This document shows, piece after piece, positions 1-64,000 of a stretch of DNA of 64,000 bases. A program made the position numbers and the translations under genes. The stretch covers positions 1 through 64,000 of the forward strand of contig JAKUTR010000005.1 of NCBI GenBank assembly GCA_022448725.1, read 5' to 3'. The notes beneath the pieces were generated by a model. It was not told the origin of the DNA, did not search any database, and was given only the letters and a program-made list of their open reading frames with translations. The stretch's first letter is position 1. Each line of letters starts with the position of its first letter. The stretch is from SAR202 cluster bacterium. GTDB lineage: Bacteria > Chloroflexota > Dehalococcoidia > Lucifugimonadales > VXLM01.

Positions 1-675
1 GGATTTGATCGATTCGGCTCGGATAGGATCGTCTAGAAAATCGATACTACCTTGCGGCATCTTGTTACAAAACGAGACAGCTTCTGGTACTGATAATCTG
101 TGGTGGTAATCGAGACCGAGGATAATATCATCACCTAACGCAGTTCGAACCTGGGTCATTAACTTCGCTGTCGGCGCGATAGACTCAATCGGTTCGAAGA
201 CAGGATGATCACCCCAGGGAAAGCGCCAACCTACCCTGATCGCCTGCCAACCATTCTGCATGTACTCCTTAGCATTTTCGATCACTTCGTCATTCGAATT
301 GCCACCAGCTGTACAAAAGGCAGGCACATAATCACGCTGTTTACCACCTAGGAGTTGATGTACTGGTACCCCCAAAGCCTTACCTTTTATATCGTGTAGG
401 GCGATGTCAATTGCGGAAATAGCGCCGGTGAGAATACGTCCTCCTTCGAAATATTGGCTTCTGTACATACGCTGCCAGTGCGCACCTATGTCCATGGGGT
501 CTTGCCCCACTAGTAACTCTCGATAGTGCGTTATAGCACCCGCTACAGCCAACTCACGATAAGTGACACCCGCCTCGCCCCAACCCTCAATACCTTCGTC
601 GGTACTCACCTTGACTAGCATGAAGGACCTTCGGCCATCAAAAATAGGGTACGGCATAACTTCAGTGATTTTCAT
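1..675 (-). CDS. Enolase-superfamily dehydratase (mandelate racemase/galactonate dehydratase type), 3' end cut by window edge
   Basis: I translated the minus strand from an ATG at 675 without meeting a stop to the window edge, giving the first 225 residues of a protein normally about 380-400 long. The N-terminal capping domain (MKITEVMPYPIFDGRR) and the start of the barrel are visible. A metal-ligand strand (LGLDYHHRLS) and a second one (FLDDPIRAES) resemble galactonate dehydratase and its relatives. Such enzymes abstract the proton alpha to a carboxylate, usually dehydrating a sugar acid. The gene is divergent from a 2-hydroxyacid dehydrogenase, which fits sugar-acid or hydroxyacid metabolism. 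The substrate cannot be told, and the C-terminal catalytic residues lie outside the window. Confidence 0.88.
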   Translation of the reverse strand, partial: MKITEVMPYPIFDGRRSFMLVKVSTDEGIEGWGEAGVTYRELAVAGAITHYRELLVGQDPMDIGAHWQRMYRSQYFEGGRILTGAISAIDIALHDIKGKALGVPVHQLLGGKQRDYVPAFCTAGGNSNDEVIENAKEYMQNGWQAIRVGWRFPWGDHPVFEPIESIAPTAKLMTQVRTALGDDIILGLDYHHRLSVPEAVSFCNKMPQGSIDFLDDPIRAESIKS

Positions 676-756
676 ATTGTCCTCTCAAACCTCGCAGCAA
701 CACCACACTATATGCACGCACATAACTAGTAAGATGAAGCCTCAGAATTAAGTTAC

Positions 757-773
757 ATATTACGGAATAATAT
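757..773. promoter_or_regulatory. Candidate operator: perfect inverted repeat in a divergent promoter region
   Basis: Arms ATATTA and TAATAT flank a 5-base spacer in the 154-base divergent region between the enolase-family gene and the hydroxyacid dehydrogenase gene. Its size suits a dimeric regulator, but AT-rich palindromes also arise by chance. No regulator gene is adjacent within the window. Confidence 0.3.
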
Positions 774-829
774 CTTCGCCGATTATAGCCTTACGTTATT
801 ATTACACCTCATCAGCCAAGGAGTGATCT

Positions 830-1795
830 ATGAAAATCCTATTCGCGAATGTTGGAGGCCTCATGTTCGGGTATAAGGATTTCGTCAAAGAATTAGAAAA
901 CGAGTTTCCAGAGATTGAGTTCATAGTTCCCAAATCGGGAGATGAAGCTCCCCGGCTAGCTGTAGACGCTGACGTGTGCTTTGGTATACCGACCATCGAG
1001 ACGTTCGAAGCCGCGCAAAAACTTAAGTGGGTACACCAACCTGCATCTGGCGTACACGTCCCCAACGGCCACGGACTACCGGATAGCGACGTGATACTCA
1101 CCAACTCACCCGGTCCTCACGTTACACCGATGGCTGACTACACGATTGCTGTGATGCTCGCCTGGACACACCGCATGGAAGAACGATTCACCGACCAGCG
1201 CAACAAGGTCTGGGACCCTGACCGTTATGAGGATGGCCTTGAGGAGTTGACAGGGAAGAACATAGCTATCCTCGGCTTTGGAGGAGTTGGACAAGCTATT
1301 GCAAAAAGGGTGATCTCGTTCGACATGAATGTATATGCCCTTGCCCGTAATGAGAAGACAACTACAATGCCAGTCAAGGCTGTTTGGGGACAAGACCGTG
1401 TTGATGAACTTATGACAGTATCAGAATGGCTTGTGATCACAGCACCGCTCACACCTGAAACGAAGGGGATGATCGACAAGCGACGCATTGCAATGATGCC
1501 AAAGGGATCGCGAATCATCGTATTGTCCCGAGCGCACATAATTGACGAATCAGCGCTTCTAGAAGCTCTTAGCACTGGCCAAATCGACAAAGTTGCGTTC
1601 GATAATTTTGAGAACGGGGAACTGGGGAAAGACAGCCCGTTGTGGATGATGCCAAACGTTTTCCTCACACCACATACTTCATCAAATTCAGTCAATCTGG
1701 AACCAGGAAGACGCCAGATATTCCGCGAAAACCTTCGCCGATTCCTAAACAATCAGCCATTAGTTGGGATATGCGATAAAAAGCTTGGCTACTAA
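830..1795 (+). CDS. D-isomer-specific 2-hydroxyacid dehydrogenase
   Basis: This 321-residue cytosolic oxidoreductase should interconvert a 2-keto acid and a D-2-hydroxy acid with NAD(P)H. The Rossmann motif GFGGVG lies at residues 149-154 after the strand NIAIL. The catalytic Arg is near residue 234 (LSRAHIID) and the catalytic His at 282 (LTPHTSS). The Glu of the usual triad is less certain because the segment reads FENGELGKDSPLW. The ATG is preceded by an AAGGAG Shine-Dalgarno. It ends three bases before the convergent MBL-fold hydrolase gene. With the divergent enolase-type gene it may form a hydroxyacid or sugar-acid module. Exact substrate is unknown. Confidence 0.9.
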   Translation: MKILFANVGGLMFGYKDFVKELENEFPEIEFIVPKSGDEAPRLAVDADVCFGIPTIETFEAAQKLKWVHQPASGVHVPNGHGLPDSDVILTNSPGPHVTPMADYTIAVMLAWTHRMEERFTDQRNKVWDPDRYEDGLEELTGKNIAILGFGGVGQAIAKRVISFDMNVYALARNEKTTTMPVKAVWGQDRVDELMTVSEWLVITAPLTPETKGMIDKRRIAMMPKGSRIIVLSRAHIIDESALLEALSTGQIDKVAFDNFENGELGKDSPLWMMPNVFLTPHTSSNSVNLEPGRRQIFRENLRRFLNNQPLVGICDKKLGY

Positions 1796-1798
1796 GTA

Positions 1799-2659
1799 TT
1801 AGACATCAAACGACATTAGCTCATCTGAGAAAAGTATCTCTCCATCGTACTCACGTCGGATGTCACCGATACCTTCGACCATTGATTCATCTAAGGCCAA
1901 ACGCGGGCCTATATGAACAAGCACCAATTTCTTAACTCCAGCTTTTTGTGCCATTTTCGCTGCCCCCAAAGTTCCACATTGACCTGCTGCTTCCCCGTTC
2001 TCGTCCATTACATTTTGATGGTCCCAGCACATACACAACATAACATCAGCTTGGTTCGCCAAGTCAGTGACGGAGTCGCACGGTTGGGTATCTCCTGTAA
2101 ATACGATGCTGCCCTCATCACTATCAATACGGTATGCAAGAGAATCGAGATATGGTTCAACATGTTGTCCGGGGGCTGCAGAAACCTCCCATGTATCACC
2201 GCAGAAAACGCGACCCGGACCGATATCTTTGGCAAATACATCTGGAGGCTTACGCGGCAGCGTTCCTCCACGATTGACATGCACCTGCTGACTGAGGGGA
2301 TGATTGACCCTTGCCTGCCAATCATGCGCAAAAAGGCCTCCATCATCCAACACTCCGTGAGTTATACGTTCAGTATGAGTCGGGCCATACACCTCTAACC
2401 GATTCTCGTTGCCTATGCTTTGGTCCCAACGGCATAAGAGGAAGCAAGGGTAGTCAACATCATGGTCGAAATGGTGGTGCGTGAAGAAGAGGTAATCAAT
2501 ATTAGTCGGCCATAAGCCTGCTTTCACTAACTTATGGGTGGCTGCAGGACCACAGTCAACCATTAATTGGGTACCGGCGACCTCAACCGCATACGCCGAA
2601 CCAAACCTAGTAGGAGTCGGGGTAGGCGTACCAGCTCCAAGAACGTGAACCCGAGCCAT
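1799..2659 (-). CDS. MBL-fold metallohydrolase (RNase Z/phosphodiesterase-like)
   Basis: This is a 286-residue metallo-beta-lactamase-fold hydrolase. The zinc motif HxHxDH is at residues 61-66 within FTHHHFDHDVDY. Further ligands are seen in FTGDTQ, where the Asp would bridge the metals, and in the late histidine of LVLVHIGPRL. The N-terminus (VHVLGAGTPTPTPTRFGSA) is typical of the RNase Z/ElaC-like branch. It lacks the exosite insertion that I would expect of a true tRNA 3' endonuclease, so a generic phosphodiesterase or lactonase role is also possible. It converges on the hydroxyacid dehydrogenase gene. Confidence 0.85.
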   Translation of the reverse strand: MARVHVLGAGTPTPTPTRFGSAYAVEVAGTQLMVDCGPAATHKLVKAGLWPTNIDYLFFTHHHFDHDVDYPCFLLCRWDQSIGNENRLEVYGPTHTERITHGVLDDGGLFAHDWQARVNHPLSQQVHVNRGGTLPRKPPDVFAKDIGPGRVFCGDTWEVSAAPGQHVEPYLDSLAYRIDSDEGSIVFTGDTQPCDSVTDLANQADVMLCMCWDHQNVMDENGEAAGQCGTLGAAKMAQKAGVKKLVLVHIGPRLALDESMVEGIGDIRREYDGEILFSDELMSFDV

Positions 2660-2730
2660 TTTGATTCCCTCCGATCAATAAACCATGTTTAAAGCATTAT
2701 CAAATGTGAATACGGCACATTTTTGAAGAA

Positions 2731-4536
2731 TCACCTGTGCGAAAAAACCCGGAAGCCCTGATTATCTGGAACCACAATAACATTGTCTGTAGGGGCTTCA
2801 GTTATATTTCGGATTAGCTCTTTAAAAGCTTTATCTCCAAGTTCTGGCATGTCCGCTTTTCCTTCAGCCAATAATAGTTGCACGACCTTGTACCCAAGAG
2901 CTTTCTCTAAAACAGGAACCAAAGATGCGGCATCCGGGGTAACAAGCAGCGATACTAGCTTGGGACGGGCAATAGATTCGTTCTTACGAGGCAGTAGTGA
3001 CCTGTCTGTGCGATAGACTAGCCAATAGTAAGGAAGAAAAATTAATACCGGCACGAGGATGACGAGGGGACCCGTCAAAGTCCCAAAGAAATCTGTGAAG
3101 TCATTATCAAAAACTGCACGGAGAACCAGAAAGACAAGAGCGCTGACACCACTGAGAAGGCCGATCATCCCCACGCCCAATACCCCAAATATAAAAACCC
3201 TTCTCGGGAGAACGTTAATCGCCGCAGAATCACCTCCAAACGCTTCCTGCTGCGCCTGCCACCAGAAGTATCCCCACAGGGATGCTCCCAATCCAACAAG
3301 TGTTACTATCTGCGCCACAACATTGCTCGAACTACGATCTCCGGCAAGGCTCTCACCGGCGTTGATACCAGAGAGCACGGAGAGCAGAAGGGCTACTGTA
3401 GTAGATATCCCCGATACCAGAATTACCAGACCTATAGCAGCGAGTCCATACCTGTAACCTTTATATGAAGATTGCTGATGCTCCGTTCCGTGGGATGCTC
3501 GATCTCTCACAATGACCGCATAGTGAACGGTGACAACACCCATACTAACGATTAGTGAAGCCACGGCCCCCGGTAGGAAATCAAAGTGGAATGCAGCACT
3601 TGCGTGCTCTGGCACACCAATTAGCCATTCTAAAGTCTCGTAAACGGTCAAGCCTATAACGATGATAGCCGTTACAGTGCCACCAAATAGTGAGTATGCC
3701 CAAACGTATATGCGCCGGAGCATGGAATTGGGGTCTCTGTCACCGAGGTAGTACAGGTGAGTTACCCACGCCACACTGGACACGATAGCAAAGCACAAGG
3801 CCCCACGACCTCGTTCTGAGAACACGCCTTCGCTGATTAGGGCTTCCGTCTTAACCAGAGCATCGTAGCCGATACTAAGAAGCAGATAGGCGAGCTGAGC
3901 AAAGTTGAACGCGAAGATAGACAGCGTGCTTGCGGCTGTGACGTACACGTAGATCCGCCTAATAGCAGTTGTCTCAGGGGAGGTTGTACCAGCACGCTCT
4001 ATTACAAATAAATGGTAGCCCCACACAGCAACGAAAACAAACAACCTACCCCAAGAAGCGCCATCAAAGTCTTCAACCCCCACTACCCATCTTAAGGCTC
4101 CTATAGCAGAAGCAAGACCAATTATTAAGGAAACCGCGCTAACCCCATAGAAATAGAAATAGCGTAGGACCGCTTGATCCTCAACGGGGTATTCGCGAAC
4201 GTAGCGTTTAATCAACCACCAATGGGCACCCCAAAGGGGGAGACCAACAACTGCGAATGCTACGCCGAGAGCGAGTCCATCCCGACTACTAGATATAACG
4301 TCGTTACTTGAAATCGAGTTCAAGGTTTGGCCGATGAAAAGAGCAAATCCGTTAGCAGCAAGCATGACCGCAACAAAAGCAACGCTGTAAAAGTAGAACC
4401 TTCTAACGTTGCCAATACCAGGGTCAACGCTAGTCGTGGATCTCCGGGTGATTGACACCAACCCGTATATCATGGCCGCAATCACCCCAACGAAAATCGC
4501 AGCAAATATGATCGGTGCAATGAAATCGTCCATCAT
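2731..4536 (-). CDS. Polytopic membrane protein with six DUF5671-like repeats
   Basis: This 601-residue integral membrane protein is built from about six repeats of near 78 residues, beginning around 45, 123, 192, 273, 360 and 443. Each starts with an Arg/aromatic segment (VRRFYFY, VLRYFYFY, IRRIYVY, LRRIYVW, PRRVFIF) leading into hydrophobic helices, and usually closes with a Trp/His-rich turn such as WGAHWWLIKR or WGYHLFVIER. A soluble C-terminal tail of about 75 residues follows. The pattern matches my memory of DUF5671 proteins. No enzymatic motif is visible and the function is unknown. It lies 9 bases after the NTF2-like protein gene, on the same strand, suggesting an envelope operon. 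Confidence 0.8.
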   Translation of the reverse strand: MMDDFIAPIIFAAIFVGVIAAMIYGLVSITRRSTTSVDPGIGNVRRFYFYSVAFVAVMLAANGFALFIGQTLNSISSNDVISSSRDGLALGVAFAVVGLPLWGAHWWLIKRYVREYPVEDQAVLRYFYFYGVSAVSLIIGLASAIGALRWVVGVEDFDGASWGRLFVFVAVWGYHLFVIERAGTTSPETTAIRRIYVYVTAASTLSIFAFNFAQLAYLLLSIGYDALVKTEALISEGVFSERGRGALCFAIVSSVAWVTHLYYLGDRDPNSMLRRIYVWAYSLFGGTVTAIIVIGLTVYETLEWLIGVPEHASAAFHFDFLPGAVASLIVSMGVVTVHYAVIVRDRASHGTEHQQSSYKGYRYGLAAIGLVILVSGISTTVALLLSVLSGINAGESLAGDRSSSNVVAQIVTLVGLGASLWGYFWWQAQQEAFGGDSAAINVLPRRVFIFGVLGVGMIGLLSGVSALVFLVLRAVFDNDFTDFFGTLTGPLVILVPVLIFLPYYWLVYRTDRSLLPRKNESIARPKLVSLLVTPDAASLVPVLEKALGYKVVQLLLAEGKADMPELGDKAFKELIRNITEAPTDNVIVVPDNQGFRVFSHR

Positions 4537-4545
4537 TTACCTTTG

Positions 4546-5037
4546 TTAGGAGGCGGGCACTGGCGGATTCACTTTTGCATCAGGTTTATTGCCGCAATGG
4601 AAGAATGGCCAGGGTTCTTTACTGATCCTCCAAGATCCTGCCACATTCTTCAAGCTAAATCCCTCGTCGTAAGAAGACTCAGAAACACCAAATGGTCCAG
4701 AGTTCGTAACCCTGCTTAATCGAACCGTTACGATCGTTGTTCCATTCACAACCTGCGTGCTTAGTAATATCACACGGTGTTCGGAGATCTGTGATTTAGA
4801 GAAACTAGCATCTGTTACGAAATCTTCTAGAGGACATGCCTCAGCCAACTGAGAAGATAGCAGGGAATGTGCGCTCGCCGGCTGATCTTGCTCCAAAGCT
4901 CTGAGATAGGCCTGCACAGTGCCCTCAGGTGAATTCAATGCAAACTCAGTCTCAGTCTGTAGAAGGACAAGCACAATGCTTGTGATCACAAGAGCCACCA
5001 CGATCACCGATCCCCCTATGAGCCAACTTCTACTCAT
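4546..5037 (-). CDS. Membrane-anchored NTF2-like (DUF4878-type) hypothetical protein
   Basis: The protein has one N-terminal transmembrane helix (about residues 4-27, SWLIGGSVIVVALVITS) followed by a domain of about 130 residues outside the membrane. The stretch SPEGTVQAYLRALEQDQP is typical of NTF2-like/DUF4878 domains, whose cone fold often binds small ligands or scaffolds a partner. I chose the ATG at 5037, which has GGAGG four bases upstream; a GTG ten codons earlier is in frame but has no comparable site. Two cysteines (CPLED and FFHCGN) could form a disulfide. It sits between the propeller lipoprotein and the six-repeat membrane protein. Confidence 0.65.
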   Translation of the reverse strand: MSRSWLIGGSVIVVALVITSIVLVLLQTETEFALNSPEGTVQAYLRALEQDQPASAHSLLSSQLAEACPLEDFVTDASFSKSQISEHRVILLSTQVVNGTTIVTVRLSRVTNSGPFGVSESSYDEGFSLKNVAGSWRISKEPWPFFHCGNKPDAKVNPPVPAS

Positions 5038-5097
5038 GAGGCCTCCGTTAGGGAAAACCTTGCACACACCTAGCTGAGTCTGAAGGCGCTATTCCCG

Positions 5098-6468
5098 TCA
5101 CCCACCATCTGTCAGACGGATCAAGAAAGCATCACTGTCACGGTCATTTCCCTTGTCAACGTCGGAGCTTATCTCTCCTTCGGTCCCTCCTACGATATAG
5201 ACGTTACCAAGATGATCTACTGCTATGCTTTTCCCTCCATCTATTCGACGCGTACCGAACTGCCGGACCCATCTTTTGTTACCTAAGGAATCGTAGCTAA
5301 GTACAAACGCATCCGCTAAGCCGTTACCCTTACCACCGCGTACTTGGCTCTCAGTTGTCCCCACTATGAACAAGTTACCAGCACTATCTACCCCGATAGA
5401 TGCGGCAGCATCATCATCATCCCCACCGAACTGCCTAGCCCATACCTGTTCGCCATTTCCATCCAACATCTGGACAAATCCGTCGTTGATTCCTTCACTC
5501 TTCTGCCCCCCAAACTTTCCGGACGAACTGCCAACAACAAAGGTGTTTCCGCGCTTATCTAGGGCAATGCCTAGACCCTTGTCATTCGGTTGCGAACCCG
5601 AGGCGGAAGTACTGCCAAACTGCTTAGTCCACACCTCGTTACCTTGAGGGTCGTACTTACGGAGAAAGAGATCTCGTCCACCTGTATTGGTAAATCCGGT
5701 AAACTCTCCGTAAGTGTAGCCTGTAACGAATATGTTTCCAGAATCATCCGTCACGCTTCCGTGGATTTCATCATGCCGTTCATGTCCAAACTGCTGTGTC
5801 CAAAGCTCATTACCTTTGTTATCAAACTTACGAACGAAAGCATCGTTCCAATTCTTAACAGCACCTATCGAAGGACCTCCGGAGTTTGAGAATCCCGGTA
5901 AACTGCCCTCAGTGTAACCGGCAACATACACATTCTCTGATGAGTCAACAGACACGGTCTCAGCGATAGTACCTAGCTCTGTACCGAACTGACGAGTCCA
6001 CAACTCCGTACCGTCTGGTCCATACGCCGTGAGAAAAGCATCCGCGCCGAAATATTCACTATCAAACCCATCAAACTCACCAATCGTGTCACCGACGGCG
6101 TAGACGTTACCTGAGGTACTTACCGCGATGCCCCTTACATTGTCATTGTTGTCAGTACCAAGCTGTCTCGTCCATATCTCATTCAGTGCAGAATCGTACT
6201 TTTGAATGAATCCGTCTATACGTCCCACATTAACGTGCCCCGGGAGAACATCCCCAACATAGCCTCCAATGTAAATGTTCCCAGCGGCATCTACATCTAT
6301 AGCATTCCCGAAATCGTCAAATTGTGAAACAACCTGGATTATGTGTAGGCCCTTGGTGTTGGAAGAGACAGTAGCGTTGTTGCTTGAATCTCCAACACCA
6401 CTATCGCCTCCGCAGGCAATAACTGAGGCCAGTCCAAATAGAAGGAGGCCCACGATAATCGATCGCAT
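5098..6468 (-). CDS. Secreted beta-propeller lipoprotein with SBBP-type repeats
   Basis: This is a predicted exported lipoprotein of 456 residues. A hydrophobic signal (MRSIIVGLLLFGLA) ends in the lipobox SVIAC, followed by a Gly/Ser/Asn-rich linker. Then come about seven repeats of 55-60 residues, each carrying a W-x-[RQK]-Q-[FL]-G strand (WTRQLG, WTRQFG, WTQQFG, WTKQFG, WARQFG, WVRQFG) and a GN-[IVT]-[YF]-[VI]-x-G strand. This is the SBBP/beta-propeller pattern and would close a seven-bladed ring. I took the ATG at 6468 because AGAGGT lies seven bases upstream and the signal peptide begins there. A binding or adhesion role at the cell surface is inferred; no catalytic residues are evident. 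Confidence 0.8.
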   Translation of the reverse strand: MRSIIVGLLLFGLASVIACGGDSGVGDSSNNATVSSNTKGLHIIQVVSQFDDFGNAIDVDAAGNIYIGGYVGDVLPGHVNVGRIDGFIQKYDSALNEIWTRQLGTDNNDNVRGIAVSTSGNVYAVGDTIGEFDGFDSEYFGADAFLTAYGPDGTELWTRQFGTELGTIAETVSVDSSENVYVAGYTEGSLPGFSNSGGPSIGAVKNWNDAFVRKFDNKGNELWTQQFGHERHDEIHGSVTDDSGNIFVTGYTYGEFTGFTNTGGRDLFLRKYDPQGNEVWTKQFGSTSASGSQPNDKGLGIALDKRGNTFVVGSSSGKFGGQKSEGINDGFVQMLDGNGEQVWARQFGGDDDDAAASIGVDSAGNLFIVGTTESQVRGGKGNGLADAFVLSYDSLGNKRWVRQFGTRRIDGGKSIAVDHLGNVYIVGGTEGEISSDVDKGNDRDSDAFLIRLTDGG

Positions 6469-6776
6469 TCGCTTACCTCTACACAAACAGGTTCGCTGAC
6501 CTAGACTCATAGTATCGGTGGCTCGAGAAACAGGTCAAGTGCTGCACCATTTTAGTACTGACTGAACTCATGGTGTTTTTGCAATAGATAGGACTCATAT
6601 AAATGAAGGTTCCTCGACTCAATCCTCTAGTCGATAAACCCGCGAGTTTCACATAGTTGTCAATGGCATGATTAGACTGCTTTGGATCTCGGGTAAGATG
6701 TCTCATAGGATCGGGCTAACCAACCGAGCATATTCATTTAGATTTCCTGAGCCTGAAGCGACGGTGAACCGACATA
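6469..6776. other. Divergent intergenic region, no gene seen
   Basis: These 308 bases separate the propeller lipoprotein gene from the nucleoside hydrolase gene. No open frame in it has coding character. It must hold both promoters, though I see no convincing -35/-10 pair. It also holds the small inverted repeat listed separately. Confidence 0.6.
6614..6634. promoter_or_regulatory. Candidate operator: 6-base inverted repeat with 9-base spacer
   Basis: TCGACT and AGTCGA flank nine bases midway between two divergent genes. A short match like this can be chance. Confidence 0.2.
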
Positions 6777-7676
6777 ATGAACAGATTCATAATTGACATG
6801 GATCCAGGCACCGATGATGCCCTCGCGCTTATCATCGCCCTCAACTCAATCAATCTCGACCTGATCGGTGTAACAACCGTAGGCGGTAACGCACGGTTGT
6901 TACATACGACTCGTAACGCCGTGAGCCTGCTTACTTTCCTTGGCGCACAGGACGTACCCGTTGCCATGGGTGCATCAAGTCCAATTTATGGAAGCTTTAC
7001 CTACGCATACCATTTCCATGGTACCAACGGGCTCGGGTTACAACTCCCAAACCCCTCGACAAAGACGGTACAAACGAAAGCAGTTGACTTCATGGTCGAA
7101 GCTGCCAAAGGGGTGGCGTCCCCCATTAAAATTGTTGCCCTTGGTCCACTAACAAACATTGCCATGGCGATTGAAGCCGATCCCTATCTAATAGACTCCA
7201 TTGAGGAGATCATCGTGATGGGAGGAGCAGTGGAATGCCAAGGCAACATCACTGAGTATGCCGAGTTCAACATCTATAACGATCCATGGGCAGCGAATAT
7301 TGTCTTTAACTCTGGTGTGCCGGTGACACTGGTTGGATTGGATGTAACGATGAAAGTAGCTTTGAGTGAATGGGACCTGCTTTTCACCGGCGACGGGAAA
7401 GGTCAACGTCTAGCAAGACAGGTTCTTGGTAATTGGTCCACCATGCATCCAGGCAGCGTTTACCACATGCATGACCCACTTGCCGTCCTCGCCGCCATAG
7501 ATCACAGTCCTTTCTCTTACCATGCTGGAAAAGTATCGGTCGTTACCACTGGTGAAGAGCGCGGACGCACCATATTTTTGCAGGAAACGGGGCCTGTACG
7601 AGTCGCCGTGGACGTTGATGTGCAACTCGCCCTCAACACAATCTCCTCTCTACTCAATTCTGACCCCGGATCGTAG
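6777..7676 (+). CDS. Inosine-uridine-type nucleoside N-ribohydrolase
   Basis: This 299-residue hydrolase should split ribonucleosides into ribose and free base. The calcium-binding family signature is at the N-terminus (DMDPGTDDALA, residues 7-17). The central segments ALGPLTNIA and VMGGAVECQGNITEYAEFNIYNDP-type are canonical, with the family's Asn and Glu contacts to ribose. A late HDPLAVLAA segment carries the conserved His-Asp pair. Length is normal. It starts at an ATG with only a weak upstream site. It lies 66 bases before the malonyl-CoA synthetase gene on the same strand, hinting at nucleoside or base salvage. Purine versus pyrimidine preference cannot be read. Confidence 0.9.
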   Translation: MNRFIIDMDPGTDDALALIIALNSINLDLIGVTTVGGNARLLHTTRNAVSLLTFLGAQDVPVAMGASSPIYGSFTYAYHFHGTNGLGLQLPNPSTKTVQTKAVDFMVEAAKGVASPIKIVALGPLTNIAMAIEADPYLIDSIEEIIVMGGAVECQGNITEYAEFNIYNDPWAANIVFNSGVPVTLVGLDVTMKVALSEWDLLFTGDGKGQRLARQVLGNWSTMHPGSVYHMHDPLAVLAAIDHSPFSYHAGKVSVVTTGEERGRTIFLQETGPVRVAVDVDVQLALNTISSLLNSDPGS

Positions 7677-7742
7677 ACCTGGGAAGGTCACTGACCTTTG
7701 TTACAATACCTTTAGCATATCGCTGCGCGTTTGGGAGGGCGT

Positions 7743-9281
7743 TTGCCAGTTCCGTTAATCGAGCGAGCAAATCGTTTTCTATCTCGTCGGGCGATAGTCG
7801 CTCCCGAGGGTACCCTGACTTACCGCGAGCTGGTGGAACAGTCACAACGTGTCGCTACAAATCTGCTTCATGACACCAATGACCTAAACGATGCTCGCAT
7901 AATCTTCCTCGTGCCTGCAGGACGAGACTATATCGTTTCACAATGGGGAATTTGGCAAGCCGGAGCAACTGCTGTTCCTCTCTCTCTAACTGAAACAACT
8001 CGCGAGATTACTTACAAAGTTGAAGACACTAGCCCCGCTGCCCTGATTGCTCACCCTGATTACATGGAAACGCTCCTCCCGCTAGCAGAAGAGAAAGGGA
8101 TTCCCCTTCATCGCACTACCGACCTCCTCAAGGGTGATCTTGGACCTCTACCCGAAATTGATCCTAGCCGCAACGCTATGATCCTTTATACCAGTGGCAC
8201 CACCAGCGATCCCAAGGGAGTCGTCACTACTCATTCCAACATAGAATCTCAGATTACAACCCTGGTGCAGGCTTGGGAGTGGGCTCCGGATGATCACATT
8301 CTTGATCATCTACCCCTTCACCATGTCCACGGGATAATAAATGCGATGGCCTGTGCACTTTGGGTTGGCGCAACTTGTGAACTCCTTCCTAGGTTCGACG
8401 CACAGAATGTCTGGAACCGTATTGCTGATCTCGACCTAACGCTGTACATGGCCGTTCCCACAGTGTACAAAGCCCTCATAGCTGCTTGGGACGAGGCTTC
8501 CCAAGCAGATCAAGAGCGATGGACTGCGGGATGCAAGGCGATGCGCCTGATGGTGTCCGGCTCTGACGCGTTACCAGTCGACACCTTTGAGCGATGGGAA
8601 AAGGTATCCGGACATCGCCTGCTCGAGAGGTATGGTATGACAGAAATTGGGATGGCACTCTCAAACCCCCTTGACGGGGATAGAATACCTGGTCAAGTCG
8701 GCACACCTTTACCTGGAGTAGATGTCGAACTTATCCGTTTGGACCTGAAAAAGTTTGAAGAGACAGGTCGCCGTCAATATGGTGGCAAAGTCACAAACCG
8801 CGATCCTGGTGAATTAATTGTTAAGGGGCCCAGCGTTTTCAAAGAGTACTGGATGAAACCTGATATGACAGCCGATGTGTTTGACACGAAAGGTTGGTTC
8901 TACACAGGCGACATTGCCTCAGTGACTGACGAAGGTACTTACCGTATCTGGGGCAGGGCATCTCAGGATCTGATCATCTCAGGTGGAGAAAATGTTTCTG
9001 CCCTTGAAGTTCAGCGAGAACTTCTTAAGCATCCTGATATTGATGCGTGCGCAGTCGTCGGCGTGGAGGATAGGTTTTGGGGAAGAGCCGTCTCTGCAGC
9101 TATCGTTACCGTCAAAAACTCCAAGCTAGACAGAAATTCCCTGCGTGAGTGGGCGAAGGAACGTTTAGCACCATACAAAGTTCCACAAAATGTGCTCATC
9201 CTGGATGACCTTCCAAGAAACGCTATGGGGAAGGTGCTGAAGCCGCAAATACGAACTCTTTTTGATGGTATAGAGTCATGA
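7743..9281 (+). CDS. matB: Malonyl-CoA synthetase (MatB/ACSF3-type acyl-CoA ligase)
   Basis: This is an ANL-superfamily ligase of about 512 residues that should activate malonate with ATP and CoA. The AMP-binding P-loop is YTSGTTSDPKG. Segments LPLHHVHGIINA, LWVGATC, RLMVSGSDALP and LLERYGMTEIGMALSNPL are nearly those I recall for human ACSF3 and plant/bacterial malonyl-CoA synthetases, including the Arg of ERYGMTE that favours a dicarboxylate. The C-terminal lid ends with NAMGKVLK, carrying the catalytic Lys. The start is uncertain: TTG at 7743 has GGAGG four bases upstream, while a TTG at 7731 lies inside that site. The product is a fatty-acid precursor. Confidence 0.88.
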   Translation: MPVPLIERANRFLSRRAIVAPEGTLTYRELVEQSQRVATNLLHDTNDLNDARIIFLVPAGRDYIVSQWGIWQAGATAVPLSLTETTREITYKVEDTSPAALIAHPDYMETLLPLAEEKGIPLHRTTDLLKGDLGPLPEIDPSRNAMILYTSGTTSDPKGVVTTHSNIESQITTLVQAWEWAPDDHILDHLPLHHVHGIINAMACALWVGATCELLPRFDAQNVWNRIADLDLTLYMAVPTVYKALIAAWDEASQADQERWTAGCKAMRLMVSGSDALPVDTFERWEKVSGHRLLERYGMTEIGMALSNPLDGDRIPGQVGTPLPGVDVELIRLDLKKFEETGRRQYGGKVTNRDPGELIVKGPSVFKEYWMKPDMTADVFDTKGWFYTGDIASVTDEGTYRIWGRASQDLIISGGENVSALEVQRELLKHPDIDACAVVGVEDRFWGRAVSAAIVTVKNSKLDRNSLREWAKERLAPYKVPQNVLILDDLPRNAMGKVLKPQIRTLFDGIES

Positions 9282-9416
9282 GACTAGGGGCTTATCAGAT
9301 CACAAAGTCCTATCTCGGTAAGTTTTTTATGCCGCGTTCAACTCTCCGGGTTTAGCATCCGCAGTACCATCAGATCAAACAGACGATGATGCCCAACGAT
9401 AATAGGAAAAATTCCA

Positions 9417-9641
9417 ATGAGTGAGCCTTCAGAAGTACGGGATGTAGAACTACGGATGGAGTTACTAAAATTGTGGTACGGCAAAAATATCCTAAGCGAT
9501 AAACAGTGGGAAAATGTTCGTAAGGGCATCGTCGAAGAACTCACTGAGGTATCCGAGTTACTGCGCGCGGTACCACTCAAATGGGAAGACGAACCATTGC
9601 CAATGTTTATGCCTTACTCTTCTGATAACAATGACCGTTAA
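9417..9641 (+). CDS. Small AtzG-like (GatC-like) amidase partner
   Basis: The predicted protein has 74 residues, is mostly helical and acidic, and ends in a Pro-rich tail reading PLKWEDEPLPMFMP. This closely follows the end of AtzG/DUF4089 proteins, where a ...PL...EP.P.F.P pattern closes a four-helix GatC-like chain that binds an AtzE-type amidase. The gene overlaps the downstream amidase start by 11 bases, so the two are probably translationally coupled and form a complex. A role in assembling or capping the amidase active site follows from the AtzG precedent. Assignment rests on a short sequence and is moderate. Confidence 0.62.
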   Translation: MSEPSEVRDVELRMELLKLWYGKNILSDKQWENVRKGIVEELTEVSELLRAVPLKWEDEPLPMFMPYSSDNNDR

Positions 9642-11049
9642 CGAAGTAGTTTTTGCTCCGGTGCGGAAGTTAGCAGAGATGCTAAGGACAGGGTATGTAT
9701 CCCCCGTGGAGTTGACTGAGTTGTTCCTCAACCGACTTGAGAGCATTGGTCCAAATTACAATGCCGTCGTGACACTCACGGCGGACCGTGCACTTGAAGA
9801 AGCCCGTAAAGCACAGGATGAAATAACCGCTGGCCGGTATCTAGGACCTCTTCACGGTGTCCCCTATGGCATAAAAGACTTGTTTGCTACCGACGGTATC
9901 CCTACTTCATGGGGATCTGCGATGTTTAAAAACCAGGTTTTTGACTTCGACTCTACTGTGGCCGCAAATCTTAAACGGGCCGGAGCTATACTCTGTGCCA
10001 AGCTCGCGATGGTGGAACTTGCCGGGGGGATCAAGTACTCTCAAGCCAATAACACCTTTACTGGACCTGGAATCAACCCATGGGGGGGCGAGACGTGGGC
10101 TGGAGGATCATCAAGCGGGTCCGGCTCTGCAGTTGCAGCAGGATTAGTGCCTTTCGCTATAGGGTCTGAGACTTGGGGATCGATAATCCTGCCATCAGCA
10201 AACTGTGGCCTGAGTGGTCTACGCCCTACTTATGGCCGTGTGAGCCGCCACGGAGCGATGGCTTTATCTTGGACACTCGACAAGCCAGGGCCAATGTGCC
10301 AGACAGCGGACGACTGTGGCCTAATATTGGAAGCTATCTCCGGTCCTGACGGCACTGACATTGCAATGACTAACCGACCATATAAGTACGAGCAATTGGG
10401 CCGTGAGACCTTCAATATTGCAGTACTCAAAGACGCTACAGACGACATAGATACTGAAATTCGGGATGCTTTCATCGTGGCGACTGAACAACTTGGTCAA
10501 ATGGCAACAATCGAAGAAGTGGAATTGCCGAACTACCCTTATCCTGCGGTCACCAGCGCTATATTTATGTCCGAGTCTGCAAGTGTTCTCTCAAATTTTG
10601 CCGAGAGTCAGAAGTCAGGAGAATTGACTGCTCCAGAAATGCGCCATGGGTTGTATGCGCGCAGCGCATCCCTCTCCACCGATTACTTGAGAGCTATGCG
10701 GATTCGCAAGATGATCGCCATCGAGATGGACCAACTACTGTCTAAATACGATGCATTGGTGGCCCCTTCCAGACCAGCGTTTGCGTACCCGCTCGATGGT
10801 GATTGGCATTCCATTCGTAGCAGGGACGTAGTAGGCGCAATGGGCAATGCTGCTGGACTACCAGCTATCTCTGTACCATCAGGATTCTCCAAAGACGGGT
10901 TGCCGGCAGGCATAGTGTTTATTGGCCGTGCATATGAAGAAAACCGGATCCTAGCCGTAGCTAACTCATATCAGTCAATGACTGGATGGCATAATCAACA
11001 TCCAAATGTTCCGGAAAGTGACATCAACAGCGAGGCACCACATGACTAA
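9631..11049 (+). CDS. Amidase-signature hydrolase (AtzE/GatA-like)
   Basis: This 472-residue amidase-signature enzyme hydrolyses a carboxamide by a Ser-cisSer-Lys triad. The Lys is in PYGIKDLFATDG. The Gly/Ser block AGGSSSGSGSAVAAG holds the cis-Ser, and the nucleophile is the Ser of ETWGSIILPSANCG. That block reads W in place of a common Gly and lacks the usual SIR arginine, so the substrate pocket probably differs from GatA. I set the start at the ATG at 9631, where homology begins, rather than an upstream in-frame ATG inside the partner gene. It overlaps the next gene by eight bases. The partner and malonyl-CoA synthetase suggest a small dicarboxylic amide substrate. Confidence 0.88.
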   Translation: MTVNEVVFAPVRKLAEMLRTGYVSPVELTELFLNRLESIGPNYNAVVTLTADRALEEARKAQDEITAGRYLGPLHGVPYGIKDLFATDGIPTSWGSAMFKNQVFDFDSTVAANLKRAGAILCAKLAMVELAGGIKYSQANNTFTGPGINPWGGETWAGGSSSGSGSAVAAGLVPFAIGSETWGSIILPSANCGLSGLRPTYGRVSRHGAMALSWTLDKPGPMCQTADDCGLILEAISGPDGTDIAMTNRPYKYEQLGRETFNIAVLKDATDDIDTEIRDAFIVATEQLGQMATIEEVELPNYPYPAVTSAIFMSESASVLSNFAESQKSGELTAPEMRHGLYARSASLSTDYLRAMRIRKMIAIEMDQLLSKYDALVAPSRPAFAYPLDGDWHSIRSRDVVGAMGNAAGLPAISVPSGFSKDGLPAGIVFIGRAYEENRILAVANSYQSMTGWHNQHPNVPESDINSEAPHD

Positions 11050-12070
11050 AACCCTAAACGTTGCCTTTATTGGATGCGGTGGCATCAGCAAATACCATGT
11101 CAAAAACGTTGTCTCTTCACCTCACCTGAGACTCGTCGCAACCATGGATATGGTTGAAGCCCCTGCGCGGGAACGCGCACAAGAGGGTGGCGCAGACTAT
11201 TGGACTACCGACCTGGACAGAATCCTAGCGGATCCGAACATTGATGCCGTCATGGTGTTCGCGACCCATAATACACATGCCGACCTGACCGTCCGAGCCT
11301 GCGAAGCTGGCAAACATGTTTTCGTCGAGAAACCACCTGCGATGACCATTCAAGAAGCTAAACGAGTTCAGCAGGTTGCATACGAGACCAATAAACACGT
11401 TATGAGTGGCTGGTGGTTCAAACACTCACCGATAACCAAACGCCTTCGTGAGGTTATCGCCAAACCGCAGTTCGTACTGTTCACGTGCCGTATCCCACGG
11501 ACTAACGCTAAAACCGGTCACCCACACAGTGAAGATCCTTACGCTGCGAACGGAATACTGGATCTTGCAGGATACAATCTCCACTGGATTTGGCATGTCG
11601 TACGGTCTCAACCAGTAGAAGTAATAGCTATGGGGTACGGTGGTCAAGCTACCAATACCAGTACAATCCTTATACGATTTGAGAATGGTGCGACTGGTAA
11701 TTCCGTCACAAGTCTAGCCGGAGGCGGGGGCATAATTCCTAAGCATTATGCCGAGGGCGGTGCAGGCGATGTTAGTGCCGCGACGCTCCGCTTTGGTAAC
11801 CTCGTCTTCGAAGGTACAGATGAACCAGGTATCGTGGGAAACGCGTACCACAATGGATTTGACGAAGAGATGTCCATGTTCGCCGATCTATGTCTGAATA
11901 ACGGTACCAATCCTATGGATATTTGGGAGGCCTGTATTCCCACTGTGATCTTCGAGAAAGCCGTAGAGTCGATGGACACAGGTCGTGCTGTGCCCATTGA
12001 CGTACATAAGGAGTTCTACTTACCGAACGGTGAACTCCCTCCTAGCATCGCCCAGTTCGGTGACAACTAA
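11042..12070 (+). CDS. Gfo/Idh/MocA-family oxidoreductase
   Basis: This is a 342-residue NAD(P)-dependent oxidoreductase. The N-terminal Rossmann motif is VAFIGCGGISKYH. The characteristic EKPPAMTI segment supplies the catalytic Lys of the EKP motif, and DLAGYNLHWIWHV in the C-terminal domain holds the conserved Asp/His pair region. Such enzymes oxidise sugars, inositols or their derivatives. The ATG overlaps the amidase stop by eight bases, and the DUF6807 gene follows after three bases, so these genes are co-transcribed. The substrate is not evident; a glycosyl or cyclitol compound is likely. Confidence 0.88.
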   Translation: MTKTLNVAFIGCGGISKYHVKNVVSSPHLRLVATMDMVEAPARERAQEGGADYWTTDLDRILADPNIDAVMVFATHNTHADLTVRACEAGKHVFVEKPPAMTIQEAKRVQQVAYETNKHVMSGWWFKHSPITKRLREVIAKPQFVLFTCRIPRTNAKTGHPHSEDPYAANGILDLAGYNLHWIWHVVRSQPVEVIAMGYGGQATNTSTILIRFENGATGNSVTSLAGGGGIIPKHYAEGGAGDVSAATLRFGNLVFEGTDEPGIVGNAYHNGFDEEMSMFADLCLNNGTNPMDIWEACIPTVIFEKAVESMDTGRAVPIDVHKEFYLPNGELPPSIAQFGDN

Positions 12071-12073
12071 CAC

Positions 12074-12967
12074 ATGGGCAACTTCACCGTCGAACCTGAC
12101 GAGGTCGACCTCCCACGCGGGGCGACCGCTGGCGCGCGACGCAAATGGGTGCGGTGGCAAGGCAAGGCAGTCACGGCACTCAGCCAAAACTCCCATCGTG
12201 CGTATCTTTTCCCAGTCCTTACCCCAGAAGGAGTCGCACTAACAGCCGAAGCGCCGATCGATCACCCTCATCATAGTTCTCTCACTATTGGCACAGACCA
12301 TTTCGATGTGGCCTATATTTATGGTGAGAGCCGTGAGGAGCGAGGCACCTACAACTTCTACGTCAATGACACTTTCCAGGGTCGTGCAGCAGGCCGCACC
12401 CTAGAAACATCTTTGCATTGGGAGGAGTTAGCAAGTGACCACCTAAGCATTGACCAGCAGGTCGAATGGCAAGGCCCCGCCGAGTGGGGCGCACCCAACC
12501 GCAGAACACTTGCCATCGAGACACGAACAATTGACATACACGCTAGCGAGAGATCGAACGAGATTACCGTAACCTCACGGCTAGAACCAACCAACTGGAA
12601 GATTTCTATTGGCCCGCCTCGCCATGCTTACTTCACGGTTCGAATCGCTGATGGCTTACGCGTGGTCGACGGTGGCAAATTAATTGATTCCGAGGGTGCC
12701 ATAGGAGGTAACTCAGTCAGTAAGGGCAATGCGGTCTGGGTCAACGCATCTGGTATTGGTCCCCACAATAAACGAGCTGGCTTGACGGTGATTCCTAGGG
12801 CCAAAGATGGGATCCCACATTGGTACGCTCATGACTGGGGCAGTATCGCACTCAACCCCTTCCTCAACAAGAAACAAGTTGTCGGTGTAGGGGACAGCCT
12901 TGAGCTTAGCGTCACCTACATTGCATACGATGGTGATGCGCCTAGTCCCCCCGTAATCAAGAGTTAA
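12074..12967 (+). CDS. DUF6807 (PmoA-family) protein
   Basis: The 297-residue protein contains the family hallmark RAYLFPVLTPEGVALTAE followed by PIDHPHHSSLTIG, a His-rich strand typical of DUF6807, which some databases label PmoA. The rest is beta-rich (for instance VDGGKLIDSEGAIGGNSVSK), fitting a galactose-mutarotase-like sandwich. The family is often found next to Gfo/Idh/MocA oxidoreductases in sugar catabolic loci, as here. Despite the family label, nothing suggests methane oxidation. Activity is unproven. No signal peptide is visible, so it is probably cytosolic. Confidence 0.75.
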   Translation: MGNFTVEPDEVDLPRGATAGARRKWVRWQGKAVTALSQNSHRAYLFPVLTPEGVALTAEAPIDHPHHSSLTIGTDHFDVAYIYGESREERGTYNFYVNDTFQGRAAGRTLETSLHWEELASDHLSIDQQVEWQGPAEWGAPNRRTLAIETRTIDIHASERSNEITVTSRLEPTNWKISIGPPRHAYFTVRIADGLRVVDGGKLIDSEGAIGGNSVSKGNAVWVNASGIGPHNKRAGLTVIPRAKDGIPHWYAHDWGSIALNPFLNKKQVVGVGDSLELSVTYIAYDGDAPSPPVIKS

Positions 12968-13040
12968 CGAACCAAACTCTCATACATGCGGTTAACCACC
13001 TGATCTAGTATCTCAGACCTTAGTTCAGAACTTGATCCTG

Positions 13041-13069
13041 TTGACGCAACTACCACACGTCCATATACT
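13041..13069 (+). promoter_or_regulatory. Sigma-70-type promoter of dnaN
   Basis: A -35 TTGACG and a -10 TATACT are separated by 17 bases; each differs from consensus at one base. Transcription would start near 13076, about 25 bases before the dnaN ATG. This also argues against earlier in-frame starts. Confidence 0.65.
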
Positions 13070-13100
13070 ACCCCTACTCTCGTCCGGACCGGAGTCTGTG

Positions 13101-14234
13101 ATGCGTCTTTCCTGCCTGCAAGAGAATCTTAACCTTGGCCTCTCCATCGTGGGTAGAGCGGTGGCTACGAGGACAACCTATCCCGTCATGCAAAATGTAC
13201 TTATAAAGTGTGACGACGGGCGCCTGAAACTAACTGCCACTAACCAAGAGATCGCCATTAGTACCTGGATAGGGGCACAAATCGAAGAGGATGGGGCGCT
13301 CACGGTCCCTGCACGTTTACTTACCGAGTTTGTAAGTTCCCTCCCTGCAGAACGCATTGACCTCACAGACATCGATCAGCCCGTCGGGCTCTCAATGAGC
13401 TGTGCCCGGTTCGATGCACAGATAAACGGAACTGCTGCCGATGAGTTCCCGCCCATCCCAAGTGTCGACTCGGGAATTGTGGCCAGGGTTGACTCAAAAA
13501 CAATGAGCGAGGCTATCGAACACGTGGTGATTGCAGCAGCCACAGAGGACTCTCGCCCAGTACTTACCGGTATTAAGGTTGAACTCAGTGGTGACCAGTT
13601 CACTTTCGCAGCGGCCGACGGCTTTAGACTTGCAGTCTATAAGGGCAAGCTTGAGGAATCCATCTCCGAAGACGTTGATTTCATCGTCCCAGCACGCGCT
13701 CTTCAAGACGTTAGCAGGTTGATAGGCGGCACGGATGACCCCGTAGAATTCACTGTTACACAATCAAAAAGCCAGGCTCTTTTTAAGCTCAACAATATTG
13801 AGATTGTAGCTAATTTACTGCAAGGTACCTTCCCCAACTACTCACAGCTCATACCCGCCGACTTTGGTAGCCGCGCTATAGTCGACTTAGAAGAATTCAC
13901 CCGTGCCACGCGCGCAGCCTCTATCTTCGCTCGGGACGGAAGTGGGATCGTTCGCTTGGTCATCGATTCTGCCGACAACGGCTCTGGCAAAATATCGATT
14001 CAGTCAAAATCTGAGGAAATCGGAGAAAACCAGAGTGAACTCGATGCTGACGTGGAGGGCGAAGGTGACTCAAAGATTGCGTTCAGTAGTAAATACCTTA
14101 CAGACGTCCTGAGTATCCTTGAAACTAAACAAGTGGTGCTCGAAGTGACTGGTCCATCTAGCCCCGGCGTTCTTAAGCCATTGGGCAGGGACAACTATGT
14201 GCACGTTGTGATGCCCATATTCGTTCAGTGGTAG
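13101..14234 (+). CDS. dnaN: DNA polymerase III beta subunit (sliding clamp)
   Basis: The 377-residue protein forms the dimeric ring that tethers the replicative polymerase to DNA. Three clamp-fold domains are recognisable: MRLSCLQENLNLGLSIVGRA with YPVMQNVLIKC in the first, RPVLTGIKVELSGDQFTFAA with DGFRLAVYK in the second, and a third ending YVHVVMPIFVQW. Length is normal. I start it at the ATG with GGAG six bases upstream; earlier in-frame starts would lie across the promoter. dnaA and recF are not adjacent, so this is not an obvious origin region. It converges on acpP. Confidence 0.95.
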   Translation: MRLSCLQENLNLGLSIVGRAVATRTTYPVMQNVLIKCDDGRLKLTATNQEIAISTWIGAQIEEDGALTVPARLLTEFVSSLPAERIDLTDIDQPVGLSMSCARFDAQINGTAADEFPPIPSVDSGIVARVDSKTMSEAIEHVVIAAATEDSRPVLTGIKVELSGDQFTFAAADGFRLAVYKGKLEESISEDVDFIVPARALQDVSRLIGGTDDPVEFTVTQSKSQALFKLNNIEIVANLLQGTFPNYSQLIPADFGSRAIVDLEEFTRATRAASIFARDGSGIVRLVIDSADNGSGKISIQSKSEEIGENQSELDADVEGEGDSKIAFSSKYLTDVLSILETKQVVLEVTGPSSPGVLKPLGRDNYVHVVMPIFVQW

Positions 14235-14306
14235 ACGCTAGGACTTAGACAGACTGGACCCTATCAAGTCATCAGCCAATCATCTGAGAACTGCTTCTAG
14301 GGGCGA

Positions 14307-14567
14307 CTAGTTGTCATCAACACCATTGGCTTTGAGGTAATCGATGGCTGCTTGAACGTTAGTTATTCCCTCGGCATCCTCGTCCGAGATTTCAAGGGGA
14401 CTATCGTCAGTACCGAATTCCTCTTCGAACGCCATTATCAACTCTACAAGGTCAAGTGAGTCAGCATTCAAGTCCTCGGTAAAAGAAGCTCCCGGTGTGA
14501 CCTCTTCTTCGTCAACGCTTAGCTTCTCAGCGACGACACTTTGTACTCTCTCCATAACGGACGCCAT
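14307..14567 (-). CDS. acpP: Acyl carrier protein
   Basis: This 86-residue acidic helical protein carries growing acyl chains in fatty acid synthesis. The 4'-phosphopantetheine attachment Ser is residue 37 in the DSL motif ([19 protein letters not shown]). GGGAGG lies six bases upstream of the chosen ATG. It is the last gene of the yceD-rpmF-fabD-nusB-acpP run. Nearby FabD loads it with malonate; the dehydratases and reductases acting on its cargo are encoded at 56-60 kb. Confidence 0.96.
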
Positions 14568-14600
14568 TCAGTACCTCCCAGTAGAACCCAGTTTGTAAGT

Positions 14601-15053
14601 CTAGAGTGTTTCTTTAACTTCTTCCATCACAGAACCGAGCACACCGTTCACGAACTTCGGTGTCCCATCGGCTCCAAAAATTTTTGCGATTTCAACTGCC
14701 TCGTTAATCGCTACTTTCGGCGGGGTATGGCCTCCAAACCGAATCTCATAGATTGCAATTCTCAGTATGTTCCGATCCACCGTCGCCATCTGGTGAACTG
14801 GCCACGAGGGAGCAAAGGTCTCTATTATCTTATCGATTTCCTCACGGTGTGCAAGTACCCCCGCGACAAGATTTCTAGAAAACGTCCTCGCTGTCTTAGG
14901 AAGAGCAATATCGTCAGGGTAAGTAGATAGCACCGTCTCAAGATTGTGTTCACTACTATCCAATTCATACAAGACTTGGAGGGTTACCACACGTGATCTA
15001 CGTTTGTTATTGGCAAGAGGCTCAGGCGTTCTCGTGGCAGATGTTGGAGTCAA
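14601..15053 (-). CDS. nusB: Transcription antitermination protein NusB
   Basis: This is a 150-residue all-helical RNA-binding protein of the rRNA antitermination complex. The family pattern is clear in RRSRVVTLQVLYELD near the N-terminus, VDRNILRIAIYEI in the middle and PPKVAINEAVEIAKIFG, followed by KFVNGVLGSV. The start is a TTG with no clear ribosome site, so a few N-terminal residues are uncertain. Its place between fabD and acpP is unusual for this fab cluster and couples a transcription factor to lipid genes. Confidence 0.95.
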   Translation of the reverse strand: MTPTSATRTPEPLANNKRRSRVVTLQVLYELDSSEHNLETVLSTYPDDIALPKTARTFSRNLVAGVLAHREEIDKIIETFAPSWPVHQMATVDRNILRIAIYEIRFGGHTPPKVAINEAVEIAKIFGADGTPKFVNGVLGSVMEEVKETL

Positions 15054-15078
15054 TGTGTAAATCGTACCGATATCTTAG

Positions 15079-16038
15079 TTAGTTCCGATTGAACGTAAGA
15101 AGTGAGTCCCAGTCCCCAATGTTCTCAACCCTTACTTCACTATCCATCCGCTTGACCATCCCGCTCAAAACTCGTCCTGGACCTATCTCAATAAAGTGAT
15201 CAACACCTGATTTGAGCATATAGGTAACAGACTGGCTCCAGTTAACACAGTTGCAGATCCCGGCTATAAGTTCATTCTTTACTGCCGATCCTTTGGTAAG
15301 GGGCCTTGCCGTACAATTCGCGATGATTGGAACAGAGGGATCCTTGAATGTCAAAGCCTCGACTGCGTCGATGAGGCCTGCTTGGGCCGGCTCCATAAGC
15401 GGAGAGTGAAAAGCTCCTGCAACACGCAATGGCATAGCCTTCCTGGCTCCACGAGCAGTCGCCATATCCAGAGCATTCGCTAAGGACCGTCTGTCACCAG
15501 AAATGACGATCTGGTCAGGCGTATTAACGGTTGAGATGACAGTGCCTGCTTCACGGCAAATTTGCTCAAGCGTCATCTGGTCCAAGCCAATGACTGCCGC
15601 CATTGCGCCCACCTGACTCTGGCAAGCCTCTTGCATTAGACGACCTCTCTCTTGAACGAGCCACGCCGTCTCAGCAATGTCAAGAACGCCTGCAACGGCC
15701 AAGGCAGTATATTCACCCAAACTGTGCCCCGCGACGAATTGTGGACTTGGAACAGTGTCAGGACCTAGGTGATCTTGCATCGCTTTCACTGATGCAAGAC
15801 TCACAGCTAGGATCGCTGGCTGTGCGTTTTCTGTCTCCTTAAGTTCGTCTGCAGGACCTTCAAACAACATCTTAGAGAGGGGCCTCTCAAGTGCCTTATC
15901 GACCTCGTGGAAAACTGAACGGGCGGCTTTAGAGTTATCGTAGAGCTCTTCGCCCATACCGACAGTCTGAGTACCCTGTCCTGGAAACAGGTACGCGGTG
16001 CCATTCCCACGTGCAACTGGTTTGAAGTGAAGTGTCAC
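15079..16038 (-). CDS. fabD: Malonyl-CoA:ACP transacylase
   Basis: This 319-residue enzyme transfers malonate from CoA to acyl carrier protein. It shows the family's N-terminal oxyanion segment (YLFPGQGTQTVGMG), the nucleophile elbow GHSLGEYTALA and a late GAFHSPLMEPA, whose His completes the Ser-His pair. The start is GTG with AGAGG seven bases upstream. It lies between rpmF and nusB on the minus strand. Its substrate could come from acetyl-CoA carboxylase, not in this window, or from the malonyl-CoA synthetase at 8-9 kb. Confidence 0.96.
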   Translation of the reverse strand: MTLHFKPVARGNGTAYLFPGQGTQTVGMGEELYDNSKAARSVFHEVDKALERPLSKMLFEGPADELKETENAQPAILAVSLASVKAMQDHLGPDTVPSPQFVAGHSLGEYTALAVAGVLDIAETAWLVQERGRLMQEACQSQVGAMAAVIGLDQMTLEQICREAGTVISTVNTPDQIVISGDRRSLANALDMATARGARKAMPLRVAGAFHSPLMEPAQAGLIDAVEALTFKDPSVPIIANCTARPLTKGSAVKNELIAGICNCVNWSQSVTYMLKSGVDHFIEIGPGRVLSGMVKRMDSEVRVENIGDWDSLLTFNRN

Positions 16039-16050
16039 TCTACGGCCTCT

Positions 16051-16251
16051 TTATTCGATCTCGGAGGACTCCGACGAGATCACCTCGCGACCATTGTAAT
16101 ACCCGCAGGTCGGGCAGACGTGGTGTGGGCGCATCTTGCCTTCACAATCAGGGCAATCAACCACAGTGGGAATACTCAAGCCTTGATTGGCTCGTCGCTT
16201 CCCGCGTCGTCCTCTTGAGTGTTTTTTCTTTGGTACTGGGCCGCCAGCCAT
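16051..16251 (-). CDS. rpmF: 50S ribosomal protein L32
   Basis: This is a short basic large-subunit protein of 66 residues. The N-terminus GGPVPKKKHSRGRRGKRRA is characteristic, followed by a zinc ribbon with two CxxC pairs (CPDCEGKMRPHHVCPTCGYYNG). AAGGAG lies eight bases before the ATG. The pairing with the upstream DUF177 gene is one of the best conserved gene neighbourhoods in bacteria. Presence of all four cysteines means the zinc-binding form. Confidence 0.96.
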   Translation of the reverse strand: MAGGPVPKKKHSRGRRGKRRANQGLSIPTVVDCPDCEGKMRPHHVCPTCGYYNGREVISSESSEIE

Positions 16252-16280
16252 GACGGGCTCCTTTCTTCCGCTAACTTATT

Positions 16281-16802
16281 TTACGACTCGGATACGGACA
16301 CAACCTCGCGAAGCACGTCCCAACGAGGATCGCGAAGTTCCGTGTTACATTCGCACTTCATCTCGTTTAAATTGATCCCACACAACTCACACAGACCTTT
16401 GCAGTCCTCTCTACAGATGGGCTGCATGGGTGTAGCAATAGAGGCATATTGATGAAGAATGTCACTAAGGTCGAGCTCCCTATTTTCGTCGATCAGTGGT
16501 GGCTCGTCAGCTTCGTCGAAATCGATTAAGCCAGCGGCAACATCTTCGCTTAAGAGAGCTTCCTCCTCGATCGTGATACGAATCGGCTGAAGGTATTCAA
16601 CCAAACATCGGGCGCATGTGCACCTGACATCTGATCCAGCCTTCACGCTAATCCATACTCCACGCAGGGTCCGCATCAGCTTCACATCGGCAACAATTTT
16701 TATCTCATCCACACCCTCGGATGAAACTACCGTATCGTCAAGGCTGTGATGTCGGGTCGACCCGCTTGGTTCTCTCATAAGTTGGGATACGTTAAGGTGC
16801 AT
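16281..16802 (-). CDS. yceD: DUF177/YceD family protein
   Basis: The 173-residue protein belongs to the YceD/DUF177 family, which is associated with 23S rRNA accumulation in some bacteria and plastids. The zinc-type cysteine pairs are visible: CTCARCLVEY in the middle, and CREDCKGLCELCGINLN near the C-terminus. The phrase GLCELCG-N-LN is the family hallmark. I start at the ATG at 16802, with AGGGG nine bases upstream; a TTG three codons earlier would sit directly on that site. It is the first gene of the rpmF-fabD-nusB-acpP operon and has a good promoter. Confidence 0.9.
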   Translation of the reverse strand: MHLNVSQLMREPSGSTRHHSLDDTVVSSEGVDEIKIVADVKLMRTLRGVWISVKAGSDVRCTCARCLVEYLQPIRITIEEEALLSEDVAAGLIDFDEADEPPLIDENRELDLSDILHQYASIATPMQPICREDCKGLCELCGINLNEMKCECNTELRDPRWDVLREVVSVSES

Positions 16803-16855
16803 GTCACTCAACCCCTACTTGAAAAGGGGGATCTTAGCTACTTGAGCAAGGTAAA

Positions 16856-16885
16856 ATTTTAGCTCTGGCAGTGCGATCGTGTCAA
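16856..16885 (-). promoter_or_regulatory. Sigma-70-type promoter of the yceD-rpmF-fabD-nusB-acpP operon
   Basis: On the minus strand a perfect -35 TTGACA (16885 to 16880) and a -10 TAAAAT (16861 to 16856) are separated by 18 bases. The predicted start is about 47 bases before the yceD ATG. Confidence 0.65.
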
Positions 16886-17010
16886 TATTCACAGGGTGCT
16901 CAAATGTTGGTCTTCGAAGCCACCACTATGACACGGTCCCAAGTATCCAAAAGCTGCCCCTCAATCAAGGACACACTAACAGATGTAATGTAAGTAGCAG
17001 ATGTAATTAT

Positions 17011-17394
17011 CTAGCTACGGATCTTCCGAAAGGAGTTTTTTACGGAGATCTTACCGTCCTTAAAATGGAAAATATCACAACCATCTACTTCAACTTGACT
17101 GCCATCAGCTCCAGTCGCGCGGAAAGTCCATTCTGAGACACCACGATCACCGGCCACGAAATGACTATCGTCACCCCAAGACCCATCTGGGAACATCTCG
17201 AGCACCTTAGCGTAACCCGCTTGAACGTTCTCGTAACCTACAAAACTAGCTCCGTCCTGGTCTGGACCAGCCGATAGTTTGAAGGTGCAGTCTCGATGCA
17301 TAAAGGACATGAGCTTGTCGAGATCGTGCGCCGTCCATGCAGCCGCGAAGTCCTGTAGAAATTCAATCGTTACTTCATCTATTGAGGTCGCCAT
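17011..17394 (-). CDS. SnoaL/NTF2-like small protein
   Basis: This 127-residue single-domain protein has the SnoaL-like pattern: an N-terminal helix with FAAAWTAHDLDKLMSFMHRDC, a middle VSEWTFRATGADG strand and a closing DIFHFKDGKISVKNSFRK. Such cone-shaped folds act as small isomerases, cyclases or hydrolases, or bind ligands. AGGAG is seven bases before the ATG. It is divergent from the CocE-type esterase gene. Specific substrate is unknown. Confidence 0.82.
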   Translation of the reverse strand: MATSIDEVTIEFLQDFAAAWTAHDLDKLMSFMHRDCTFKLSAGPDQDGASFVGYENVQAGYAKVLEMFPDGSWGDDSHFVAGDRGVSEWTFRATGADGSQVEVDGCDIFHFKDGKISVKNSFRKIRS

Positions 17395-17455
17395 CGTGTT
17401 CTCCTAGGGGGTATTGCAGTTAGCACAACGAGTGTATATTCGTGGCTCAAGGGGC

Positions 17456-17475
17456 GTCAACAAACTGACGTTGAC
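17456..17475. promoter_or_regulatory. Candidate operator between divergent SnoaL-like and CocE-like genes
   Basis: GTCAAC and GTTGAC form a perfect inverted repeat with an eight-base spacer, 31 bases before the CocE-like ATG. It could bind a dimeric regulator shared by both genes, but short repeats can be chance. Confidence 0.25.
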
Positions 17476-17505
17476 TGACATCACCGTGCTGAGTAAGGTA
17501 CCTCG

Positions 17506-19182
17506 ATGACTCACAAGATCCGGATTGAAACATCTCTCGAGTGCACCACCCGCGACGGTACCATCTTACGATCCGATGTATACCGCCCTGATGCACCCGG
17601 TAAATTCCCCGTAATACTCGAACGTACTCCGTATGATAAAACCCGTGAGAGTTTTCAACAGAAGGGACCGAAACTCGCAGAGCAAGGTTTCCTATACATA
17701 GTGCAAGACGTTCGGGGCCGGTATTCCTCTGATGGTGATTTCATGCCGGGGTTCTACAGTAGTAACCACAGAGACGATGTGGACGGTTATGACGCTGTGG
17801 AGTGGGCGGCAGCATTACCATGGTCGACGGGTAAGGTGGGCACTACAGGCGGCTCATACGATGGTTGGACCCAGCTAGAGTTGGCCCACATGCAACCTCC
17901 ATCGTTGAGGGCAATCAACCCACAAGTGATCGCCGCCAACCTACTCGATCGTGAGAAAAGCGCAGTCCTGCGTTTAGGCCGCGTTCTATGGTGGAGCGTG
18001 AATACTCTTTCACCCGACGCTCGCGTCCGTGCCAACCACCCCACAGGCCCACGGACACCGGATGCAGCAGAGGAGGAGTGGACAAATCTTCATCGCAGCA
18101 AATGGATGTGGTATTTGCCACTCCAGGATATACCTGATGAAGCGATGTTCGGTATAGGCCCACACTGGCGTGAGTGGTTAAGTGACCACGCTACAGATCA
18201 CTTCGATTTCGAACGGAAACACGAGCGGATAACCGTACCAGCATTGTCGCAGACAGGCTGGTATGACCAACAGATTGGTACGATCAAGAATTTTACGGGT
18301 CTTAGCCAAAACGCACCTACAGAACTAGTCCGAGACAACCAATACCTCATAATCGGTCCATGGAGTCATGACGCTATGGATTGGCCAAGCCTGGTAGGAG
18401 AGATTGATTTCGGCACCGATGCGCATCTCGACTACTTCGAGATAACCTCACAATGGTACCGTCGGTGGCTTTACGACGACGTTACTGCAATCGAAGACTG
18501 GCCAAAGATTCGACTTTTTGTCATGGGTGCCAACGTTTGGAGGCATGAGAACGAGTGGCCTCTTACCCGAACCAAGTACACGAATTACTACTTCCATCAG
18601 GTGGGTGGGCTGTCACAGGAAATACCGGGAGAAGAACCGCCTGACAAATATGTCTACAACCCGCGTGACCCTGTCATGACACTCTACTCACCTGGAGGGC
18701 AACAAGAACCATATGACCAACGGGCTCTCGATGGTCGTCACGACGTTCTCACATATTCAACCCTTCCACTACAAACAGGCGTTGAGGTAACAGGGCCCAT
18801 AACGGTGAATTTGCACGCCGCATCATCGGCGCGGGACACCGACTTTGTGGTGAAGTTACAAAACGTCTGGCCAAACGGATTCGTTCAAGAGATAAGTCAT
18901 GGGATCATCCGGGCGCGCTACCGGGAGTCATTCGACAAACCGACACTCATAGAACCAGGATTTATTTATGAGTATCAGATAGAAATGAATCCTACGAGCA
19001 ACTTGTTTATGCCAGGGCACAGAATACGCGTCGATGTGACCAGCAGCGATTTTCCCAACTTCGATCGTAATCACAATACAGGTGGTGACGACTACTCAGA
19101 GGAAGGCCTGCTTTATGCCAATCAAACTGTTTTCCACGACAACCTTCATCCATCTCATATCGTGCTCCCAGTTATCCCTTGA
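17506..19182 (+). CDS. CocE/NonD-family hydrolase (X-Pro dipeptidyl-peptidase-like esterase)
   Basis: This is a 558-residue alpha/beta hydrolase of the CocE/NonD family. The N-terminal part reads RDGTILRSDVYRPD, then ERTPYDK and VVQDVRGR-like strands. The nucleophile Ser is in GGSYDGW. The Asp and His of the triad lie in the WYDQQIG/IGPWSHD region. A C-terminal jelly-roll (LQTGVEVTGPITVNLHA onward) ends with NRNHNTGGD. The family hydrolyses esters or acyl-Pro bonds and includes cocaine esterase. No signal peptide is seen, so it is probably cytosolic. Neighbouring SnoaL-like and MFS genes suggest uptake and turnover of an ester. Confidence 0.9.
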   Translation: MTHKIRIETSLECTTRDGTILRSDVYRPDAPGKFPVILERTPYDKTRESFQQKGPKLAEQGFLYIVQDVRGRYSSDGDFMPGFYSSNHRDDVDGYDAVEWAAALPWSTGKVGTTGGSYDGWTQLELAHMQPPSLRAINPQVIAANLLDREKSAVLRLGRVLWWSVNTLSPDARVRANHPTGPRTPDAAEEEWTNLHRSKWMWYLPLQDIPDEAMFGIGPHWREWLSDHATDHFDFERKHERITVPALSQTGWYDQQIGTIKNFTGLSQNAPTELVRDNQYLIIGPWSHDAMDWPSLVGEIDFGTDAHLDYFEITSQWYRRWLYDDVTAIEDWPKIRLFVMGANVWRHENEWPLTRTKYTNYYFHQVGGLSQEIPGEEPPDKYVYNPRDPVMTLYSPGGQQEPYDQRALDGRHDVLTYSTLPLQTGVEVTGPITVNLHAASSARDTDFVVKLQNVWPNGFVQEISHGIIRARYRESFDKPTLIEPGFIYEYQIEMNPTSNLFMPGHRIRVDVTSSDFPNFDRNHNTGGDDYSEEGLLYANQTVFHDNLHPSHIVLPVIP

Positions 19183-19312
19183 ATTCGCTTGCTATGTTCA
19201 TCATTTCGCCCGGTAATTAAGTGTCTCACCAACTCCTAGACTCAACCTTTTTGGTGGCTCCGGCTGCTGAAACCAGTTAGACTATTACGACCCTCCCCCA
19301 CAGGATTTTTCC

Positions 19313-20491
19313 TTGGCCTCAGACGCAACCCACACAACATCCGCACGCCACGTCATGTGGGTAGCTCGCCTGGTCGTACTAGTTGCCTTCCTTGACCTGT
19401 TCATGCAGTTCCCAACTGTTTCACCATTTGCAGAGGGATTAGGAGCATCTGCCGCGTTTGCGGGGATTATCGTTGGTGCCTATTCGTTCACCAACATGTT
19501 TGGCAACCTCGGGGCAGGCTTTGTGATCGACCGGTTCGGAAGGCGGGTCCCAGTACTTATCGGACTGGGAATAACCAGCATCGCAGTTGCAACATACGCG
19601 ATGGCACAATCTCCGGATCAGTTATTGATATCTCGCGCACTACATGGATTGGCGGCTGCCATGCTCGCGCCGGGCGCCTTTGCGATCGTTGGGGATAGCA
19701 CTCGTTCAGGGAGCCGGGCTCACTCAATGGGCCTCACTGGAGCAACTATCGCCATTGCTGCTCTTATTGGACCACCGATTGCGGGAATCCTGAAGGACTC
19801 GGTAGGTGCAGAGTCCGTCTTTCTTCTTGCCTCTGGTTCACTGGCTGTCACATACGTCGTTTTTTGGGCGGCTACCCGCAACCTCCAAGAGGGGAAACCC
19901 GTTGACACAGTCGTCTCGCAAGATCGAAGCATTTTGACAATAAATCCCATGCTGGGTGCGTATGCGACTGCACTAGCATTCACTATTGGTCTAGGAGCTT
20001 TAGTCGCATACATGCCGATAATGCTGGAGGCCCAGGGAGTCTCCTCGGCACGCGTCGGTAGCACGTTTGGCATCTTTGCCATAATCGCCCTGATTGCTAT
20101 GGGGAGCCCGATCAGCCGACTTAGTGATAGGAAAGGACGCCTGGGCCCATTGATGGGCGGGCTGGCGTTGATTGCCGTGTCACTCGCAGTGGTAGGGCTT
20201 CTGGCAGACTATACGGGTGTAGCTCTGGGGATGGCCACTTTTGGCCTGGGGTACGGGCTCGTTTTCCCTACTACGGCAGCTATCGTTAGTGAGTCATCTG
20301 GGGCTGATAGAAGGGGATTGGCGTTCGGAGTGTTCTACGCCGTCTACTCCCTGGGGGTCGTCATCGGATCAGTAGGTAGCGGAGTTATTGCCGAAACGCT
20401 CCAAGATCCGATCGGCCTACCTTTCCTGATTTCGGTTGGCGCAGTGGTAGTTCTAGGTATCTTCGCTTGGTTCTGGATCAGGAATTCATAA
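19313..20491 (+). CDS. MFS transporter
   Basis: This 392-residue, 12-helix major facilitator protein carries the loop 2-3 motif (GAGFVIDRFGRRVPVL) and a weaker repeat in the second half (SRLSDRKGRLGPLMG). It sits in the inner membrane as a proton-coupled or exchange carrier; sequence resembles drug-efflux and sugar-type MFS without allowing a choice. The start is uncertain: TTG at 19313 gives a soluble N-terminal stretch, whereas an ATG 14 codons later sits just before helix 1. It follows the CocE-type gene by 130 bases. Confidence 0.85.
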   Translation: MASDATHTTSARHVMWVARLVVLVAFLDLFMQFPTVSPFAEGLGASAAFAGIIVGAYSFTNMFGNLGAGFVIDRFGRRVPVLIGLGITSIAVATYAMAQSPDQLLISRALHGLAAAMLAPGAFAIVGDSTRSGSRAHSMGLTGATIAIAALIGPPIAGILKDSVGAESVFLLASGSLAVTYVVFWAATRNLQEGKPVDTVVSQDRSILTINPMLGAYATALAFTIGLGALVAYMPIMLEAQGVSSARVGSTFGIFAIIALIAMGSPISRLSDRKGRLGPLMGGLALIAVSLAVVGLLADYTGVALGMATFGLGYGLVFPTTAAIVSESSGADRRGLAFGVFYAVYSLGVVIGSVGSGVIAETLQDPIGLPFLISVGAVVVLGIFAWFWIRNS

Positions 20492-20505
20492 GTCGTAAAC
20501 TACCA

Positions 20506-20543
20506 GAACTTACCCTCACTGCTTGAACTTACCCTCACTGCTT
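20506..20543. repeat. Tandem direct repeat, two perfect 19-base copies
   Basis: Two identical, adjacent copies (20506-20524 and 20525-20543) of a unit starting GAACTTACC and ending CTGCTT lie in the convergent gap between the MFS gene and the first TIM-barrel paralogue. It looks like a recent slippage duplication. No hairpin or coding role is seen. Confidence 0.8.
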
Positions 20544-20557
20544 AAGGTTTCGTCCAA

Positions 20558-22123
20558 CTACTCGTACCGAACCCACAGGCGGATCTGCTGCAAAACCAGA
20601 TCCTTTTGCCTCGATGAATCTGATGATACCAATCCAACTTCGATTTCGTTTATGCCGCTAGTCAGCGGAGGCGCAGTAACATCGACGTCCAAAGAAACCC
20701 CTGGCATGTGTTCCGTGAGGGTACCAGAAGGATAGACGTTCCAAGAATCTTGGTAAAACTCCCGGGTCCAACCATCGGTGGAGCGGCTCACTGTACCCAA
20801 ATCCGTTCCATTGAGCTTGATCCGAACATCATCGTCGCTAGAGAGGTTGTCAAACAGAAGGCTTAACGTACAGGTACCCATTGCACCCTCGGCTGTGGCC
20901 TTTTCAAAATCTTCAGTAATGTCCATCTTGACAACCAATCCCTCACCATTGGACGTTTCTCTTAGAGTGACGGGTAGCTGAGTACGAGGAATAGCATTGA
21001 GGAACGTGAGCTGCAGATAACCAGTAGGAGAGAATCGATCGCGAGGGTCCGTCTCATAACGCTTCATCAATCGTTTGAGCCCCTCCCGGTCAGTCAGGCG
21101 CCCAAGTACGTCACGCTTCCAGTCTCGGGGCATACTATAAAAATTGAACAAATAGAGACCATCTATCCCAGCAGACCAGTACCGTGACGCGATAGCTCTC
21201 AAGGTGAGTTCGTCAACGGCTGGGCGGTAGCCTTCGAGACACCCGTAGACAAGGGTATCCGTTCCCCGAGCAGCTTCTACGAATTGCTCCATTGGCATCT
21301 CGAATGGGATGAACCCACCCCCTGCGACGACGATGTCTACAAGCCCTTCGTCAATCCACTTGAGGATGTCGAGGCCCAATCCTTCGCATCTCTCAATCGT
21401 GGCAGGTACACGAACCATCAGATCGAGGCCTTTACCTCGCTGAAGCCCAATCTCATCCATTCGCCTGCGAACGCGCCGTACCAAGTCCGTCATCAGGTAG
21501 CGGTTCGAATATGCCTCCTGGATGTTGAAATACGTGGGGTGGCGGAAGAAGTCTAGTTCGAGTCCATCAACGTCCCAGCGCTCTATCGTCTCTATGAGGA
21601 TGCTGCAAATATAGTCTCTTACCTCTGGGACCGCATAGTCGAGACCCCGTCCAACTCCCCATTCGGTGCTATTCTCCGGCAGGTCCTTGCCTCTGCCTAT
21701 GGTCCATTCAGGGTGCTCGATCCGCACTTTTCCGTATGAAGGATCATCGTAAGGTATGGGGTAATGCTCATTCATTCGGAGCGATGGCATGAAGTCAATG
21801 CCAAGACGGTGGCATTGCTCAGTCAACACGGTCAATGGCCCACCATGGTTACGCATTAGATAGGCAAGATTTGCACCGCGGTTTGCACTGTTCCGATTCT
21901 CAGCGTTCACATAAGCTTCCGCACCAGTCAAACCAATCTTAGTCTCGTAGTCATACACATCATGGCCACCAATTGAGTAAAGGAGCGCATCGACGGGTGA
22001 GCCCTCGTGCGGTGCAACCATGTCGGACCAGATCTTCTCCGGCGTCAGCGGAGGATCAATGAATGCCAGGATCCATGCGTCGTCATTATCGATAACTCTT
22101 CTAACCTTCCCACTTCGCGGCAT
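20558..22123 (-). CDS. Glycoside-hydrolase-like TIM-barrel protein, paralogue 1
   Basis: This 521-residue protein has a TIM-barrel-like N-terminal region and a beta-sandwich-like C-terminal third. Key stretches are WDVDGLELDFFRHP, with acidic residues placed like GHL10 or GH10-like glycosidases, then VDIVVAGGGFIPFE and GIDGLYLFNFYSMP. The C-terminal part begins near IKLNGTDLGTV. It is divergently arranged with two further members of the same family. No signal peptide is visible, so action is probably cytosolic. AGGAG lies seven bases before the ATG. I do not recognise a characterised close relative; sugar hydrolysis is inferred from the fold pattern only. Confidence 0.7.
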   Translation of the reverse strand: MPRSGKVRRVIDNDDAWILAFIDPPLTPEKIWSDMVAPHEGSPVDALLYSIGGHDVYDYETKIGLTGAEAYVNAENRNSANRGANLAYLMRNHGGPLTVLTEQCHRLGIDFMPSLRMNEHYPIPYDDPSYGKVRIEHPEWTIGRGKDLPENSTEWGVGRGLDYAVPEVRDYICSILIETIERWDVDGLELDFFRHPTYFNIQEAYSNRYLMTDLVRRVRRRMDEIGLQRGKGLDLMVRVPATIERCEGLGLDILKWIDEGLVDIVVAGGGFIPFEMPMEQFVEAARGTDTLVYGCLEGYRPAVDELTLRAIASRYWSAGIDGLYLFNFYSMPRDWKRDVLGRLTDREGLKRLMKRYETDPRDRFSPTGYLQLTFLNAIPRTQLPVTLRETSNGEGLVVKMDITEDFEKATAEGAMGTCTLSLLFDNLSSDDDVRIKLNGTDLGTVSRSTDGWTREFYQDSWNVYPSGTLTEHMPGVSLDVDVTAPPLTSGINEIEVGLVSSDSSRQKDLVLQQIRLWVRYE

Positions 22124-22273
22124 TTTGTACTCCTGATTCTAGGTACGCACCGTGTGCTGCACTACAGGCTTAGCAAGCAAAGATTGTAGTAATTTTGGCA
22201 ACGGCCCTGAGGAACATGTCACAATCCCGTCCACAAGGCGGATACTATCACGTCAAACTTGCACCAACCTCGT

Positions 22274-22291
22274 TCCAAACGTATCTTTGGA
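22274..22291. promoter_or_regulatory. Candidate operator between divergent paralogues 1 and 2
   Basis: TCCAAA and TTTGGA form a perfect inverted repeat around a six-base spacer, in the 220-base divergent region between two related genes. It might bind a sugar-responsive regulator. Confidence 0.3.
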
Positions 22292-22343
22292 CCCTACACG
22301 ACCATAATGCAGTACTCGAATCCAAGTTGGGAGATCAAGCGCA

Positions 22344-23843
22344 GTGAAAAAACAACGGATCCTCTATTTCAATGACGCACGGCATTACTACCTATTCGTG
22401 CACGAGCCACCAATGTCTTTGGAAGAGGCATGGCGGCCAATCGATGAGATAGCCGGTACTAGCGTCAACACCTTCGTCTACGGGGTCGAGAGAGGCGATG
22501 GACTCTTCTACCCATCCCGAGCTGGCCGCATGTTCGAAGGAAGCATGTTGGAAACTGGAGGGCACGAATTCACATACGAATGGCGCACGGTAAAGAACAT
22601 GCAGGGACTCATCGACCGCGGCCTCGATCCCCTTACGGTTCTGATCGATAGGGCTCACGCCAAGGGAATGGAGTTTATCGCTAGCCTCCGCATGCACTCA
22701 TATCTAGGGCTTAAAGACGAGCACCGCGTACCAACTGCCGAACCCTGGGCTAGTAACCCTAGCATTGCGGGTTCGGGTCTGCTCTTTAATGGAGCAGATC
22801 ACTCTCATAAGGAAGTTCGGGAACACAATCTCGCCGTAGCTGGAGAGCTAGCCCGCGATTACGCAACCGACGGCGTAGAACTTGATTTCATATTTACTGC
22901 CCACTCCTTCCCTCGTGAGGAAGCTCGAGACAAGCTCGACGTTATGACCAACCTTGTAGAGGAGATATCCGAGACGGTCCGCGGTAGGCCTGGGAGCCCC
23001 GGAATACTTGGTGCTCGAGTACTCCCAACCGAAGAGATGTGTCTGAACGCGGGCCATGACGTGAGAGACTGGCTCGACAAGGGTTTACTCGATTACGTGC
23101 TGCCCATGACGTATGACCCTTTCCGTCTCGACTGCGATCCTCCAATCGAGTGGCTAGTCGAGGCAGCACAGGATACAGACACATCCGTTTATGGTTTCCT
23201 GCACCCATACTACCAATCAGAAGGCGTGCGACGGTTCATTGAAGTACAGCACGCGACCCCTGCCATGGTGCGGGCGGCGGCGGCAAACAATTACAAAAAA
23301 GGCGTCGACGGGCTGTGTGCGTGGTTCCTCAAATGGCCGCTTGGTGACGACCAGCGTGGTCTCCTAACGCAGATAGGTGACCCGGACCTGTTGGAAGAAA
23401 GTGACAAACACTACTTCCTAAGGTGGCGAAGCGACACGATGGCAACGGTTGGCTGGGATGGCCAGGTCCCACAACCCATCGAGGTAGGTGAGAAATCGAG
23501 CTTCACATTTGAAATAGCTGACGATCCTATCGGAAATGCCCGACGCATTCGGCAGCTACTGCTGCGTATCAAGCTAGACAACTCCGCTCGTGACGACCAG
23601 ATCACCTATACCTTGAACGGGGATTCTCTAAATGAAGAACAAGTCGTTTCCTCTTACGGAGGTCAAATCGCACCTTACCAGGCCCGCTGGCTGGAGTTCC
23701 GACTAAGGAAAGTCACGCCTCGGCAAGGCCTCAACGAACTAACCATTAGCCTCGACGGCCGTCCTGATGGATTGGATGGAAGCATTACCGTCGAGGACGT
23801 TGAACTACTCGTGGAATATACTCCGTATCCAACCGAGGTTTGA
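22344..23843 (+). CDS. Glycoside-hydrolase-like TIM-barrel protein, paralogue 2
   Basis: This 499-residue relative of the divergent gene has the N-terminal signature LYFNDARHYYLFVHEPP and the barrel motif TDGVELDFIFTAHSFP. Next come LLDYVLPMTYDPFRLDCD and GVDGLCAWFLKWPLGDD, and then a C-terminal beta domain (TYTLNGDSLNEEQ to VEDVELLVEY). The conserved aspartate/glutamate pair in GVELDF would be catalytic if it is a glycosidase. The start is GTG with only a distant GGGAG. Its stop overlaps an in-frame TTG of paralogue 3. Function is unproven. Confidence 0.7.
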   Translation: MKKQRILYFNDARHYYLFVHEPPMSLEEAWRPIDEIAGTSVNTFVYGVERGDGLFYPSRAGRMFEGSMLETGGHEFTYEWRTVKNMQGLIDRGLDPLTVLIDRAHAKGMEFIASLRMHSYLGLKDEHRVPTAEPWASNPSIAGSGLLFNGADHSHKEVREHNLAVAGELARDYATDGVELDFIFTAHSFPREEARDKLDVMTNLVEEISETVRGRPGSPGILGARVLPTEEMCLNAGHDVRDWLDKGLLDYVLPMTYDPFRLDCDPPIEWLVEAAQDTDTSVYGFLHPYYQSEGVRRFIEVQHATPAMVRAAAANNYKKGVDGLCAWFLKWPLGDDQRGLLTQIGDPDLLEESDKHYFLRWRSDTMATVGWDGQVPQPIEVGEKSSFTFEIADDPIGNARRIRQLLLRIKLDNSARDDQITYTLNGDSLNEEQVVSSYGGQIAPYQARWLEFRLRKVTPRQGLNELTISLDGRPDGLDGSITVEDVELLVEYTPYPTEV

Positions 23844-23884
23844 CATCTGGGTCTATTGAAGCAATCCTTCCAAAGCTAATGCCT

Positions 23885-25303
23885 ATGAAACGCACCATCT
23901 ACTTCGACGATGCACGCCACTACTTTCTGTGGAACTTCGAGCCCCCCATAGACCTGCGCGACTTCCACAGTGTGATAGACCAGGTTGCTGGTACCGCTGT
24001 CGACACCTTCATCTATGGCGTAGCCCGCATGGATGGTCTCTTTTACGACACTAGTGCAAGCCTTCGGTTTGGAGCGGATCGTGAATCGTTCCGAGGACAC
24101 TACGAGTGGCGAGCATACAACTCCCTTCAGAGCCTAATCGACCGTGGGCTGAGCCCACTCCAGTTACTCATCGACCGTGCCCATCAGAAGGGGATGGAAT
24201 TTATCCCCAGTCTTCGTCTTGGTGAGTACGGCACAATGCCTGAGTCGATGAATCCCAGGCACGGAGGCCGTGGCTGGGTTCACGACGAGGTTCGAGCGCA
24301 CTTGATGGGCATAGTCAAAGAACTCGTAGCGGATTTCCCAACCGATGGAATAGAACTCGACTTTGCAGCTCCGCCTGCTGGATGCGCACCCTTGCTTCAG
24401 CCAGAAGACGTTAGTGAGTACACACCCGTCCTCACAGAGTGGCTCCGCGAGGCAAGCTCCTTAGCTCGTGACAACAATGGAACGGTGGGCGCGCGTGTTT
24501 ACCCGACCTCCGAACTCAATGACGCGGCTGGATTCGATATAGAGACATGGCTAAATGAAGGATTGGTGGACTATGTGGCACCACTCGTCTACGCACACAA
24601 CATCCTCGATTGCGACACTCCAATCGAGTGGCTCATAGAGTCTGCACACCAGGCAGGTGTGGCCGTCTATCCAATTCTCATGGCTTACTACAACAATGAA
24701 GACCGGCATTACCACACACGCGAGATGGCAACCCCGGAGATGATGCGTGCCGCCTTCGCCAACCATTGGGCAAAAGGGTGCGATGGTATGTACACATGGT
24801 TCATGCGCTGGCCTCTTGGCGAACGTGAACGGAGTACGCTGTCAGAAATGGGTGATAGAGACTTGATTGCACACAAAACCAAGCACTATTTCGTCAATAG
24901 GGACACGCCCAACGGACAAAGAGTGGGATTCGACAGACCACTGCCCTTGGAACTACCTCTCTCTAGCCCAGAAAGTGTCTCTGAAGTTCCCTTCTACGTT
25001 GCCGACGACTGTGCAAGCGACCAGGTTTCGAATGTTGTTTTGCAAATTCGGTTGCACAGCATGGTCTCAGCCGACAAACTGGTAATCAAAATGAACGGGC
25101 AGTCCCTGGCCGAAGAGACCTGCCTACGATCACGTCCACACCCAATGTTCCCTTATGACACTCTTCTCGAGTTCCATCTACGGGACGTCCTGCCACGCGT
25201 AGGGGCAAATACACTTCAACTATCACTCGAAGCGCGCCCACCAAAACTAGGTAGCACCGCCGTGCTCGAAGATGTCGATATCATCGTGAATTACCAAGCT
25301 TAG
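23885..25303 (+). CDS. Glycoside-hydrolase-like TIM-barrel protein, paralogue 3
   Basis: This copy is closest to paralogue 2: IYFDDARHYFLWNFEPP at the N-terminus, TDGIELDFAAPP at the putative active strand, then LVDYVAPLVYAHNILDCD, CDGMYTWFMRWPLGE and a final beta domain ending VLEDVDIIVNYQA. I start it at the ATG matching the paralogue's MKKQR N-terminus; ATG at 23879 and a TTG at 23840 are alternatives, none with a good ribosome site. Divergence between copies 2 and 3 is considerable, so they are old duplicates, probably with different substrates. It is likely co-transcribed with paralogue 2. Confidence 0.7.
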   Translation: MKRTIYFDDARHYFLWNFEPPIDLRDFHSVIDQVAGTAVDTFIYGVARMDGLFYDTSASLRFGADRESFRGHYEWRAYNSLQSLIDRGLSPLQLLIDRAHQKGMEFIPSLRLGEYGTMPESMNPRHGGRGWVHDEVRAHLMGIVKELVADFPTDGIELDFAAPPAGCAPLLQPEDVSEYTPVLTEWLREASSLARDNNGTVGARVYPTSELNDAAGFDIETWLNEGLVDYVAPLVYAHNILDCDTPIEWLIESAHQAGVAVYPILMAYYNNEDRHYHTREMATPEMMRAAFANHWAKGCDGMYTWFMRWPLGERERSTLSEMGDRDLIAHKTKHYFVNRDTPNGQRVGFDRPLPLELPLSSPESVSEVPFYVADDCASDQVSNVVLQIRLHSMVSADKLVIKMNGQSLAEETCLRSRPHPMFPYDTLLEFHLRDVLPRVGANTLQLSLEARPPKLGSTAVLEDVDIIVNYQA

Positions 25304-25510
25304 TCTTCGGAAAGCTAGGGTTCTCAGGAACGTATGTGATGTGCTCCCTTGGAGTCATCCGTACCCCAGGAAATCAGGCCAGCCTTGCCATTCCCCACTC
25401 CTACCGTAGGTTCGATCAGCAGCATAAGGGATGACTGGAGGTCTCTTCCCAGAAGCCGCCCATTCCCGCCACTCGGTCACACCTCAGGATCGTTCGGAGA
25501 ATCTCTGGCG

Positions 25511-26551
25511 TTAGTTCCTCATCGCCTTGACCGTAGCCTCGATTACAGAGAGCGTATAGTCGATATCTTCCGAAGAGACATCGTTATGGGTTACAAGTCG
25601 CCACAGGTTGTTACCACGATCACCTACCATTACGCCCTGCTCAGCAAGCTTCTGCGGTACCCCGGAAGGTAACTCATCGGTCGTATTAACAAACACGAGG
25701 TTTGTGTAGACGTCATCAGCGTCAACGTCGAAACCAGGTATCTTCGATAGCCCAAGAGCAAGCGTTCTAGCGTTCGAGTGGTCTTCGGCCAAACGGTCGA
25801 TCATCGACTCTAGAGCGACTATCCCAGGAGCTGCAATGATGCCAGCCTGTCTCATCGCTCCTCCTAGAATCTTCCTCACCCTGCGAGCTTTATCGATAGT
25901 TTCGCTATCACCCGCAAGTATCGATCCTGTCGGACAGCCTAGCCCCTTGGACAAACAAAAGGTGACCGAGTCTACATCCTTTACTAGCTCAGATACAGGT
26001 GTCTCCAGCGCAACAGATGCGTTGAATAACCGGGCACCGTCCACATGTATCGGGATATCGTAGGAATGCGCGACATCGGCAACTGATTTGATTTCGTTGG
26101 GCGTCAATGGGCGTCCATCACAGGCGTTGTGGGTATTTTCCAAAGCAATAAGCGTGGTCGGAGAGTAGTGTTGGTCAGGGGGGTGGATGTTAGCTTCTAC
26201 TTGCTCTGGGTCAAGGGTTCCATCCGGCTGATTTGGAATTGGATGGTATGAAACACCACCGAGTGCAGATGCTCCTCCAGCTTCCGCGCGATAGATGTGG
26301 GACTTATCACCTATGATAATGTCGTCCCCTCGCTGGCACATTGCTAGGATCGCCACGAGATTACCCATCGTTCCACTACTGAGCAGAACTGCGGCTTCCT
26401 TACCGAGAATATCTGCTGACATAGCTTCGAGCCGATTCACCGTCGGATCATCACCAACCATGTCGTCACCGTACTCCGATGTAGCCATCGCCTCACGCAT
26501 GGCCGGCGTCGGTAGTGTTTTTGTATCACTTCTAAGTTCTACGATTCGCAT
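25511..26551 (-). CDS. ltaE: Low-specificity L-threonine aldolase
   Basis: This 346-residue PLP enzyme cleaves L-threonine or allo-threonine to glycine and acetaldehyde. It begins with the family's VELRSDTKTLPTPAMREAM, has the glycine-rich LSSGTMGNLVA, LENTHNACDG, IHVDGARLFNA and the PLP lysine in FCLSKGLGCPTGS. AAGGAG lies eight bases before the ATG at 26551, so I reject a longer in-frame start. It is divergent from an alpha/beta hydrolase gene and probably supplies glycine or degrades threonine. Confidence 0.93.
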   Translation of the reverse strand: MRIVELRSDTKTLPTPAMREAMATSEYGDDMVGDDPTVNRLEAMSADILGKEAAVLLSSGTMGNLVAILAMCQRGDDIIIGDKSHIYRAEAGGASALGGVSYHPIPNQPDGTLDPEQVEANIHPPDQHYSPTTLIALENTHNACDGRPLTPNEIKSVADVAHSYDIPIHVDGARLFNASVALETPVSELVKDVDSVTFCLSKGLGCPTGSILAGDSETIDKARRVRKILGGAMRQAGIIAAPGIVALESMIDRLAEDHSNARTLALGLSKIPGFDVDADDVYTNLVFVNTTDELPSGVPQKLAEQGVMVGDRGNNLWRLVTHNDVSSEDIDYTLSVIEATVKAMRN

Positions 26552-26636
26552 CAACGGAACTCCTTTTGACCTATTAAACATGATTCTAGCAATCGGGCTT
26601 GTCAAAGACCATAGCGTCTCCTACCATGCTCCCACC

Positions 26637-27278
26637 ATGATGCGGCATACGGCAATCGGGATCTACAGTACCGGCAAGATCATGCTCGACGGCGTGGTGT
26701 CCGCTCCTGAAGACTCCGCAAAAGTTCCCTCCGTAGTTCTGTGCCACCCTCACCCGATGCTAGGTGGCGACATGAATAATATGATAGTGAGCACTATCGC
26801 ATTCGAGGCAAGCCAGAGAGGAATGGGTAGCCTTCGTTTCGATTTCCGCGGAGTCGGTCAAAGTGAGGGTGAATTCACAGACGCAGAGGGAGTATCCGAA
26901 GATGTGAAGCACGCCCTAAGCTTTACTCGTAACTTCACCGGCGTGGACGATAAAAGAGTCGGTATAGTTGGATATTCGTTTGGAGCTGCCGCCATGTTGC
27001 ACAACCTCAAGTACACCAAAGGGGCGAAAAGCCTAGTTTTTATTGCTCCACCGGTTGGAGCCGTTCAGAGATCGAGTATACGAGACGACAAACGCGCAAA
27101 ACTATTCATCGTAGGTAGTGAGGACCGGGTGGTCCCCTCACTGGATCTGCAACGCGAACTCGATAACTTTAAACATCCTGCTCAGTTCACTGAAATCGCC
27201 GGCGCCGATCACCGACTGACCGATCACGAGTCCACGGTTGCGGAGCGAGTCGCCGAATTCCTCACGGAGACTTTATAG
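26637..27278 (+). CDS. Alpha/beta hydrolase (dienelactone hydrolase-like)
   Basis: This is a compact 213-residue serine hydrolase. The strand VVLCHPHPMLGGDMNN provides the oxyanion region, RFDFRGVGQSEGEF is the family's DxRG turn, and the nucleophile is in GYSFGAAAM. The late Asp is in GSEDRVVP and the His in IAGADHRL. Length and motifs match the short YsgA/KANL-type hydrolases. The start is ATG at 26637 or 26640; an earlier in-frame ATG lies inside the opposite-strand aldolase gene. It is followed after three bases by the enolase-superfamily gene. Confidence 0.85.
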   Translation: MMRHTAIGIYSTGKIMLDGVVSAPEDSAKVPSVVLCHPHPMLGGDMNNMIVSTIAFEASQRGMGSLRFDFRGVGQSEGEFTDAEGVSEDVKHALSFTRNFTGVDDKRVGIVGYSFGAAAMLHNLKYTKGAKSLVFIAPPVGAVQRSSIRDDKRAKLFIVGSEDRVVPSLDLQRELDNFKHPAQFTEIAGADHRLTDHESTVAERVAEFLTETL

Positions 27279-27281
27279 ATC

Positions 27282-28436
27282 ATGCCAACACCCAAGATTA
27301 CAAAGATCGAGATACACCAGTTCGAATACGAACTTACCGACCTAGCCCATGGCAATGAAGGCGCTATATATAAGCCCGGTAGCACGATTACTAACACTGC
27401 TTGCGCCATAAGGGTACTGACAGACGTAGGGGTCGTTGGCGAGTACGCCTCTGCCAACGTGTTCGAGTTTACAGGGATTGCTACATTTGCCAAGTCATTG
27501 ATAGGTGTCGATGCTCTCGCACGAGAATACGTCTATTCGAGAATTAAGCAGGCCGCTCGACAGCAGGCAGAGGTTGGCATCGCACCGGTAGATATTGCTC
27601 TCTGGGACCTTGCAGGCCGCTACCACGATGCACCTATACATCGTCTCCTGGGTGGATTCCGAAAGACTTTGCCAACATATGTGGCGAGTGTGCATGCATC
27701 AGAGCACGAAGATCTTGCGACCCCTGAAGAGATGGGAGACTTCGCTGTGCAGTGTAAAGAACTCGGGTATCCCGCCTTCAAGATTCACGGTTGGGAGAAC
27801 GGGCGGGTCGACCGGGAAATCGAGGCTATCCTCACCGTCCGAGAGCGCGTGGGTGATGAGATGGACCTGATGTCAGACCCATATAATGCTCTTCAAACGT
27901 TCGCAGACGCTTTCAAAGTGGGCCGTGCATGCGATGAAGCAACGTACCTGTGGTACGAGGACCCTATGGCAGATGGTGGAATATCTCAGCACGGTCATCA
28001 ACGGCTACGGGACCTTCTCAGCACACCGCTCCTCATCTCTGAGCACGTTCGTGGTCTAGAGCCACGCGTCGACTTTATGGTCAGTGGAGCAACGGACTTG
28101 GTACGCGGCGACGTACAGTACAACGGAATCACAGGGACGATGAAGCTGGCCCACGCAGCTGAGGGGCTGGGCCTCGACATCGAACTCCATAGCCCGGGAC
28201 CAGCTCAGCGGCAATGTATGGCCGCCATCCGCAACACCAACTACTACGAACTATCAGGCTCTCGGGCCAAGGGACCAAACTCCAATCAACTGCCCATATA
28301 CACTGACGGCTACAGTGACCAGATCGATGACGCTACTGACGGCCACTTCCCAGTTCCACAAGGACCGGGGCTCGGAGTAACCTACGATTGGGAGATGATC
28401 CAGAAAAGAAGGACTGATCTGGTCGTTTACGAATAA
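27282..28436 (+). CDS. Enolase-superfamily enzyme (mandelate racemase/muconate lactonizing type)
   Basis: This 384-residue enzyme has an alpha/beta capping domain and a barrel. The proton-handling Lys is in FKIHGWENG. Metal ligands follow in LMSDPYNAL and WYEDPMADGG, then in LISEHVRG. A late HSPGPAQRQCM supplies the family's second base region. It probably dehydrates or epimerises a carboxylic acid such as a sugar acid. It is in an apparent operon with the small hydrolase and converges directly on a sugar-isomerase-like gene, with only abutting stops. Substrate unknown. Confidence 0.88.
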   Translation: MPTPKITKIEIHQFEYELTDLAHGNEGAIYKPGSTITNTACAIRVLTDVGVVGEYASANVFEFTGIATFAKSLIGVDALAREYVYSRIKQAARQQAEVGIAPVDIALWDLAGRYHDAPIHRLLGGFRKTLPTYVASVHASEHEDLATPEEMGDFAVQCKELGYPAFKIHGWENGRVDREIEAILTVRERVGDEMDLMSDPYNALQTFADAFKVGRACDEATYLWYEDPMADGGISQHGHQRLRDLLSTPLLISEHVRGLEPRVDFMVSGATDLVRGDVQYNGITGTMKLAHAAEGLGLDIELHSPGPAQRQCMAAIRNTNYYELSGSRAKGPNSNQLPIYTDGYSDQIDDATDGHFPVPQGPGLGVTYDWEMIQKRRTDLVVYE

Positions 28437-29285
28437 CTAATCGGTCATCCCTCGATCAACTGCAAACTGGCGCGTAAAGGAAGCCAACTGTTCGGAAGTT
28501 TCATCTGCTGCAGGTATCGATGTCTCGAACGTATACGGCCCCTGATAATCAATCTCCTTGAGAGTACCAAGCAGATCATCCCAATCGAGAAAACCACGTG
28601 TAGGGCCCCTGTGATCGGTTCCATCTTCGGATCCCTCGACATCATGCAGGTGCGTACCGGAAAGACGAGGGCCAGCAGACCGAATCTCGTCAACTATCTC
28701 GTTACCCAATACTCCCACGTGGCCTGTGTCGATTATCAAACCCAGATGCTCGGACGGATATGGATCGACTAATGGCCGCAATTCTGCCATCGTGCGGTAA
28801 GGATAATCGCAGTGGTAGGGTAAATTCTCGAGATTGATCCGGACTCCCGCTTGCTGCGCAACAGGGACTAGTGCATCCAACGAGATAGATACTCCCTCCC
28901 TTACCAGTTCGGGGGTTTCCGGAGCATAGGCATTCTCCACAAATATAGGGTTCGGGATTGGGTGGATGACCATGTCAGTCCCACCAAGGTCTGATAGAAA
29001 CAATATGTAATCATGCAGGATCGCGATCTCCTGCTTACGCCAGTCCTGATCGGTCGTTCCCAGGGTCGTACGACCAGATGGCGCGTGCATAGTTCGCACT
29101 TTGAGCCCTCTAGATGCAACTCCTGAGAGAAAAACGGACAATTCGTTACCAGTGAGTCTACTCCCGAGGTGTGGCTGTCTCCCCGACACTTCGACCTGTG
29201 GGAACCCAACATCTGCCACAATATCCAAAGCCTGATCGATTCCGCGATCGGAGAACCCTGCGGTGCTATAGCTTGTGTTATCCAT
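28437..29285 (-). CDS. Sugar phosphate isomerase/epimerase-like TIM barrel (AP endonuclease 2 family)
   Basis: The 282-residue protein shows the xylose-isomerase-like barrel pattern: FSDRGIDQALDIVADVGFPQVEVS near the N-terminus, INLENLPY with a metal-type Glu, LIDTGHVGV and GTHLHDVEGSEDGTDHRGP, a His/Asp metal strand. Families of this type isomerise or epimerise keto-sugars or inositols. The start is ATG at 29285 with a GGAG-type site upstream. It is divergent from a DMT transporter gene. Specific substrate unknown. Confidence 0.85.
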   Translation of the reverse strand: MDNTSYSTAGFSDRGIDQALDIVADVGFPQVEVSGRQPHLGSRLTGNELSVFLSGVASRGLKVRTMHAPSGRTTLGTTDQDWRKQEIAILHDYILFLSDLGGTDMVIHPIPNPIFVENAYAPETPELVREGVSISLDALVPVAQQAGVRINLENLPYHCDYPYRTMAELRPLVDPYPSEHLGLIIDTGHVGVLGNEIVDEIRSAGPRLSGTHLHDVEGSEDGTDHRGPTRGFLDWDDLLGTLKEIDYQGPYTFETSIPAADETSEQLASFTRQFAVDRGMTD

Positions 29286-29339
29286 TTCTCCTCCTTAGGG
29301 CATTCTACACGTCGTTCACAAGTGTTTATACTGCCAGAA

Positions 29340-30233
29340 ATGAGCAAGCAGACGCAGGCATACTTATACGCTGGCAGCGCGGTGTTGATGTGGTCCACCG
29401 TCGCAACGGCTTTTAAAGTATCGCTTCGATACCTCGATGTCGCACAACTAGTCTTCTACGCGACCCTTGTGTCAGTGCTAGTAATGTTCATGATCGTCTT
29501 GATACAAGGCAAGCTGCATCTACTCCGAACCTATACGCGAACGCAATATCTTCGATCGGCTGCACTCGGGTTGCTCAATCCCTTTATCTACTACCTCGCA
29601 TTGTTCAAGGCTTACGACCTCCTACCAGCTCAAGAGGTCCAGCCATTGAACTATACGTGGCCAATCGTCGTAACTTTGATGTCCATACCAGTGCTAAAGC
29701 AACGAATTGGGCGCCTGGGTATCCTATCTGTCTTGGTGAGTTTCCTCGGGGTATTCATCATATCTACTCGGGGAGACATACTGGGTTTTCGGTTTAGCGA
29801 TCCGATAGGATCAACACTAGCACTGGGAACCGCTTTCATGTGGGCTACATACTGGCTCGCTAACCTAAAAGACGATCGGGACGAAGTCACCAAGCTTTTT
29901 CTCAACTTCGTGTTCGGCCTCGTTTTCGTCACAGCCTTCACAGTGACAACCAGTGATATTTTTGCGGTCGACCTGCTTGGCATCGGCGGCGCAGCTTACG
30001 CCGGAGTCTTCGAGATGGGGCTTGCATTCGTTCTTTGGCTAAAGGGGCTGTCTCTGTCTCGAACGACCGCACAGGTAGCAAATCTCATCTACCTGACTCC
30101 GTTCGTCTCCTTGTTACTCATCAACCGCATAGTTGGTGAGGAGATATTCACATCAACCATTGTCGGCCTCATGCTGATCGTAGCAGGCCTCATCATTAGC
30201 CGATTTGGAAGCAGGGTAGCCGAAGCTACCTAA
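29340..30233 (+). CDS. DMT-superfamily (EamA) transporter
   Basis: This 297-residue inner-membrane protein has ten predicted helices in two EamA repeats. It begins AYLYAGSAVLMWSTVATAFK; the repeat boundary lies near RGDILGFRFSDP. The second half starts IGSTLALGTAFMWATYWL, mirroring the first. Such carriers export or import small metabolites such as amino acids or sugars. I start at the ATG 11 codons after the last upstream in-frame option because homology begins there. Its stop overlaps the next convergent gene by four bases. Confidence 0.88.
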   Translation: MSKQTQAYLYAGSAVLMWSTVATAFKVSLRYLDVAQLVFYATLVSVLVMFMIVLIQGKLHLLRTYTRTQYLRSAALGLLNPFIYYLALFKAYDLLPAQEVQPLNYTWPIVVTLMSIPVLKQRIGRLGILSVLVSFLGVFIISTRGDILGFRFSDPIGSTLALGTAFMWATYWLANLKDDRDEVTKLFLNFVFGLVFVTAFTVTTSDIFAVDLLGIGGAAYAGVFEMGLAFVLWLKGLSLSRTTAQVANLIYLTPFVSLLLINRIVGEEIFTSTIVGLMLIVAGLIISRFGSRVAEAT

Positions 30234-31453
30234 CTTTCGGCTACGAAAGGTCCTCTGGGGAACTCCATCAAGAATTCGGGCCCTTGCTCTCCTACATGCA
30301 TATGGTCACCGAGCGGTACGAACATCTTGCCTGAGTTGGGCAAAGCAAACGCAGAGTGAAGGATTATCGTGTTACCAGCTTCTAGCGCAGTGTCGTTACT
30401 TTCTGCAGGACTCGGTCTCTCGCTGTAATCCATACCTATGCCATGTCCGACGCGTCCACCAAGAAGTGACCATCCTGCTGCCTCACAGTTTTCACGGATA
30501 GCTCGGGCAATGTCCCCCGCACGGTTACCGGGTCGCATCATCTCGATACCAGCGGTCTGTGCCTCGATAGCGATTCGCATCTGTTCTTCTAGATACTGGC
30601 TCTTCCGACCGATTGTTCCAGCACGTTGGCCATGGCTCCAATAACCTTTGTAAACGATATAGGAGCAGGTGTTAACGAAATCTCCATCCTGCAACGTCCG
30701 TAGATGAGGGCGGATGTCAAGCCTGAAATCCTCCCACTGCGTATCGGGGCCTGAGCCCAGCCAGTATTTGGCATGATCTGCGCCTTCTCTCCGAACCGCA
30801 TACTCCATCTCTGCCACAATCTCGATTCCGCTCATACCAGGCCGAGCAACTTCGACCAGTTTGCTGAAACCTATGTCACCGAGACGAGCGGCATGACGAA
30901 TCAACTCCAATTCTTCGGGGGTCTTGACGGCTCGAATACTGGCCACGATGTCGTCACTGCGCACCATCAGATCACCCCATGCATCATGAAGTGCCTCAAA
31001 AAAGGGAACTGGCATGTTATCCACACCAGCCAAAGCTATGCCCTTATCGAAAATTTCGTTGTCCCGCATTACAGCGATAGCTTCGTCAGCAAAGGAGCGT
31101 GGACCAGTGCCCCCGGCCGTCTTTGCATCCATAGCCACGGCATTGGGATCAACAGCCTTCACGAGACGGACGTTCTTAACGGGAGACACTTCTTCAATTT
31201 GCTCAAGCATGTACGGCAGGCCCGCGAACATTAAGACGGGATCCCCTTCGAGTGGAACGACTACGGCAGAGTCAACAATGCGATCGTGATTAGCCCAACC
31301 AGTCAGGTATGCGACATGGCCCGTCTGACCCCACTTGTGCTCGGCAGCCGGAGAATATACGAAAATCGCCCCCAGACCTTCAGTCTCCAACCAATCTCGA
31401 ATACGGTTCCATCGCGGTCGCAGTATCTCGATATCAAAAAGTTCAGATGTCAT
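30230..31453 (-). CDS. M24/creatinase-fold protein with most metal ligands replaced
   Basis: This 407-residue pita-bread-fold protein has an N-terminal creatinase domain (FDIEILRPRWNRIRDWLETE) and a C-terminal M24-type domain. In aminopeptidase P the metal ligands are Asp-Asp-His-Glu-Glu. Here I align them to Cys (VNTCSYIVYKGY), His (SHGQRAG), the retained His of GHGIGMDY, His (IILHSAF) and Gly (PLGDHM). Only one ligand survives, so peptidase activity is doubtful and a creatinase- or ectoine-hydrolase-like metal-free role is possible. GGAAGG lies eight bases before the ATG chosen. Residue matching was done by eye. Confidence 0.8.
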   Translation of the reverse strand: MTSELFDIEILRPRWNRIRDWLETEGLGAIFVYSPAAEHKWGQTGHVAYLTGWANHDRIVDSAVVVPLEGDPVLMFAGLPYMLEQIEEVSPVKNVRLVKAVDPNAVAMDAKTAGGTGPRSFADEAIAVMRDNEIFDKGIALAGVDNMPVPFFEALHDAWGDLMVRSDDIVASIRAVKTPEELELIRHAARLGDIGFSKLVEVARPGMSGIEIVAEMEYAVRREGADHAKYWLGSGPDTQWEDFRLDIRPHLRTLQDGDFVNTCSYIVYKGYWSHGQRAGTIGRKSQYLEEQMRIAIEAQTAGIEMMRPGNRAGDIARAIRENCEAAGWSLLGGRVGHGIGMDYSERPSPAESNDTALEAGNTIILHSAFALPNSGKMFVPLGDHMHVGEQGPEFLMEFPRGPFVAES

Positions 31454-31489
31454 AGGCGAACCTTCCAAGACTATCGCAAGGGGACACAG

Positions 31490-32572
31490 TTATTGCCTTA
31501 ATACCTCTCCATCTTCCGTAATCCGGCTAACACGTTCACTGCCCTCGTATGCTATGGCTTTCACATTAGAACTTACTTTTTCACCAGGCTCTAGCACCAT
31601 TACAGTGCCGTTGCTAGTGGCATCAGCGATGCCCTGGTTAGTCCAACTCGAGAACGGCTCGAGACCGATATTGTAGGTACGTCCCCAGAAAGGATATCCA
31701 TACCCCCCACCAAAGCATTGCCAATACCACAAGAATTTATAAACATCTTTGGGCCACCTCACACCAAAACCGACCCCTAGCTTGCTATTGGTAACTGCAT
31801 ACCAACCCTCTGGCATATCGGCGATATAGGACATATCGTAGCGTCGAGCATCTTTGGGAGAGATCTTGCTAACATCTACACGGTTACCCTGTTGGTCCTC
31901 AGTAAAAGGCCAAGGGGTCTCGGAACCGAGTTTGAGAGTTGCGTTGGGATGATGCTGCTCTCCATGGTTGATGAGTGTGCCCCCTGGTAAATCTATGACG
32001 CAGTCTGGACTGAGGAAAGGTGGCCCCAGCGCAATATGCTCCCCCCAAACGCAGTAGCCTGTTTCCTCGCCTTCGTTGGTTAGAGTCTGATCCAGTTCCA
32101 GAATCGGCGACCCAGTTTTTAGTGTAAGAGTTTTCTCAAAATAGTATGGGGTGCGAGCGGTTCTAACCCAGCATTTGATGGCAACTTGCTCTGGGGTATC
32201 CTCGACTATCACAGCATCCCAGGGCACGATATTCGCCTCACCATGAAGGCCCATATCAGCTCCCTTGTAACTGGAGGGGAATCCTCCTCCAGGAAATACC
32301 GTCTGCCAGCCTCCTTCGTAATAATCCATCCAAACACCAACGTTGTCTCCCGTGGTAGAAACGTAGCTTTTTGGATCACGTACCCCGTGTGGGTCTCGCC
32401 ACATAAAGTCAACGTCGCTGGGTTTATGCACGAACTGGTATATATCAGCTCCTTTATCCAGCAAGATGACGATGCGTAGTAGTTCGTTCTCAAGAACAGC
32501 GGCCCTGAGACCACGATACGTCCAGGAGTCGGAAACGCGGCATCCGTAGTTGCGTTCGAGTTGGTAATGCAT
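31490..32572 (-). CDS. Aldose-1-epimerase-like (DUF4432-type) protein
   Basis: The 360-residue beta-rich protein has a galactose-mutarotase-like layout. Diagnostic stretches are LRIVILLDKGADIYQFVHKP, the Trp-rich WMDYYEGGWQTVFPGGG, LHGEANIVPWDA and LTNEGEETGYCVWGEH, typical of aldose epimerases or DUF4432 proteins. A conserved acid near GLEPFSSWTN could act in proton transfer. It may interconvert anomers of a sugar used by neighbouring dehydrogenase or isomerase genes. No signal peptide. Divergent from the zinc alcohol dehydrogenase gene. Confidence 0.75.
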   Translation of the reverse strand: MHYQLERNYGCRVSDSWTYRGLRAAVLENELLRIVILLDKGADIYQFVHKPSDVDFMWRDPHGVRDPKSYVSTTGDNVGVWMDYYEGGWQTVFPGGGFPSSYKGADMGLHGEANIVPWDAVIVEDTPEQVAIKCWVRTARTPYYFEKTLTLKTGSPILELDQTLTNEGEETGYCVWGEHIALGPPFLSPDCVIDLPGGTLINHGEQHHPNATLKLGSETPWPFTEDQQGNRVDVSKISPKDARRYDMSYIADMPEGWYAVTNSKLGVGFGVRWPKDVYKFLWYWQCFGGGYGYPFWGRTYNIGLEPFSSWTNQGIADATSNGTVMVLEPGEKVSSNVKAIAYEGSERVSRITEDGEVLRQ

Positions 32573-32811
32573 GGCCCACCTCCAAGATGAGTGACGACGA
32601 GTCTATGTAGGGTGCTATAGGGTGTCAAGAGCGATCCCAAGTATTGATAGGCAAGATGATATTTTTGTGGGAGCCACTGACAACACTTCAGACCCGAGAC
32701 ATTTAACTGGTTACATGAGATTATCCTGACACGAATAAATCAATAACTCACTGGGTATCAGGCGATATACACTGGCGAGAAATTTAGAACTCTTACGTAG
32801 ATGAGGTTTGT

Positions 32812-33846
32812 ATGAAAGCTCTGAGATTCCACGGTAACAAGGACCTCCGGCTGGAAGAAGTGCCTGAACCGGTCGCTGCACCTGGAGAAGCACAAATTCG
32901 TGTTGACTACTGCGGTATATGTGCAACTGACATCGAAGAATACCTCTACGGACCCAAGTTCCTCCGCCAGGAACTTATACCACTCATCACTGGACATGAA
33001 ATGACAGGAACCATATCCGCGCTTGGCGAAGGTGTCACAAACGTCAGCGTTGGCGACAGGGTCGTTATAAATAGTCTTTTGTCATGTGGCACTTGCTGGT
33101 GGTGTAAACGTGGTGAGATGCAGCTATGTCCATCATGGAAGGTACTGGGATTCGACCGAAGCGGAGGACTAGCACAGTACACTACGTGGCCCGCCTCAGA
33201 AATAATCAAACTTCCCGAACACGTAACAAGTGAAGCAGCTGCACTTATGGAGCCCTCGTCTGTCGCTCATCACGCCGTTAGACGAGCCAACATCAGCAAA
33301 GGTGATTCTGTAGCAGTGCTAGGTGCTGGCACTGTAGGTCTACTCTCGATGCAGATCGCAAAGGCAAAAGGAGCGCGAGTTTTTGCAGTCGACAGGCGAG
33401 ACATGAGCCTTGGCATGGCGTCAGAATTGGGCGCTGAAGTAGCTATCAATTCCGAGACAACTAACCCGATAGAAGCTCTGCAGGAACTGACCGAAGGGGT
33501 GGGACCTGACGTTGTAATCGATGCTGCTGGAGCTGCTTCGACGCCGGATCTCGCGATAAAGTTAACTCGCAAAGGTGGCCGCGTTGTACTTGTAGCAATA
33601 TATGTCGACACACCGTCATTTGACTTCAATAGCATCGTTACCTCAGAAGTTGAGGTTACAGGCTCTATTGCCTTCACCCGGGAAGACGTAGAAGGCGCTT
33701 TGGACCTTATCTCGTCGGGTAAAGTGCAGACGACACCACTCATCACCGAGCAGATATCCATGGACGAAATTATCTCGGTCGGGTTTAAACGAATGACCGC
33801 GGAAACAAAAGACGTATTCCGAATACTAGTGTCTCCCCAATCCTGA
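32812..33846 (+). CDS. Zinc-dependent alcohol dehydrogenase (sorbitol/threonine dehydrogenase-like)
   Basis: This 344-residue medium-chain dehydrogenase shows the catalytic zinc segment CGICATDIEEY and TGHEMTGTI, the structural zinc lobe CGTCWWCKRGEMQLC, and the Rossmann motif VLGAGTVGLLSMQ. GAGG lies upstream of the ATG. The enzyme would oxidise a polyol or secondary alcohol with NAD(P). It lies after a 239-base divergent gap in which I find no convincing promoter or operator. It is followed by lepA, which is functionally unrelated. Confidence 0.92.
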   Translation: MKALRFHGNKDLRLEEVPEPVAAPGEAQIRVDYCGICATDIEEYLYGPKFLRQELIPLITGHEMTGTISALGEGVTNVSVGDRVVINSLLSCGTCWWCKRGEMQLCPSWKVLGFDRSGGLAQYTTWPASEIIKLPEHVTSEAAALMEPSSVAHHAVRRANISKGDSVAVLGAGTVGLLSMQIAKAKGARVFAVDRRDMSLGMASELGAEVAINSETTNPIEALQELTEGVGPDVVIDAAGAASTPDLAIKLTRKGGRVVLVAIYVDTPSFDFNSIVTSEVEVTGSIAFTREDVEGALDLISSGKVQTTPLITEQISMDEIISVGFKRMTAETKDVFRILVSPQS

Positions 33847-33887
33847 TGGCACTCTAACCGGGGTATCACCCGCTTGGAGGCTCGAAA

Positions 33888-34010
33888 ATGTCTATGAGTA
33901 AAGAGGACACCCATGCTACTATCGAGACATGGATGCACGGCTCATTCGAAACTTCTGCATTATTGCGCATATTGACCACGGTAAATCGACTCTCGCAGAC
34001 CGGCTGCTAG
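33888..34010 (+). CDS. Possible 40-codon leader ORF overlapping the lepA start
   Basis: A short ORF begins with ATG at 33888, preceded by an ideal GGAGG seven bases upstream, and runs 40 codons ([20 protein letters not shown]...) to a TAG inside lepA. It is out of frame with lepA and covers its start region. lepA itself has no comparable ribosome site, so its translation may depend on coupling through this leader. I know no family for the peptide; the role could be only to recruit ribosomes. Chance occurrence remains possible. Confidence 0.35.
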
Positions 34011-35794
34011 AGGTCACCGGTGCGATAGATAAACGAGAGATGGTCGAGCAAGTGCTCGACTCAATGGAGTTGGAGCGCGAGCGTGGCATTACGATCAAAG
34101 CCCAAGCGGTGCGACTGTCCTACACAGCTAGGGACGGGGAAACGTATCAACTGAACCTAATCGACACCCCAGGGCATGTGGACTTCTCGTACGAAGTGTC
34201 TCGTAGTCTGGCTGCTTGTGAGGGGGCCCTCCTCATCGTAGATGCAACTCAGGGCATTCAAGCACAGACCCTTGCTAACGTTTATCTCGCGATCGAACAG
34301 GACTTGGAGATAATTCCCGTCATCAACAAAATCGATCTCGATGCTGCAGAACCCGAGCGTGTGGCTGAAGAAGTAATCAAGGCTTTCGGATTTAGCCGCG
34401 ATGAGATTCTTTTTGCTTCTGGTAAAAGTGGCGAAGGAGTGGATGAGTTACTGGAAGTTGTGGTCACTCGAGTCCCTCCTCCCAATAGCAACCAAAATGC
34501 CCCCTTCCGAGCACTAATTTTTGACTCGAAGTATGACAGCTACAAAGGCGTCGTAGCCTATATCCGTGCAGTCGAAGGCGAGGTTCTTCCTCGTGACCGG
34601 GTACACATCATGTCGAACGGTAAACAGAGCGAGATTCTAGAGCTAGGGTGCTTCACCCCCAAGCCCGTTAAGGTTGACACGCTTACAGGCGGACAGGTGG
34701 GCTACATTGCTACTGGGCTCAAAACTGTTGGAGATGCACCCGTTGGAGACACTATTACTCTGGCAGAAAACACCGCGAAGGAGCCACTAGCAACTTACAC
34801 TCCCCTTAAGCCAATGGTATTTGCAGGCCTCTATCCTGCGGATGGTGAGGACTTCCTTGATCTTCGTGAGGCACTTGAAAAGCTGCAACTTAACGATGCT
34901 GCCCTCACTTACCAACCGGAGACCTCGGTTGCACTGGGTACGGGGTTCAGATGTGGTTTTCTTGGCCTACTCCACATGGACGTGGTACAGGAACGACTTG
35001 AACGAGAGTATGACATCGCGCTGATCGCAACCTCCCCAAGCGTTGCTTATCGTGTGGTTACGACCGACGGCGAATTCCACGAGATCGAGAACCCTTCGCA
35101 ACTACCCTCCCCTAGCGTCATCGAAGAGATACAGGAACCATGGGTAGATTTGACCATTCTCGTACCAGCGAACTTTATCGGCATCATGATGGACCTCGTA
35201 ACCGAGCGGCGCGGCGAGTTCAAGCGTATGGAATACATACAATACGGAGAAGGGGACGCAGCTAATAACAATGGGGCAGATTCTGACATTGGGCGGCAGA
35301 AAGTCTCCAAAACCCGAGTCATGATGGAATTTACTATGCCCCTATCTGAGATGTTGGTCGACTTCTACGACCAACTCAAGTCACGTACTCAAGGCTATGC
35401 TTCCCTGGATTACACCGTGGGGGACTATCGCTCAGAGAAACTAGTTAAACTAGAGATACTCGTGAACGGATACCCTGTCGATGCGCTTTCACTTATCGTT
35501 CATCGTGAAGGAGCTTACAATCGAGGCCGTGACCTAGTGGCCAAGCTCAAGGACTTGATCCCACGCCAAATGTTCGAGGTGCCTATTCAAGCAGCTATCG
35601 GCGGTAAGGTTCTCGCCAGGGAGACGGTACGCGCACTGCGTAAGAATGTGCTCGCGAAATGTTATGGGGGCGACGTGACGCGCAAACGCAAACTTCTCGA
35701 GAAACAAGCAGAAGGTAAAAAACGTATGAAGATGGTCGGTAGTGTCGAAATACCTCAAGAGGCATTCCTTAGTGTACTGAAGGTGGAACGATGA
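33929..35794 (+). CDS. lepA: Translation elongation factor 4 (LepA)
   Basis: This 621-residue GTPase back-translocates or remodels stalled ribosomes. G1 is AHIDHGKST, switch I is RERGITI, G3 is DTPGHVDF and G4 is NKIDLDA. The LepA-specific C-terminal tail carries [20 protein letters not shown]. Length is a little above the usual 600. An in-frame TAA lies ten codons upstream, so this ATG is the only reasonable start; no good ribosome site precedes it. The following PTE-family gene overlaps by four bases. Confidence 0.96.
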
Positions 35795-36846
35795 GTATTG
35801 CCGGTAAAGTTCAAACTGTACTAGGACCAATCGATCCAAGTGAGTTGGGGATCACTCAGACTCATGAGCACCTCCTTGTCAATACCTGCGCGATCAGATC
35901 AGAGCCGACAGAGGCAAGTGCTCAAAAGATTTTTCACGCGCCGGTGTCACCGCCTGTATCCGCATACATCCGGCACTATGGAATGGACAATCTAGATAAT
36001 GCAGTCCTCGACGACATCGATGTCGCAATCGAAGAGGTATCCCTTTACAAACAGCAAGGTGGACAGGCAATCGTCGAGGTAACCAGCAATGGTATTGGTA
36101 GAGACCCTTCTGGTCTCGCGCAAATCTCACGGTCGACGGGTCTCCACATCATTGCAGGTGCTTCCTACTACGTTGCAGATGCGCATCCATCGGACATGGA
36201 TACAAAAAGTGAGGATGATATCGTCGAGGAGATCATCCATGACGTCACAGTAGGATACAAAGACACGGGTATTAGATCAGGAGTGATCGGCGAGGTTGGC
36301 TGTAGCTGGCCATTGACGGCCAACGAAGAAAAAGTGGTACGAGCCTCGGGCCGCGCCCAAGTGATCACAGGAGCGCCCATCCTGATACACCCCGGTCGTG
36401 ATGAGAAAGCTCCTCTGGATATCATTAATATCCTACAAGGTGTTGGTGTACAAACAGAACGCGTGATCATGGGCCACATTGACCGAACCATATTTTCAGA
36501 GGACCGGCTGCTAGAACTCGCTGAGACCGGCTGCTACTTGGAATGGGACCTGTTCGGCACAGAGGTCTCTTATTACCCCGGGAACACGAAAGTCGAGAGA
36601 CCAGGCGATGGTAAACGAATGGACGATATCTTATTCCTGATTCGTCACGGCTACGGTGATCGTGTGGTGATAGCTCAAGATACTTTTTTGAAGTTCCAGT
36701 TAATCCGGCACGGCGGCTTCGGCTACGGCTACATCCAATCGCACATCGTGCCGCGTATGCGCGATAGAGGATATAGCCAAGAAGATGTCGACCACATCCT
36801 TATCCATAACCCCGCTCGCGTCCTCACTTTCGCCAAGCCTCAATAA
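35791..36846 (+). CDS. Phosphotriesterase-family metallohydrolase
   Basis: This 351-residue TIM-barrel hydrolase of the phosphotriesterase/lactonase family starts with the HxH strand [11 protein letters not shown]. Other metal-ligand strands read LIHPGRD, MGHIDRT and VIAQDTFLK. At the position where many members carry a carboxylated Lys the sequence is GEVGCSWP, so a Glu probably bridges the metals. Likely activities are lactone or ester hydrolysis. The ATG overlaps lepA's stop as ATGA. It may open a sugar lactone for the kinase and aldolase genes downstream. Confidence 0.85.
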
Positions 36847-36863
36847 TGTTGGGTGTGGCCGTG

Positions 36864-36869
36864 TATAAT
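36864..36869 (+). promoter_or_regulatory. Possible -10 element before the MFS/sugar kinase/aldolase run
   Basis: A perfect TATAAT sits 34 bases before the MFS start in the gap after the PTE-family gene. No good -35 or TGN extension is present, so support is weak. Confidence 0.28.
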
Positions 36870-36902
36870 GCGGCGGCTGTTGTAACCGGAGGCCCCCACT
36901 AG

Positions 36903-38126
36903 TTGAAAGACCAAGAGATCAGCGCGGACATCACCGCCGGTCGGAAGCGAATGGCAGCCACGATCGTGGCTGGCCATATGATCAAACACCTGTACAACGG
37001 GGGGTTCGGTGCTTTGATCATGCCCCAGATTAAGATCGATCTTGGGCTCAACTTTACCCAGTTCGGCATCTTAGCCACTTCCCGATCACTAACTGGGTGG
37101 CTTTCAAACATGTATGCCGGCTATCTCGGTGATCGATTCACTGATAAGTCCTCCCTGTTCCTGGGACTATCTCTAACACTCCTCGGCGTCGCCCATTTCA
37201 TTATTGGATTCTCTCAGAGTTATTTGATGATGCTCGGTGCTCTATTACTGCTGGGCATCGGGCCATCGATGTTCCATCCCTTTGCGGTTGGTGAGATGTC
37301 ACGTCGGTTTCCAGAGCGCCGCGGGTTCGCCGTTTCGCTTCACGGCATGGGAGGTATTTCAGGAGAGGTTCTCGGCCCACTAGTATTCGCAGGTCTACTA
37401 ACTTTACTGGTGTGGAGGGATTTGCTAAAAATCAGCATCATCCCAGCTCTGATTATGGGACTGGGTCTTTGGCTGGTTCTCCGATCACTCTCCAAGATAG
37501 AATCCCAGGCTGCGTCACGTCAGGCCTACTTACGCTCCCTAGGAACACTGCTGAGGAACCCGATGCTAGCGATACTAGTCGCATCCACTGCATTACGCTC
37601 AATCGGGGAAGGAGCTGTAGAAGGCTTCCTTCCTGTTTATCTCAAAGAGACGCTCAGCTACTCGGATCGAGATCTAGCAATCACAATGTCGTTAGCTCAA
37701 GTTGTGGGGTTGATGGCACAACCTATCATGGGCTTTGCCTCTGACCGGTTCGGGAGAAAGATCGTACTTGCACCTGCCGCATTGTTTATCGCGGTTGCAT
37801 CGATACTACTTGCATTTGCAGGACCAACCTGGGTCTTCGCCCTGGTGGTATTCAAAGGCGCTTTCAAGTTTTCACTGCACCACATCCACATAGCTGCAGC
37901 GATTGACGCCACTGAGGGCAAAGCACAATCAACGGTCACGTCACTTATGTATGGAGCGGGTATCATCGGCATCTTTTCTCCGTCTGTAGCTGGGATGATC
38001 TCGGATAGTTTCGGAATCCAGAGCGCATTCCTGTACGGAGGCAGTGCGGCACTACTGGCGTTCGTAGTGCTGATGTTCTTCAAAAATAAGAAACGAGACC
38101 CGCTGGTCACAGCTGCTGAGGGCTAA
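36903..38126 (+). CDS. MFS transporter (sugar/sugar-acid uptake candidate)
   Basis: This 407-residue protein has 12 predicted helices. Loop 2-3 reads AGYLGDRFTDKSSLFLG and the second half has GFASDRFGRKIVLAP, the MFS motif. The start is a TTG with GGAGG ten bases upstream. A sugar kinase follows three bases after its stop and an aldolase lies beyond, so a role in importing a sugar acid is plausible. The sequence alone does not define the substrate; it also resembles fosmidomycin-resistance-type exporters. Confidence 0.85.
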   Translation: MKDQEISADITAGRKRMAATIVAGHMIKHLYNGGFGALIMPQIKIDLGLNFTQFGILATSRSLTGWLSNMYAGYLGDRFTDKSSLFLGLSLTLLGVAHFIIGFSQSYLMMLGALLLLGIGPSMFHPFAVGEMSRRFPERRGFAVSLHGMGGISGEVLGPLVFAGLLTLLVWRDLLKISIIPALIMGLGLWLVLRSLSKIESQAASRQAYLRSLGTLLRNPMLAILVASTALRSIGEGAVEGFLPVYLKETLSYSDRDLAITMSLAQVVGLMAQPIMGFASDRFGRKIVLAPAALFIAVASILLAFAGPTWVFALVVFKGAFKFSLHHIHIAAAIDATEGKAQSTVTSLMYGAGIIGIFSPSVAGMISDSFGIQSAFLYGGSAALLAFVVLMFFKNKKRDPLVTAAEG

Positions 38127-38129
38127 ACA

Positions 38130-39071
38130 ATGGCGGACATCGTCTCCATAGGCGAATGTTTCGTAGAGTTCTTCTCCTACGATCGGCTTCACGCAGATGC
38201 AAACCTTCATATGACCTACTCAGGTGATACGTACAACGTGCTCTCAATGGCAACTCGCCTAGGGAGTTCATGCGGATACGTTAGCAAAGTCAGTGACGAC
38301 CCTTTAGGCGATTACCTCCTTCAGAGTTGGTCTAACGACGGTATCGATACCACGCATGTTACTCAGACACGGGGATTCAATGCCTTTGAGTTCTCATCAT
38401 CACAACCACCAGGGGAAGGCACGAAGGTGCTCTACCGGAAAGGTGCAGTCGCCAGTTCGATGTCAATAGAAGATCTTGAAAGGGACTACATTACAGCAGC
38501 CAAGGTGTTACACGTGAGTGGTATAACACAAGGGATATCAGATTCTTGCCGTGAGTTGGTGATGGAGGCTGTAAAGATCGCTCACGACTCTGGAGTGACC
38601 ATATCCTACGATACGAACTTGCGCCTAAATATGTGGCCCGTCGAAGAGGCTCGTTGCGCCATGTATGAGGTTCTACCTTACATCGACATCATCACACCAA
38701 GCTTCCCGCATGAGCCTAGAGCTTTAATTGGGCGTGATACCGAACGAGAAGTTATTGATCACTTCCTTGATCAAGGTGTTAACACCGTTGCTCTAAAGTG
38801 TGGAGATGAAGGGGCTTGGGTAGGCACGCGTGACCGCATGGCACAAGTCGCCGCAGTGGCACCGGATGGCATCCTGCACACTAGTGGAGCAGGAGATACT
38901 TTCGTTGGGGGCCTGCTTCATTGTATTTCTGAGGGGATGGATCCTTTTGAAGGAACGAAGTGGGGCGTGGCATGTGCGGGATTGAAGGTCGGTGGCCCGA
39001 GTATTGAGGCACAACCAAGACGTGCTGATGTGGAAAAGCTACTGCCATTAGTTCAACTGCAGGAAGTTTGA
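38130..39071 (+). CDS. PfkB-family sugar kinase (2-keto-3-deoxygluconate kinase-like)
   Basis: This 313-residue ribokinase-fold enzyme begins DIVSIGECFVEFFS and carries the substrate-binding YSGDTYNVLSMATRLG segment that resembles KDG kinases. The catalytic motif is HTSGAGDTFVGG, with the Asp acting as base. It should phosphorylate a keto-deoxy sugar acid, feeding the HpcH-type aldolase downstream. Family assignment is firm. The exact substrate is inferred from its neighbours and the GDTYN-type pocket. Confidence 0.86.
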   Translation: MADIVSIGECFVEFFSYDRLHADANLHMTYSGDTYNVLSMATRLGSSCGYVSKVSDDPLGDYLLQSWSNDGIDTTHVTQTRGFNAFEFSSSQPPGEGTKVLYRKGAVASSMSIEDLERDYITAAKVLHVSGITQGISDSCRELVMEAVKIAHDSGVTISYDTNLRLNMWPVEEARCAMYEVLPYIDIITPSFPHEPRALIGRDTEREVIDHFLDQGVNTVALKCGDEGAWVGTRDRMAQVAAVAPDGILHTSGAGDTFVGGLLHCISEGMDPFEGTKWGVACAGLKVGGPSIEAQPRRADVEKLLPLVQLQEV

Positions 39072-39106
39072 CGACAAGTATGTGTGGCTCGTAGACTCAG
39101 CCATCC

Positions 39107-39129
39107 GAGGGGGAGCTTAGCTCCCTCTT
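39107..39129 (+). terminator. Short hairpin between sugar kinase and aldolase genes
   Basis: A ten-pair stem with two G-U wobbles closes on a TTA loop (GGGGGAGC pairing with GCTCCCTC). No T-run follows, so it may be an attenuator, an RNA stabiliser or a weak terminator upstream of the aldolase ribosome site. Confidence 0.35.
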
Positions 39130-39152
39130 AGCATCTCAAAAGGAGCTTGATT

Positions 39153-39992
39153 TTGCCTAAATCACCCGCAGACGCAGAAGCCCGACTTAAGACCTTGTAC
39201 CCGGAGGGCGGGCCGGGCCGTCAACTAAAAACAAGATTGAAAGCCGGGGAAGTTCTGGTCGGCGGCACTATTGGAGAGTACGCCCGCCCTTCGCTAATGA
39301 AGCTATACCAGCAGGCCGGGTACGACTTCGTATATATTGAATTCGAACACGTATACTTTGGTCTCGACGCACTTGCAGACGCAGTGCTTGCGGCTCGTGA
39401 CAATGGCCTCCCCGTAATTGCGAAAACTCCCCAGCTGGAAAGAGCAGAGGTTGCGAAGCTACTGGAATGCGGTATCGTTGGCATCCAGCTTCCACGTACA
39501 GAGAGTCGGCAAGACGTCGAGACTCTGAAGGACTACATCAAGCTTTACCCGACTGGCAGTAGAGCAAGCGCTACAGGGTATGGCAGTAGTGATTACATCA
39601 AGCCCTCCGACCGCCAGAAGTGGATCGCCGCACAAAACGAAGAGACGACACTAGTCGTGCACATCGAGACTAGAACTGGTTACGCGAACGCAGAAGAAAT
39701 TGTAAGCACCCCCGGTGTCGATATGGTATACGCAGGACCCGGTGACACTTCCCTAGAATTCGGACACCCAGGGGACTGGACTCACCCAGATGTACTGGGT
39801 CCAATGCAAAAAGTACTCGCCCTTTGCAAGAAATATAACGTTCCCTTTGGAACGAGTGTCCGCAGTATGGAGTCAGCCGAGAATTGGATCAAGGACGGTG
39901 CCCAATTCTTTGAAGAGGCACTTGAACTAGCTCTCATCCTGAAAGGCGCGACCGATATCGTCGACAGTTATCGAAAAATCATCGGCTCCTGA
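39153..39992 (+). CDS. HpcH/HpaI-type aldolase (2-keto-3-deoxy acid lyase)
   Basis: This 279-residue barrel aldolase shows YDFVYIEFEHVYFG, IAKTPQLERAEVAKLLECG, GIQLPRTES and the metal-site stretch VVHIETRTGY followed by DMVYAGPGDTS. It splits 2-keto-3-deoxy (sugar) acids into pyruvate and an aldehyde using a divalent metal. I chose the TTG at 39153, seven bases after AAAGGAG; the TTG at 39147 is too close to that site. With the kinase and MFS genes it fits a sugar-acid pathway. Confidence 0.88.
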   Translation: MPKSPADAEARLKTLYPEGGPGRQLKTRLKAGEVLVGGTIGEYARPSLMKLYQQAGYDFVYIEFEHVYFGLDALADAVLAARDNGLPVIAKTPQLERAEVAKLLECGIVGIQLPRTESRQDVETLKDYIKLYPTGSRASATGYGSSDYIKPSDRQKWIAAQNEETTLVVHIETRTGYANAEEIVSTPGVDMVYAGPGDTSLEFGHPGDWTHPDVLGPMQKVLALCKKYNVPFGTSVRSMESAENWIKDGAQFFEEALELALILKGATDIVDSYRKIIGS

Positions 39993-40053
39993 CCACCATC
40001 TACTCCATGGGCAGCGTGTTAATATTTCCACTAACTTACTTATTTACTCTTAA

Positions 40054-40908
40054 ATGACTACCTCGTTAAATACTGAAGCCGAACTCCATACCAAGCTTGC
40101 AACCCTCAAAGGTGGCATCGCCGAGATGAACGCAGTCATCGTTGCTTATTCGGGTGGAGTGGACAGCACCTTCCTAGCAGCGGTCGCGAACGAGGTACTT
40201 GGCCCAAAGTCTCTCGCGGTCACCGCACATTCACCGAGTCTTGCTCCTTCTGAACTCCGATCAGCTGTAGACATGGCAGCAGAGCTTGGCCTTAACCACC
40301 AAGTAATCCAAACCAAGGAAGTCGAGAGACAGGACTACCGTGCCAACAACCCCAACCGATGCTATTTCTGCAAAGAGGAATTATACGACCACATTTCGGG
40401 CCTGCCTGAGGCATCTTTCTCACAAATCATAAATGCTCACAACCTCGATGACACCGGAGACTTTCGCCCGGGTATGAACTCTGCGAAGCAGCGTGGAGTC
40501 AGAAGCCCGCTCGTCGAAGCTTTACTGACTAAGGAAGAGATTCGCCAACTATCCCGTCAAATGGGGCTTTCAACATGGGATAAACCTGCACAGGCATGCC
40601 TATCCTCGCGCATACCGTATGGTAGCCCTGTAACGACACAAGCACTGGAACGTATATCTAAAGCTGAAGGCTATCTCCACTCGCTGGGCATTAGTGAGGT
40701 GCGTGTGCGTCACCACAATGATATCGCGCGTATTGAGGTTTCACCACAGGATTTCGCTATTCTTTTGGACTCCGACACCCGAAACCAGATATCGAAGCAC
40801 TTTCGGTCAATCGGCTACAACTACGTGACCCTGGATTTAGATGGCTTCAGATCAGGTAGTCTTAACGAAGTGTTGCATCTTCGCCGCGCTGCTATGGAGC
40901 CAAGTTAG
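40054..40908 (+). CDS. larE: ATP-dependent sacrificial sulfur transferase LarE
   Basis: This 284-residue PP-loop enzyme builds the sulfur groups of the nickel-pincer nucleotide used by lactate racemase-type enzymes. The PP-loop is VAYSGGVDSTFLAA. CYFCKEELYDH follows and the sacrificial Cys lies in PAQACLSSRIPYG. No larA, larB or larC is found in this window, so its partners lie elsewhere or it serves another cofactor. It converges on the amidohydrolase gene with a four-base overlap. Confidence 0.93.
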   Translation: MTTSLNTEAELHTKLATLKGGIAEMNAVIVAYSGGVDSTFLAAVANEVLGPKSLAVTAHSPSLAPSELRSAVDMAAELGLNHQVIQTKEVERQDYRANNPNRCYFCKEELYDHISGLPEASFSQIINAHNLDDTGDFRPGMNSAKQRGVRSPLVEALLTKEEIRQLSRQMGLSTWDKPAQACLSSRIPYGSPVTTQALERISKAEGYLHSLGISEVRVRHHNDIARIEVSPQDFAILLDSDTRNQISKHFRSIGYNYVTLDLDGFRSGSLNEVLHLRRAAMEPS

Positions 40909-42008
40909 GCACTTGGAGGATAGAGTCGCTCGAGATTGCCCCCTAGGATGGCACTTCGTTCGTCTTGAGTAAGAAACTCACACTGGCTCTCAAATAGCAA
41001 ACGCGAGTGGCGGTACGTGGTCATCATCTCGCAAGATGGCATGTCCGAGCCCCATAGCAATTTCTCGACGCCGAATGTGTCCATCAAACGACTCACCAGT
41101 TTCGGTCCTTCAGGATGGTACGGCGAGAATTCATGATCATGAAGCATCTTATGGATCATTAGCTCCAAGTGCCAATGTTCACGGCTGATCAATTCAACCA
41201 GTTCAGGTAATAGGTCAAACCTACGGGGGTCCGTCCAATCGATTCGGAGGTTCTCAAGACCGTGTGTCAACACAGAAGGTATGTATGGGTGAGCATTAGC
41301 CCAACGGTTCAAGTCTCGCAGTTCCTCAATATAGTTTTCGAAGCGCGGACGGCGGTTCTTGGTAGCATACCAATGGATCGGGATCCCAAGATCAGCAACG
41401 GTTTCCCATAAAGGCTCGAGGATCGGCTCGTTGATACCGAAAGCAAAGTCATTGTGCATGAAACCACCGGTTGCAAAATATAGCCCCGAAAAGCCTAGAC
41501 CATTGACCTGACGGCGGAGGCGTTCGACTTGCCCAGGATCCCCACCTTTCCACTCATCAACCTGAGCAAGACCAACCACCCGGTCAGGGTAGTTAGAGAT
41601 TGCCTGGCCCACATAGTCGTCCAGTCGCCCATATACACGGTCATGCTGGATGATCGCACGGTCGACTCCTGCGTAGTCCATGTGGGAGATAACGGTTTCC
41701 ACGGTAGATGACATGTCGGTCGCCCCGGGCTGTAGGAAGAGCGTGTAATAGTCCTCTCCCTGATAGGTAAAGATCATTCTCCCTGCTTCACCGACCCGGT
41801 AATTTACATCAGGAAGATACGATATACCGTCTCCAGATCCCTCAAGAACGGGCACATCCAAAAGAGCATTATCCCGAACTCTACGGATTCCCCCTGGCCC
41901 CCCAAACCTCATATGGTAGAGATTCTCCTTCAGACACTCCTCATCAAACGATGAACTATCCCCCATTGGAGGCAGGATGTGGTGGTGGGCATCAAAGATC
42001 GTCGCCAT
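40905..42008 (-). CDS. Amidohydrolase 2 family (metal-dependent TIM barrel)
   Basis: This 367-residue barrel hydrolase starts with the metal-binding strand IFDAHHHILPP (HxH type). Later strands include GIPIHWYATKNRR, VLTHGLENL and LLWGSDMPSCEM, the family's terminal Asp strand. Relatives decarboxylate or hydrolyse aromatic and lactone compounds. The ATG at 42008 comes four bases after the phytanoyl dioxygenase stop, so it closes that operon; a TTG eight codons earlier is possible. The substrate is unknown. Confidence 0.85.
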   Translation of the reverse strand: MATIFDAHHHILPPMGDSSSFDEECLKENLYHMRFGGPGGIRRVRDNALLDVPVLEGSGDGISYLPDVNYRVGEAGRMIFTYQGEDYYTLFLQPGATDMSSTVETVISHMDYAGVDRAIIQHDRVYGRLDDYVGQAISNYPDRVVGLAQVDEWKGGDPGQVERLRRQVNGLGFSGLYFATGGFMHNDFAFGINEPILEPLWETVADLGIPIHWYATKNRRPRFENYIEELRDLNRWANAHPYIPSVLTHGLENLRIDWTDPRRFDLLPELVELISREHWHLELMIHKMLHDHEFSPYHPEGPKLVSRLMDTFGVEKLLWGSDMPSCEMMTTYRHSRLLFESQCEFLTQDERSAILGGNLERLYPPSA

Positions 42009-42012
42009 AGAA

Positions 42013-42825
42013 TTAGCTGCTTGAATCCGCAATAAGTCCCATCAACTGATCAGCATAGGCAAGGTGTTGTTCAAGATGCTTCATTCTTGAAGGAGGAGCG
42101 GTCTGTAACATGACATCTCCATAAGGTTTACTGGTTCCCCACGATGAAGCCTCTTTTGCCATCTCCTTAATGAGCCATTCGGTTTGGTCTTCAGGAACAC
42201 GAGCTTCGTAATTTAAAGTGAACATGCGACGCCGGTTACCACCACCGAAGGATGCATGCTTGAGACGATGGTCAAATATGACTAGATCTCCAGGCTCACT
42301 GTCAAGAGAAATGGCAGGGACTGCATCTGGAGGAACACCCCATAGATTTTCGGTACGCCCTTCCCGTGAATCCTCCGCGATCGGCTGCACCCCATCCGCA
42401 AACACATCCCCTCTCTTGTGACTGCCTGGGATCACTCTCAAACAACCGGTGTCACGGGTGACAGGATCCAGATAAAATGCCACCTTAAAAGTCAGCACTG
42501 GCATCCAACGATAACGATCAGAGTGCCATGCAGTATCTCCTACGTAAAAATTGCCGTCGCTAGCAGCATAATTGTAGTCGGTGCCAAGAAGAGATCCTGC
42601 AATGCCATCAAGGCGTGAGTCATCAAGTAGGGCACTTAAGTACTCATGCTGATCAATGAAGGGAACGAGGGATGACCGTCTCGAACCATCGTGGTTGGTG
42701 CCATTGTTCGCCCAATTCTCCTCAAACGCCTTGGTGATGAGATCAATATCCCGTGCGAACAAACCAGGGAATACTAGATATCCAAAGGTGTCGAATAAAT
42801 TATTCTGCTGACTGGTCAGGTTCAT
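42013..42825 (-). CDS. Phytanoyl-CoA dioxygenase family protein
   Basis: This 270-residue Fe(II)/2-oxoglutarate oxygenase carries the HxD pair in TAWHSDRYRW (His101, Asp103) and the distal His190 in DHRLKHASFGGGNRRR, whose arginines would grip 2-oxoglutarate. The N-terminal FDTFGYLVFPGLF is typical. It hydroxylates an unactivated carbon of some small molecule. It sits three bases after hisIE and before the amidohydrolase gene. Together those two may oxidise an organic substrate unrelated to histidine synthesis. Confidence 0.88.
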   Translation of the reverse strand: MNLTSQQNNLFDTFGYLVFPGLFARDIDLITKAFEENWANNGTNHDGSRRSSLVPFIDQHEYLSALLDDSRLDGIAGSLLGTDYNYAASDGNFYVGDTAWHSDRYRWMPVLTFKVAFYLDPVTRDTGCLRVIPGSHKRGDVFADGVQPIAEDSREGRTENLWGVPPDAVPAISLDSEPGDLVIFDHRLKHASFGGGNRRRMFTLNYEARVPEDQTEWLIKEMAKEASSWGTSKPYGDVMLQTAPPSRMKHLEQHLAYADQLMGLIADSSS

Positions 42826-42828
42826 AAC

Positions 42829-43452
42829 TCAAACCCTACGTTCACGTAACTTGTCCCATACGTCGTCAGGCTTGACACCGGACTCAGCCATTAGTACCAG
42901 CGTGTGATACAGCATATCCGCCACCTCACTGGCGATCGCATCCTTATTCCCTTTTGCCCCTGCTAAGGCAGTTTCACCTGCCTCCTCGATCACCTTCTGA
43001 GCGATCTTATCTACTCCAGCTTCAAAAAGTGAGGAAGTGTAACTCCCTTCGGGCATTTCATCTTTCCGAGATTGAATAACCGAGAAAACTTCGTCGAGTA
43101 TACCGGGGCCTTTTTCGGAAGTGATGACTTCCTGTAATTCCGTGAGTGGGGTAAAGAAACAAGAGACTTGGCCGGTATGACATGTTGGGCCAATCGGATT
43201 AGCCTTAACCAGAATGGCGTCCCCATCACAATCGAGATGCAGGGATCTGACCTTCAAAAAGTTGCCCGATGTCTCTCCCTTGAGCCAGAGTTCAGAGCGG
43301 CTACGGCTATAGAACCAAACGTTGTCTCCCTCGAGCGTGCGTTTGACTGCGTCGGGACTCATATACCCAACCATCAGCACCGTGCCCGTATCGTCATCTT
43401 GGACGACCGCCGTTACTAACCCCTTATCATCCAGTTTTATTGCAGTTGTCAT
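42829..43452 (-). CDS. hisIE: Bifunctional PR-AMP cyclohydrolase/PR-ATP pyrophosphohydrolase (HisIE)
   Basis: This 207-residue fusion catalyses steps two and three of histidine biosynthesis. The cyclohydrolase domain shows MVGYMSPDAVKRTLEGD, FYSRSRSELWLKGETSGN and the zinc-type LDCDGDAILVKANPIGPTCH. The C-terminal pyrophosphohydrolase helices read EEAGETALAGAKGN and EVADMLYHTLVLMA with the EVAD/LYH motif. hisF lies 19 bases upstream. Both active sites are intact, so it is probably functional. Confidence 0.96.
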   Translation of the reverse strand: MTTAIKLDDKGLVTAVVQDDDTGTVLMVGYMSPDAVKRTLEGDNVWFYSRSRSELWLKGETSGNFLKVRSLHLDCDGDAILVKANPIGPTCHTGQVSCFFTPLTELQEVITSEKGPGILDEVFSVIQSRKDEMPEGSYTSSLFEAGVDKIAQKVIEEAGETALAGAKGNKDAIASEVADMLYHTLVLMAESGVKPDDVWDKLRERRV

Positions 43453-43471
43453 TTAGTTTCACCATTTGAAT

Positions 43472-44293
43472 TCATTTAGTATTGGCCAGGCGCATGGGAA
43501 TACCCTTAGAGGCTAAATATTGCTTAGCCTCACTGATACTATAATTGCCAAAATGGAAGATACTTGCGGCAAGAACCGCATCAGCCTTCCCATAATGTAT
43601 ACCCTCATACAGATGCTCAAGGCTGCCTACGCCTCCACTAGCAATTACCGGTATGGAAACACTCCTGGAGCACTGGGAAGTGTAGTCTAGGTCATATCCA
43701 CTAAGTTGACCGTCAGCATCCATACTGGTGATGAGTAATTCTCCAGCCCCCAAATTCTCAACCCGCTTCGCCCACTTCAGTGCATCAATACCAGTAGAAT
43801 TACGACCTCCATGGGTGTAAACCTCCCATTGAGACGCCCCATCGATACCGATCTCACTAGAATCAGTCTGCACAGACAGATCTTTCGACTCAATACGTTT
43901 GTAGTCAATAGCTACGACGATACATTGGCTGCCAAAAAAACTCGACGAATCCTTAACAAGTTGAGGATTTGTAACAGCTGCCGTGTTAAGAGACACTTTG
44001 TCTGCTCCTGCCTCAAGCATCCGCCGCACATCGTCTACGGAACGCATACCGCCTCCTACGGTCAGCGGAATGAAAACCTGCTCTGACACTTGCTTGACCA
44101 CATCAACCATAATATCCCGTTCATCAGAGCTGGCAGTAATATCCAGGAAGACGAGTTCATCTGCACCTTCTCGATCATACAGAGCAGCTAGTTCGGCAGG
44201 GTCTCCAGCGTCGCGGATGTCAACGAAACTGACACCCTTCACAACCCGGCCCCTATCGATATCTAGGCAGGGGATTATTCTCTTAGTAAGCAT
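43472..44293 (-). CDS. hisF: Imidazole glycerol phosphate synthase cyclase subunit
   Basis: This 273-residue barrel enzyme uses ammonia delivered by HisH to form imidazole glycerol phosphate. The N-terminus [19 protein letters not shown] carries the catalytic Asp of PCLD. The phosphate and second catalytic regions are [28 protein letters not shown] with the catalytic Asp and [11 protein letters not shown]. hisH is not in the window. It follows the methyltransferase gene by three bases, in the his operon. Confidence 0.96.
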
Positions 44294-44296
44294 TGG

Positions 44297-44848
44297 CTAC
44301 TTGCGGAGAACGAACATGTAATAGCGACCGAGGTCGTACCTTGATCTTAGGCGAAAGCCTTCTTCATGAAGCATTGACTTTGCATCCTCTTCAGCGAGGC
44401 GCTCCTCAAGTGGATGTCCTTCTACGTCTGCACGCTTATGCAGTTCAATAACGGCAGCCCACCCTCCATCTCTTAATATGCGCTTAGCCTCTCTCAATAG
44501 ATGCCCTGGATCATTGACGTGATGCAGAACCCGAGAAAGAACCACGCCATCCACACTCTCCTTCTTTGGAGGGAGACGCTTGCCGGCGGTAATGCTCCTA
44601 GTTAGTACATTCGATAGGCGTGCTGCTTTAACAGCTTCGCGGAGTGAAGCTATCTTCACCTTATCTGGGTCCATGGCAACAATTTTGCCGTCGTATGAAT
44701 ACTTAGCGATGGGAATGGTGAGGTGCCCATCCCCGGCTCCAATGTCTGCAACGTCATGGTAAGGCATAATCGGCACGTGGCGAAGCACACGTTGGGCGTC
44801 TAGTTTGTTTACAGAACTTTGCATGTTTTCAACAAATGATATGGCCAT
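44297..44848 (-). CDS. Class I SAM-dependent methyltransferase
   Basis: This 183-residue methyltransferase has the SAM motif [15 protein letters not shown], then [16 protein letters not shown] with the acidic ribose-binding Asp. Motif IV-like [17 protein letters not shown] and [18 protein letters not shown] follow. It resembles UbiE/type 11 small-molecule methylases. It lies between hisA and hisF with gaps of 9 and 3 bases, so it is co-expressed with histidine genes, though no histidine pathway step needs SAM. Substrate unknown. Confidence 0.87.
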
Positions 44849-44857
44849 ACTTCCATT

Positions 44858-45583
44858 CTACCTATTTTCGCCTAGTGCCTCCAAGGCTTCCGTCAGATTA
44901 ATCGCTCCGGTGTACACAGCTGTCCCCACAATACTACCTTCTATACCCATCTCCGCCAGTTGTACCAGGTGATCGATTTTGGATATCCCTCCAGCAACAA
45001 GCATCTTGAGATCGGTTGATTTCAGGAGTGAACAAATTGAGTCGAAATTCGGCGCAGTTAGAGTCCCATCACGGGAGATATCGGTATACACGAATCGATT
45101 GACACCCACTGAAGCTATCTGAGAGACCAATTCGGAAGCTGAGGTCTCACTAGTCTCGGTCCATCCATGAGCCGCAACATACCCATCACGAGCATCGACT
45201 CCAATGATTATTCTCTCTGCACCCAACTCATCACACAGAGAACTTACAAAACTCTGTCCACGGAGTGCTGCAGTTCCAACGATTACTCGTTGTATGCCGT
45301 GGTCTAGAGCAGAGCGCGCTGCTTCTAATTCTCGAATGCCTCCTCCTAGTTGGACTGGAATCGGTGAATTAGAAGCTATCTCGGCTATGACTCCAATGTT
45401 GACCATCTCGCCCGATCTGGCTCCATCAAGATCTACTATATGAAGTCGGGTTGCGCCTAATTCAAGCCACTGTTCAGCTGCGGCTAGTGGTGACTCGTTA
45501 AAAACCGTCTCTTTGGAGTAGTCTCCTTGGAAAAGTCTAACGGCCTTGCCGCCACGAATATCTATAGCGGGAATGACTTCCAA
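44858..45583 (-). CDS. hisA: ProFAR isomerase (HisA)
   Basis: This 241-residue barrel isomerase opens the ribose of ProFAR in histidine biosynthesis. The start VIPAIDIRGGKAVRLFQGDY carries the catalytic Asp of IDI. IPVQLGGGIRE and the second Asp strand FVYTDISRDGTLTAPN follow. IEGSIVGTAVYTG ends the barrel. The start codon is TTG, six bases after the GuaB3-type gene stop. Both catalytic Asp residues are present, and no PriA-type fusion is evident. Confidence 0.95.
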   Translation of the reverse strand: MEVIPAIDIRGGKAVRLFQGDYSKETVFNESPLAAAEQWLELGATRLHIVDLDGARSGEMVNIGVIAEIASNSPIPVQLGGGIRELEAARSALDHGIQRVIVGTAALRGQSFVSSLCDELGAERIIIGVDARDGYVAAHGWTETSETSASELVSQIASVGVNRFVYTDISRDGTLTAPNFDSICSLLKSTDLKMLVAGGISKIDHLVQLAEMGIEGSIVGTAVYTGAINLTEALEALGENR

Positions 45584-45589
45584 GTAAGT

Positions 45590-46729
45590 CTAGCCCCTAT
45601 TTTGGAGGAACTTACCCTCGGATTTTATACTCGGAGCATGGATGAGTTCAGCCTTCTGATGAAATTCACGAATGTTGAAGGCACCAACGTAGCCCAAACA
45701 TGTTCGGAGTGCCCCTACCGAATTCATAGTTCCGTCAGACTTGGAGGAAGGGCCATACAGTACTTGCTCAATTGATCCCTTGAGACCAGGATTCACCCGT
45801 GTCCCTCGTGGCAATACTGGGTCGGGGCTTGCCATACCCCAGTTATACCCTTGTCCAGGTGACTCAGTTGTTTGCGCGAAAGGGGTCCCTATCATCACAG
45901 CGTCGGCACCTGCCGCGAAAGATTTGCAAAAATCACCACCAGTACGGATTCCTCCATCGGTGATTATAGGGACGTATCGTCCACTGCGCCGATAGTACTC
46001 TTCACGGGCAGCAGCACAGTCCAATGTAGCGGTGACCTGTGGAATACCTAAGCCCGTGCCCTCTCGAGTAGTGCATGCTGCCCCAGGACCTATCCCAACA
46101 AGGACACCATGTATCCCAGTCTCCATGATCTCAAGCGCGACGTCGTAAGTGGCACAGTTGCCAACAACCACCGGGACATTAATCATCTCAAGAAGTTGAG
46201 GGAATTTTAACCCTTCAACACTACGTGATTTGTGACGTGCTGTGGTCACCGTGGACTGCACCACAACCATGTCTGCACCTGCATCAACAGCAGTGGGAGC
46301 TAACCTCTTGGTGTTCGCGGGGGTGAGGGAGACAGCACACTTTGCACCACTTTTCTTAATCTGCTGAACACGTTCGCCAATTAGATTCTCTTTAATAGGT
46401 GCATTGTAAACTCGTTGGAATACCTTGGTTACCTCTTCCAAAGGAGCTGAGACAATTTCAGCCAGTACCTCATCAGGGTCTTCGTACTTGGTTTGTACTC
46501 CTTCAAGGTTCATAACCCCCAGCGCCCCCTGCCGATCAAATTCAACTGCCGATTTAGGGGAGATTATGGCATCCATTGCAGATGCCAACACCGGTGTCGA
46601 AAGGGTCAATCCATCAATAGTAAAGTCAAGGTTTGCAAGTTCGGGGTTGATCGTGATGGCACCCGGGGCTATCGCCACCTCGTCATATCCGTACGTTCGT
46701 CTAATCTCCTTGAAAGTACGGACATTCAT
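45590..46729 (-). CDS. guaB3: GuaB3-type IMP dehydrogenase family protein
   Basis: This 379-residue barrel enzyme lacks the CBS domains of typical GuaB. It has the catalytic-loop cysteine in GPGAACTTREGTGLG, the phosphate site IITDGGIRTGGDF and AGADAVMIGTPFA. The GuaB3 branch of actinobacteria and cyanobacteria is reported to act as an IMP dehydrogenase or GMP reductase-like enzyme; which one applies here is not readable. I chose the ATG beginning MNVRTFKEIRRT, where family homology starts, with GGAG about ten bases upstream. The longer reading adds a spurious hydrophobic leader. Confidence 0.88.
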   Translation of the reverse strand: MNVRTFKEIRRTYGYDEVAIAPGAITINPELANLDFTIDGLTLSTPVLASAMDAIISPKSAVEFDRQGALGVMNLEGVQTKYEDPDEVLAEIVSAPLEEVTKVFQRVYNAPIKENLIGERVQQIKKSGAKCAVSLTPANTKRLAPTAVDAGADMVVVQSTVTTARHKSRSVEGLKFPQLLEMINVPVVVGNCATYDVALEIMETGIHGVLVGIGPGAACTTREGTGLGIPQVTATLDCAAAREEYYRRSGRYVPIITDGGIRTGGDFCKSFAAGADAVMIGTPFAQTTESPGQGYNWGMASPDPVLPRGTRVNPGLKGSIEQVLYGPSSKSDGTMNSVGALRTCLGYVGAFNIREFHQKAELIHAPSIKSEGKFLQNRG

Positions 46730-46825
46730 CAGCGTTGACACTCCATAGCAGGGGATGGCGGGGATTATATGAGATAGGAGAAGAGCGAGCAAGGAAAACA
46801 AAGTCTACTAGTACAGCTTGGTGCT

Positions 46826-48457
46826 TCAATTTCCTGACCGATATAACTCGGTTTCTTCATTAAATGAGAACCAACTAAACCAGAAGGCGTAGTGGGTCGG
46901 TATGCGCGCTAGCTTTTCGTCTGGGCTTTCAGAGTTGATCAGGGCGTCTTCCGTTGCAATCCATTCTTTCCCATCCTCGTCCATTACTTTCATTAATGCA
47001 GTGGTGTTCTGGTTACCAGAGATGAGGCTAAACTGATGGTTACCTCTTTCGTAAATTCTCGCGGCCTGAGATTTTCCAGAAGCCAGCACAATCACATTAG
47101 TATCATCGAGGGTGTCATTTAAGAGTCTAACCTCGTTGAGTGCATCGACTTGATAGGCTTTATGGACATTCCCAATACTAAGTGTAAGAACTACTTCCTT
47201 TGGCTGAAGAGCTTCACTCTGGTTTGGAACCGGGAACATGGTATCCGGGCTGTTGAAATATTCATAGTAAATCGACCTTGAATCTGCCTCAGGTTGATAA
47301 TTACTTTCTGGATATACTCCCGTGTTGATCGATAGTACTGTCGTATCCGGATGCTCCTCGAGCCACTCCTCCCACGTGGTTAGCAACGTCGGGAAAAAGT
47401 CGAGCCTAAAGTCCGTATCTGTTAGATCACCGGAAATCGGTTGTCCATTACCCTGATGCCAAAGCGTTAAAGTTTCACGGTCATACATCACCTTGTTGCT
47501 CTGGAACAGCAGGCCCGAGGTTCCAAAGGTCGATTCAATCCCATCGAACTTACGGCTGAAAGCAATACCCGTACCACAAAGAACGCAGTAAGCCAGTGTA
47601 ATAGGTTCACTGCCAAGAGTATCATTCGCCATCTCATGAGCGTTCATGATTCGCAGCGGGTACGCACGGTGTTCACCATTGATTGACACTCCAAAGACTC
47701 GATCGTCTGGCCTAAGGTAGTTCTGCTCCCCCGACTCCACATTTGGAGGAGACTCAAGGGGCAGGATCCCATCTGGAGGAACGCCCCCCCACATAAGCTC
47801 AAAGGGGTGGATAACAAGCTTCCCGGTAGCACTCTCCAACAAGAGGTCAAAACTTTCGTCAATACTGGAGAAAAAGCGTCGTTTGAGTTGGATGTAGCCT
47901 GTAGGCGCTGGGTAATCACTAAGGTTTTGGCCCAGCCATTCAGCCCAATACGACCAGTCCTGTATCTCAGATCCAAGGTCCTGATTGGTCAACTCTTTGA
48001 TGGTAAGAATTGCTTGGTCGAACATCCTGGCAGTGGGCATGTATCTGAGCAACCCGATTATCACCGGTACCATAGTGGTGTCATTGTTAATCCGTGCTTC
48101 CTCAAATCCTTCAAAAGCATAACGGGCACCCGATCCAGCATGATCTTGGAAAGATAGTGACATAACGCCCTGGTATATTTTCGCCATAGCTACTACCGAC
48201 TCGTAATCTGCATCAGGGGTTGGGACCGTATCCACTGAAGGTGTTGGTTCGTCGGGTGCGATATCGACGACGTTTTGATCAGGTTCTGACGTGACTGTCG
48301 CAGTGGGCAGAGCAGTCGGGGGGATTGATTTCTCTTCCAAAATAGGCGGCGGCCCTTCACCAGAGCCACAGCCAAGCACCACAGCTAATAAGATGATGCT
48401 CCACACAATAAAGAATGGAAACACTTTAACTATATTTCGCTTCATTAACTTCACCAT
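46826..48457 (-). CDS. DUF3179-domain lipoprotein
   Basis: This 543-residue protein has an N-terminal signal ending in the lipobox VVLGC, followed by a long Pro/Thr-rich linker to about residue 80 and an exported C-terminal DUF3179 domain. The domain's typical strands are RAYPLRIMNAHEMANDT and TLAYCVLCGTGIAF, with its CxxC pair. It also shows YDRETLTLWHQGNGQPISG and DTTVLSINTG. The family has no known catalytic role. Start at 48457 or the ATG four codons later. It lies between hom and guaB3, same strand. Confidence 0.82.
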   Translation of the reverse strand: MVKLMKRNIVKVFPFFIVWSIILLAVVLGCGSGEGPPPILEEKSIPPTALPTATVTSEPDQNVVDIAPDEPTPSVDTVPTPDADYESVVAMAKIYQGVMSLSFQDHAGSGARYAFEGFEEARINNDTTMVPVIIGLLRYMPTARMFDQAILTIKELTNQDLGSEIQDWSYWAEWLGQNLSDYPAPTGYIQLKRRFFSSIDESFDLLLESATGKLVIHPFELMWGGVPPDGILPLESPPNVESGEQNYLRPDDRVFGVSINGEHRAYPLRIMNAHEMANDTLGSEPITLAYCVLCGTGIAFSRKFDGIESTFGTSGLLFQSNKVMYDRETLTLWHQGNGQPISGDLTDTDFRLDFFPTLLTTWEEWLEEHPDTTVLSINTGVYPESNYQPEADSRSIYYEYFNSPDTMFPVPNQSEALQPKEVVLTLSIGNVHKAYQVDALNEVRLLNDTLDDTNVIVLASGKSQAARIYERGNHQFSLISGNQNTTALMKVMDEDGKEWIATEDALINSESPDEKLARIPTHYAFWFSWFSFNEETELYRSGN

Positions 48458-48505
48458 TTATTAGAACCTTATTGGTGGTGAAAAGGTTACTGACCTAAAA
48501 CTTTA

Positions 48506-49801
48506 CTAATCCTCGACTCTTACCATAGTGCCAATTTCGGCTACCGCTTCGAGTTCTGCTAATTCGGTGATCGCTTGCTGAATGGCTGACTCTTTCGCTC
48601 GATTACTAATGAGTACGATTTCAGCTTGTAGCGTGGTGAAGTCGACCTCCTTCTGAATAACAGATGCGATACTGATTTCTAAGTCACCCAGAACGCGTGT
48701 TATTTCCGCAAGCACGCCAGGCCGCTCGACAACGTTCATTCGGATGTAGTATTTAGTTTCTAGATCCATAATTGGGCGGATCTGAGTGTTGCGTCTGAGG
48801 AAGCCTATTGATGACGAATCCTTACCATCCAAAATACCCCGAGAGCAATCAATAACATCCGCGAGAATAGAGCTAGTCGTTGGCATTGCTCCCGCGCCTT
48901 GTCCATGGAATAAAACTCGACCTGCAAGGTCCGTCTCGATTTCTATCGCATTCAGCACTCCGTCAACCTTAGCTATCATTGTGTCTGAAGATATGAATGC
49001 CGGATGTACACGTGCCTGAATACCTTCAACGTCTTTACGTGCCACAGCGATAAGCTTTATGGTGTAACCAAGCTCGGCTGCATACACGAAGTCGCGGGAC
49101 GTCAGTTTGGTTATACCTTCACAGTAAACGTTGCTATCAAACACTGGGGTCTGGAAGGCGACGGAAGCAAGGATCGCTAGTTTGTAAGTCGCATCAATAC
49201 CTTCAACGTCGTTCGTAGGATCCGGCTCCGCGTATCCTAAACCTTGCGCCTCTGCCAGAGCATCCAGAAAATCAATACCATCACGTGCCATACGTGTCAG
49301 TATGTAATTGGTTGTACCGTTTATGATGCCATTCACAGCTATGACCTCATTAGCCGAGAGATCACGCTGAAGTGGAGCGATAATTGGCGTTCCGCCGGCC
49401 ACTGTAGCCTCAAATAGGACTCGAACCTGCTTCGCGTGTGCTGCCTCCAGAATTTCTGGACCATACTTGGCCATCACGTCCTTATTAGCAGTTACGACAT
49501 GCTTCCCATTAGAAATGGCCTGGAAGATGTAATCTTTTGCAGGTACCTGCCCGCCCAAGACCTCGACGACAACGTCAACCTCGGGATTTTCAAGAACATC
49601 CTGAGGGTTAGTTGTCAGAAGGTCGGATAGGGAGTCTATTCCACGTGACTTATGGAGATCCCGTACTAGTACATTACGTAACTCAATGCTAGCACCGGAT
49701 GCGTACAACAGACTCTTACCCTTTTCAAAAATGGTGCGCGCAACACCACCACCGACGACCCCAGCTCCAAGAAGACCAATTCCTATTGTCCGGGTGGCCA
49801 T
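48506..49801 (-). CDS. hom: Homoserine dehydrogenase with ACT domain
   Basis: This 431-residue enzyme reduces aspartate semialdehyde to homoserine on the way to threonine and methionine. The NAD(P) motif is GLLGAGVVGGGVART. The catalytic core includes TANKDVMAKYG with its Lys, FEATVAGGTPII and EGIDATYKLAILA. A C-terminal ACT domain (MNVVERPGVLAEITRVLGD) is expected to sense threonine or another amino acid. It lies downstream of rpsR across a strong hairpin, so expression is probably uncoupled from the ribosomal genes. Confidence 0.95.
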   Translation of the reverse strand: MATRTIGIGLLGAGVVGGGVARTIFEKGKSLLYASGASIELRNVLVRDLHKSRGIDSLSDLLTTNPQDVLENPEVDVVVEVLGGQVPAKDYIFQAISNGKHVVTANKDVMAKYGPEILEAAHAKQVRVLFEATVAGGTPIIAPLQRDLSANEVIAVNGIINGTTNYILTRMARDGIDFLDALAEAQGLGYAEPDPTNDVEGIDATYKLAILASVAFQTPVFDSNVYCEGITKLTSRDFVYAAELGYTIKLIAVARKDVEGIQARVHPAFISSDTMIAKVDGVLNAIEIETDLAGRVLFHGQGAGAMPTTSSILADVIDCSRGILDGKDSSSIGFLRRNTQIRPIMDLETKYYIRMNVVERPGVLAEITRVLGDLEISIASVIQKEVDFTTLQAEIVLISNRAKESAIQQAITELAELEAVAEIGTMVRVED

Positions 49802-49825
49802 AAGTCCCTCATTCTATTTGTCAAG

Positions 49826-49861
49826 AAGAGGGCCCGTCCTCACTTGTGGACGGGCCCTCTT
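49826..49861 (-). terminator. Strong hairpin after rpsR, before hom
   Basis: A perfect 14-pair stem (AAGAGGGCCCGTCC with its complement) closes on an eight-base loop. It lies between the rpsR stop and the hom start. It has only a short T-rich stretch on the minus strand, so it may work as a terminator or as an mRNA-stabilising structure. Confidence 0.65.
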
Positions 49862-49884
49862 AAAGTCTGACTATGCCATACCGT

Positions 49885-50253
49885 CTAAGTAAAAGACCTC
49901 GCTTGACCAACGCTATGGTACCTATCGTAAGGGATCAGAGCCAGATAACGGGCTCGTTTCACAGCTATCGCGAGGGGCCGCTGGCATTTGGAACACATGC
50001 CGGTCTTACGCCTCGATTCAATCTTGGCCATGTCATTAACAAAGCGTTTAATAAAATCTACGTCCTTGTAATCGATTTGTTTACCTTCGACACAAGGGCA
50101 GATCCGACGCCGCTGCCTGAAGAACCTTCCTCGTGGTCTTCCTCCTGGCCTACCTCCTGGTCCACCAGGTCCGCGTCCGCCTGGTGCACTCGATCCATTT
50201 GGTCCATCTCCTCTAGGAGCTGACGGTCGTGGTTGTGTATATTCCGTAGTCAC
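49885..50253 (-). CDS. rpsR: 30S ribosomal protein S18, four-Cys form with Gly/Pro-rich N-tail
   Basis: This 122-residue protein combines an unusual 43-residue Gly/Pro/Arg-rich N-terminal tail with a normal S18 core (RFFRQRRRICPCVEGKQIDY, then GMCSKCQRPLAIAVKRARYL). The pairs CPC and CSKC give four cysteines able to hold zinc, the Cys-rich (C+) S18 type. Start is GTG with GAGAGGTGG upstream. It follows ssb on the minus strand, giving the conserved rpsF-ssb-rpsR order; rplI is absent. Confidence 0.95.
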   Translation of the reverse strand: MTTEYTQPRPSAPRGDGPNGSSAPGGRGPGGPGGRPGGRPRGRFFRQRRRICPCVEGKQIDYKDVDFIKRFVNDMAKIESRRKTGMCSKCQRPLAIAVKRARYLALIPYDRYHSVGQARSFT

Positions 50254-50271
50254 GTATCCACCTCTCGTTCT

Positions 50272-50691
50272 TTACCAGGGTAGGTCCTCAACCGCATCAG
50301 GGGCAGGCCCAGCAGGAAAATCACCTGCGCCAGTGCCCGGTGGGACACCTTCCTCACGATCAGCGGTGCGATCCAAAAATCTTACATCAAATGCCGTCAC
50401 ATCGAGACTAGTTCGTTGCTGACCATCCGCACCGGTGTATTCCCGTGTACTCAATCTACCATCAACGAACACTTTCATACCTTTCGTCACGTACTGGTTA
50501 CAGGTCTCTGCAAGCTTATTCCAGGCAGATACGTTGAACCATTCTGTCTCATCACGCTGCTCTCCTTCACTAGTTGTATACCTTCGATTGGTCGCAACTG
50601 AGAAAGAGGTCACGGGATTGCCATTGGGCGTGTACCGCATCTCGGGGTCCCGTCCAACATTACCAATGAGGAAAATCTTGTTCATAGACAT
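50272..50691 (-). CDS. ssb: Single-stranded DNA-binding protein
   Basis: This 139-residue protein has the OB-fold (NKIFLIGNVGRDPEMRYTPN, then TEWFNVSAWNKLAE and VFVDGRLSTREYT) and a flexible acidic C-terminal tail. The tail ends EDLPW, where SSB normally ends in Pro-Phe; a Trp at the last position is noteworthy because that tip binds partner proteins. It lies between rpsF and rpsR. ATG at 50691 or two codons later. Confidence 0.95.
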   Translation of the reverse strand: MSMNKIFLIGNVGRDPEMRYTPNGNPVTSFSVATNRRYTTSEGEQRDETEWFNVSAWNKLAETCNQYVTKGMKVFVDGRLSTREYTGADGQQRTSLDVTAFDVRFLDRTADREEGVPPGTGAGDFPAGPAPDAVEDLPW

Positions 50692-50710
50692 AGTGGTGAC
50701 GCCGCCTAGC

Positions 50711-51007
50711 CTACAGCTTAACTACAAGGGATCGGAGAATATCTTCCGACGAATTCAAGTAACGGTCAAGTTCCTGTGCACTGCCAGCGGCCATAGTGAA
50801 ATTTGTAAGAACGTAGTTACCTTCCATAAATTTCTTTATGGGGTATGCGAATCTCTTTATCCCCCATACATCTCGCTCAGTAAGTTCGCCTCCCCGTTCA
50901 CCCACCCAACCTGCGATGCGATCAACGATACCGCTGACCTCATCTTCAGTGGCTTCGGGGCTGAGGATAAGAACCGCTTCATACTTCCGTGTTCGCTCTG
51001 CTACCAC
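50711..51007 (-). CDS. rpsF: 30S ribosomal protein S6
   Basis: This 98-residue small-subunit protein pairs with S18 on 16S rRNA. Core pattern: RKYEAVLILSPEATEDEV, DVWGIKRFAYPIKKFMEGNY and AQELDRYLNSSEDILRSLVVK. The start is GTG with AGGAG six bases upstream. It is first in the rpsF-ssb-rpsR operon and lies about 60 bases downstream of a good extended -10 promoter. Confidence 0.96.
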   Translation of the reverse strand: MVAERTRKYEAVLILSPEATEDEVSGIVDRIAGWVGERGGELTERDVWGIKRFAYPIKKFMEGNYVLTNFTMAAGSAQELDRYLNSSEDILRSLVVKL

Positions 51008-51068
51008 TTGAACTCCTACAATTTAGACGACTACACACTTGTGCTCAACCTGCGTTTCGCGAACGTTA

Positions 51069-51077
51069 ATTATACCA
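51069..51077 (-). promoter_or_regulatory. Extended -10 promoter of rpsF-ssb-rpsR
   Basis: The minus strand reads TGGTATAAT, a perfect extended -10 with a TG plus one base. No good -35 is seen at 17 or 18 bases. Transcription would begin about 55 bases before the rpsF GTG. Confidence 0.5.
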
Positions 51078-51166
51078 TGCACGGCTGTACCTCGGTAGCT
51101 TTCAACTGTCGCTAATACTAGTCTGCCTCCACACAGCAACTATCCAGGTCAGAATATGGTCATTTA

Positions 51167-51193
51167 GGTACTGTCCGTAATGCGGACTGTACC
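51167..51193. promoter_or_regulatory. Inverted repeat, candidate operator
   Basis: Arms of 11 bases (GGTACTGTCCG and CGGACTGTACC) with one central mismatch flank a five-base loop, midway between divergent genes. It has no T-run in either direction, so a protein site is likelier than a terminator. Confidence 0.4.
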
Positions 51194-51347
51194 ACTCAAA
51201 TGAGCGTAATGGATTTGAGGATTTGAGATGGGGCTTTAGCTCACTCAAAGATCTTCACGAAACACGTGATTATCTGCTGGACTTGCTTTAGGATTTACTC
51301 GGTGGTAGAACTGAAAATACCGATAAAATGACACGCCGGAGGAAGTC

Positions 51348-52955
51348 ATGGGACAGGACCACGACGTCGTTGAAGTCCTGGTAATTGGCGCGGGCATGTC
51401 CAGTGGTGCCTTCACCTGGAGCCTCACCAAAGCTGGGTTTGGCGTGATGTGTTTGGAACAGGGCAATTGGCCCACTCCTAGTGAATACCCGGTTACAGAT
51501 GATGACTGGGAGTTACATATCTACTCGGATTACCATCTCGACCCCAACGTTCGCTCTCAGCCAGAAGACTACCCTATAAATACTGAAAACTCTCCGATAA
51601 CTCCGCTCATGTACAACGCTGTCGGGGGTAGTGCCATACACTGGGGCGCGCACTTCCCTCGAATGCGTCCATCCGACTTCCGAGTAAAGACCTTGGATAG
51701 TGTCGCAGATGATTGGCCCATCAACTACTTTGATTTGGAACCATATTTTGATCTTAACGACAAGATGACAGGAGTTGCTGGACTACATGGAAACCCCGCG
51801 TACCCACCTATGTCACCACGCCAGATGCCGCCGCTACCGATTGGGAAGCAGGGGAGCAAGTTAGTAGAAGGATTCGAAAAATTAGGCTGGCACTGGTGGC
51901 CTGCTGAGAGTGCCATCAACTCCACACACTACGATGGCCGGCCTCCGTGTACCAACGGAGGGCCTTGTATAACCGGCTGTTACAACGGAGCCAAGTCAAC
52001 GGCAGACCTGACGTATTGGCCAAAGGCGCTTCAGAATGGCGCGGTACTACATACTAATTCCAGAGTATCTCATATCACCACGAAGCCTAGTGGCAAGGTA
52101 GATGGGGTTGTCTACTTCGATACCAGTGGGGAGGTACACCATCAACGCGCGAACGTTGTGGTTATTGCTGCAAATGGTGTGGGCACACCTCGGATACTTC
52201 TTAACTCAGCCTCTGCCTCACACCCTAACGGTCTAGCCAATAGCAGTGGATTACTAGGGAAAAACCTTATGTTCCACCCTGTAGCTGCAACGGTCGGTGT
52301 TTTTGAGGATGACCTAGAAGGATATAAAGGCGCACTCGCTTGCGCCATTACGAGTTACGAACATGTCGAAACGGATCGCTCTAGAGGTTTTGTCAGAGGA
52401 TATCAACTCCAGTCTAACCGTCAACTTGGCCCATTGAATACCGCATTGGGCGGCCCATTGGAAAGAGCGATTCCTTGGGGATCCAAACACCATTCCTCAT
52501 TCACAGATAGATTCAATCACATCATCCCAATCGCTGCCCTCGGAGAGGATCTTCCTGAATTGCAAAATGAGGTCATTCTCGATAAGACATTGACCGATAG
52601 TGACGGAATACCTGCTCCAAAAGTTAATTACTCTATCAGTAAAAACAGTGAAACGATGATGACTCACGCCGTCGCCCGGTGCACGGATGTTTTGGAAGCT
52701 GCTGGTGCAACACAAGTACTCGTCAATCAGCAAATGCAAGGGGCAGGCTGGCATCTCCTAGGAACGGCTCGGATGGGTATTGATCCAGCAACTTCAGTTG
52801 TGAATCAGCATGGTAAGACGCACGATGTGGACAATCTGTACATAATAGATGGAAGCGTTTTTGTGACTGCGGGGGCTGTGAATCCGACTTCTACGATTCA
52901 GGCAATCGCACTCTATATTGCTGAACAGATGAAGCGGAACGCGAGGAACCTATGA
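51348..52955 (+). CDS. GMC-family FAD oxidoreductase
   Basis: This 535-residue flavoprotein oxidises an alcohol or sugar. The FAD motif is VLVIGAGMSSGAFTWSL. GGSAIHWGAHFPRM is the GMC second signature region. The C-terminal catalytic His is in GWHLLGTARMG, with the partner residue in GAVNPTSTIQ. GGAGG lies six bases before the ATG. The following subunit-3-like gene overlaps by four bases, so the pair resembles gluconate 2-dehydrogenase or fructose dehydrogenase complexes, but no signal or cytochrome subunit is found. Confidence 0.9.
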   Translation: MGQDHDVVEVLVIGAGMSSGAFTWSLTKAGFGVMCLEQGNWPTPSEYPVTDDDWELHIYSDYHLDPNVRSQPEDYPINTENSPITPLMYNAVGGSAIHWGAHFPRMRPSDFRVKTLDSVADDWPINYFDLEPYFDLNDKMTGVAGLHGNPAYPPMSPRQMPPLPIGKQGSKLVEGFEKLGWHWWPAESAINSTHYDGRPPCTNGGPCITGCYNGAKSTADLTYWPKALQNGAVLHTNSRVSHITTKPSGKVDGVVYFDTSGEVHHQRANVVVIAANGVGTPRILLNSASASHPNGLANSSGLLGKNLMFHPVAATVGVFEDDLEGYKGALACAITSYEHVETDRSRGFVRGYQLQSNRQLGPLNTALGGPLERAIPWGSKHHSSFTDRFNHIIPIAALGEDLPELQNEVILDKTLTDSDGIPAPKVNYSISKNSETMMTHAVARCTDVLEAAGATQVLVNQQMQGAGWHLLGTARMGIDPATSVVNQHGKTHDVDNLYIIDGSVFVTAGAVNPTSTIQAIALYIAEQMKRNARNL

Positions 52956-53428
52956 CTAACCCTCAAAAGGCCCTAAAGACCTCGTTTTTGTCGAGGGATC
53001 AGCAAAAACTCCTGTCCACTGTTATAGACGTGATCATCCCAGCAAGCAATGGGTCTCCATCGGCCTCTGATGCAGATGTGGCGACACATGTAGAATCGTC
53101 CTTATCTACGTCATCAGCTACGAGGAATCTCCTTACGTCTGGCCTCCAGGCTATTGAAGTTACGAGTGGTCGAGCATATCGCAAAAGTTTAGCGGACCTG
53201 ACGTATGAACAACGCGAGTCCCTCCTCTCAAAGATCGAATCTGCCTTACCCGAATTCTTTAATGTTCTCATTCAGCAAACTTACTCTGGGTACTACACTA
53301 ACTCAAACGTCCTTCGGTCGAAGGGCATACATGTGGGTGCACCGCAGCCGGAAGGCTTTCAAATGGAACCATTTCAAGAGAGCCTTCTAGAAAGAGTCCG
53401 ATCAAGTGGGACAAAGTATCGTACCTAG
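52952..53428 (+). CDS. Gluconate 2-dehydrogenase subunit 3-like protein
   Basis: The 158-residue protein has the gamma-subunit pattern: LSRDQQKLLSTVIDVIIPAS at the N-terminus, YRKSLADLTYEQRESLLSKI and a tail with FFNVLIQQTYSGYYTNSNVL. In characterised complexes it partners the GMC flavoprotein and often carries a Tat signal. None is visible here, so this pair may be cytosolic. The start overlaps the GMC gene's stop. The following DapA-fold gene begins 22 bases later. Confidence 0.8.
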   Translation: MTNPQKALKTSFLSRDQQKLLSTVIDVIIPASNGSPSASDADVATHVESSLSTSSATRNLLTSGLQAIEVTSGRAYRKSLADLTYEQRESLLSKIESALPEFFNVLIQQTYSGYYTNSNVLRSKGIHVGAPQPEGFQMEPFQESLLERVRSSGTKYRT

Positions 53429-53450
53429 CAGATTCAAAAAGGAGCAGCAG

Positions 53451-54446
53451 ATGGGTAAATCTCTTGATGAGCGATTCCAGGGCGCGCTACTATCTATGCC
53501 CACTTTCAACGATGAAGCATTTCATCTTCAACTCAACCGACAGCGGATACACATAAACTGGCTGATCGATAACGGAATTGTGGAAGGGCAAGGAGTATTG
53601 ATCATCGCGGGGGGCATGGGCGAAGGGTATTTCCTTGAACCCAGTGAGTGGGAAACCCTGGCAGACCTGGTGGTAAGTGAAGCAAGAGGACGAATCCCAA
53701 CCGGGATAGGAATCAAGGAACTCAGTGCCCGACGTGCCGCATACAAAGCAAAGTACGCAGCGAACGCTGGGATCGACTGCATCCAAGTCTCACCTCCTCA
53801 TTACCTACTGCCTACTGAAGAGGAGATTTTTCAACACTTCAAATACATAAATGACGCAGCCACTATCCCAATCATCGCCTACAATACACCATGGGCGATG
53901 CCCCACCCTGGCTACGAGTTCTCGGAAACCCTACTGAGCCGGTTCTCTGATCTAGAAAACCTGGTTGCGATTAAGTGGTCAACTCAAGATTACCGACACT
54001 GTATGAAGATGATCCGGCTGTTCAAGGATCGCTTCATTTTTCTCGACAACAACAGGATTCTTAGCCACGGTGGACGGGTTGGTTCGCGCGGATTCACAGA
54101 CTTTTTCGGGAATGTCGCGCCTAGATTGTCCCTGAGAAAATGGGAACTTTATCGTGAAGAGCGCTTTGATGAACTCGACGAACTTGAACTGGCTATCGAA
54201 TTTGATCCTGTGGCGCAAGCAAGCTCGCGGCCGGACCTTTCTAAAGCGACAATCCTTTCTAGTATGGGAGAAGGTCCAGCCGCACGACTGATTCTCAACG
54301 CCCTCGGCATGGATTCCGGCCCTCCTTTTCCTGCCCAGGTTCGTCAGACAGAAGACGCGGTTCAAGCTTATCGCAAGATGATGGAAGAGAGCGGTTTCAT
54401 GGATTGGGTTGATTGGAAACAGTCAATATTTGAAGGGATAGACTAA
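53451..54446 (+). CDS. DapA/DHDPS-family lyase
   Basis: This 331-residue class I aldolase-fold protein carries the Schiff-base Lys in LVAIKWSTQDYR and the neighbouring Tyr strand in IPIIAYNTPWAM. AGGMGEGYFLEPSEW is the family's early G-x-x-x-E/S region. DapA proper and sugar-acid lyases (KDG or tagaturonate aldolase) share the fold; the gene is longer than DapA (about 290). The upstream AAAAAGGAG fits the ATG. Placement after a sugar dehydrogenase pair favours sugar-acid cleavage over lysine synthesis. Confidence 0.85.
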   Translation: MGKSLDERFQGALLSMPTFNDEAFHLQLNRQRIHINWLIDNGIVEGQGVLIIAGGMGEGYFLEPSEWETLADLVVSEARGRIPTGIGIKELSARRAAYKAKYAANAGIDCIQVSPPHYLLPTEEEIFQHFKYINDAATIPIIAYNTPWAMPHPGYEFSETLLSRFSDLENLVAIKWSTQDYRHCMKMIRLFKDRFIFLDNNRILSHGGRVGSRGFTDFFGNVAPRLSLRKWELYREERFDELDELELAIEFDPVAQASSRPDLSKATILSSMGEGPAARLILNALGMDSGPPFPAQVRQTEDAVQAYRKMMEESGFMDWVDWKQSIFEGID

Positions 54447-54543
54447 GAATGAACTGGTACCTAATTTGCAGCGGAATCCTCCAGGTGGCTCCTACACATT
54501 ACCGACCCCAAAGTTGGGTAGTCGCCACAACTGTACAGAGATA

Positions 54544-55344
54544 ATGCCACGGGCAAAAAAGGCGCTCGGTCAAAACTTTCTGACAGACGGAAGGGTTGTC
54601 GGAAAAATTACCGCCGCTGCCGAGATTTATAGTGACGACACGATTCTTGAGGTAGGTCCTGGTCGCGGGATACTAACTCGGGCCTTAGCCTCTAAAGCTG
54701 GGAAAGTTATTACCGTAGAGATTGATGAACAACTGATCCCATCACTGTATGAGAAGTTCTCGGATCACACCAACGTAGAAATTGTTCAGGGAGACGCGCG
54801 TGCAATCTCGATTGATAAGCTCATCCCTGCAGAGGACAGGTACAAGGTCGTTGCAAACCTACCCTACTATGCAGCCTCCCCAATCGTCCGACGTTTCCTT
54901 GAAGCAGATCATAAGCCAACTCTGATGGTTGTAATGGTACAGCGGGAGGTCGGCCTGGACATGACGGCTAAACCAGGTAAAATGGGGATCCTCTCGGTAG
55001 CAACACAAGTCTACGGAAACCCACGCATCATCACGTCAGTACCACCACGCTCATTCCGGCCATCTCCCAAAGTTACATCAGCGGTCGTTAAAATTGATTT
55101 GTACGACAAACCACTAGTGCCGTTCATGTCTCCTGACGGATTTTTTGAACTCGTACGTGCAGGCTTTAGTGCCCCGCGTAAACAGATCCATAACAATCTG
55201 CGACACAGGCTAAATACGAATCCGGACGTTATAGGAGAACTACTGGCACAAGCGAAAATCGATCCAAAACGCCGAGCCCAGACGTTGAGTATCACTGAAT
55301 GGGGTACCCTGTATGAACTCTCCATACCCTTACTGGATCAATAA
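54544..55344 (+). CDS. rsmA: 16S rRNA adenine dimethyltransferase (KsgA/RsmA)
   Basis: This 266-residue methylase dimethylates two adjacent adenines near the 3' end of 16S rRNA. Landmarks are PRAKKALGQNFLTDGRVV, ILEVGPGRGILTRALA and VVANLPYYAASPIVRR (motif IV NLPY). The C-terminal AGFSAPRKQIHNNLRH completes it. It starts at the ATG where homology begins; longer in-frame starts are unlikely. OGG-type glycosylase follows 70 bases later. Confidence 0.95.
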   Translation: MPRAKKALGQNFLTDGRVVGKITAAAEIYSDDTILEVGPGRGILTRALASKAGKVITVEIDEQLIPSLYEKFSDHTNVEIVQGDARAISIDKLIPAEDRYKVVANLPYYAASPIVRRFLEADHKPTLMVVMVQREVGLDMTAKPGKMGILSVATQVYGNPRIITSVPPRSFRPSPKVTSAVVKIDLYDKPLVPFMSPDGFFELVRAGFSAPRKQIHNNLRHRLNTNPDVIGELLAQAKIDPKRRAQTLSITEWGTLYELSIPLLDQ

Positions 55345-55414
55345 ATCGCTTTACCGATAGCTCTTGGACACAGCGGGTATGCCCGGGCTACTGTCCAATC
55401 ACAAAAAAGCATCA

Positions 55415-56260
55415 ATGCGACTCTCATTTAAACGACAGCCCTTCGACCTCCACAACACACTCTTCAGTGGCCAGAATTTCCGATGGCGCAAAATTGGCGA
55501 AAGGTATAACGGAGTTGTTTTTGGTAATGTCGTTGATGTGCAACTTGATGGTGACGGTCTGGAATTCACATCCTATCCTGACTTGGATTCGATCATGGGA
55601 CCTTTGCTGCGCGACTACTTCTCACTGGACTTTGACATCGATGCTGTATACGACTCGATCTCAAAGGACAACCACATCAGAGTTGCGATCGAGAGATACC
55701 GCGGTATGCGAATACTTCGCCAAGACCCTTGGGAAACTGTGGTGTCTTTTTTGTGTGCTCAAGCATCAAACGTGCCGAGGATTACCAAAAACGTCGAGGA
55801 TATGTGCGAGTCTTTCGGAAGTGAGATCGGGCTTGGAAGACATAATTACCCCACACCCGAGCAGCTAGCCAGTGCAGGAGAGAATGCGCTCCGGGAAATA
55901 GGGCTTGGGTACCGTGCAAAGTTTCTTGTCGATACTGCCCGGTGTGTAGCTGACAGCGAAATCCAACTTACCCAACTTCGGACCGCTTCCTACGACGATG
56001 CTCTCGCGAGTCTCCTCATGTTGAATGGTGTTGGAGACAAGGTAGCTAATTGTATTCTACTGTTCGCTCTTGATAAACCGAGTGCTTTCCCTGTTGATAC
56101 TTGGATTCAAAAAATGCTTCAGCAATGGTACCTGGGGCAGAAAAAGACAGGGCTCAAGCAGATGCGGATGTGGGCCCAAGATTATTTCGGCCAACATGCT
56201 GGGTACGCGAACCAGTACATTTTTCACTCCAGCCGGATTGAAAACAAGCGATCAATCTAG
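55415..56260 (+). CDS. ogg: OGG1-type 8-oxoguanine DNA glycosylase
   Basis: This 281-residue HhH-GPD glycosylase excises oxidised guanine. The N-terminal domain has FDLHNTLFSGQNFRW, the typical OGG pattern. The HhH-GPD core has LNGVGDKVANCILLFALDK with its catalytic Lys, and PVDTWI with the catalytic Asp. The start is uncertain: I use the ATG at 55415; an ATG 12 codons earlier or a TTG at 55364 are alternatives, none with a clear ribosome site. It converges on fabL with overlapping ends. Confidence 0.9.
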   Translation: MRLSFKRQPFDLHNTLFSGQNFRWRKIGERYNGVVFGNVVDVQLDGDGLEFTSYPDLDSIMGPLLRDYFSLDFDIDAVYDSISKDNHIRVAIERYRGMRILRQDPWETVVSFLCAQASNVPRITKNVEDMCESFGSEIGLGRHNYPTPEQLASAGENALREIGLGYRAKFLVDTARCVADSEIQLTQLRTASYDDALASLLMLNGVGDKVANCILLFALDKPSAFPVDTWIQKMLQQWYLGQKKTGLKQMRMWAQDYFGQHAGYANQYIFHSSRIENKRSI

Positions 56261-57015
56261 TGTGCCCGGAGCGTTGCCCCTCCGTCAACAAGGATGATCT
56301 GTCCACGGATCATGTCAGCATGGGGACTACAAAGAAAAATTACTGTGTCGGCAATATCCTGAGCAGTAACCATTCTCCCACTGAGGGTCTTCTGGCCCTC
56401 GGCAACCATTTTTTCCTTATCGGGGAAAGCATCCAGAGCCCCAGTTTGGACATATCCGCCAGAAACAGCATTGACGGAGATGTCTTTAGAGGCGAGTTCC
56501 ACAGCTAGGTAACGAGTCACAGCTTCAAGGGCCGACTTCGAAGTGCCCACAGCAAAGTAGTTCGGCAGAACCTTACGTGACCCCTCGCTTGTAATGTTAA
56601 TTATATGGCCACCATCGACCATAAGCTCTGAAGCTTCAATCGCACAAAGCCATCCAGCCTTAACGTTGATGCCCATTGTCCAGTCCCAGTGTTTCTCTTG
56701 GAGTTCATCCGCAGGCAAATTAACTCCTGATGCTGCGTTGTTTACAAGCACGTCAAGACGCCCATACTCATCACGAACTGCATCAAATAATGCTTTGATT
56801 TTTTTAGCATCTCCTAAATGGGCTCGCATTCTCAGGCAACGAACCCCAAAGGCTTCAATTTCTTTCTGGGTCTCTTCAGCAGCCTTCTCATTGCGCAAGT
56901 AGTTAAACGCAATATGGGCTCCCTGCTTAGCAAACTCTAGGGCAATCCCCTTACCTATACCACGAGACCCACCTGTTACAAGAACTACCTTAGATTTAAA
57001 CTCTTTATCCTCCAT
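56257..57015 (-). CDS. fabL: FabL-type enoyl-ACP reductase III
   Basis: This 252-residue SDR closely matches the Bacillus FabL pattern. VVLVTGGSRGIGKG starts the Rossmann fold, then LDVLVNNAASGV, HWDWTMGINVKAGW, the catalytic Tyr-x6-Lys in NYFAVGTSKSALE, AVSGGYVQTGAL and DMIRGQIILVDGG. The Y-x6-K spacing separates it from the Y-x3-K of FabG. It would reduce trans-2-enoyl-ACP with NADPH, the final step of elongation. A longer reading frame overlaps fabG. It is last in the operon. Confidence 0.9.
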   Translation of the reverse strand: MEDKEFKSKVVLVTGGSRGIGKGIALEFAKQGAHIAFNYLRNEKAAEETQKEIEAFGVRCLRMRAHLGDAKKIKALFDAVRDEYGRLDVLVNNAASGVNLPADELQEKHWDWTMGINVKAGWLCAIEASELMVDGGHIINITSEGSRKVLPNYFAVGTSKSALEAVTRYLAVELASKDISVNAVSGGYVQTGALDAFPDKEKMVAEGQKTLSGRMVTAQDIADTVIFLCSPHADMIRGQIILVDGGATLRAH

Positions 57016-57025
57016 AGGAGATCCG

Positions 57026-57769
57026 TTAGACGGCAAGGCCTCCATCAACCGAAATGACCTGACCTGTAATGTAGCTAGCTTGAGGAAGAGCGAGAAAAGC
57101 GACCATATGTGAAACTTCTTCCAACTCTCCAAACCGTCCCATTGGTGTGCGATCACGCCAGTACTGTTTCATCTCCTCTGATAGAACGGATGTTGTCTCG
57201 GTCTCAAAATAGCCGGGCGTCACAACATTGGCAGTGATATTACGGGAAGCCACTTCTTTTGCTAATGCTTTCGTGAAACCAATAACAGCAGCTTTTGACG
57301 CAGTGTAGTTTGTCTGGGTCGCGTTCCCCCGAAGACCCACAATCGAGCCAATGTTTATGATCCGACCCCAACGATTAACCATCATCTGCCGAAGAGCCGC
57401 ACGGGTTGTATAGAACGTACCATGTAAGTTCACATCAATTACGCGGTGCCATGCATCATCAGACATTCGGATAACGTGTGTGTCATCAATGATTCCTGCA
57501 TTATTGACGAGAATTTCTATCGGCCCCCATTCGTTTTCGACCTCCTTCACCATTGACTTCACCTGATCGAGGTCTGCAACATCCGCCTGCACAGGAAACG
57601 AGCGGACACCTATGCTGGTGAGCTTGGCTACTACTTCATCAGCTGCCGCGGGAGAGGAATTGTAGTTAACGGCCACCTGAGCTCCTTTTTCAGCTAGACG
57701 AATAGCGATCTCACGGCCTATTCCTTTCGAAGCGCCGGTGATAAGCGCTGTCTTTCCTTCAAGTTCCAT
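57026..57769 (-). CDS. fabG: 3-oxoacyl-ACP reductase
   Basis: This 247-residue SDR reduces 3-ketoacyl-ACP to 3-hydroxyacyl-ACP with NADPH. It has TALITGASKGIGREIA, VNNAGI, the catalytic YTASKAAV (Tyr-x3-Lys) and GQVISVDGG. It is classical FabG, placed two bases after plsX and before fabL, completing a reduction-dehydration-reduction set with the HadAB-like pair. Confidence 0.95.
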   Translation of the reverse strand: MELEGKTALITGASKGIGREIAIRLAEKGAQVAVNYNSSPAAADEVVAKLTSIGVRSFPVQADVADLDQVKSMVKEVENEWGPIEILVNNAGIIDDTHVIRMSDDAWHRVIDVNLHGTFYTTRAALRQMMVNRWGRIINIGSIVGLRGNATQTNYTASKAAVIGFTKALAKEVASRNITANVVTPGYFETETTSVLSEEMKQYWRDRTPMGRFGELEEVSHMVAFLALPQASYITGQVISVDGGLAV

Positions 57770-57771
57770 TG

Positions 57772-58788
57772 CTATCCACCCACCTTGCCGTGGACTGCTG
57801 CTAGCTCATCTCTAAGCCGCTCAGTGAATCCCAAATCGTGCAACATCTTTGCAATGCCAATGGCTCGCTTAACCTCTTCACGTTTTCCGCTTCCGTGGCC
57901 AACAATACTCACTCCGTTCACACCAAGCAAAGGTCCTCCACCATTATGGTTGGCAACATGTGTCTTCTCATACAACTCGGCAGCTAGTGAATCGATTTCA
58001 TCATTAGAAAGCCTGCCTTGGAGCCCGTCGCGGAGCAGATCAATGGACGCTTGTCCAATGCCTTCTGTGAGCTTCATAACAACGTTTCCAACAAAGCCAT
58101 CGGTAACCGCCACATCAACATTACCAGCGGGAAGTTCATGAGGTTCAAGATTGCCCACGAAATTAAGGCCACTCTTAGCAAACAATTCCGATGTTTCCCG
58201 TACTTGCTTATTCCCTTTACCGAACTCAGAACCGACGCTTAAAAGAGAGACACGAGGATTTTTTACATCCCAAAATATACGAGCCCACAGGTCTCCAATC
58301 ACTCCGAAACTTAGCAATTGAGAAGGGCGGCAGTCTACGTTACTGCCTACATCGAGTATCACAGTGTTGGGGGCAAACCCAACTATCGGCCCCCCCAAGG
58401 CTGGTCGTTCTATACCTTCCATCATTCCAAGAATGACGGCAGCGGCCGCCATTGCGCCCCCGGTCGACCCCATTGTGACGGCTCCGTCAGCCATCCCTTT
58501 CTTGACCAGACTCGTTGCCACAACAACGGAAGCTTTGGGCTTCTGACGCAGAGCTATAGCCGGCTGCTCACCTTCCTCAATGAACCCCTCCGATTCAATG
58601 GGCAATATTGGCAGTCCACTGGTGTCGTGCTTCTCTATCTCAGCCTGGACTACAGTTGGGTCTCCAACGAGTCCTACTTGTACGTTACCTTCTCTCGCGG
58701 CCTCTACCGCTCCGGCAACTGTCTCTTCCGGAGCGTGATCTCCACCCATTGCATCAACGGCCACCCGAAATATTTGTCCTTCACTCAC
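57772..58788 (-). CDS. plsX: Phosphate acyltransferase PlsX
   Basis: This 338-residue enzyme makes acyl-phosphate from acyl-ACP, feeding membrane lipid synthesis. Pattern: RVAVDAMGGDHAPEETVAGA, then EPHELPAGNVDVAVTDGFVG and GPLLGVNGVSIVGHGSG. GTG start with AGGAA six bases upstream. It lies between the dehydratase pair and fabG. The usual neighbouring fabH is absent here. Confidence 0.95.
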   Translation of the reverse strand: MSEGQIFRVAVDAMGGDHAPEETVAGAVEAAREGNVQVGLVGDPTVVQAEIEKHDTSGLPILPIESEGFIEEGEQPAIALRQKPKASVVVATSLVKKGMADGAVTMGSTGGAMAAAAVILGMMEGIERPALGGPIVGFAPNTVILDVGSNVDCRPSQLLSFGVIGDLWARIFWDVKNPRVSLLSVGSEFGKGNKQVRETSELFAKSGLNFVGNLEPHELPAGNVDVAVTDGFVGNVVMKLTEGIGQASIDLLRDGLQGRLSNDEIDSLAAELYEKTHVANHNGGGPLLGVNGVSIVGHGSGKREEVKRAIGIAKMLHDLGFTERLRDELAAVHGKVGG

Positions 58789-58800
58789 ACTAGTTCCTAC

Positions 58801-59196
58801 CTATTCTACGACCACCGCTACGGTCGCGTCTCCGATAATCACGTCTTCATCCTTATGATTACGAACCCCGACTGAATACGTTAATTCAGTCCCTCGAATT
58901 TGCTTCACTTTTGCATGCGCCGTCACTATGTCACCTGGCCTAACTGGAGCTTTGAAGCGGAGCTTAAGCTTACCCGACTCAGGCCAAGTGCGCTTGTGAC
59001 TCGTAGCAATCAACTCAGAAACAAGCCCTGCTATCATCATCCCATGCGCTATTGTTCCCCCGAATTGCGTAGTTTTTGCAAATTTCTCATCAAGATGGAT
59101 CGGGTTGAAATCTCCTGCGGCGCCAGCATAAGCGGTAATTTGAATTTGTGTGATCTCCCTGATTATAGGTGCCAACTCTGTGCCTATTTCTGTCAT
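58801..59196 (-). CDS. MaoC/HadB-like dehydratase subunit
   Basis: This is a 131-residue single hotdog-fold protein. The hydratase-2 motif with catalytic Asp and His is AAGDFNPIHLDEKFAKTTQFGG, followed by IAHGMMIAGLVSELI. The pattern matches MaoC and the catalytic HadB subunit of the mycobacterial 3-hydroxyacyl-ACP dehydratase. It overlaps the preceding HadA-like gene by four bases, so the two probably form a heterodimer. It would dehydrate 3-hydroxyacyl-ACP. Confidence 0.87.
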   Translation of the reverse strand: MTEIGTELAPIIREITQIQITAYAGAAGDFNPIHLDEKFAKTTQFGGTIAHGMMIAGLVSELIATSHKRTWPESGKLKLRFKAPVRPGDIVTAHAKVKQIRGTELTYSVGVRNHKDEDVIIGDATVAVVVE

Positions 59197-59597
59197 GCTG
59201 GCACCATTATCATACTCTTTGCACTCATCACAATCGTGCGAGCTCCACGAACCACATCCATCTTAACCCCTACAAGTCTAACCCCTCTGCGAACTGAGTT
59301 CTGGGCGATAGTTGCACGGCATTTAAGAGTTTCTCCAACTAAGACGCTGTCCAAAAATTCCATTTCTTGGCCAGCGTGGAGAGTTCCAGATGGTATCCCA
59401 AGATCATCAAGTACCCCACGTAAAGACAGCGCGCCAATAGCCATCGGAGGTACCATCGGGGAAACAGACTCCGGTTCAAACACGTTAGATCGATCACCAA
59501 CGGCCGCAACATACTCTGACACCGTGTCAAGATCAAGCACAAACTCTCTACAAGACACAACATCGCCGATACTTAGATTAACGTAGTCGAGTGGCAT
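59193..59597 (-). CDS. MaoC-like N-domain protein (HadA-like dehydratase subunit)
   Basis: This 134-residue hotdog protein matches the FAS1-like dehydratase/HadA pattern: VLDLDTVSEYVAAVGDRSN and VSPMVPPMAIGALSLRGVL, then AGQEMEFLDSVLVGETLKC. It lacks the D-x4-H catalytic motif, as expected for the structural partner of HadB. ATG with AGGAA upstream, following a plausible promoter. It is the first gene of the plsX-fabG-fabL operon. Confidence 0.82.
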   Translation of the reverse strand: MPLDYVNLSIGDVVSCREFVLDLDTVSEYVAAVGDRSNVFEPESVSPMVPPMAIGALSLRGVLDDLGIPSGTLHAGQEMEFLDSVLVGETLKCRATIAQNSVRRGVRLVGVKMDVVRGARTIVMSAKSMIMVPA

Positions 59598-59608
59598 GGC
59601 GGTTCCTG

Positions 59609-59638
59609 ATTATAGAAGTCTGTCAGTCTTGTCGGCAA
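59609..59638 (-). promoter_or_regulatory. Promoter of the dehydratase-plsX-fabG-fabL operon
   Basis: On the minus strand TTGCCG and a perfect TATAAT are 18 bases apart. The -10 lies about 12 bases before the HadA-like ATG, so the transcript would be nearly leaderless or have a very short leader, a point against it. Confidence 0.4.
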
Positions 59639-59656
59639 CGAAGCACGATCCGCCCA

Positions 59657-61093
59657 TCATGTACTAGGAGGTTCTACTTCCCTTACTTCCGATGCAGACT
59701 CAATGGCAGCAGACACTTGTAGTAGTAGGCTGTCCTCCATATGACCTGTAACAAGTTGCACGCCTATCGGAAGTCCATCTGATGACATCCCAAACGGGAC
59801 AGAGATCGCCGGATGGCCTGTCATACCAAAGGCAGCTGTAATATTTGCAGCATGACCGGCACCAGTGGATTGCCCGTCGATAACCAACTGGGCACTGTCG
59901 TGTCGCGGCGAAGTAGTTGGCGAAGTCGGACACAGAATAAGATCGTACCCATTAAGAATTCGAGTCACATCTCTCGAGAGGGCCTCGTGCTTGTCCAGAG
60001 CTACCATGTAATCATCCATGGAAGGCATTGGACTACTGAGTAAACTAGTAATCGAATCCGAAAGATCGGTTTCACGACCGCTTACATGCGGTGCAAAGTA
60101 GTGCGACGCCTCAACAACTAGCAAACTCATGGTGACGTCTATAGGTAGCCTGTCTTCCCAATTAAGACTGACCTCTTCTACTGTGCAACCAATGTCATGG
60201 TCAAGAAACGTCGCTGCCTTTTTAACTATTTCCTTAATCTCACCCATTACTGGGTAAAAAGGTCCTTCGCAAAAGTACGCAACTTTCAAGGGTTGCTTAG
60301 GGAGCCGAAGCAACTGACCGAGCGGTCGGTGTTCCGTTGGCAAATGCATCGCTCCATGACCCAAGGCGTACAGATCCTCTCCATCTGGACCTGACATGAC
60401 CATCAACCCAAGAGCTACGTCTCGAACAGTCCGTGCCATTGGACCAACATGCATACGGCGTGACATCAATTCAGGCCATGAGCCTGTCAATGGAATTCGG
60501 CCGTGAGTTCCCTTAAGACCTACGATGTTGTTGTAATGGGATGGCAGACGGTTTGATCCACCTAAATCGGTTCCGATGCCAATCGGTGACATCCTTGCTG
60601 CTATGGCAGCAGCCTCACCTCCACTTGACCCGCCAGAAGTGTGGTCAGCGTTCCAGGGGCTTACCGTACGCCCGAAAAGGTCGTTGACTGTCTCGGCTGA
60701 TAAAGCAAACTCTGGACAATTAGTTTTCCCGATCAGAATAGCTCCGGCATCCTTGAGACGTTTTACAGCCGTAGCGTCTTGTTTGGGAACGTGATCTGAA
60801 TAAAGAACCGACCCTCGAGTGGTTCGAACACCTGCAGTGTTGAAAACTTCTTTGGCTGTAAATGGGACTCCGTGGAGGAGACCAATGTTATCGCTGCCAA
60901 CAGTTAAAGCTCTTTCAGCCTCATAAGCTTGTTCCATAGCCCTATCGTTCAGCGTCACAACTGCGTTGATGCTCCGGTTGGCCCTTTCTATGTGGTCCAA
61001 GTACACCTGCATTATTTCAACCGGCGATACCTGTTTCGCTCTGACAAGGCCAGCTAGTTCAGTCGCATCTGCAGAAATAATCTCGTTAGAGAT
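59657..61093 (-). CDS. Amidase-signature hydrolase with probable AUC start
   Basis: This amidase hydrolyses a carboxamide. The Lys is in PFTAKEVFNTAG, the cis-Ser in TSGGSSGGEAAA and the nucleophile in GTDLGGSNRLPS. Conserved family sequence (ATELAGLVRAKQVSPVEI, then MQVYLDHIERANRS) runs in frame upstream of the first ATG at 61012. An in-frame stop lies just before two ATC codons at 61096-61091, and the second has AGGAG seven bases upstream. I therefore set the start at that ATC. The alternative is a truncated protein from 61012. It follows the SDR gene closely. Confidence 0.8.
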   Translation of the reverse strand: MSNEIISADATELAGLVRAKQVSPVEIMQVYLDHIERANRSINAVVTLNDRAMEQAYEAERALTVGSDNIGLLHGVPFTAKEVFNTAGVRTTRGSVLYSDHVPKQDATAVKRLKDAGAILIGKTNCPEFALSAETVNDLFGRTVSPWNADHTSGGSSGGEAAAIAARMSPIGIGTDLGGSNRLPSHYNNIVGLKGTHGRIPLTGSWPELMSRRMHVGPMARTVRDVALGLMVMSGPDGEDLYALGHGAMHLPTEHRPLGQLLRLPKQPLKVAYFCEGPFYPVMGEIKEIVKKAATFLDHDIGCTVEEVSLNWEDRLPIDVTMSLLVVEASHYFAPHVSGRETDLSDSITSLLSSPMPSMDDYMVALDKHEALSRDVTRILNGYDLILCPTSPTTSPRHDSAQLVIDGQSTGAGHAANITAAFGMTGHPAISVPFGMSSDGLPIGVQLVTGHMEDSLLLQVSAAIESASEVREVEPPST

Positions 61094-61103
61094 GATCTAT
61101 CTC

Positions 61104-61859
61104 CTAGAAAACTGAGTACCCACCATCAATCGGGATTGCCGTCCCAGTCACGTAGTCGGACGCACCACTTGCCAGAAATACTGCGATGCCAGAAAAATCG
61201 GCAGGCTCACCCCAACGCTGCTGAGGGATACGTTCTGATACTTGCTTGAACCGTTCCGGGAATTTAGTCTCTATTGGAGCGGTCAGGTCAGTCCTTATCC
61301 AGCCGGGCAAAATGGCATTCACTTGGATGTTGTCGGCAGCCCATGCTACTGCTAAAGACTTAGTCAATTGCACTACACCACCTTTACTAGCTGCGTACGA
61401 AACCGCCCAATCTAGCCCAAAGATAGAAGCCATCGACCCAATGTTTATAATTTTCCCGCCGCCACGGGTTGCCATGTTTTGATGCACCTCGCGGCAGAAA
61501 ACAAACAACCCCTTCAAATTAATGTCCTGAACGGACTGGAAATCCTCAGTGGAGTATTCTTCCGGACGCTGCCTTATATTTATACCGGCATTATTGACCA
61601 ATATATCTAGGCCGCCAAAGAGATCAATGCTCTGAGAAATTGTACTTCTAATCGATTCAACATCAGTGACATCGGTGGTTACACCAACTGCTTTCGCGCC
61701 AAATGTCTCTAGCTCTCTTACAGCACTGACAGTCTTGTCTGCATTTCTGGCCGCAAGCACAATATTGGCTCCAGCCTGCGCAAGGCCACGGGCTATGCCG
61801 AGACCGATTCCGCCGTTGCCGCCGGTTACGACAGCGGTCTTGTTGGTCAAATCAAACAT
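61104..61859 (-). CDS. SDR oxidoreductase (gluconate 5-dehydrogenase/KduD-like)
   Basis: This 251-residue short-chain dehydrogenase has TAVVTGGNGGIGLGIA, VNNAGINIR, YAASKGGVVQL (Tyr-x3-Lys) and GTAIPIDGG. The NIRQRPEEYSTEDFQSV stretch resembles gluconate 5-dehydrogenase or 2-deoxy-gluconate 3-dehydrogenase, so sugar-acid oxidation is likely. It is upstream of the amidase gene, its stop overlapping that gene's AGGAG, and divergent from a zinc alcohol dehydrogenase. Confidence 0.86.
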   Translation of the reverse strand: MFDLTNKTAVVTGGNGGIGLGIARGLAQAGANIVLAARNADKTVSAVRELETFGAKAVGVTTDVTDVESIRSTISQSIDLFGGLDILVNNAGINIRQRPEEYSTEDFQSVQDINLKGLFVFCREVHQNMATRGGGKIINIGSMASIFGLDWAVSYAASKGGVVQLTKSLAVAWAADNIQVNAILPGWIRTDLTAPIETKFPERFKQVSERIPQQRWGEPADFSGIAVFLASGASDYVTGTAIPIDGGYSVF

Positions 61860-61924
61860 TTAAAATCGCCCCATACAGAGTGACTTGAATATACCGCACT
61901 CACCCTCAGCATGCTAGCTGGTAG

Positions 61925-61953
61925 TTGCCTAAGTAGACTGGGTCCGGTATAAC
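61925..61953 (+). promoter_or_regulatory. Promoter of the zinc alcohol dehydrogenase gene
   Basis: TTGCCT (four of six matches) and TATAAC (five of six) are 17 bases apart, about 34 bases before the ATG. Confidence 0.4.
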
Positions 61954-61986
61954 GTCGGAAGTTTCCCACCATATTTGAGGATACTC

Positions 61987-62964
61987 ATGAAAGCTGCTCG
62001 GTTAGTAGGACCACAGAAATTCGAGATCGTGGATGTCCCAGACCCGGTCCCTGGGGATAAAAACTGCATTGTTAAATTGGAAAGATGGTCGATATGTGGA
62101 AGCGATATTCGGCACGAATACGGCACGGTTTTCCAGGAGGAGCACTACCCACTCGACGCGGGGTTCCCGTGCCATGAACTTGTCGGCTCGATCGTGGAGA
62201 GCCGATCAGACCTGTGGGCTGAAGGACAGCGGGTCATCGTAATCCCACACCTAGGCGCTAACGGCCTCACAGAATACACCGAGGCGCTACCCAATCGAAT
62301 GATTCCTATCCCCAACGAAGGTGACGCAGGAGACTGGTTGATGTGCCAACCTTCTGGCACAGTACTTTACGCGCTACAGGAAACTGGCGTACTTCTCGGC
62401 AAAAGAATTCTCATTTTAGGCCAAGGACCGATAGGACTCTCCTTCACCGCAATTTGTGCACGTTCAGGCGCTAGGCAGGTCATTGCTGCAGACCTTCATA
62501 ACTATCGGCTTGAATACTCTCAGCGGTTTGGGGCAACACACTCTATCAATCCAACAGCGGAACCTCTTGACGAGGCAGTAGACACAATCACCGAGGGAGA
62601 GATGCCTGACATCACCATTGAAGCAGCCGGCTACCCTGATACGCTTGCAGCTGCGATCAGGCTCGTGAAGGTGGGAGGTACAATCGTGATGTTTGGTCAG
62701 CAACCTAACTCGGCAGATGGTCAAATGGCGCCGCTGGACGCTAAGGAACTCCTATACAAGAACGCCAAGCTCCGCTCAACAGCAGCGAGCCAGAGTGGTG
62801 ATGTCGTAACTCACATCAAAACCATGGTAGAACTTAGACAGCGTGGTTGGTGGGATCCAGCTGAGATGATCACCCACCAGCTAAAATTTAGAGATTTGCA
62901 AACAGCTTATGACATGTATCAGCAACGCGAGGATGAGGTGATCAAGATTATGATGCAGGCGTAA
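61987..62964 (+). CDS. Zinc-dependent medium-chain alcohol dehydrogenase
   Basis: This 325-residue enzyme has RWSICGSDIRHEYG for the catalytic zinc Cys, FPCHELVGSI with the His-Glu pair, and LILGQGPIGLSFTAI as the cofactor motif. The usual four-Cys structural zinc lobe is absent; that stretch reads VIVIPHLGANGL. GAGG lies six bases before the ATG, with an in-frame TTG four codons earlier rejected. It would oxidise a polyol or sugar derivative with NAD(P). Divergent from the sugar-type SDR. Confidence 0.87.
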   Translation: MKAARLVGPQKFEIVDVPDPVPGDKNCIVKLERWSICGSDIRHEYGTVFQEEHYPLDAGFPCHELVGSIVESRSDLWAEGQRVIVIPHLGANGLTEYTEALPNRMIPIPNEGDAGDWLMCQPSGTVLYALQETGVLLGKRILILGQGPIGLSFTAICARSGARQVIAADLHNYRLEYSQRFGATHSINPTAEPLDEAVDTITEGEMPDITIEAAGYPDTLAAAIRLVKVGGTIVMFGQQPNSADGQMAPLDAKELLYKNAKLRSTAASQSGDVVTHIKTMVELRQRGWWDPAEMITHQLKFRDLQTAYDMYQQREDEVIKIMMQA

Positions 62965-63012
62965 CCTTGACAAACTTTCCCCAATCGCCCGGAGAAGATC
63001 CCACAGGTCCTG

Positions 63013-64000
63013 TCAGAACGGTTGATACGTTTGAGATTTCCATCGGTTGATAGCGGTCTGCGCCCTGGGGCTGATCGCCCGCTCTACATCGATGTTCACG
63101 AGAGAAGGCCTATCGGCATTAAGTGCTCGCTCCAGAGCACCTGGGAGCTCGTCTGGAGCACTAACATGCTGCCCATATGCGCCCAGTGCTGAGACAAGCT
63201 GATCATAGCGCTGAGGCAGTAAGTCAACTGCAACTGCCTTTCCGTAAACTTGCAGTTGAATCTGCCGATCAATACCCCAAGCAGCGTCGTTTCCAAGAAC
63301 CGTCGTAATATTAATCGCGTGGCGTACCGCGGTATCGTACTCCATCGCGTTAAACCCAAATGCGCCGTCTCCGCATATTACGACTGACCTCCGATCCGGG
63401 TAAGCCAATTTCGCAGCCATCGCAGTGGGGATTGCGGTCCCGAGCATCCCTACTCCAGAGAAATAGTGCCACGACCTCGGGGACAATGCTGGTAAGTAGG
63501 CTCGACCGAGATGACAAAAATCACCACCATCAAAAGTAATGAAATCGTCCTTGTGCAGTAAAGACTTAAGCACCCGATGAACTTCAATCGCATGTATTGG
63601 CAACTGACCCGTAGCCTTTGATTCAAGTTCCTCACGGAAGTCGTCGCGGACAGATTTCAATTCTGCTAACCAGTCAGTGGGCTTAGTCCATGAATGCTTG
63701 CCGGCTTCCAAGGCTAGTTGATCAACTACCGCTTCCACATTCCCAACTATCCCTACATCTACACCTCGATTGCGTCCGATCTCAGCAGATGAAGGATCAA
63801 TTTGAACAATTTTGGACTTGGTGGATACAGTTGGCGGTAGCGCGTAACCCATAATGATGTCTTGTCTCATACCGAGCAGCACTATCACGTCAGCGTCACG
63901 CAACATCTTGGCAGCAGGATTTAGTCCATTATCGTAGAAACCATAAGAATATTCGTGTTCGTCAGAAACAATACCTCTAGCTGTCGCCTCCGTCATAATG
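63013..64000 (-). CDS. Thiamine diphosphate-dependent enzyme (acetolactate synthase/decarboxylase type), 5' end cut by window
   Basis: The visible C-terminal 329 codons are most of the central and ThDP domains of a protein normally about 550 residues. The frame stays open past the Met at 63996 to the window end, so that Met is internal (TEATARGIVSDEHEY is mid-protein sequence). The ThDP motif is GDGAFGFNAMEYDTAV followed by TVLGNDAAWG. Relatives include acetolactate synthase, oxalyl-CoA decarboxylase and aldehyde lyases; which one cannot be decided without the PYR domain. Confidence 0.88.
   Translation of the reverse strand, partial: IMTEATARGIVSDEHEYSYGFYDNGLNPAAKMLRDADVIVLLGMRQDIIMGYALPPTVSTKSKIVQIDPSSAEIGRNRGVDVGIVGNVEAVVDQLALEAGKHSWTKPTDWLAELKSVRDDFREELESKATGQLPIHAIEVHRVLKSLLHKDDFITFDGGDFCHLGRAYLPALSPRSWHYFSGVGMLGTAIPTAMAAKLAYPDRRSVVICGDGAFGFNAMEYDTAVRHAINITTVLGNDAAWGIDRQIQLQVYGKAVAVDLLPQRYDQLVSALGAYGQHVSAPDELPGALERALNADRPSLVNIDVERAISPRAQTAINRWKSQTYQPF

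Follow-up and report, generated by a model that had tools for sequence, protein, structure and literature searches.

By combining profile searches, structure prediction and a residue alignment anchored on a solved enzyme, our work here places three neighbouring genes of a SAR202 bacterium on the scaffold of glycoside hydrolase family GH156, in a 2.1-Mb genome that carries 33 GH156 relatives, only 12 of which keep both of the clamp residues that define class I. Judged by sequence and predicted fold, gene A is a new and divergent GH156 member, with sialidase activity predicted, while genes B and C are, by their aligned residues, GH156-fold relatives in which two defining features fail, the acid His134 and the carboxylate clamp. 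We propose, with a probability of about 0.66, that A is a ulosonic-acid glycosidase and that B and C, on the same GH156 fold, have been re-tooled as glycosidases of other sugars, probably acidic ones, all three being cytosolic and exo-acting. The features discussed below lie in a window (the whole stretch of DNA analysed) of 64,000 nucleotides and are collected in Table 1.

Table 1. Position and character of the trio and neighbouring features in the window.
Feature	Position	Strand	Description
MFS transporter	19313..20491	+	Convergent neighbour of A; Pfam MFS_1 3.4e-60
Gene A	20558..22123	-	521 aa; class I, predicted GH156-type glycosidase (sequence, fold model); complete residue set
Codon of gene A D15	22079..22081	-	Equivalent of catalytic base Asp14, from alignment
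Divergent intergenic region A/B	22124..22343	.	220 bp; no consensus promoter found
Gene B	22344..23843	+	499 aa, GTG start after GGGAG; class II, GH156 fold, altered site
Codon of gene B D11	22374..22376	+	Equivalent of catalytic base Asp14, from alignment
Codons of gene B R13 and H14	22380-22385	+	Class II Arg-His, from alignment
Gene C	23840..25303	+	487 aa from TTG; class II, residue pattern as in B
Codon of gene C D24	23909..23911	+	Equivalent of catalytic base Asp14 (numbered from TTG), from alignment
Enolase-superfamily sugar-acid dehydratase-like gene	27282..28436	+	Pfam MR_MLE_C 3.9e-36; context only

Sequence and fold of the three genes

The trio consists, as originally predicted, of three homologous full-length open reading frames, with full-length BLASTP identities of 40% between B and C (E=3e-121), 26% between A and B (E=1e-26) and 24% between A and C (E=1e-26). 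Relatives of gene C start about 10 residues before the Asp, so that its true start is probably the ATG at 23879 or 23885 rather than the TTG; downstream of B and on the same strand, it is probably co-transcribed with it. While the paralogy announced by the original prediction holds, its picture of duplication around a divergent promoter survives only in part. In the tree, A belongs to another deep clade than B and C, which are themselves not sister genes; this rules out local duplication as the source of the trio; genes A and B do face away from each other, but no sigma-70-type promoter was found between 20400 and 25500.

By profile and predicted structure alike, the nearest solved relative is EnvSia156, the inverting GH156 exosialidase of the uncultured bacterium pG7. 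Searches of PDB chains with phmmer return it as the best match of gene A (E=7.6e-18), gene B (E=1.2e-11) and gene C (E=1.4e-5), and a profile of the 32 same-genome paralogues finds it at E=1.3e-64 over residues 7-386, the next PDB protein being Cwp19 at 2.9e-18. Profiles restricted to class I or class II members (defined below) reach it at 5.9e-65 and 4.1e-31, respectively. The AlphaFold2 models of A and B (for each, pLDDT 89.5 and pTM 0.91) consist of a (beta/alpha)8 barrel followed by a beta-sandwich (in A, residues ~10-350 and ~396-520), bearing out the TIM barrel with C-terminal beta domain that had been foreseen and reproducing the two-domain layout of EnvSia156 (PMC6811678). The top fold match of both is 6s04, with a Foldseek E of 6.1e-35 for A (TM 0.77-0.82 to 6s00, 6s04 and 6rzd, both domains included) and of 3e-29 for B (query-normalised TM 0.79, over barrel and beta-sandwich). 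With EnvSia156 as the best PDB match in sequence for all three genes and in fold for the two modelled, the earlier view that the trio cannot be placed in a known glycoside hydrolase family no longer stands.

No NCBIfam model matched genes A, B or C over its cut-off. GH18 was rejected as a weak, sub-threshold match of gene B, and TreZ/amylase because the similarity is confined to the beta3-beta4 motif; the retaining sialidases of GH33, GH34 and GH83 are six-bladed beta-propellers with a Tyr nucleophile, whereas the fold here is a TIM barrel and no propeller was matched. A match to GHL10 (PF02638), a family the original prediction had proposed to check, is real but marginal, at 27.9-31.5 bits for genes A-C against a cut-off of 27.9 and over merely 40-113 of 311 positions.

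Inspection by eye rather than with a predictor revealed no signal peptide in any family member of the window's genome, and the catalytic Asp of the trio already stands at residue 11-24, in keeping with the cytosolic location first suggested; twin-arginine-type leaders are found on homologues from Acidobacteriota, Planctomycetota and Acidimicrobiia. These observations bear on an alternative in which the genes encode lytic or glycan-trimming barrels that work on the cell envelope, in the manner of Cwp19, PgaB and further GHL10 proteins. The GHL10 match, Cwp19 as the second-best structural match and PgaB lower down would fit such a role, which we nonetheless consider very improbable given the lack of an export signal in the window's genome, the reported lack of peptidoglycan in SAR202 bacteria (PMC11994032), the reported lack of the GH156 active-centre residues in Cwp19 (PMC6811678) and the distance between the matches themselves, Cwp19 scoring E 7e-13 against 3e-29 for GH156 and a query-normalised TM of 0.47-0.49 against 0.79.

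Active-site residues and classes

In EnvSia156, Asp14 serves as base and His134 as acid, the carboxylate is bound by Arg129, Arg202 and Asn346, Arg246 lies buried, and Asn15 and Ser16 touch the glycerol chain (PMC6811678). We aligned 137 family members with this enzyme over reference residues 7-386, in which all the named residues were confirmed to stand at their published numbers. Every published GH156 residue for base, acid and clamp is present in gene A: D15 corresponds to Asp14, R116, R194 and N327 to Arg129, Arg202 and Asn346, and H120 to His134, one alignment column earlier (MNEHY versus MNDVHY); the buried Arg246 is matched by R238. Genes B and C keep the equivalents of Asp14, Arg129, Arg246 and Glu197 (in B, D11, R116, R225 and E179, together with D181) and lack those of His134, Arg202 and Asn346, and in both an Arg-His pair, R13-H14 in B numbering, occupies the positions of Ser16 and His17.

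The motifs from which the trio was first recognized are real and can now be read on this framework: DARHYY/DDAW contains the Asp aligned with catalytic Asp14; at the end of strand beta4, DG[VIL]ELDF supplies a Glu that is invariant and an Asp that is nearly so; and DGLY/DGLC forms strand beta8. The acidic pair sought by the original prediction is thus Asp14 with the Glu197/Asp199 motif, but the published GH156 acid is a His, absent from B and C. Membership in a characterised family, which would have countered the idea of unplaced glycosidases, is largely established for A at the sequence level but does not extend to B and C, in which half of the residues are missing.

Class I comprises members with Arg202 and Asn346, class II the remainder with Arg129, and class III those in which Arg129 is also lost. 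A His three to five positions after Arg129, a feature outside the class definition, follows the same division, occurring in 29 of 30 class I members, 8 of 81 in class II and 5 of 24 in class III. The core of class II (75 rows) has Asp14 in 99%, Arg at Ser16 in 99%, His at His17 in 97%, and Arg129 and Glu197 in 100%, with Asn346 deleted in 100% and Arg202 replaced by Phe or Ala. Key residues are also said to have been the basis on which Mann et al. (2022) chose their gut GH156 sequences. On the maximum-likelihood tree the class labels change 4 times, compared with a shuffled mean of 48, and class II forms a separate clade drawn from at least seven phyla, mostly from marine and sponge MAGs.

This clade structure weighs on the reading that all three genes encode ordinary GH156 exosialidases and that B and C merely tolerate their residue losses. 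Although fold and base Asp are held in common, and His134 variants of EnvSia156 are still considerably active towards 4MU-Neu5Ac, an activated substrate (PMC6811678), two of the three carboxylate ligands are lost from B and C as well, a bulky Arg stands at the glycerol-contact position of Ser16, and the tree indicates that the loss is ancient and clade-wide. We therefore regard this reading as unlikely and favour a change of specificity in B and C.

Copy number and distribution

The window's genome belongs to a marine or sponge-associated SAR202 relative in the Chloroflexota and measures 2.09 Mb in 75 contigs at 95% completeness. Its 33 family members comprise 32 full-length genes and one at a contig end, which the residue rule, applied mechanically, sorts into 12 of class I, 12 of class II and 8 of class III; a 34th match (C10, 1.2e-8) is a distant barrel. 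The original prediction, confined to three of these 33, was in this respect too narrow. Three genomes of the same genus contain 36, 35 and 32 members. By identical match coordinates, these genus mates are the MAGs SB0661_bin_13, APA_bin_48 and IRC4_bin_30, names that we take to denote sponge samples. The SAR202 isolate OSU_TB39, placed by the same means in the order of the window's genome, has 23.

Across that order, strong members occur in 16 of 147 sampled genomes, most having none, and at a stricter threshold 10 of 400 genomes of the phylum are positive. Outside the phylum, one Terriglobia chromosome holds 43 members, an Acidobacteria MAG 42 and an Acidimicrobiia MAG 37, and genomes of Planctomycetota, Poribacteria, Latescibacterota, Gemmatimonadota and Zixibacteria hold 3-21. 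The loci outside the order were retrieved with class II patterns and are silent on the overall spread of class I; in the profile scan of genome contigs, a 7-row class II alignment gave matches and gene B alone gave none.

The genomic inventory also offers a role in housekeeping rather than scavenging, namely the trimming or recycling of the cell's own nonulosonic-acid glycans, as in S-layer glycoprotein turnover. The nonulosonic acid synthase NeuB is encoded in the window's genome (7.5e-78), and sialic-acid synthesis genes have been reported for SAR202 (PMC11994032). However, the three genus mates lack NeuB while carrying just as many members of the family, and 33 divergent copies suggest varied external substrates; we find recycling an improbable account and retain scavenging as the preferred one.

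Gene neighbourhoods

Counted from family ORFs, a class I gene lies beside a class II gene in 11 of 48 class II-bearing loci of other genomes. Most class II genes stand alone. Five Acidobacteriota loci (L090-L093, L096) pair a class I gene with one or two divergently oriented class II genes, which is the layout of A versus B and C; the tree shows that these genes are not orthologous to the window's trio, so that the layout has either recurred or been reassembled. A single strand of the Gemmatimonadota locus L107 carries, in order, a class I gene, a creatininase family gene, a class II gene with overlapping start, a sulfatase, a PhyH gene, a UxuA-type mannonate dehydratase family gene and a second PhyH gene, an order repeated in L111. 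Elsewhere, class II genes neighbour a BNR sialidase-like gene and a DHDPS-family aldolase (L099), a heparinase II/III-like gene (L098), a GH32 gene (L138) and Gfo/Idh/MocA genes (L140). As the co-localised loci are in part near relatives, the evidence for a class I-class II partnership is suggestive.

Such adjacency could also be expected if B and C were pseudoenzymes, which would assist the adjacent class I enzyme in sugar binding or regulation without being catalytic themselves; the loss of the general acid and of half the substrate clamp would fit this reading as well. Yet the equivalents of Asp14, Glu197, Arg129 and Arg246 are 99-100% conserved in class II across at least seven phyla, and the mostly solitary position of class II genes, with 20 members retained without the full set in this genome, is hard to reconcile with a dead partner. 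Loss of catalysis thus appears rather unlikely to us, and we proceed from active, re-tooled glycosidases.

Around the 33 genes of the window's genome, the Pfam content of close and distant neighbours differs little, so that no single pathway is fixed and no conserved operon is claimed. The top NCBIfam models of the dehydratase-like gene downstream of the trio are arabinonate/gluconate dehydratases, with scores under cut-off.

Discussion

Given its complete GH156 apparatus, we posit that gene A most likely performs an inverting hydrolysis of alpha-ketosides in which the ulosonic acid has eight or nine carbons, being Neu5Ac, Kdn or a related sugar, with D15 activating the water, H120 protonating the leaving group and R116, R194 and N327 holding the carboxylate. 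NanE, which the usual breakdown of Neu5Ac requires, is absent from the window's genome and the three genus mates. The nutrient may therefore be something other than Neu5Ac, perhaps a Kdn-like sugar, for which no epimerase is needed; alternatively, these cells may process Neu5Ac in another way.

In B and C, the retention of the base Asp and of a single Arg from the clamp, together with the gain of Arg13 where Ser16 of EnvSia156 contacts the glycerol side chain, suggests that an anionic sugar is held differently, while the acid His and the two other clamp residues are lost. We infer that both cleave a different, still anionic glycoside, most likely a uronide or a sulfated sugar, towards which the sulfatase and UxuA-family neighbours point, with E179, D181 or H14 (B numbering) as the candidate acid. 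The want of signal peptides among the members in the window's genome points to cytosolic action on imported glycosides, which would enter by a transporter, possibly the MFS protein encoded next to A, be cut in the cytosol and then be handed to sugar-acid enzymes.

More tentatively, and at somewhat less than even odds, we hypothesize that the GH156 scaffold has given rise, in class II, to a new family or subfamily of glycosidases that use another general acid, bind the anion in a remodelled pocket (Arg13 and Arg116) and act on uronic-acid or sulfated glycosides beside class I ulosonidases. If true, the expansion of class II would amount to a way of using acidic marine glycans that has not been described before. 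The GH156 scaffold has radiated, probably into functions beyond sialic-acid release, and a blanket annotation of family members as sialidases is unsafe; the residue table allows specificity to be predicted by class instead. The trio is thus less mysterious than first thought, and the scale and re-tooling of its family are more interesting than three unplaced genes.

EnvSia156 (ORF12p; PDB 6RZD, 6S00, 6S04, 6S0E and 6S0F) resembles A, B and C in the fold of both domains, the Asp base, Arg129 and the buried Arg246, and within the trio shares its full catalytic set with gene A only, which is nevertheless ~20% identical in the fold alignment. B and C depart further, without His134, Arg202 and Asn346 and with an invariant Arg-His after the base Asp. 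The likeness to GHL10, a broad and mostly uncharacterised barrel family, is limited to the surroundings of strands beta3-beta4. Cwp19 of Clostridioides difficile (PDB 5OQ2, 5OQ3), the nearest fold to EnvSia156 outside GH156 (PMC6811678), has the barrel and the same beta3-beta4 motif region, but is a peptidoglycan lytic enzyme whose active-site residues are not shared and whose match to genes A and B is much weaker.

The founding member of GH156, reported in 2018, came from a hot-spring clone; the family was described as small, the 38 nearest homologues being spread over eight phyla and sialidase activity being shown for two proteins (PMC6254351). GH156 has been named once for a SAR202 strain, MD153 (PMC11994032). 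The literature searched yielded no account of GH156-like expansions, whether in SAR202 or in bacteria of sponges. The closest parallel is offered by the paralogue expansions described for SAR202 (FMNO, enolase superfamily, dioxygenases and sulfatases; PMC6946804), which likewise place many divergent copies of a single enzyme family in one small marine genome. That work makes no mention of GH156; in the genome studied here, in contrast, its 33 relatives exceed both the enolase superfamily, with 20 matches in ~18 genes, and the sulfatases, with 9 matches over cut-off.

Family members and their neighbours beyond the window

The window genome carries a second cluster of family genes on contig C67, in which two class II genes (Arg129 kept, Arg202/Asn346 pair lost) and one class I gene (Arg202 and Asn346 kept) follow one another on the same strand. 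In G036, a genome of the same order (2.7 Mb, one contig), we found 22 matches, the majority weaker (E 1e-34 to 1e-63) and in open frames of ~560–690 aa, several in tandem; they probably represent another expanded, more distant subfamily.

Gfo/Idh/MocA genes lie repeatedly close to family members outside the window as well. In three sponge Chloroflexota MAGs (L129, L130, L133), paired class II genes are followed downstream by a protein of ~840 aa without a Pfam match. The NeuB-family gene of the window genome has no counterpart in its three genus mates.

Judged by eye, class II N-termini from Acidobacteriota, Planctomycetota and Acidimicrobiia (L090–L097, L099) carry twin-arginine-type leaders such as MSVTRRKFVQALTAAGGAG, whereas those from Chloroflexota, Latescibacterota and Poribacteria lack them, suggesting that the same enzymes act in different cell compartments. 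Finally, we regard the gene run shared by two Gemmatimonadota loci (L107, L111) as a candidate acidic-glycan catabolic cluster.

Coordinates of family genes and neighbouring features
Feature	Location	Remarks
Gfo/Idh/MocA oxidoreductase	window 11006-12967	adjoins DUF6807 protein
Second family cluster, window genome	L039:51-4576	
Additional class I gene	L039:12344-13924	contig C67
NeuB-family nonulosonic acid synthase	G000:C1:132506-133213	window genome
Tandem matches, example	G036:C1:1853881-1862290	
~840-aa protein, example	L133:9378-11903	
Gemmatimonadota run	L107:3453-12147	class I, creatininase family, class II, sulfatase, PhyH, UxuA-family, PhyH
Gemmatimonadota run	L111:411-8620	like L107; full class I gene missing at contig end
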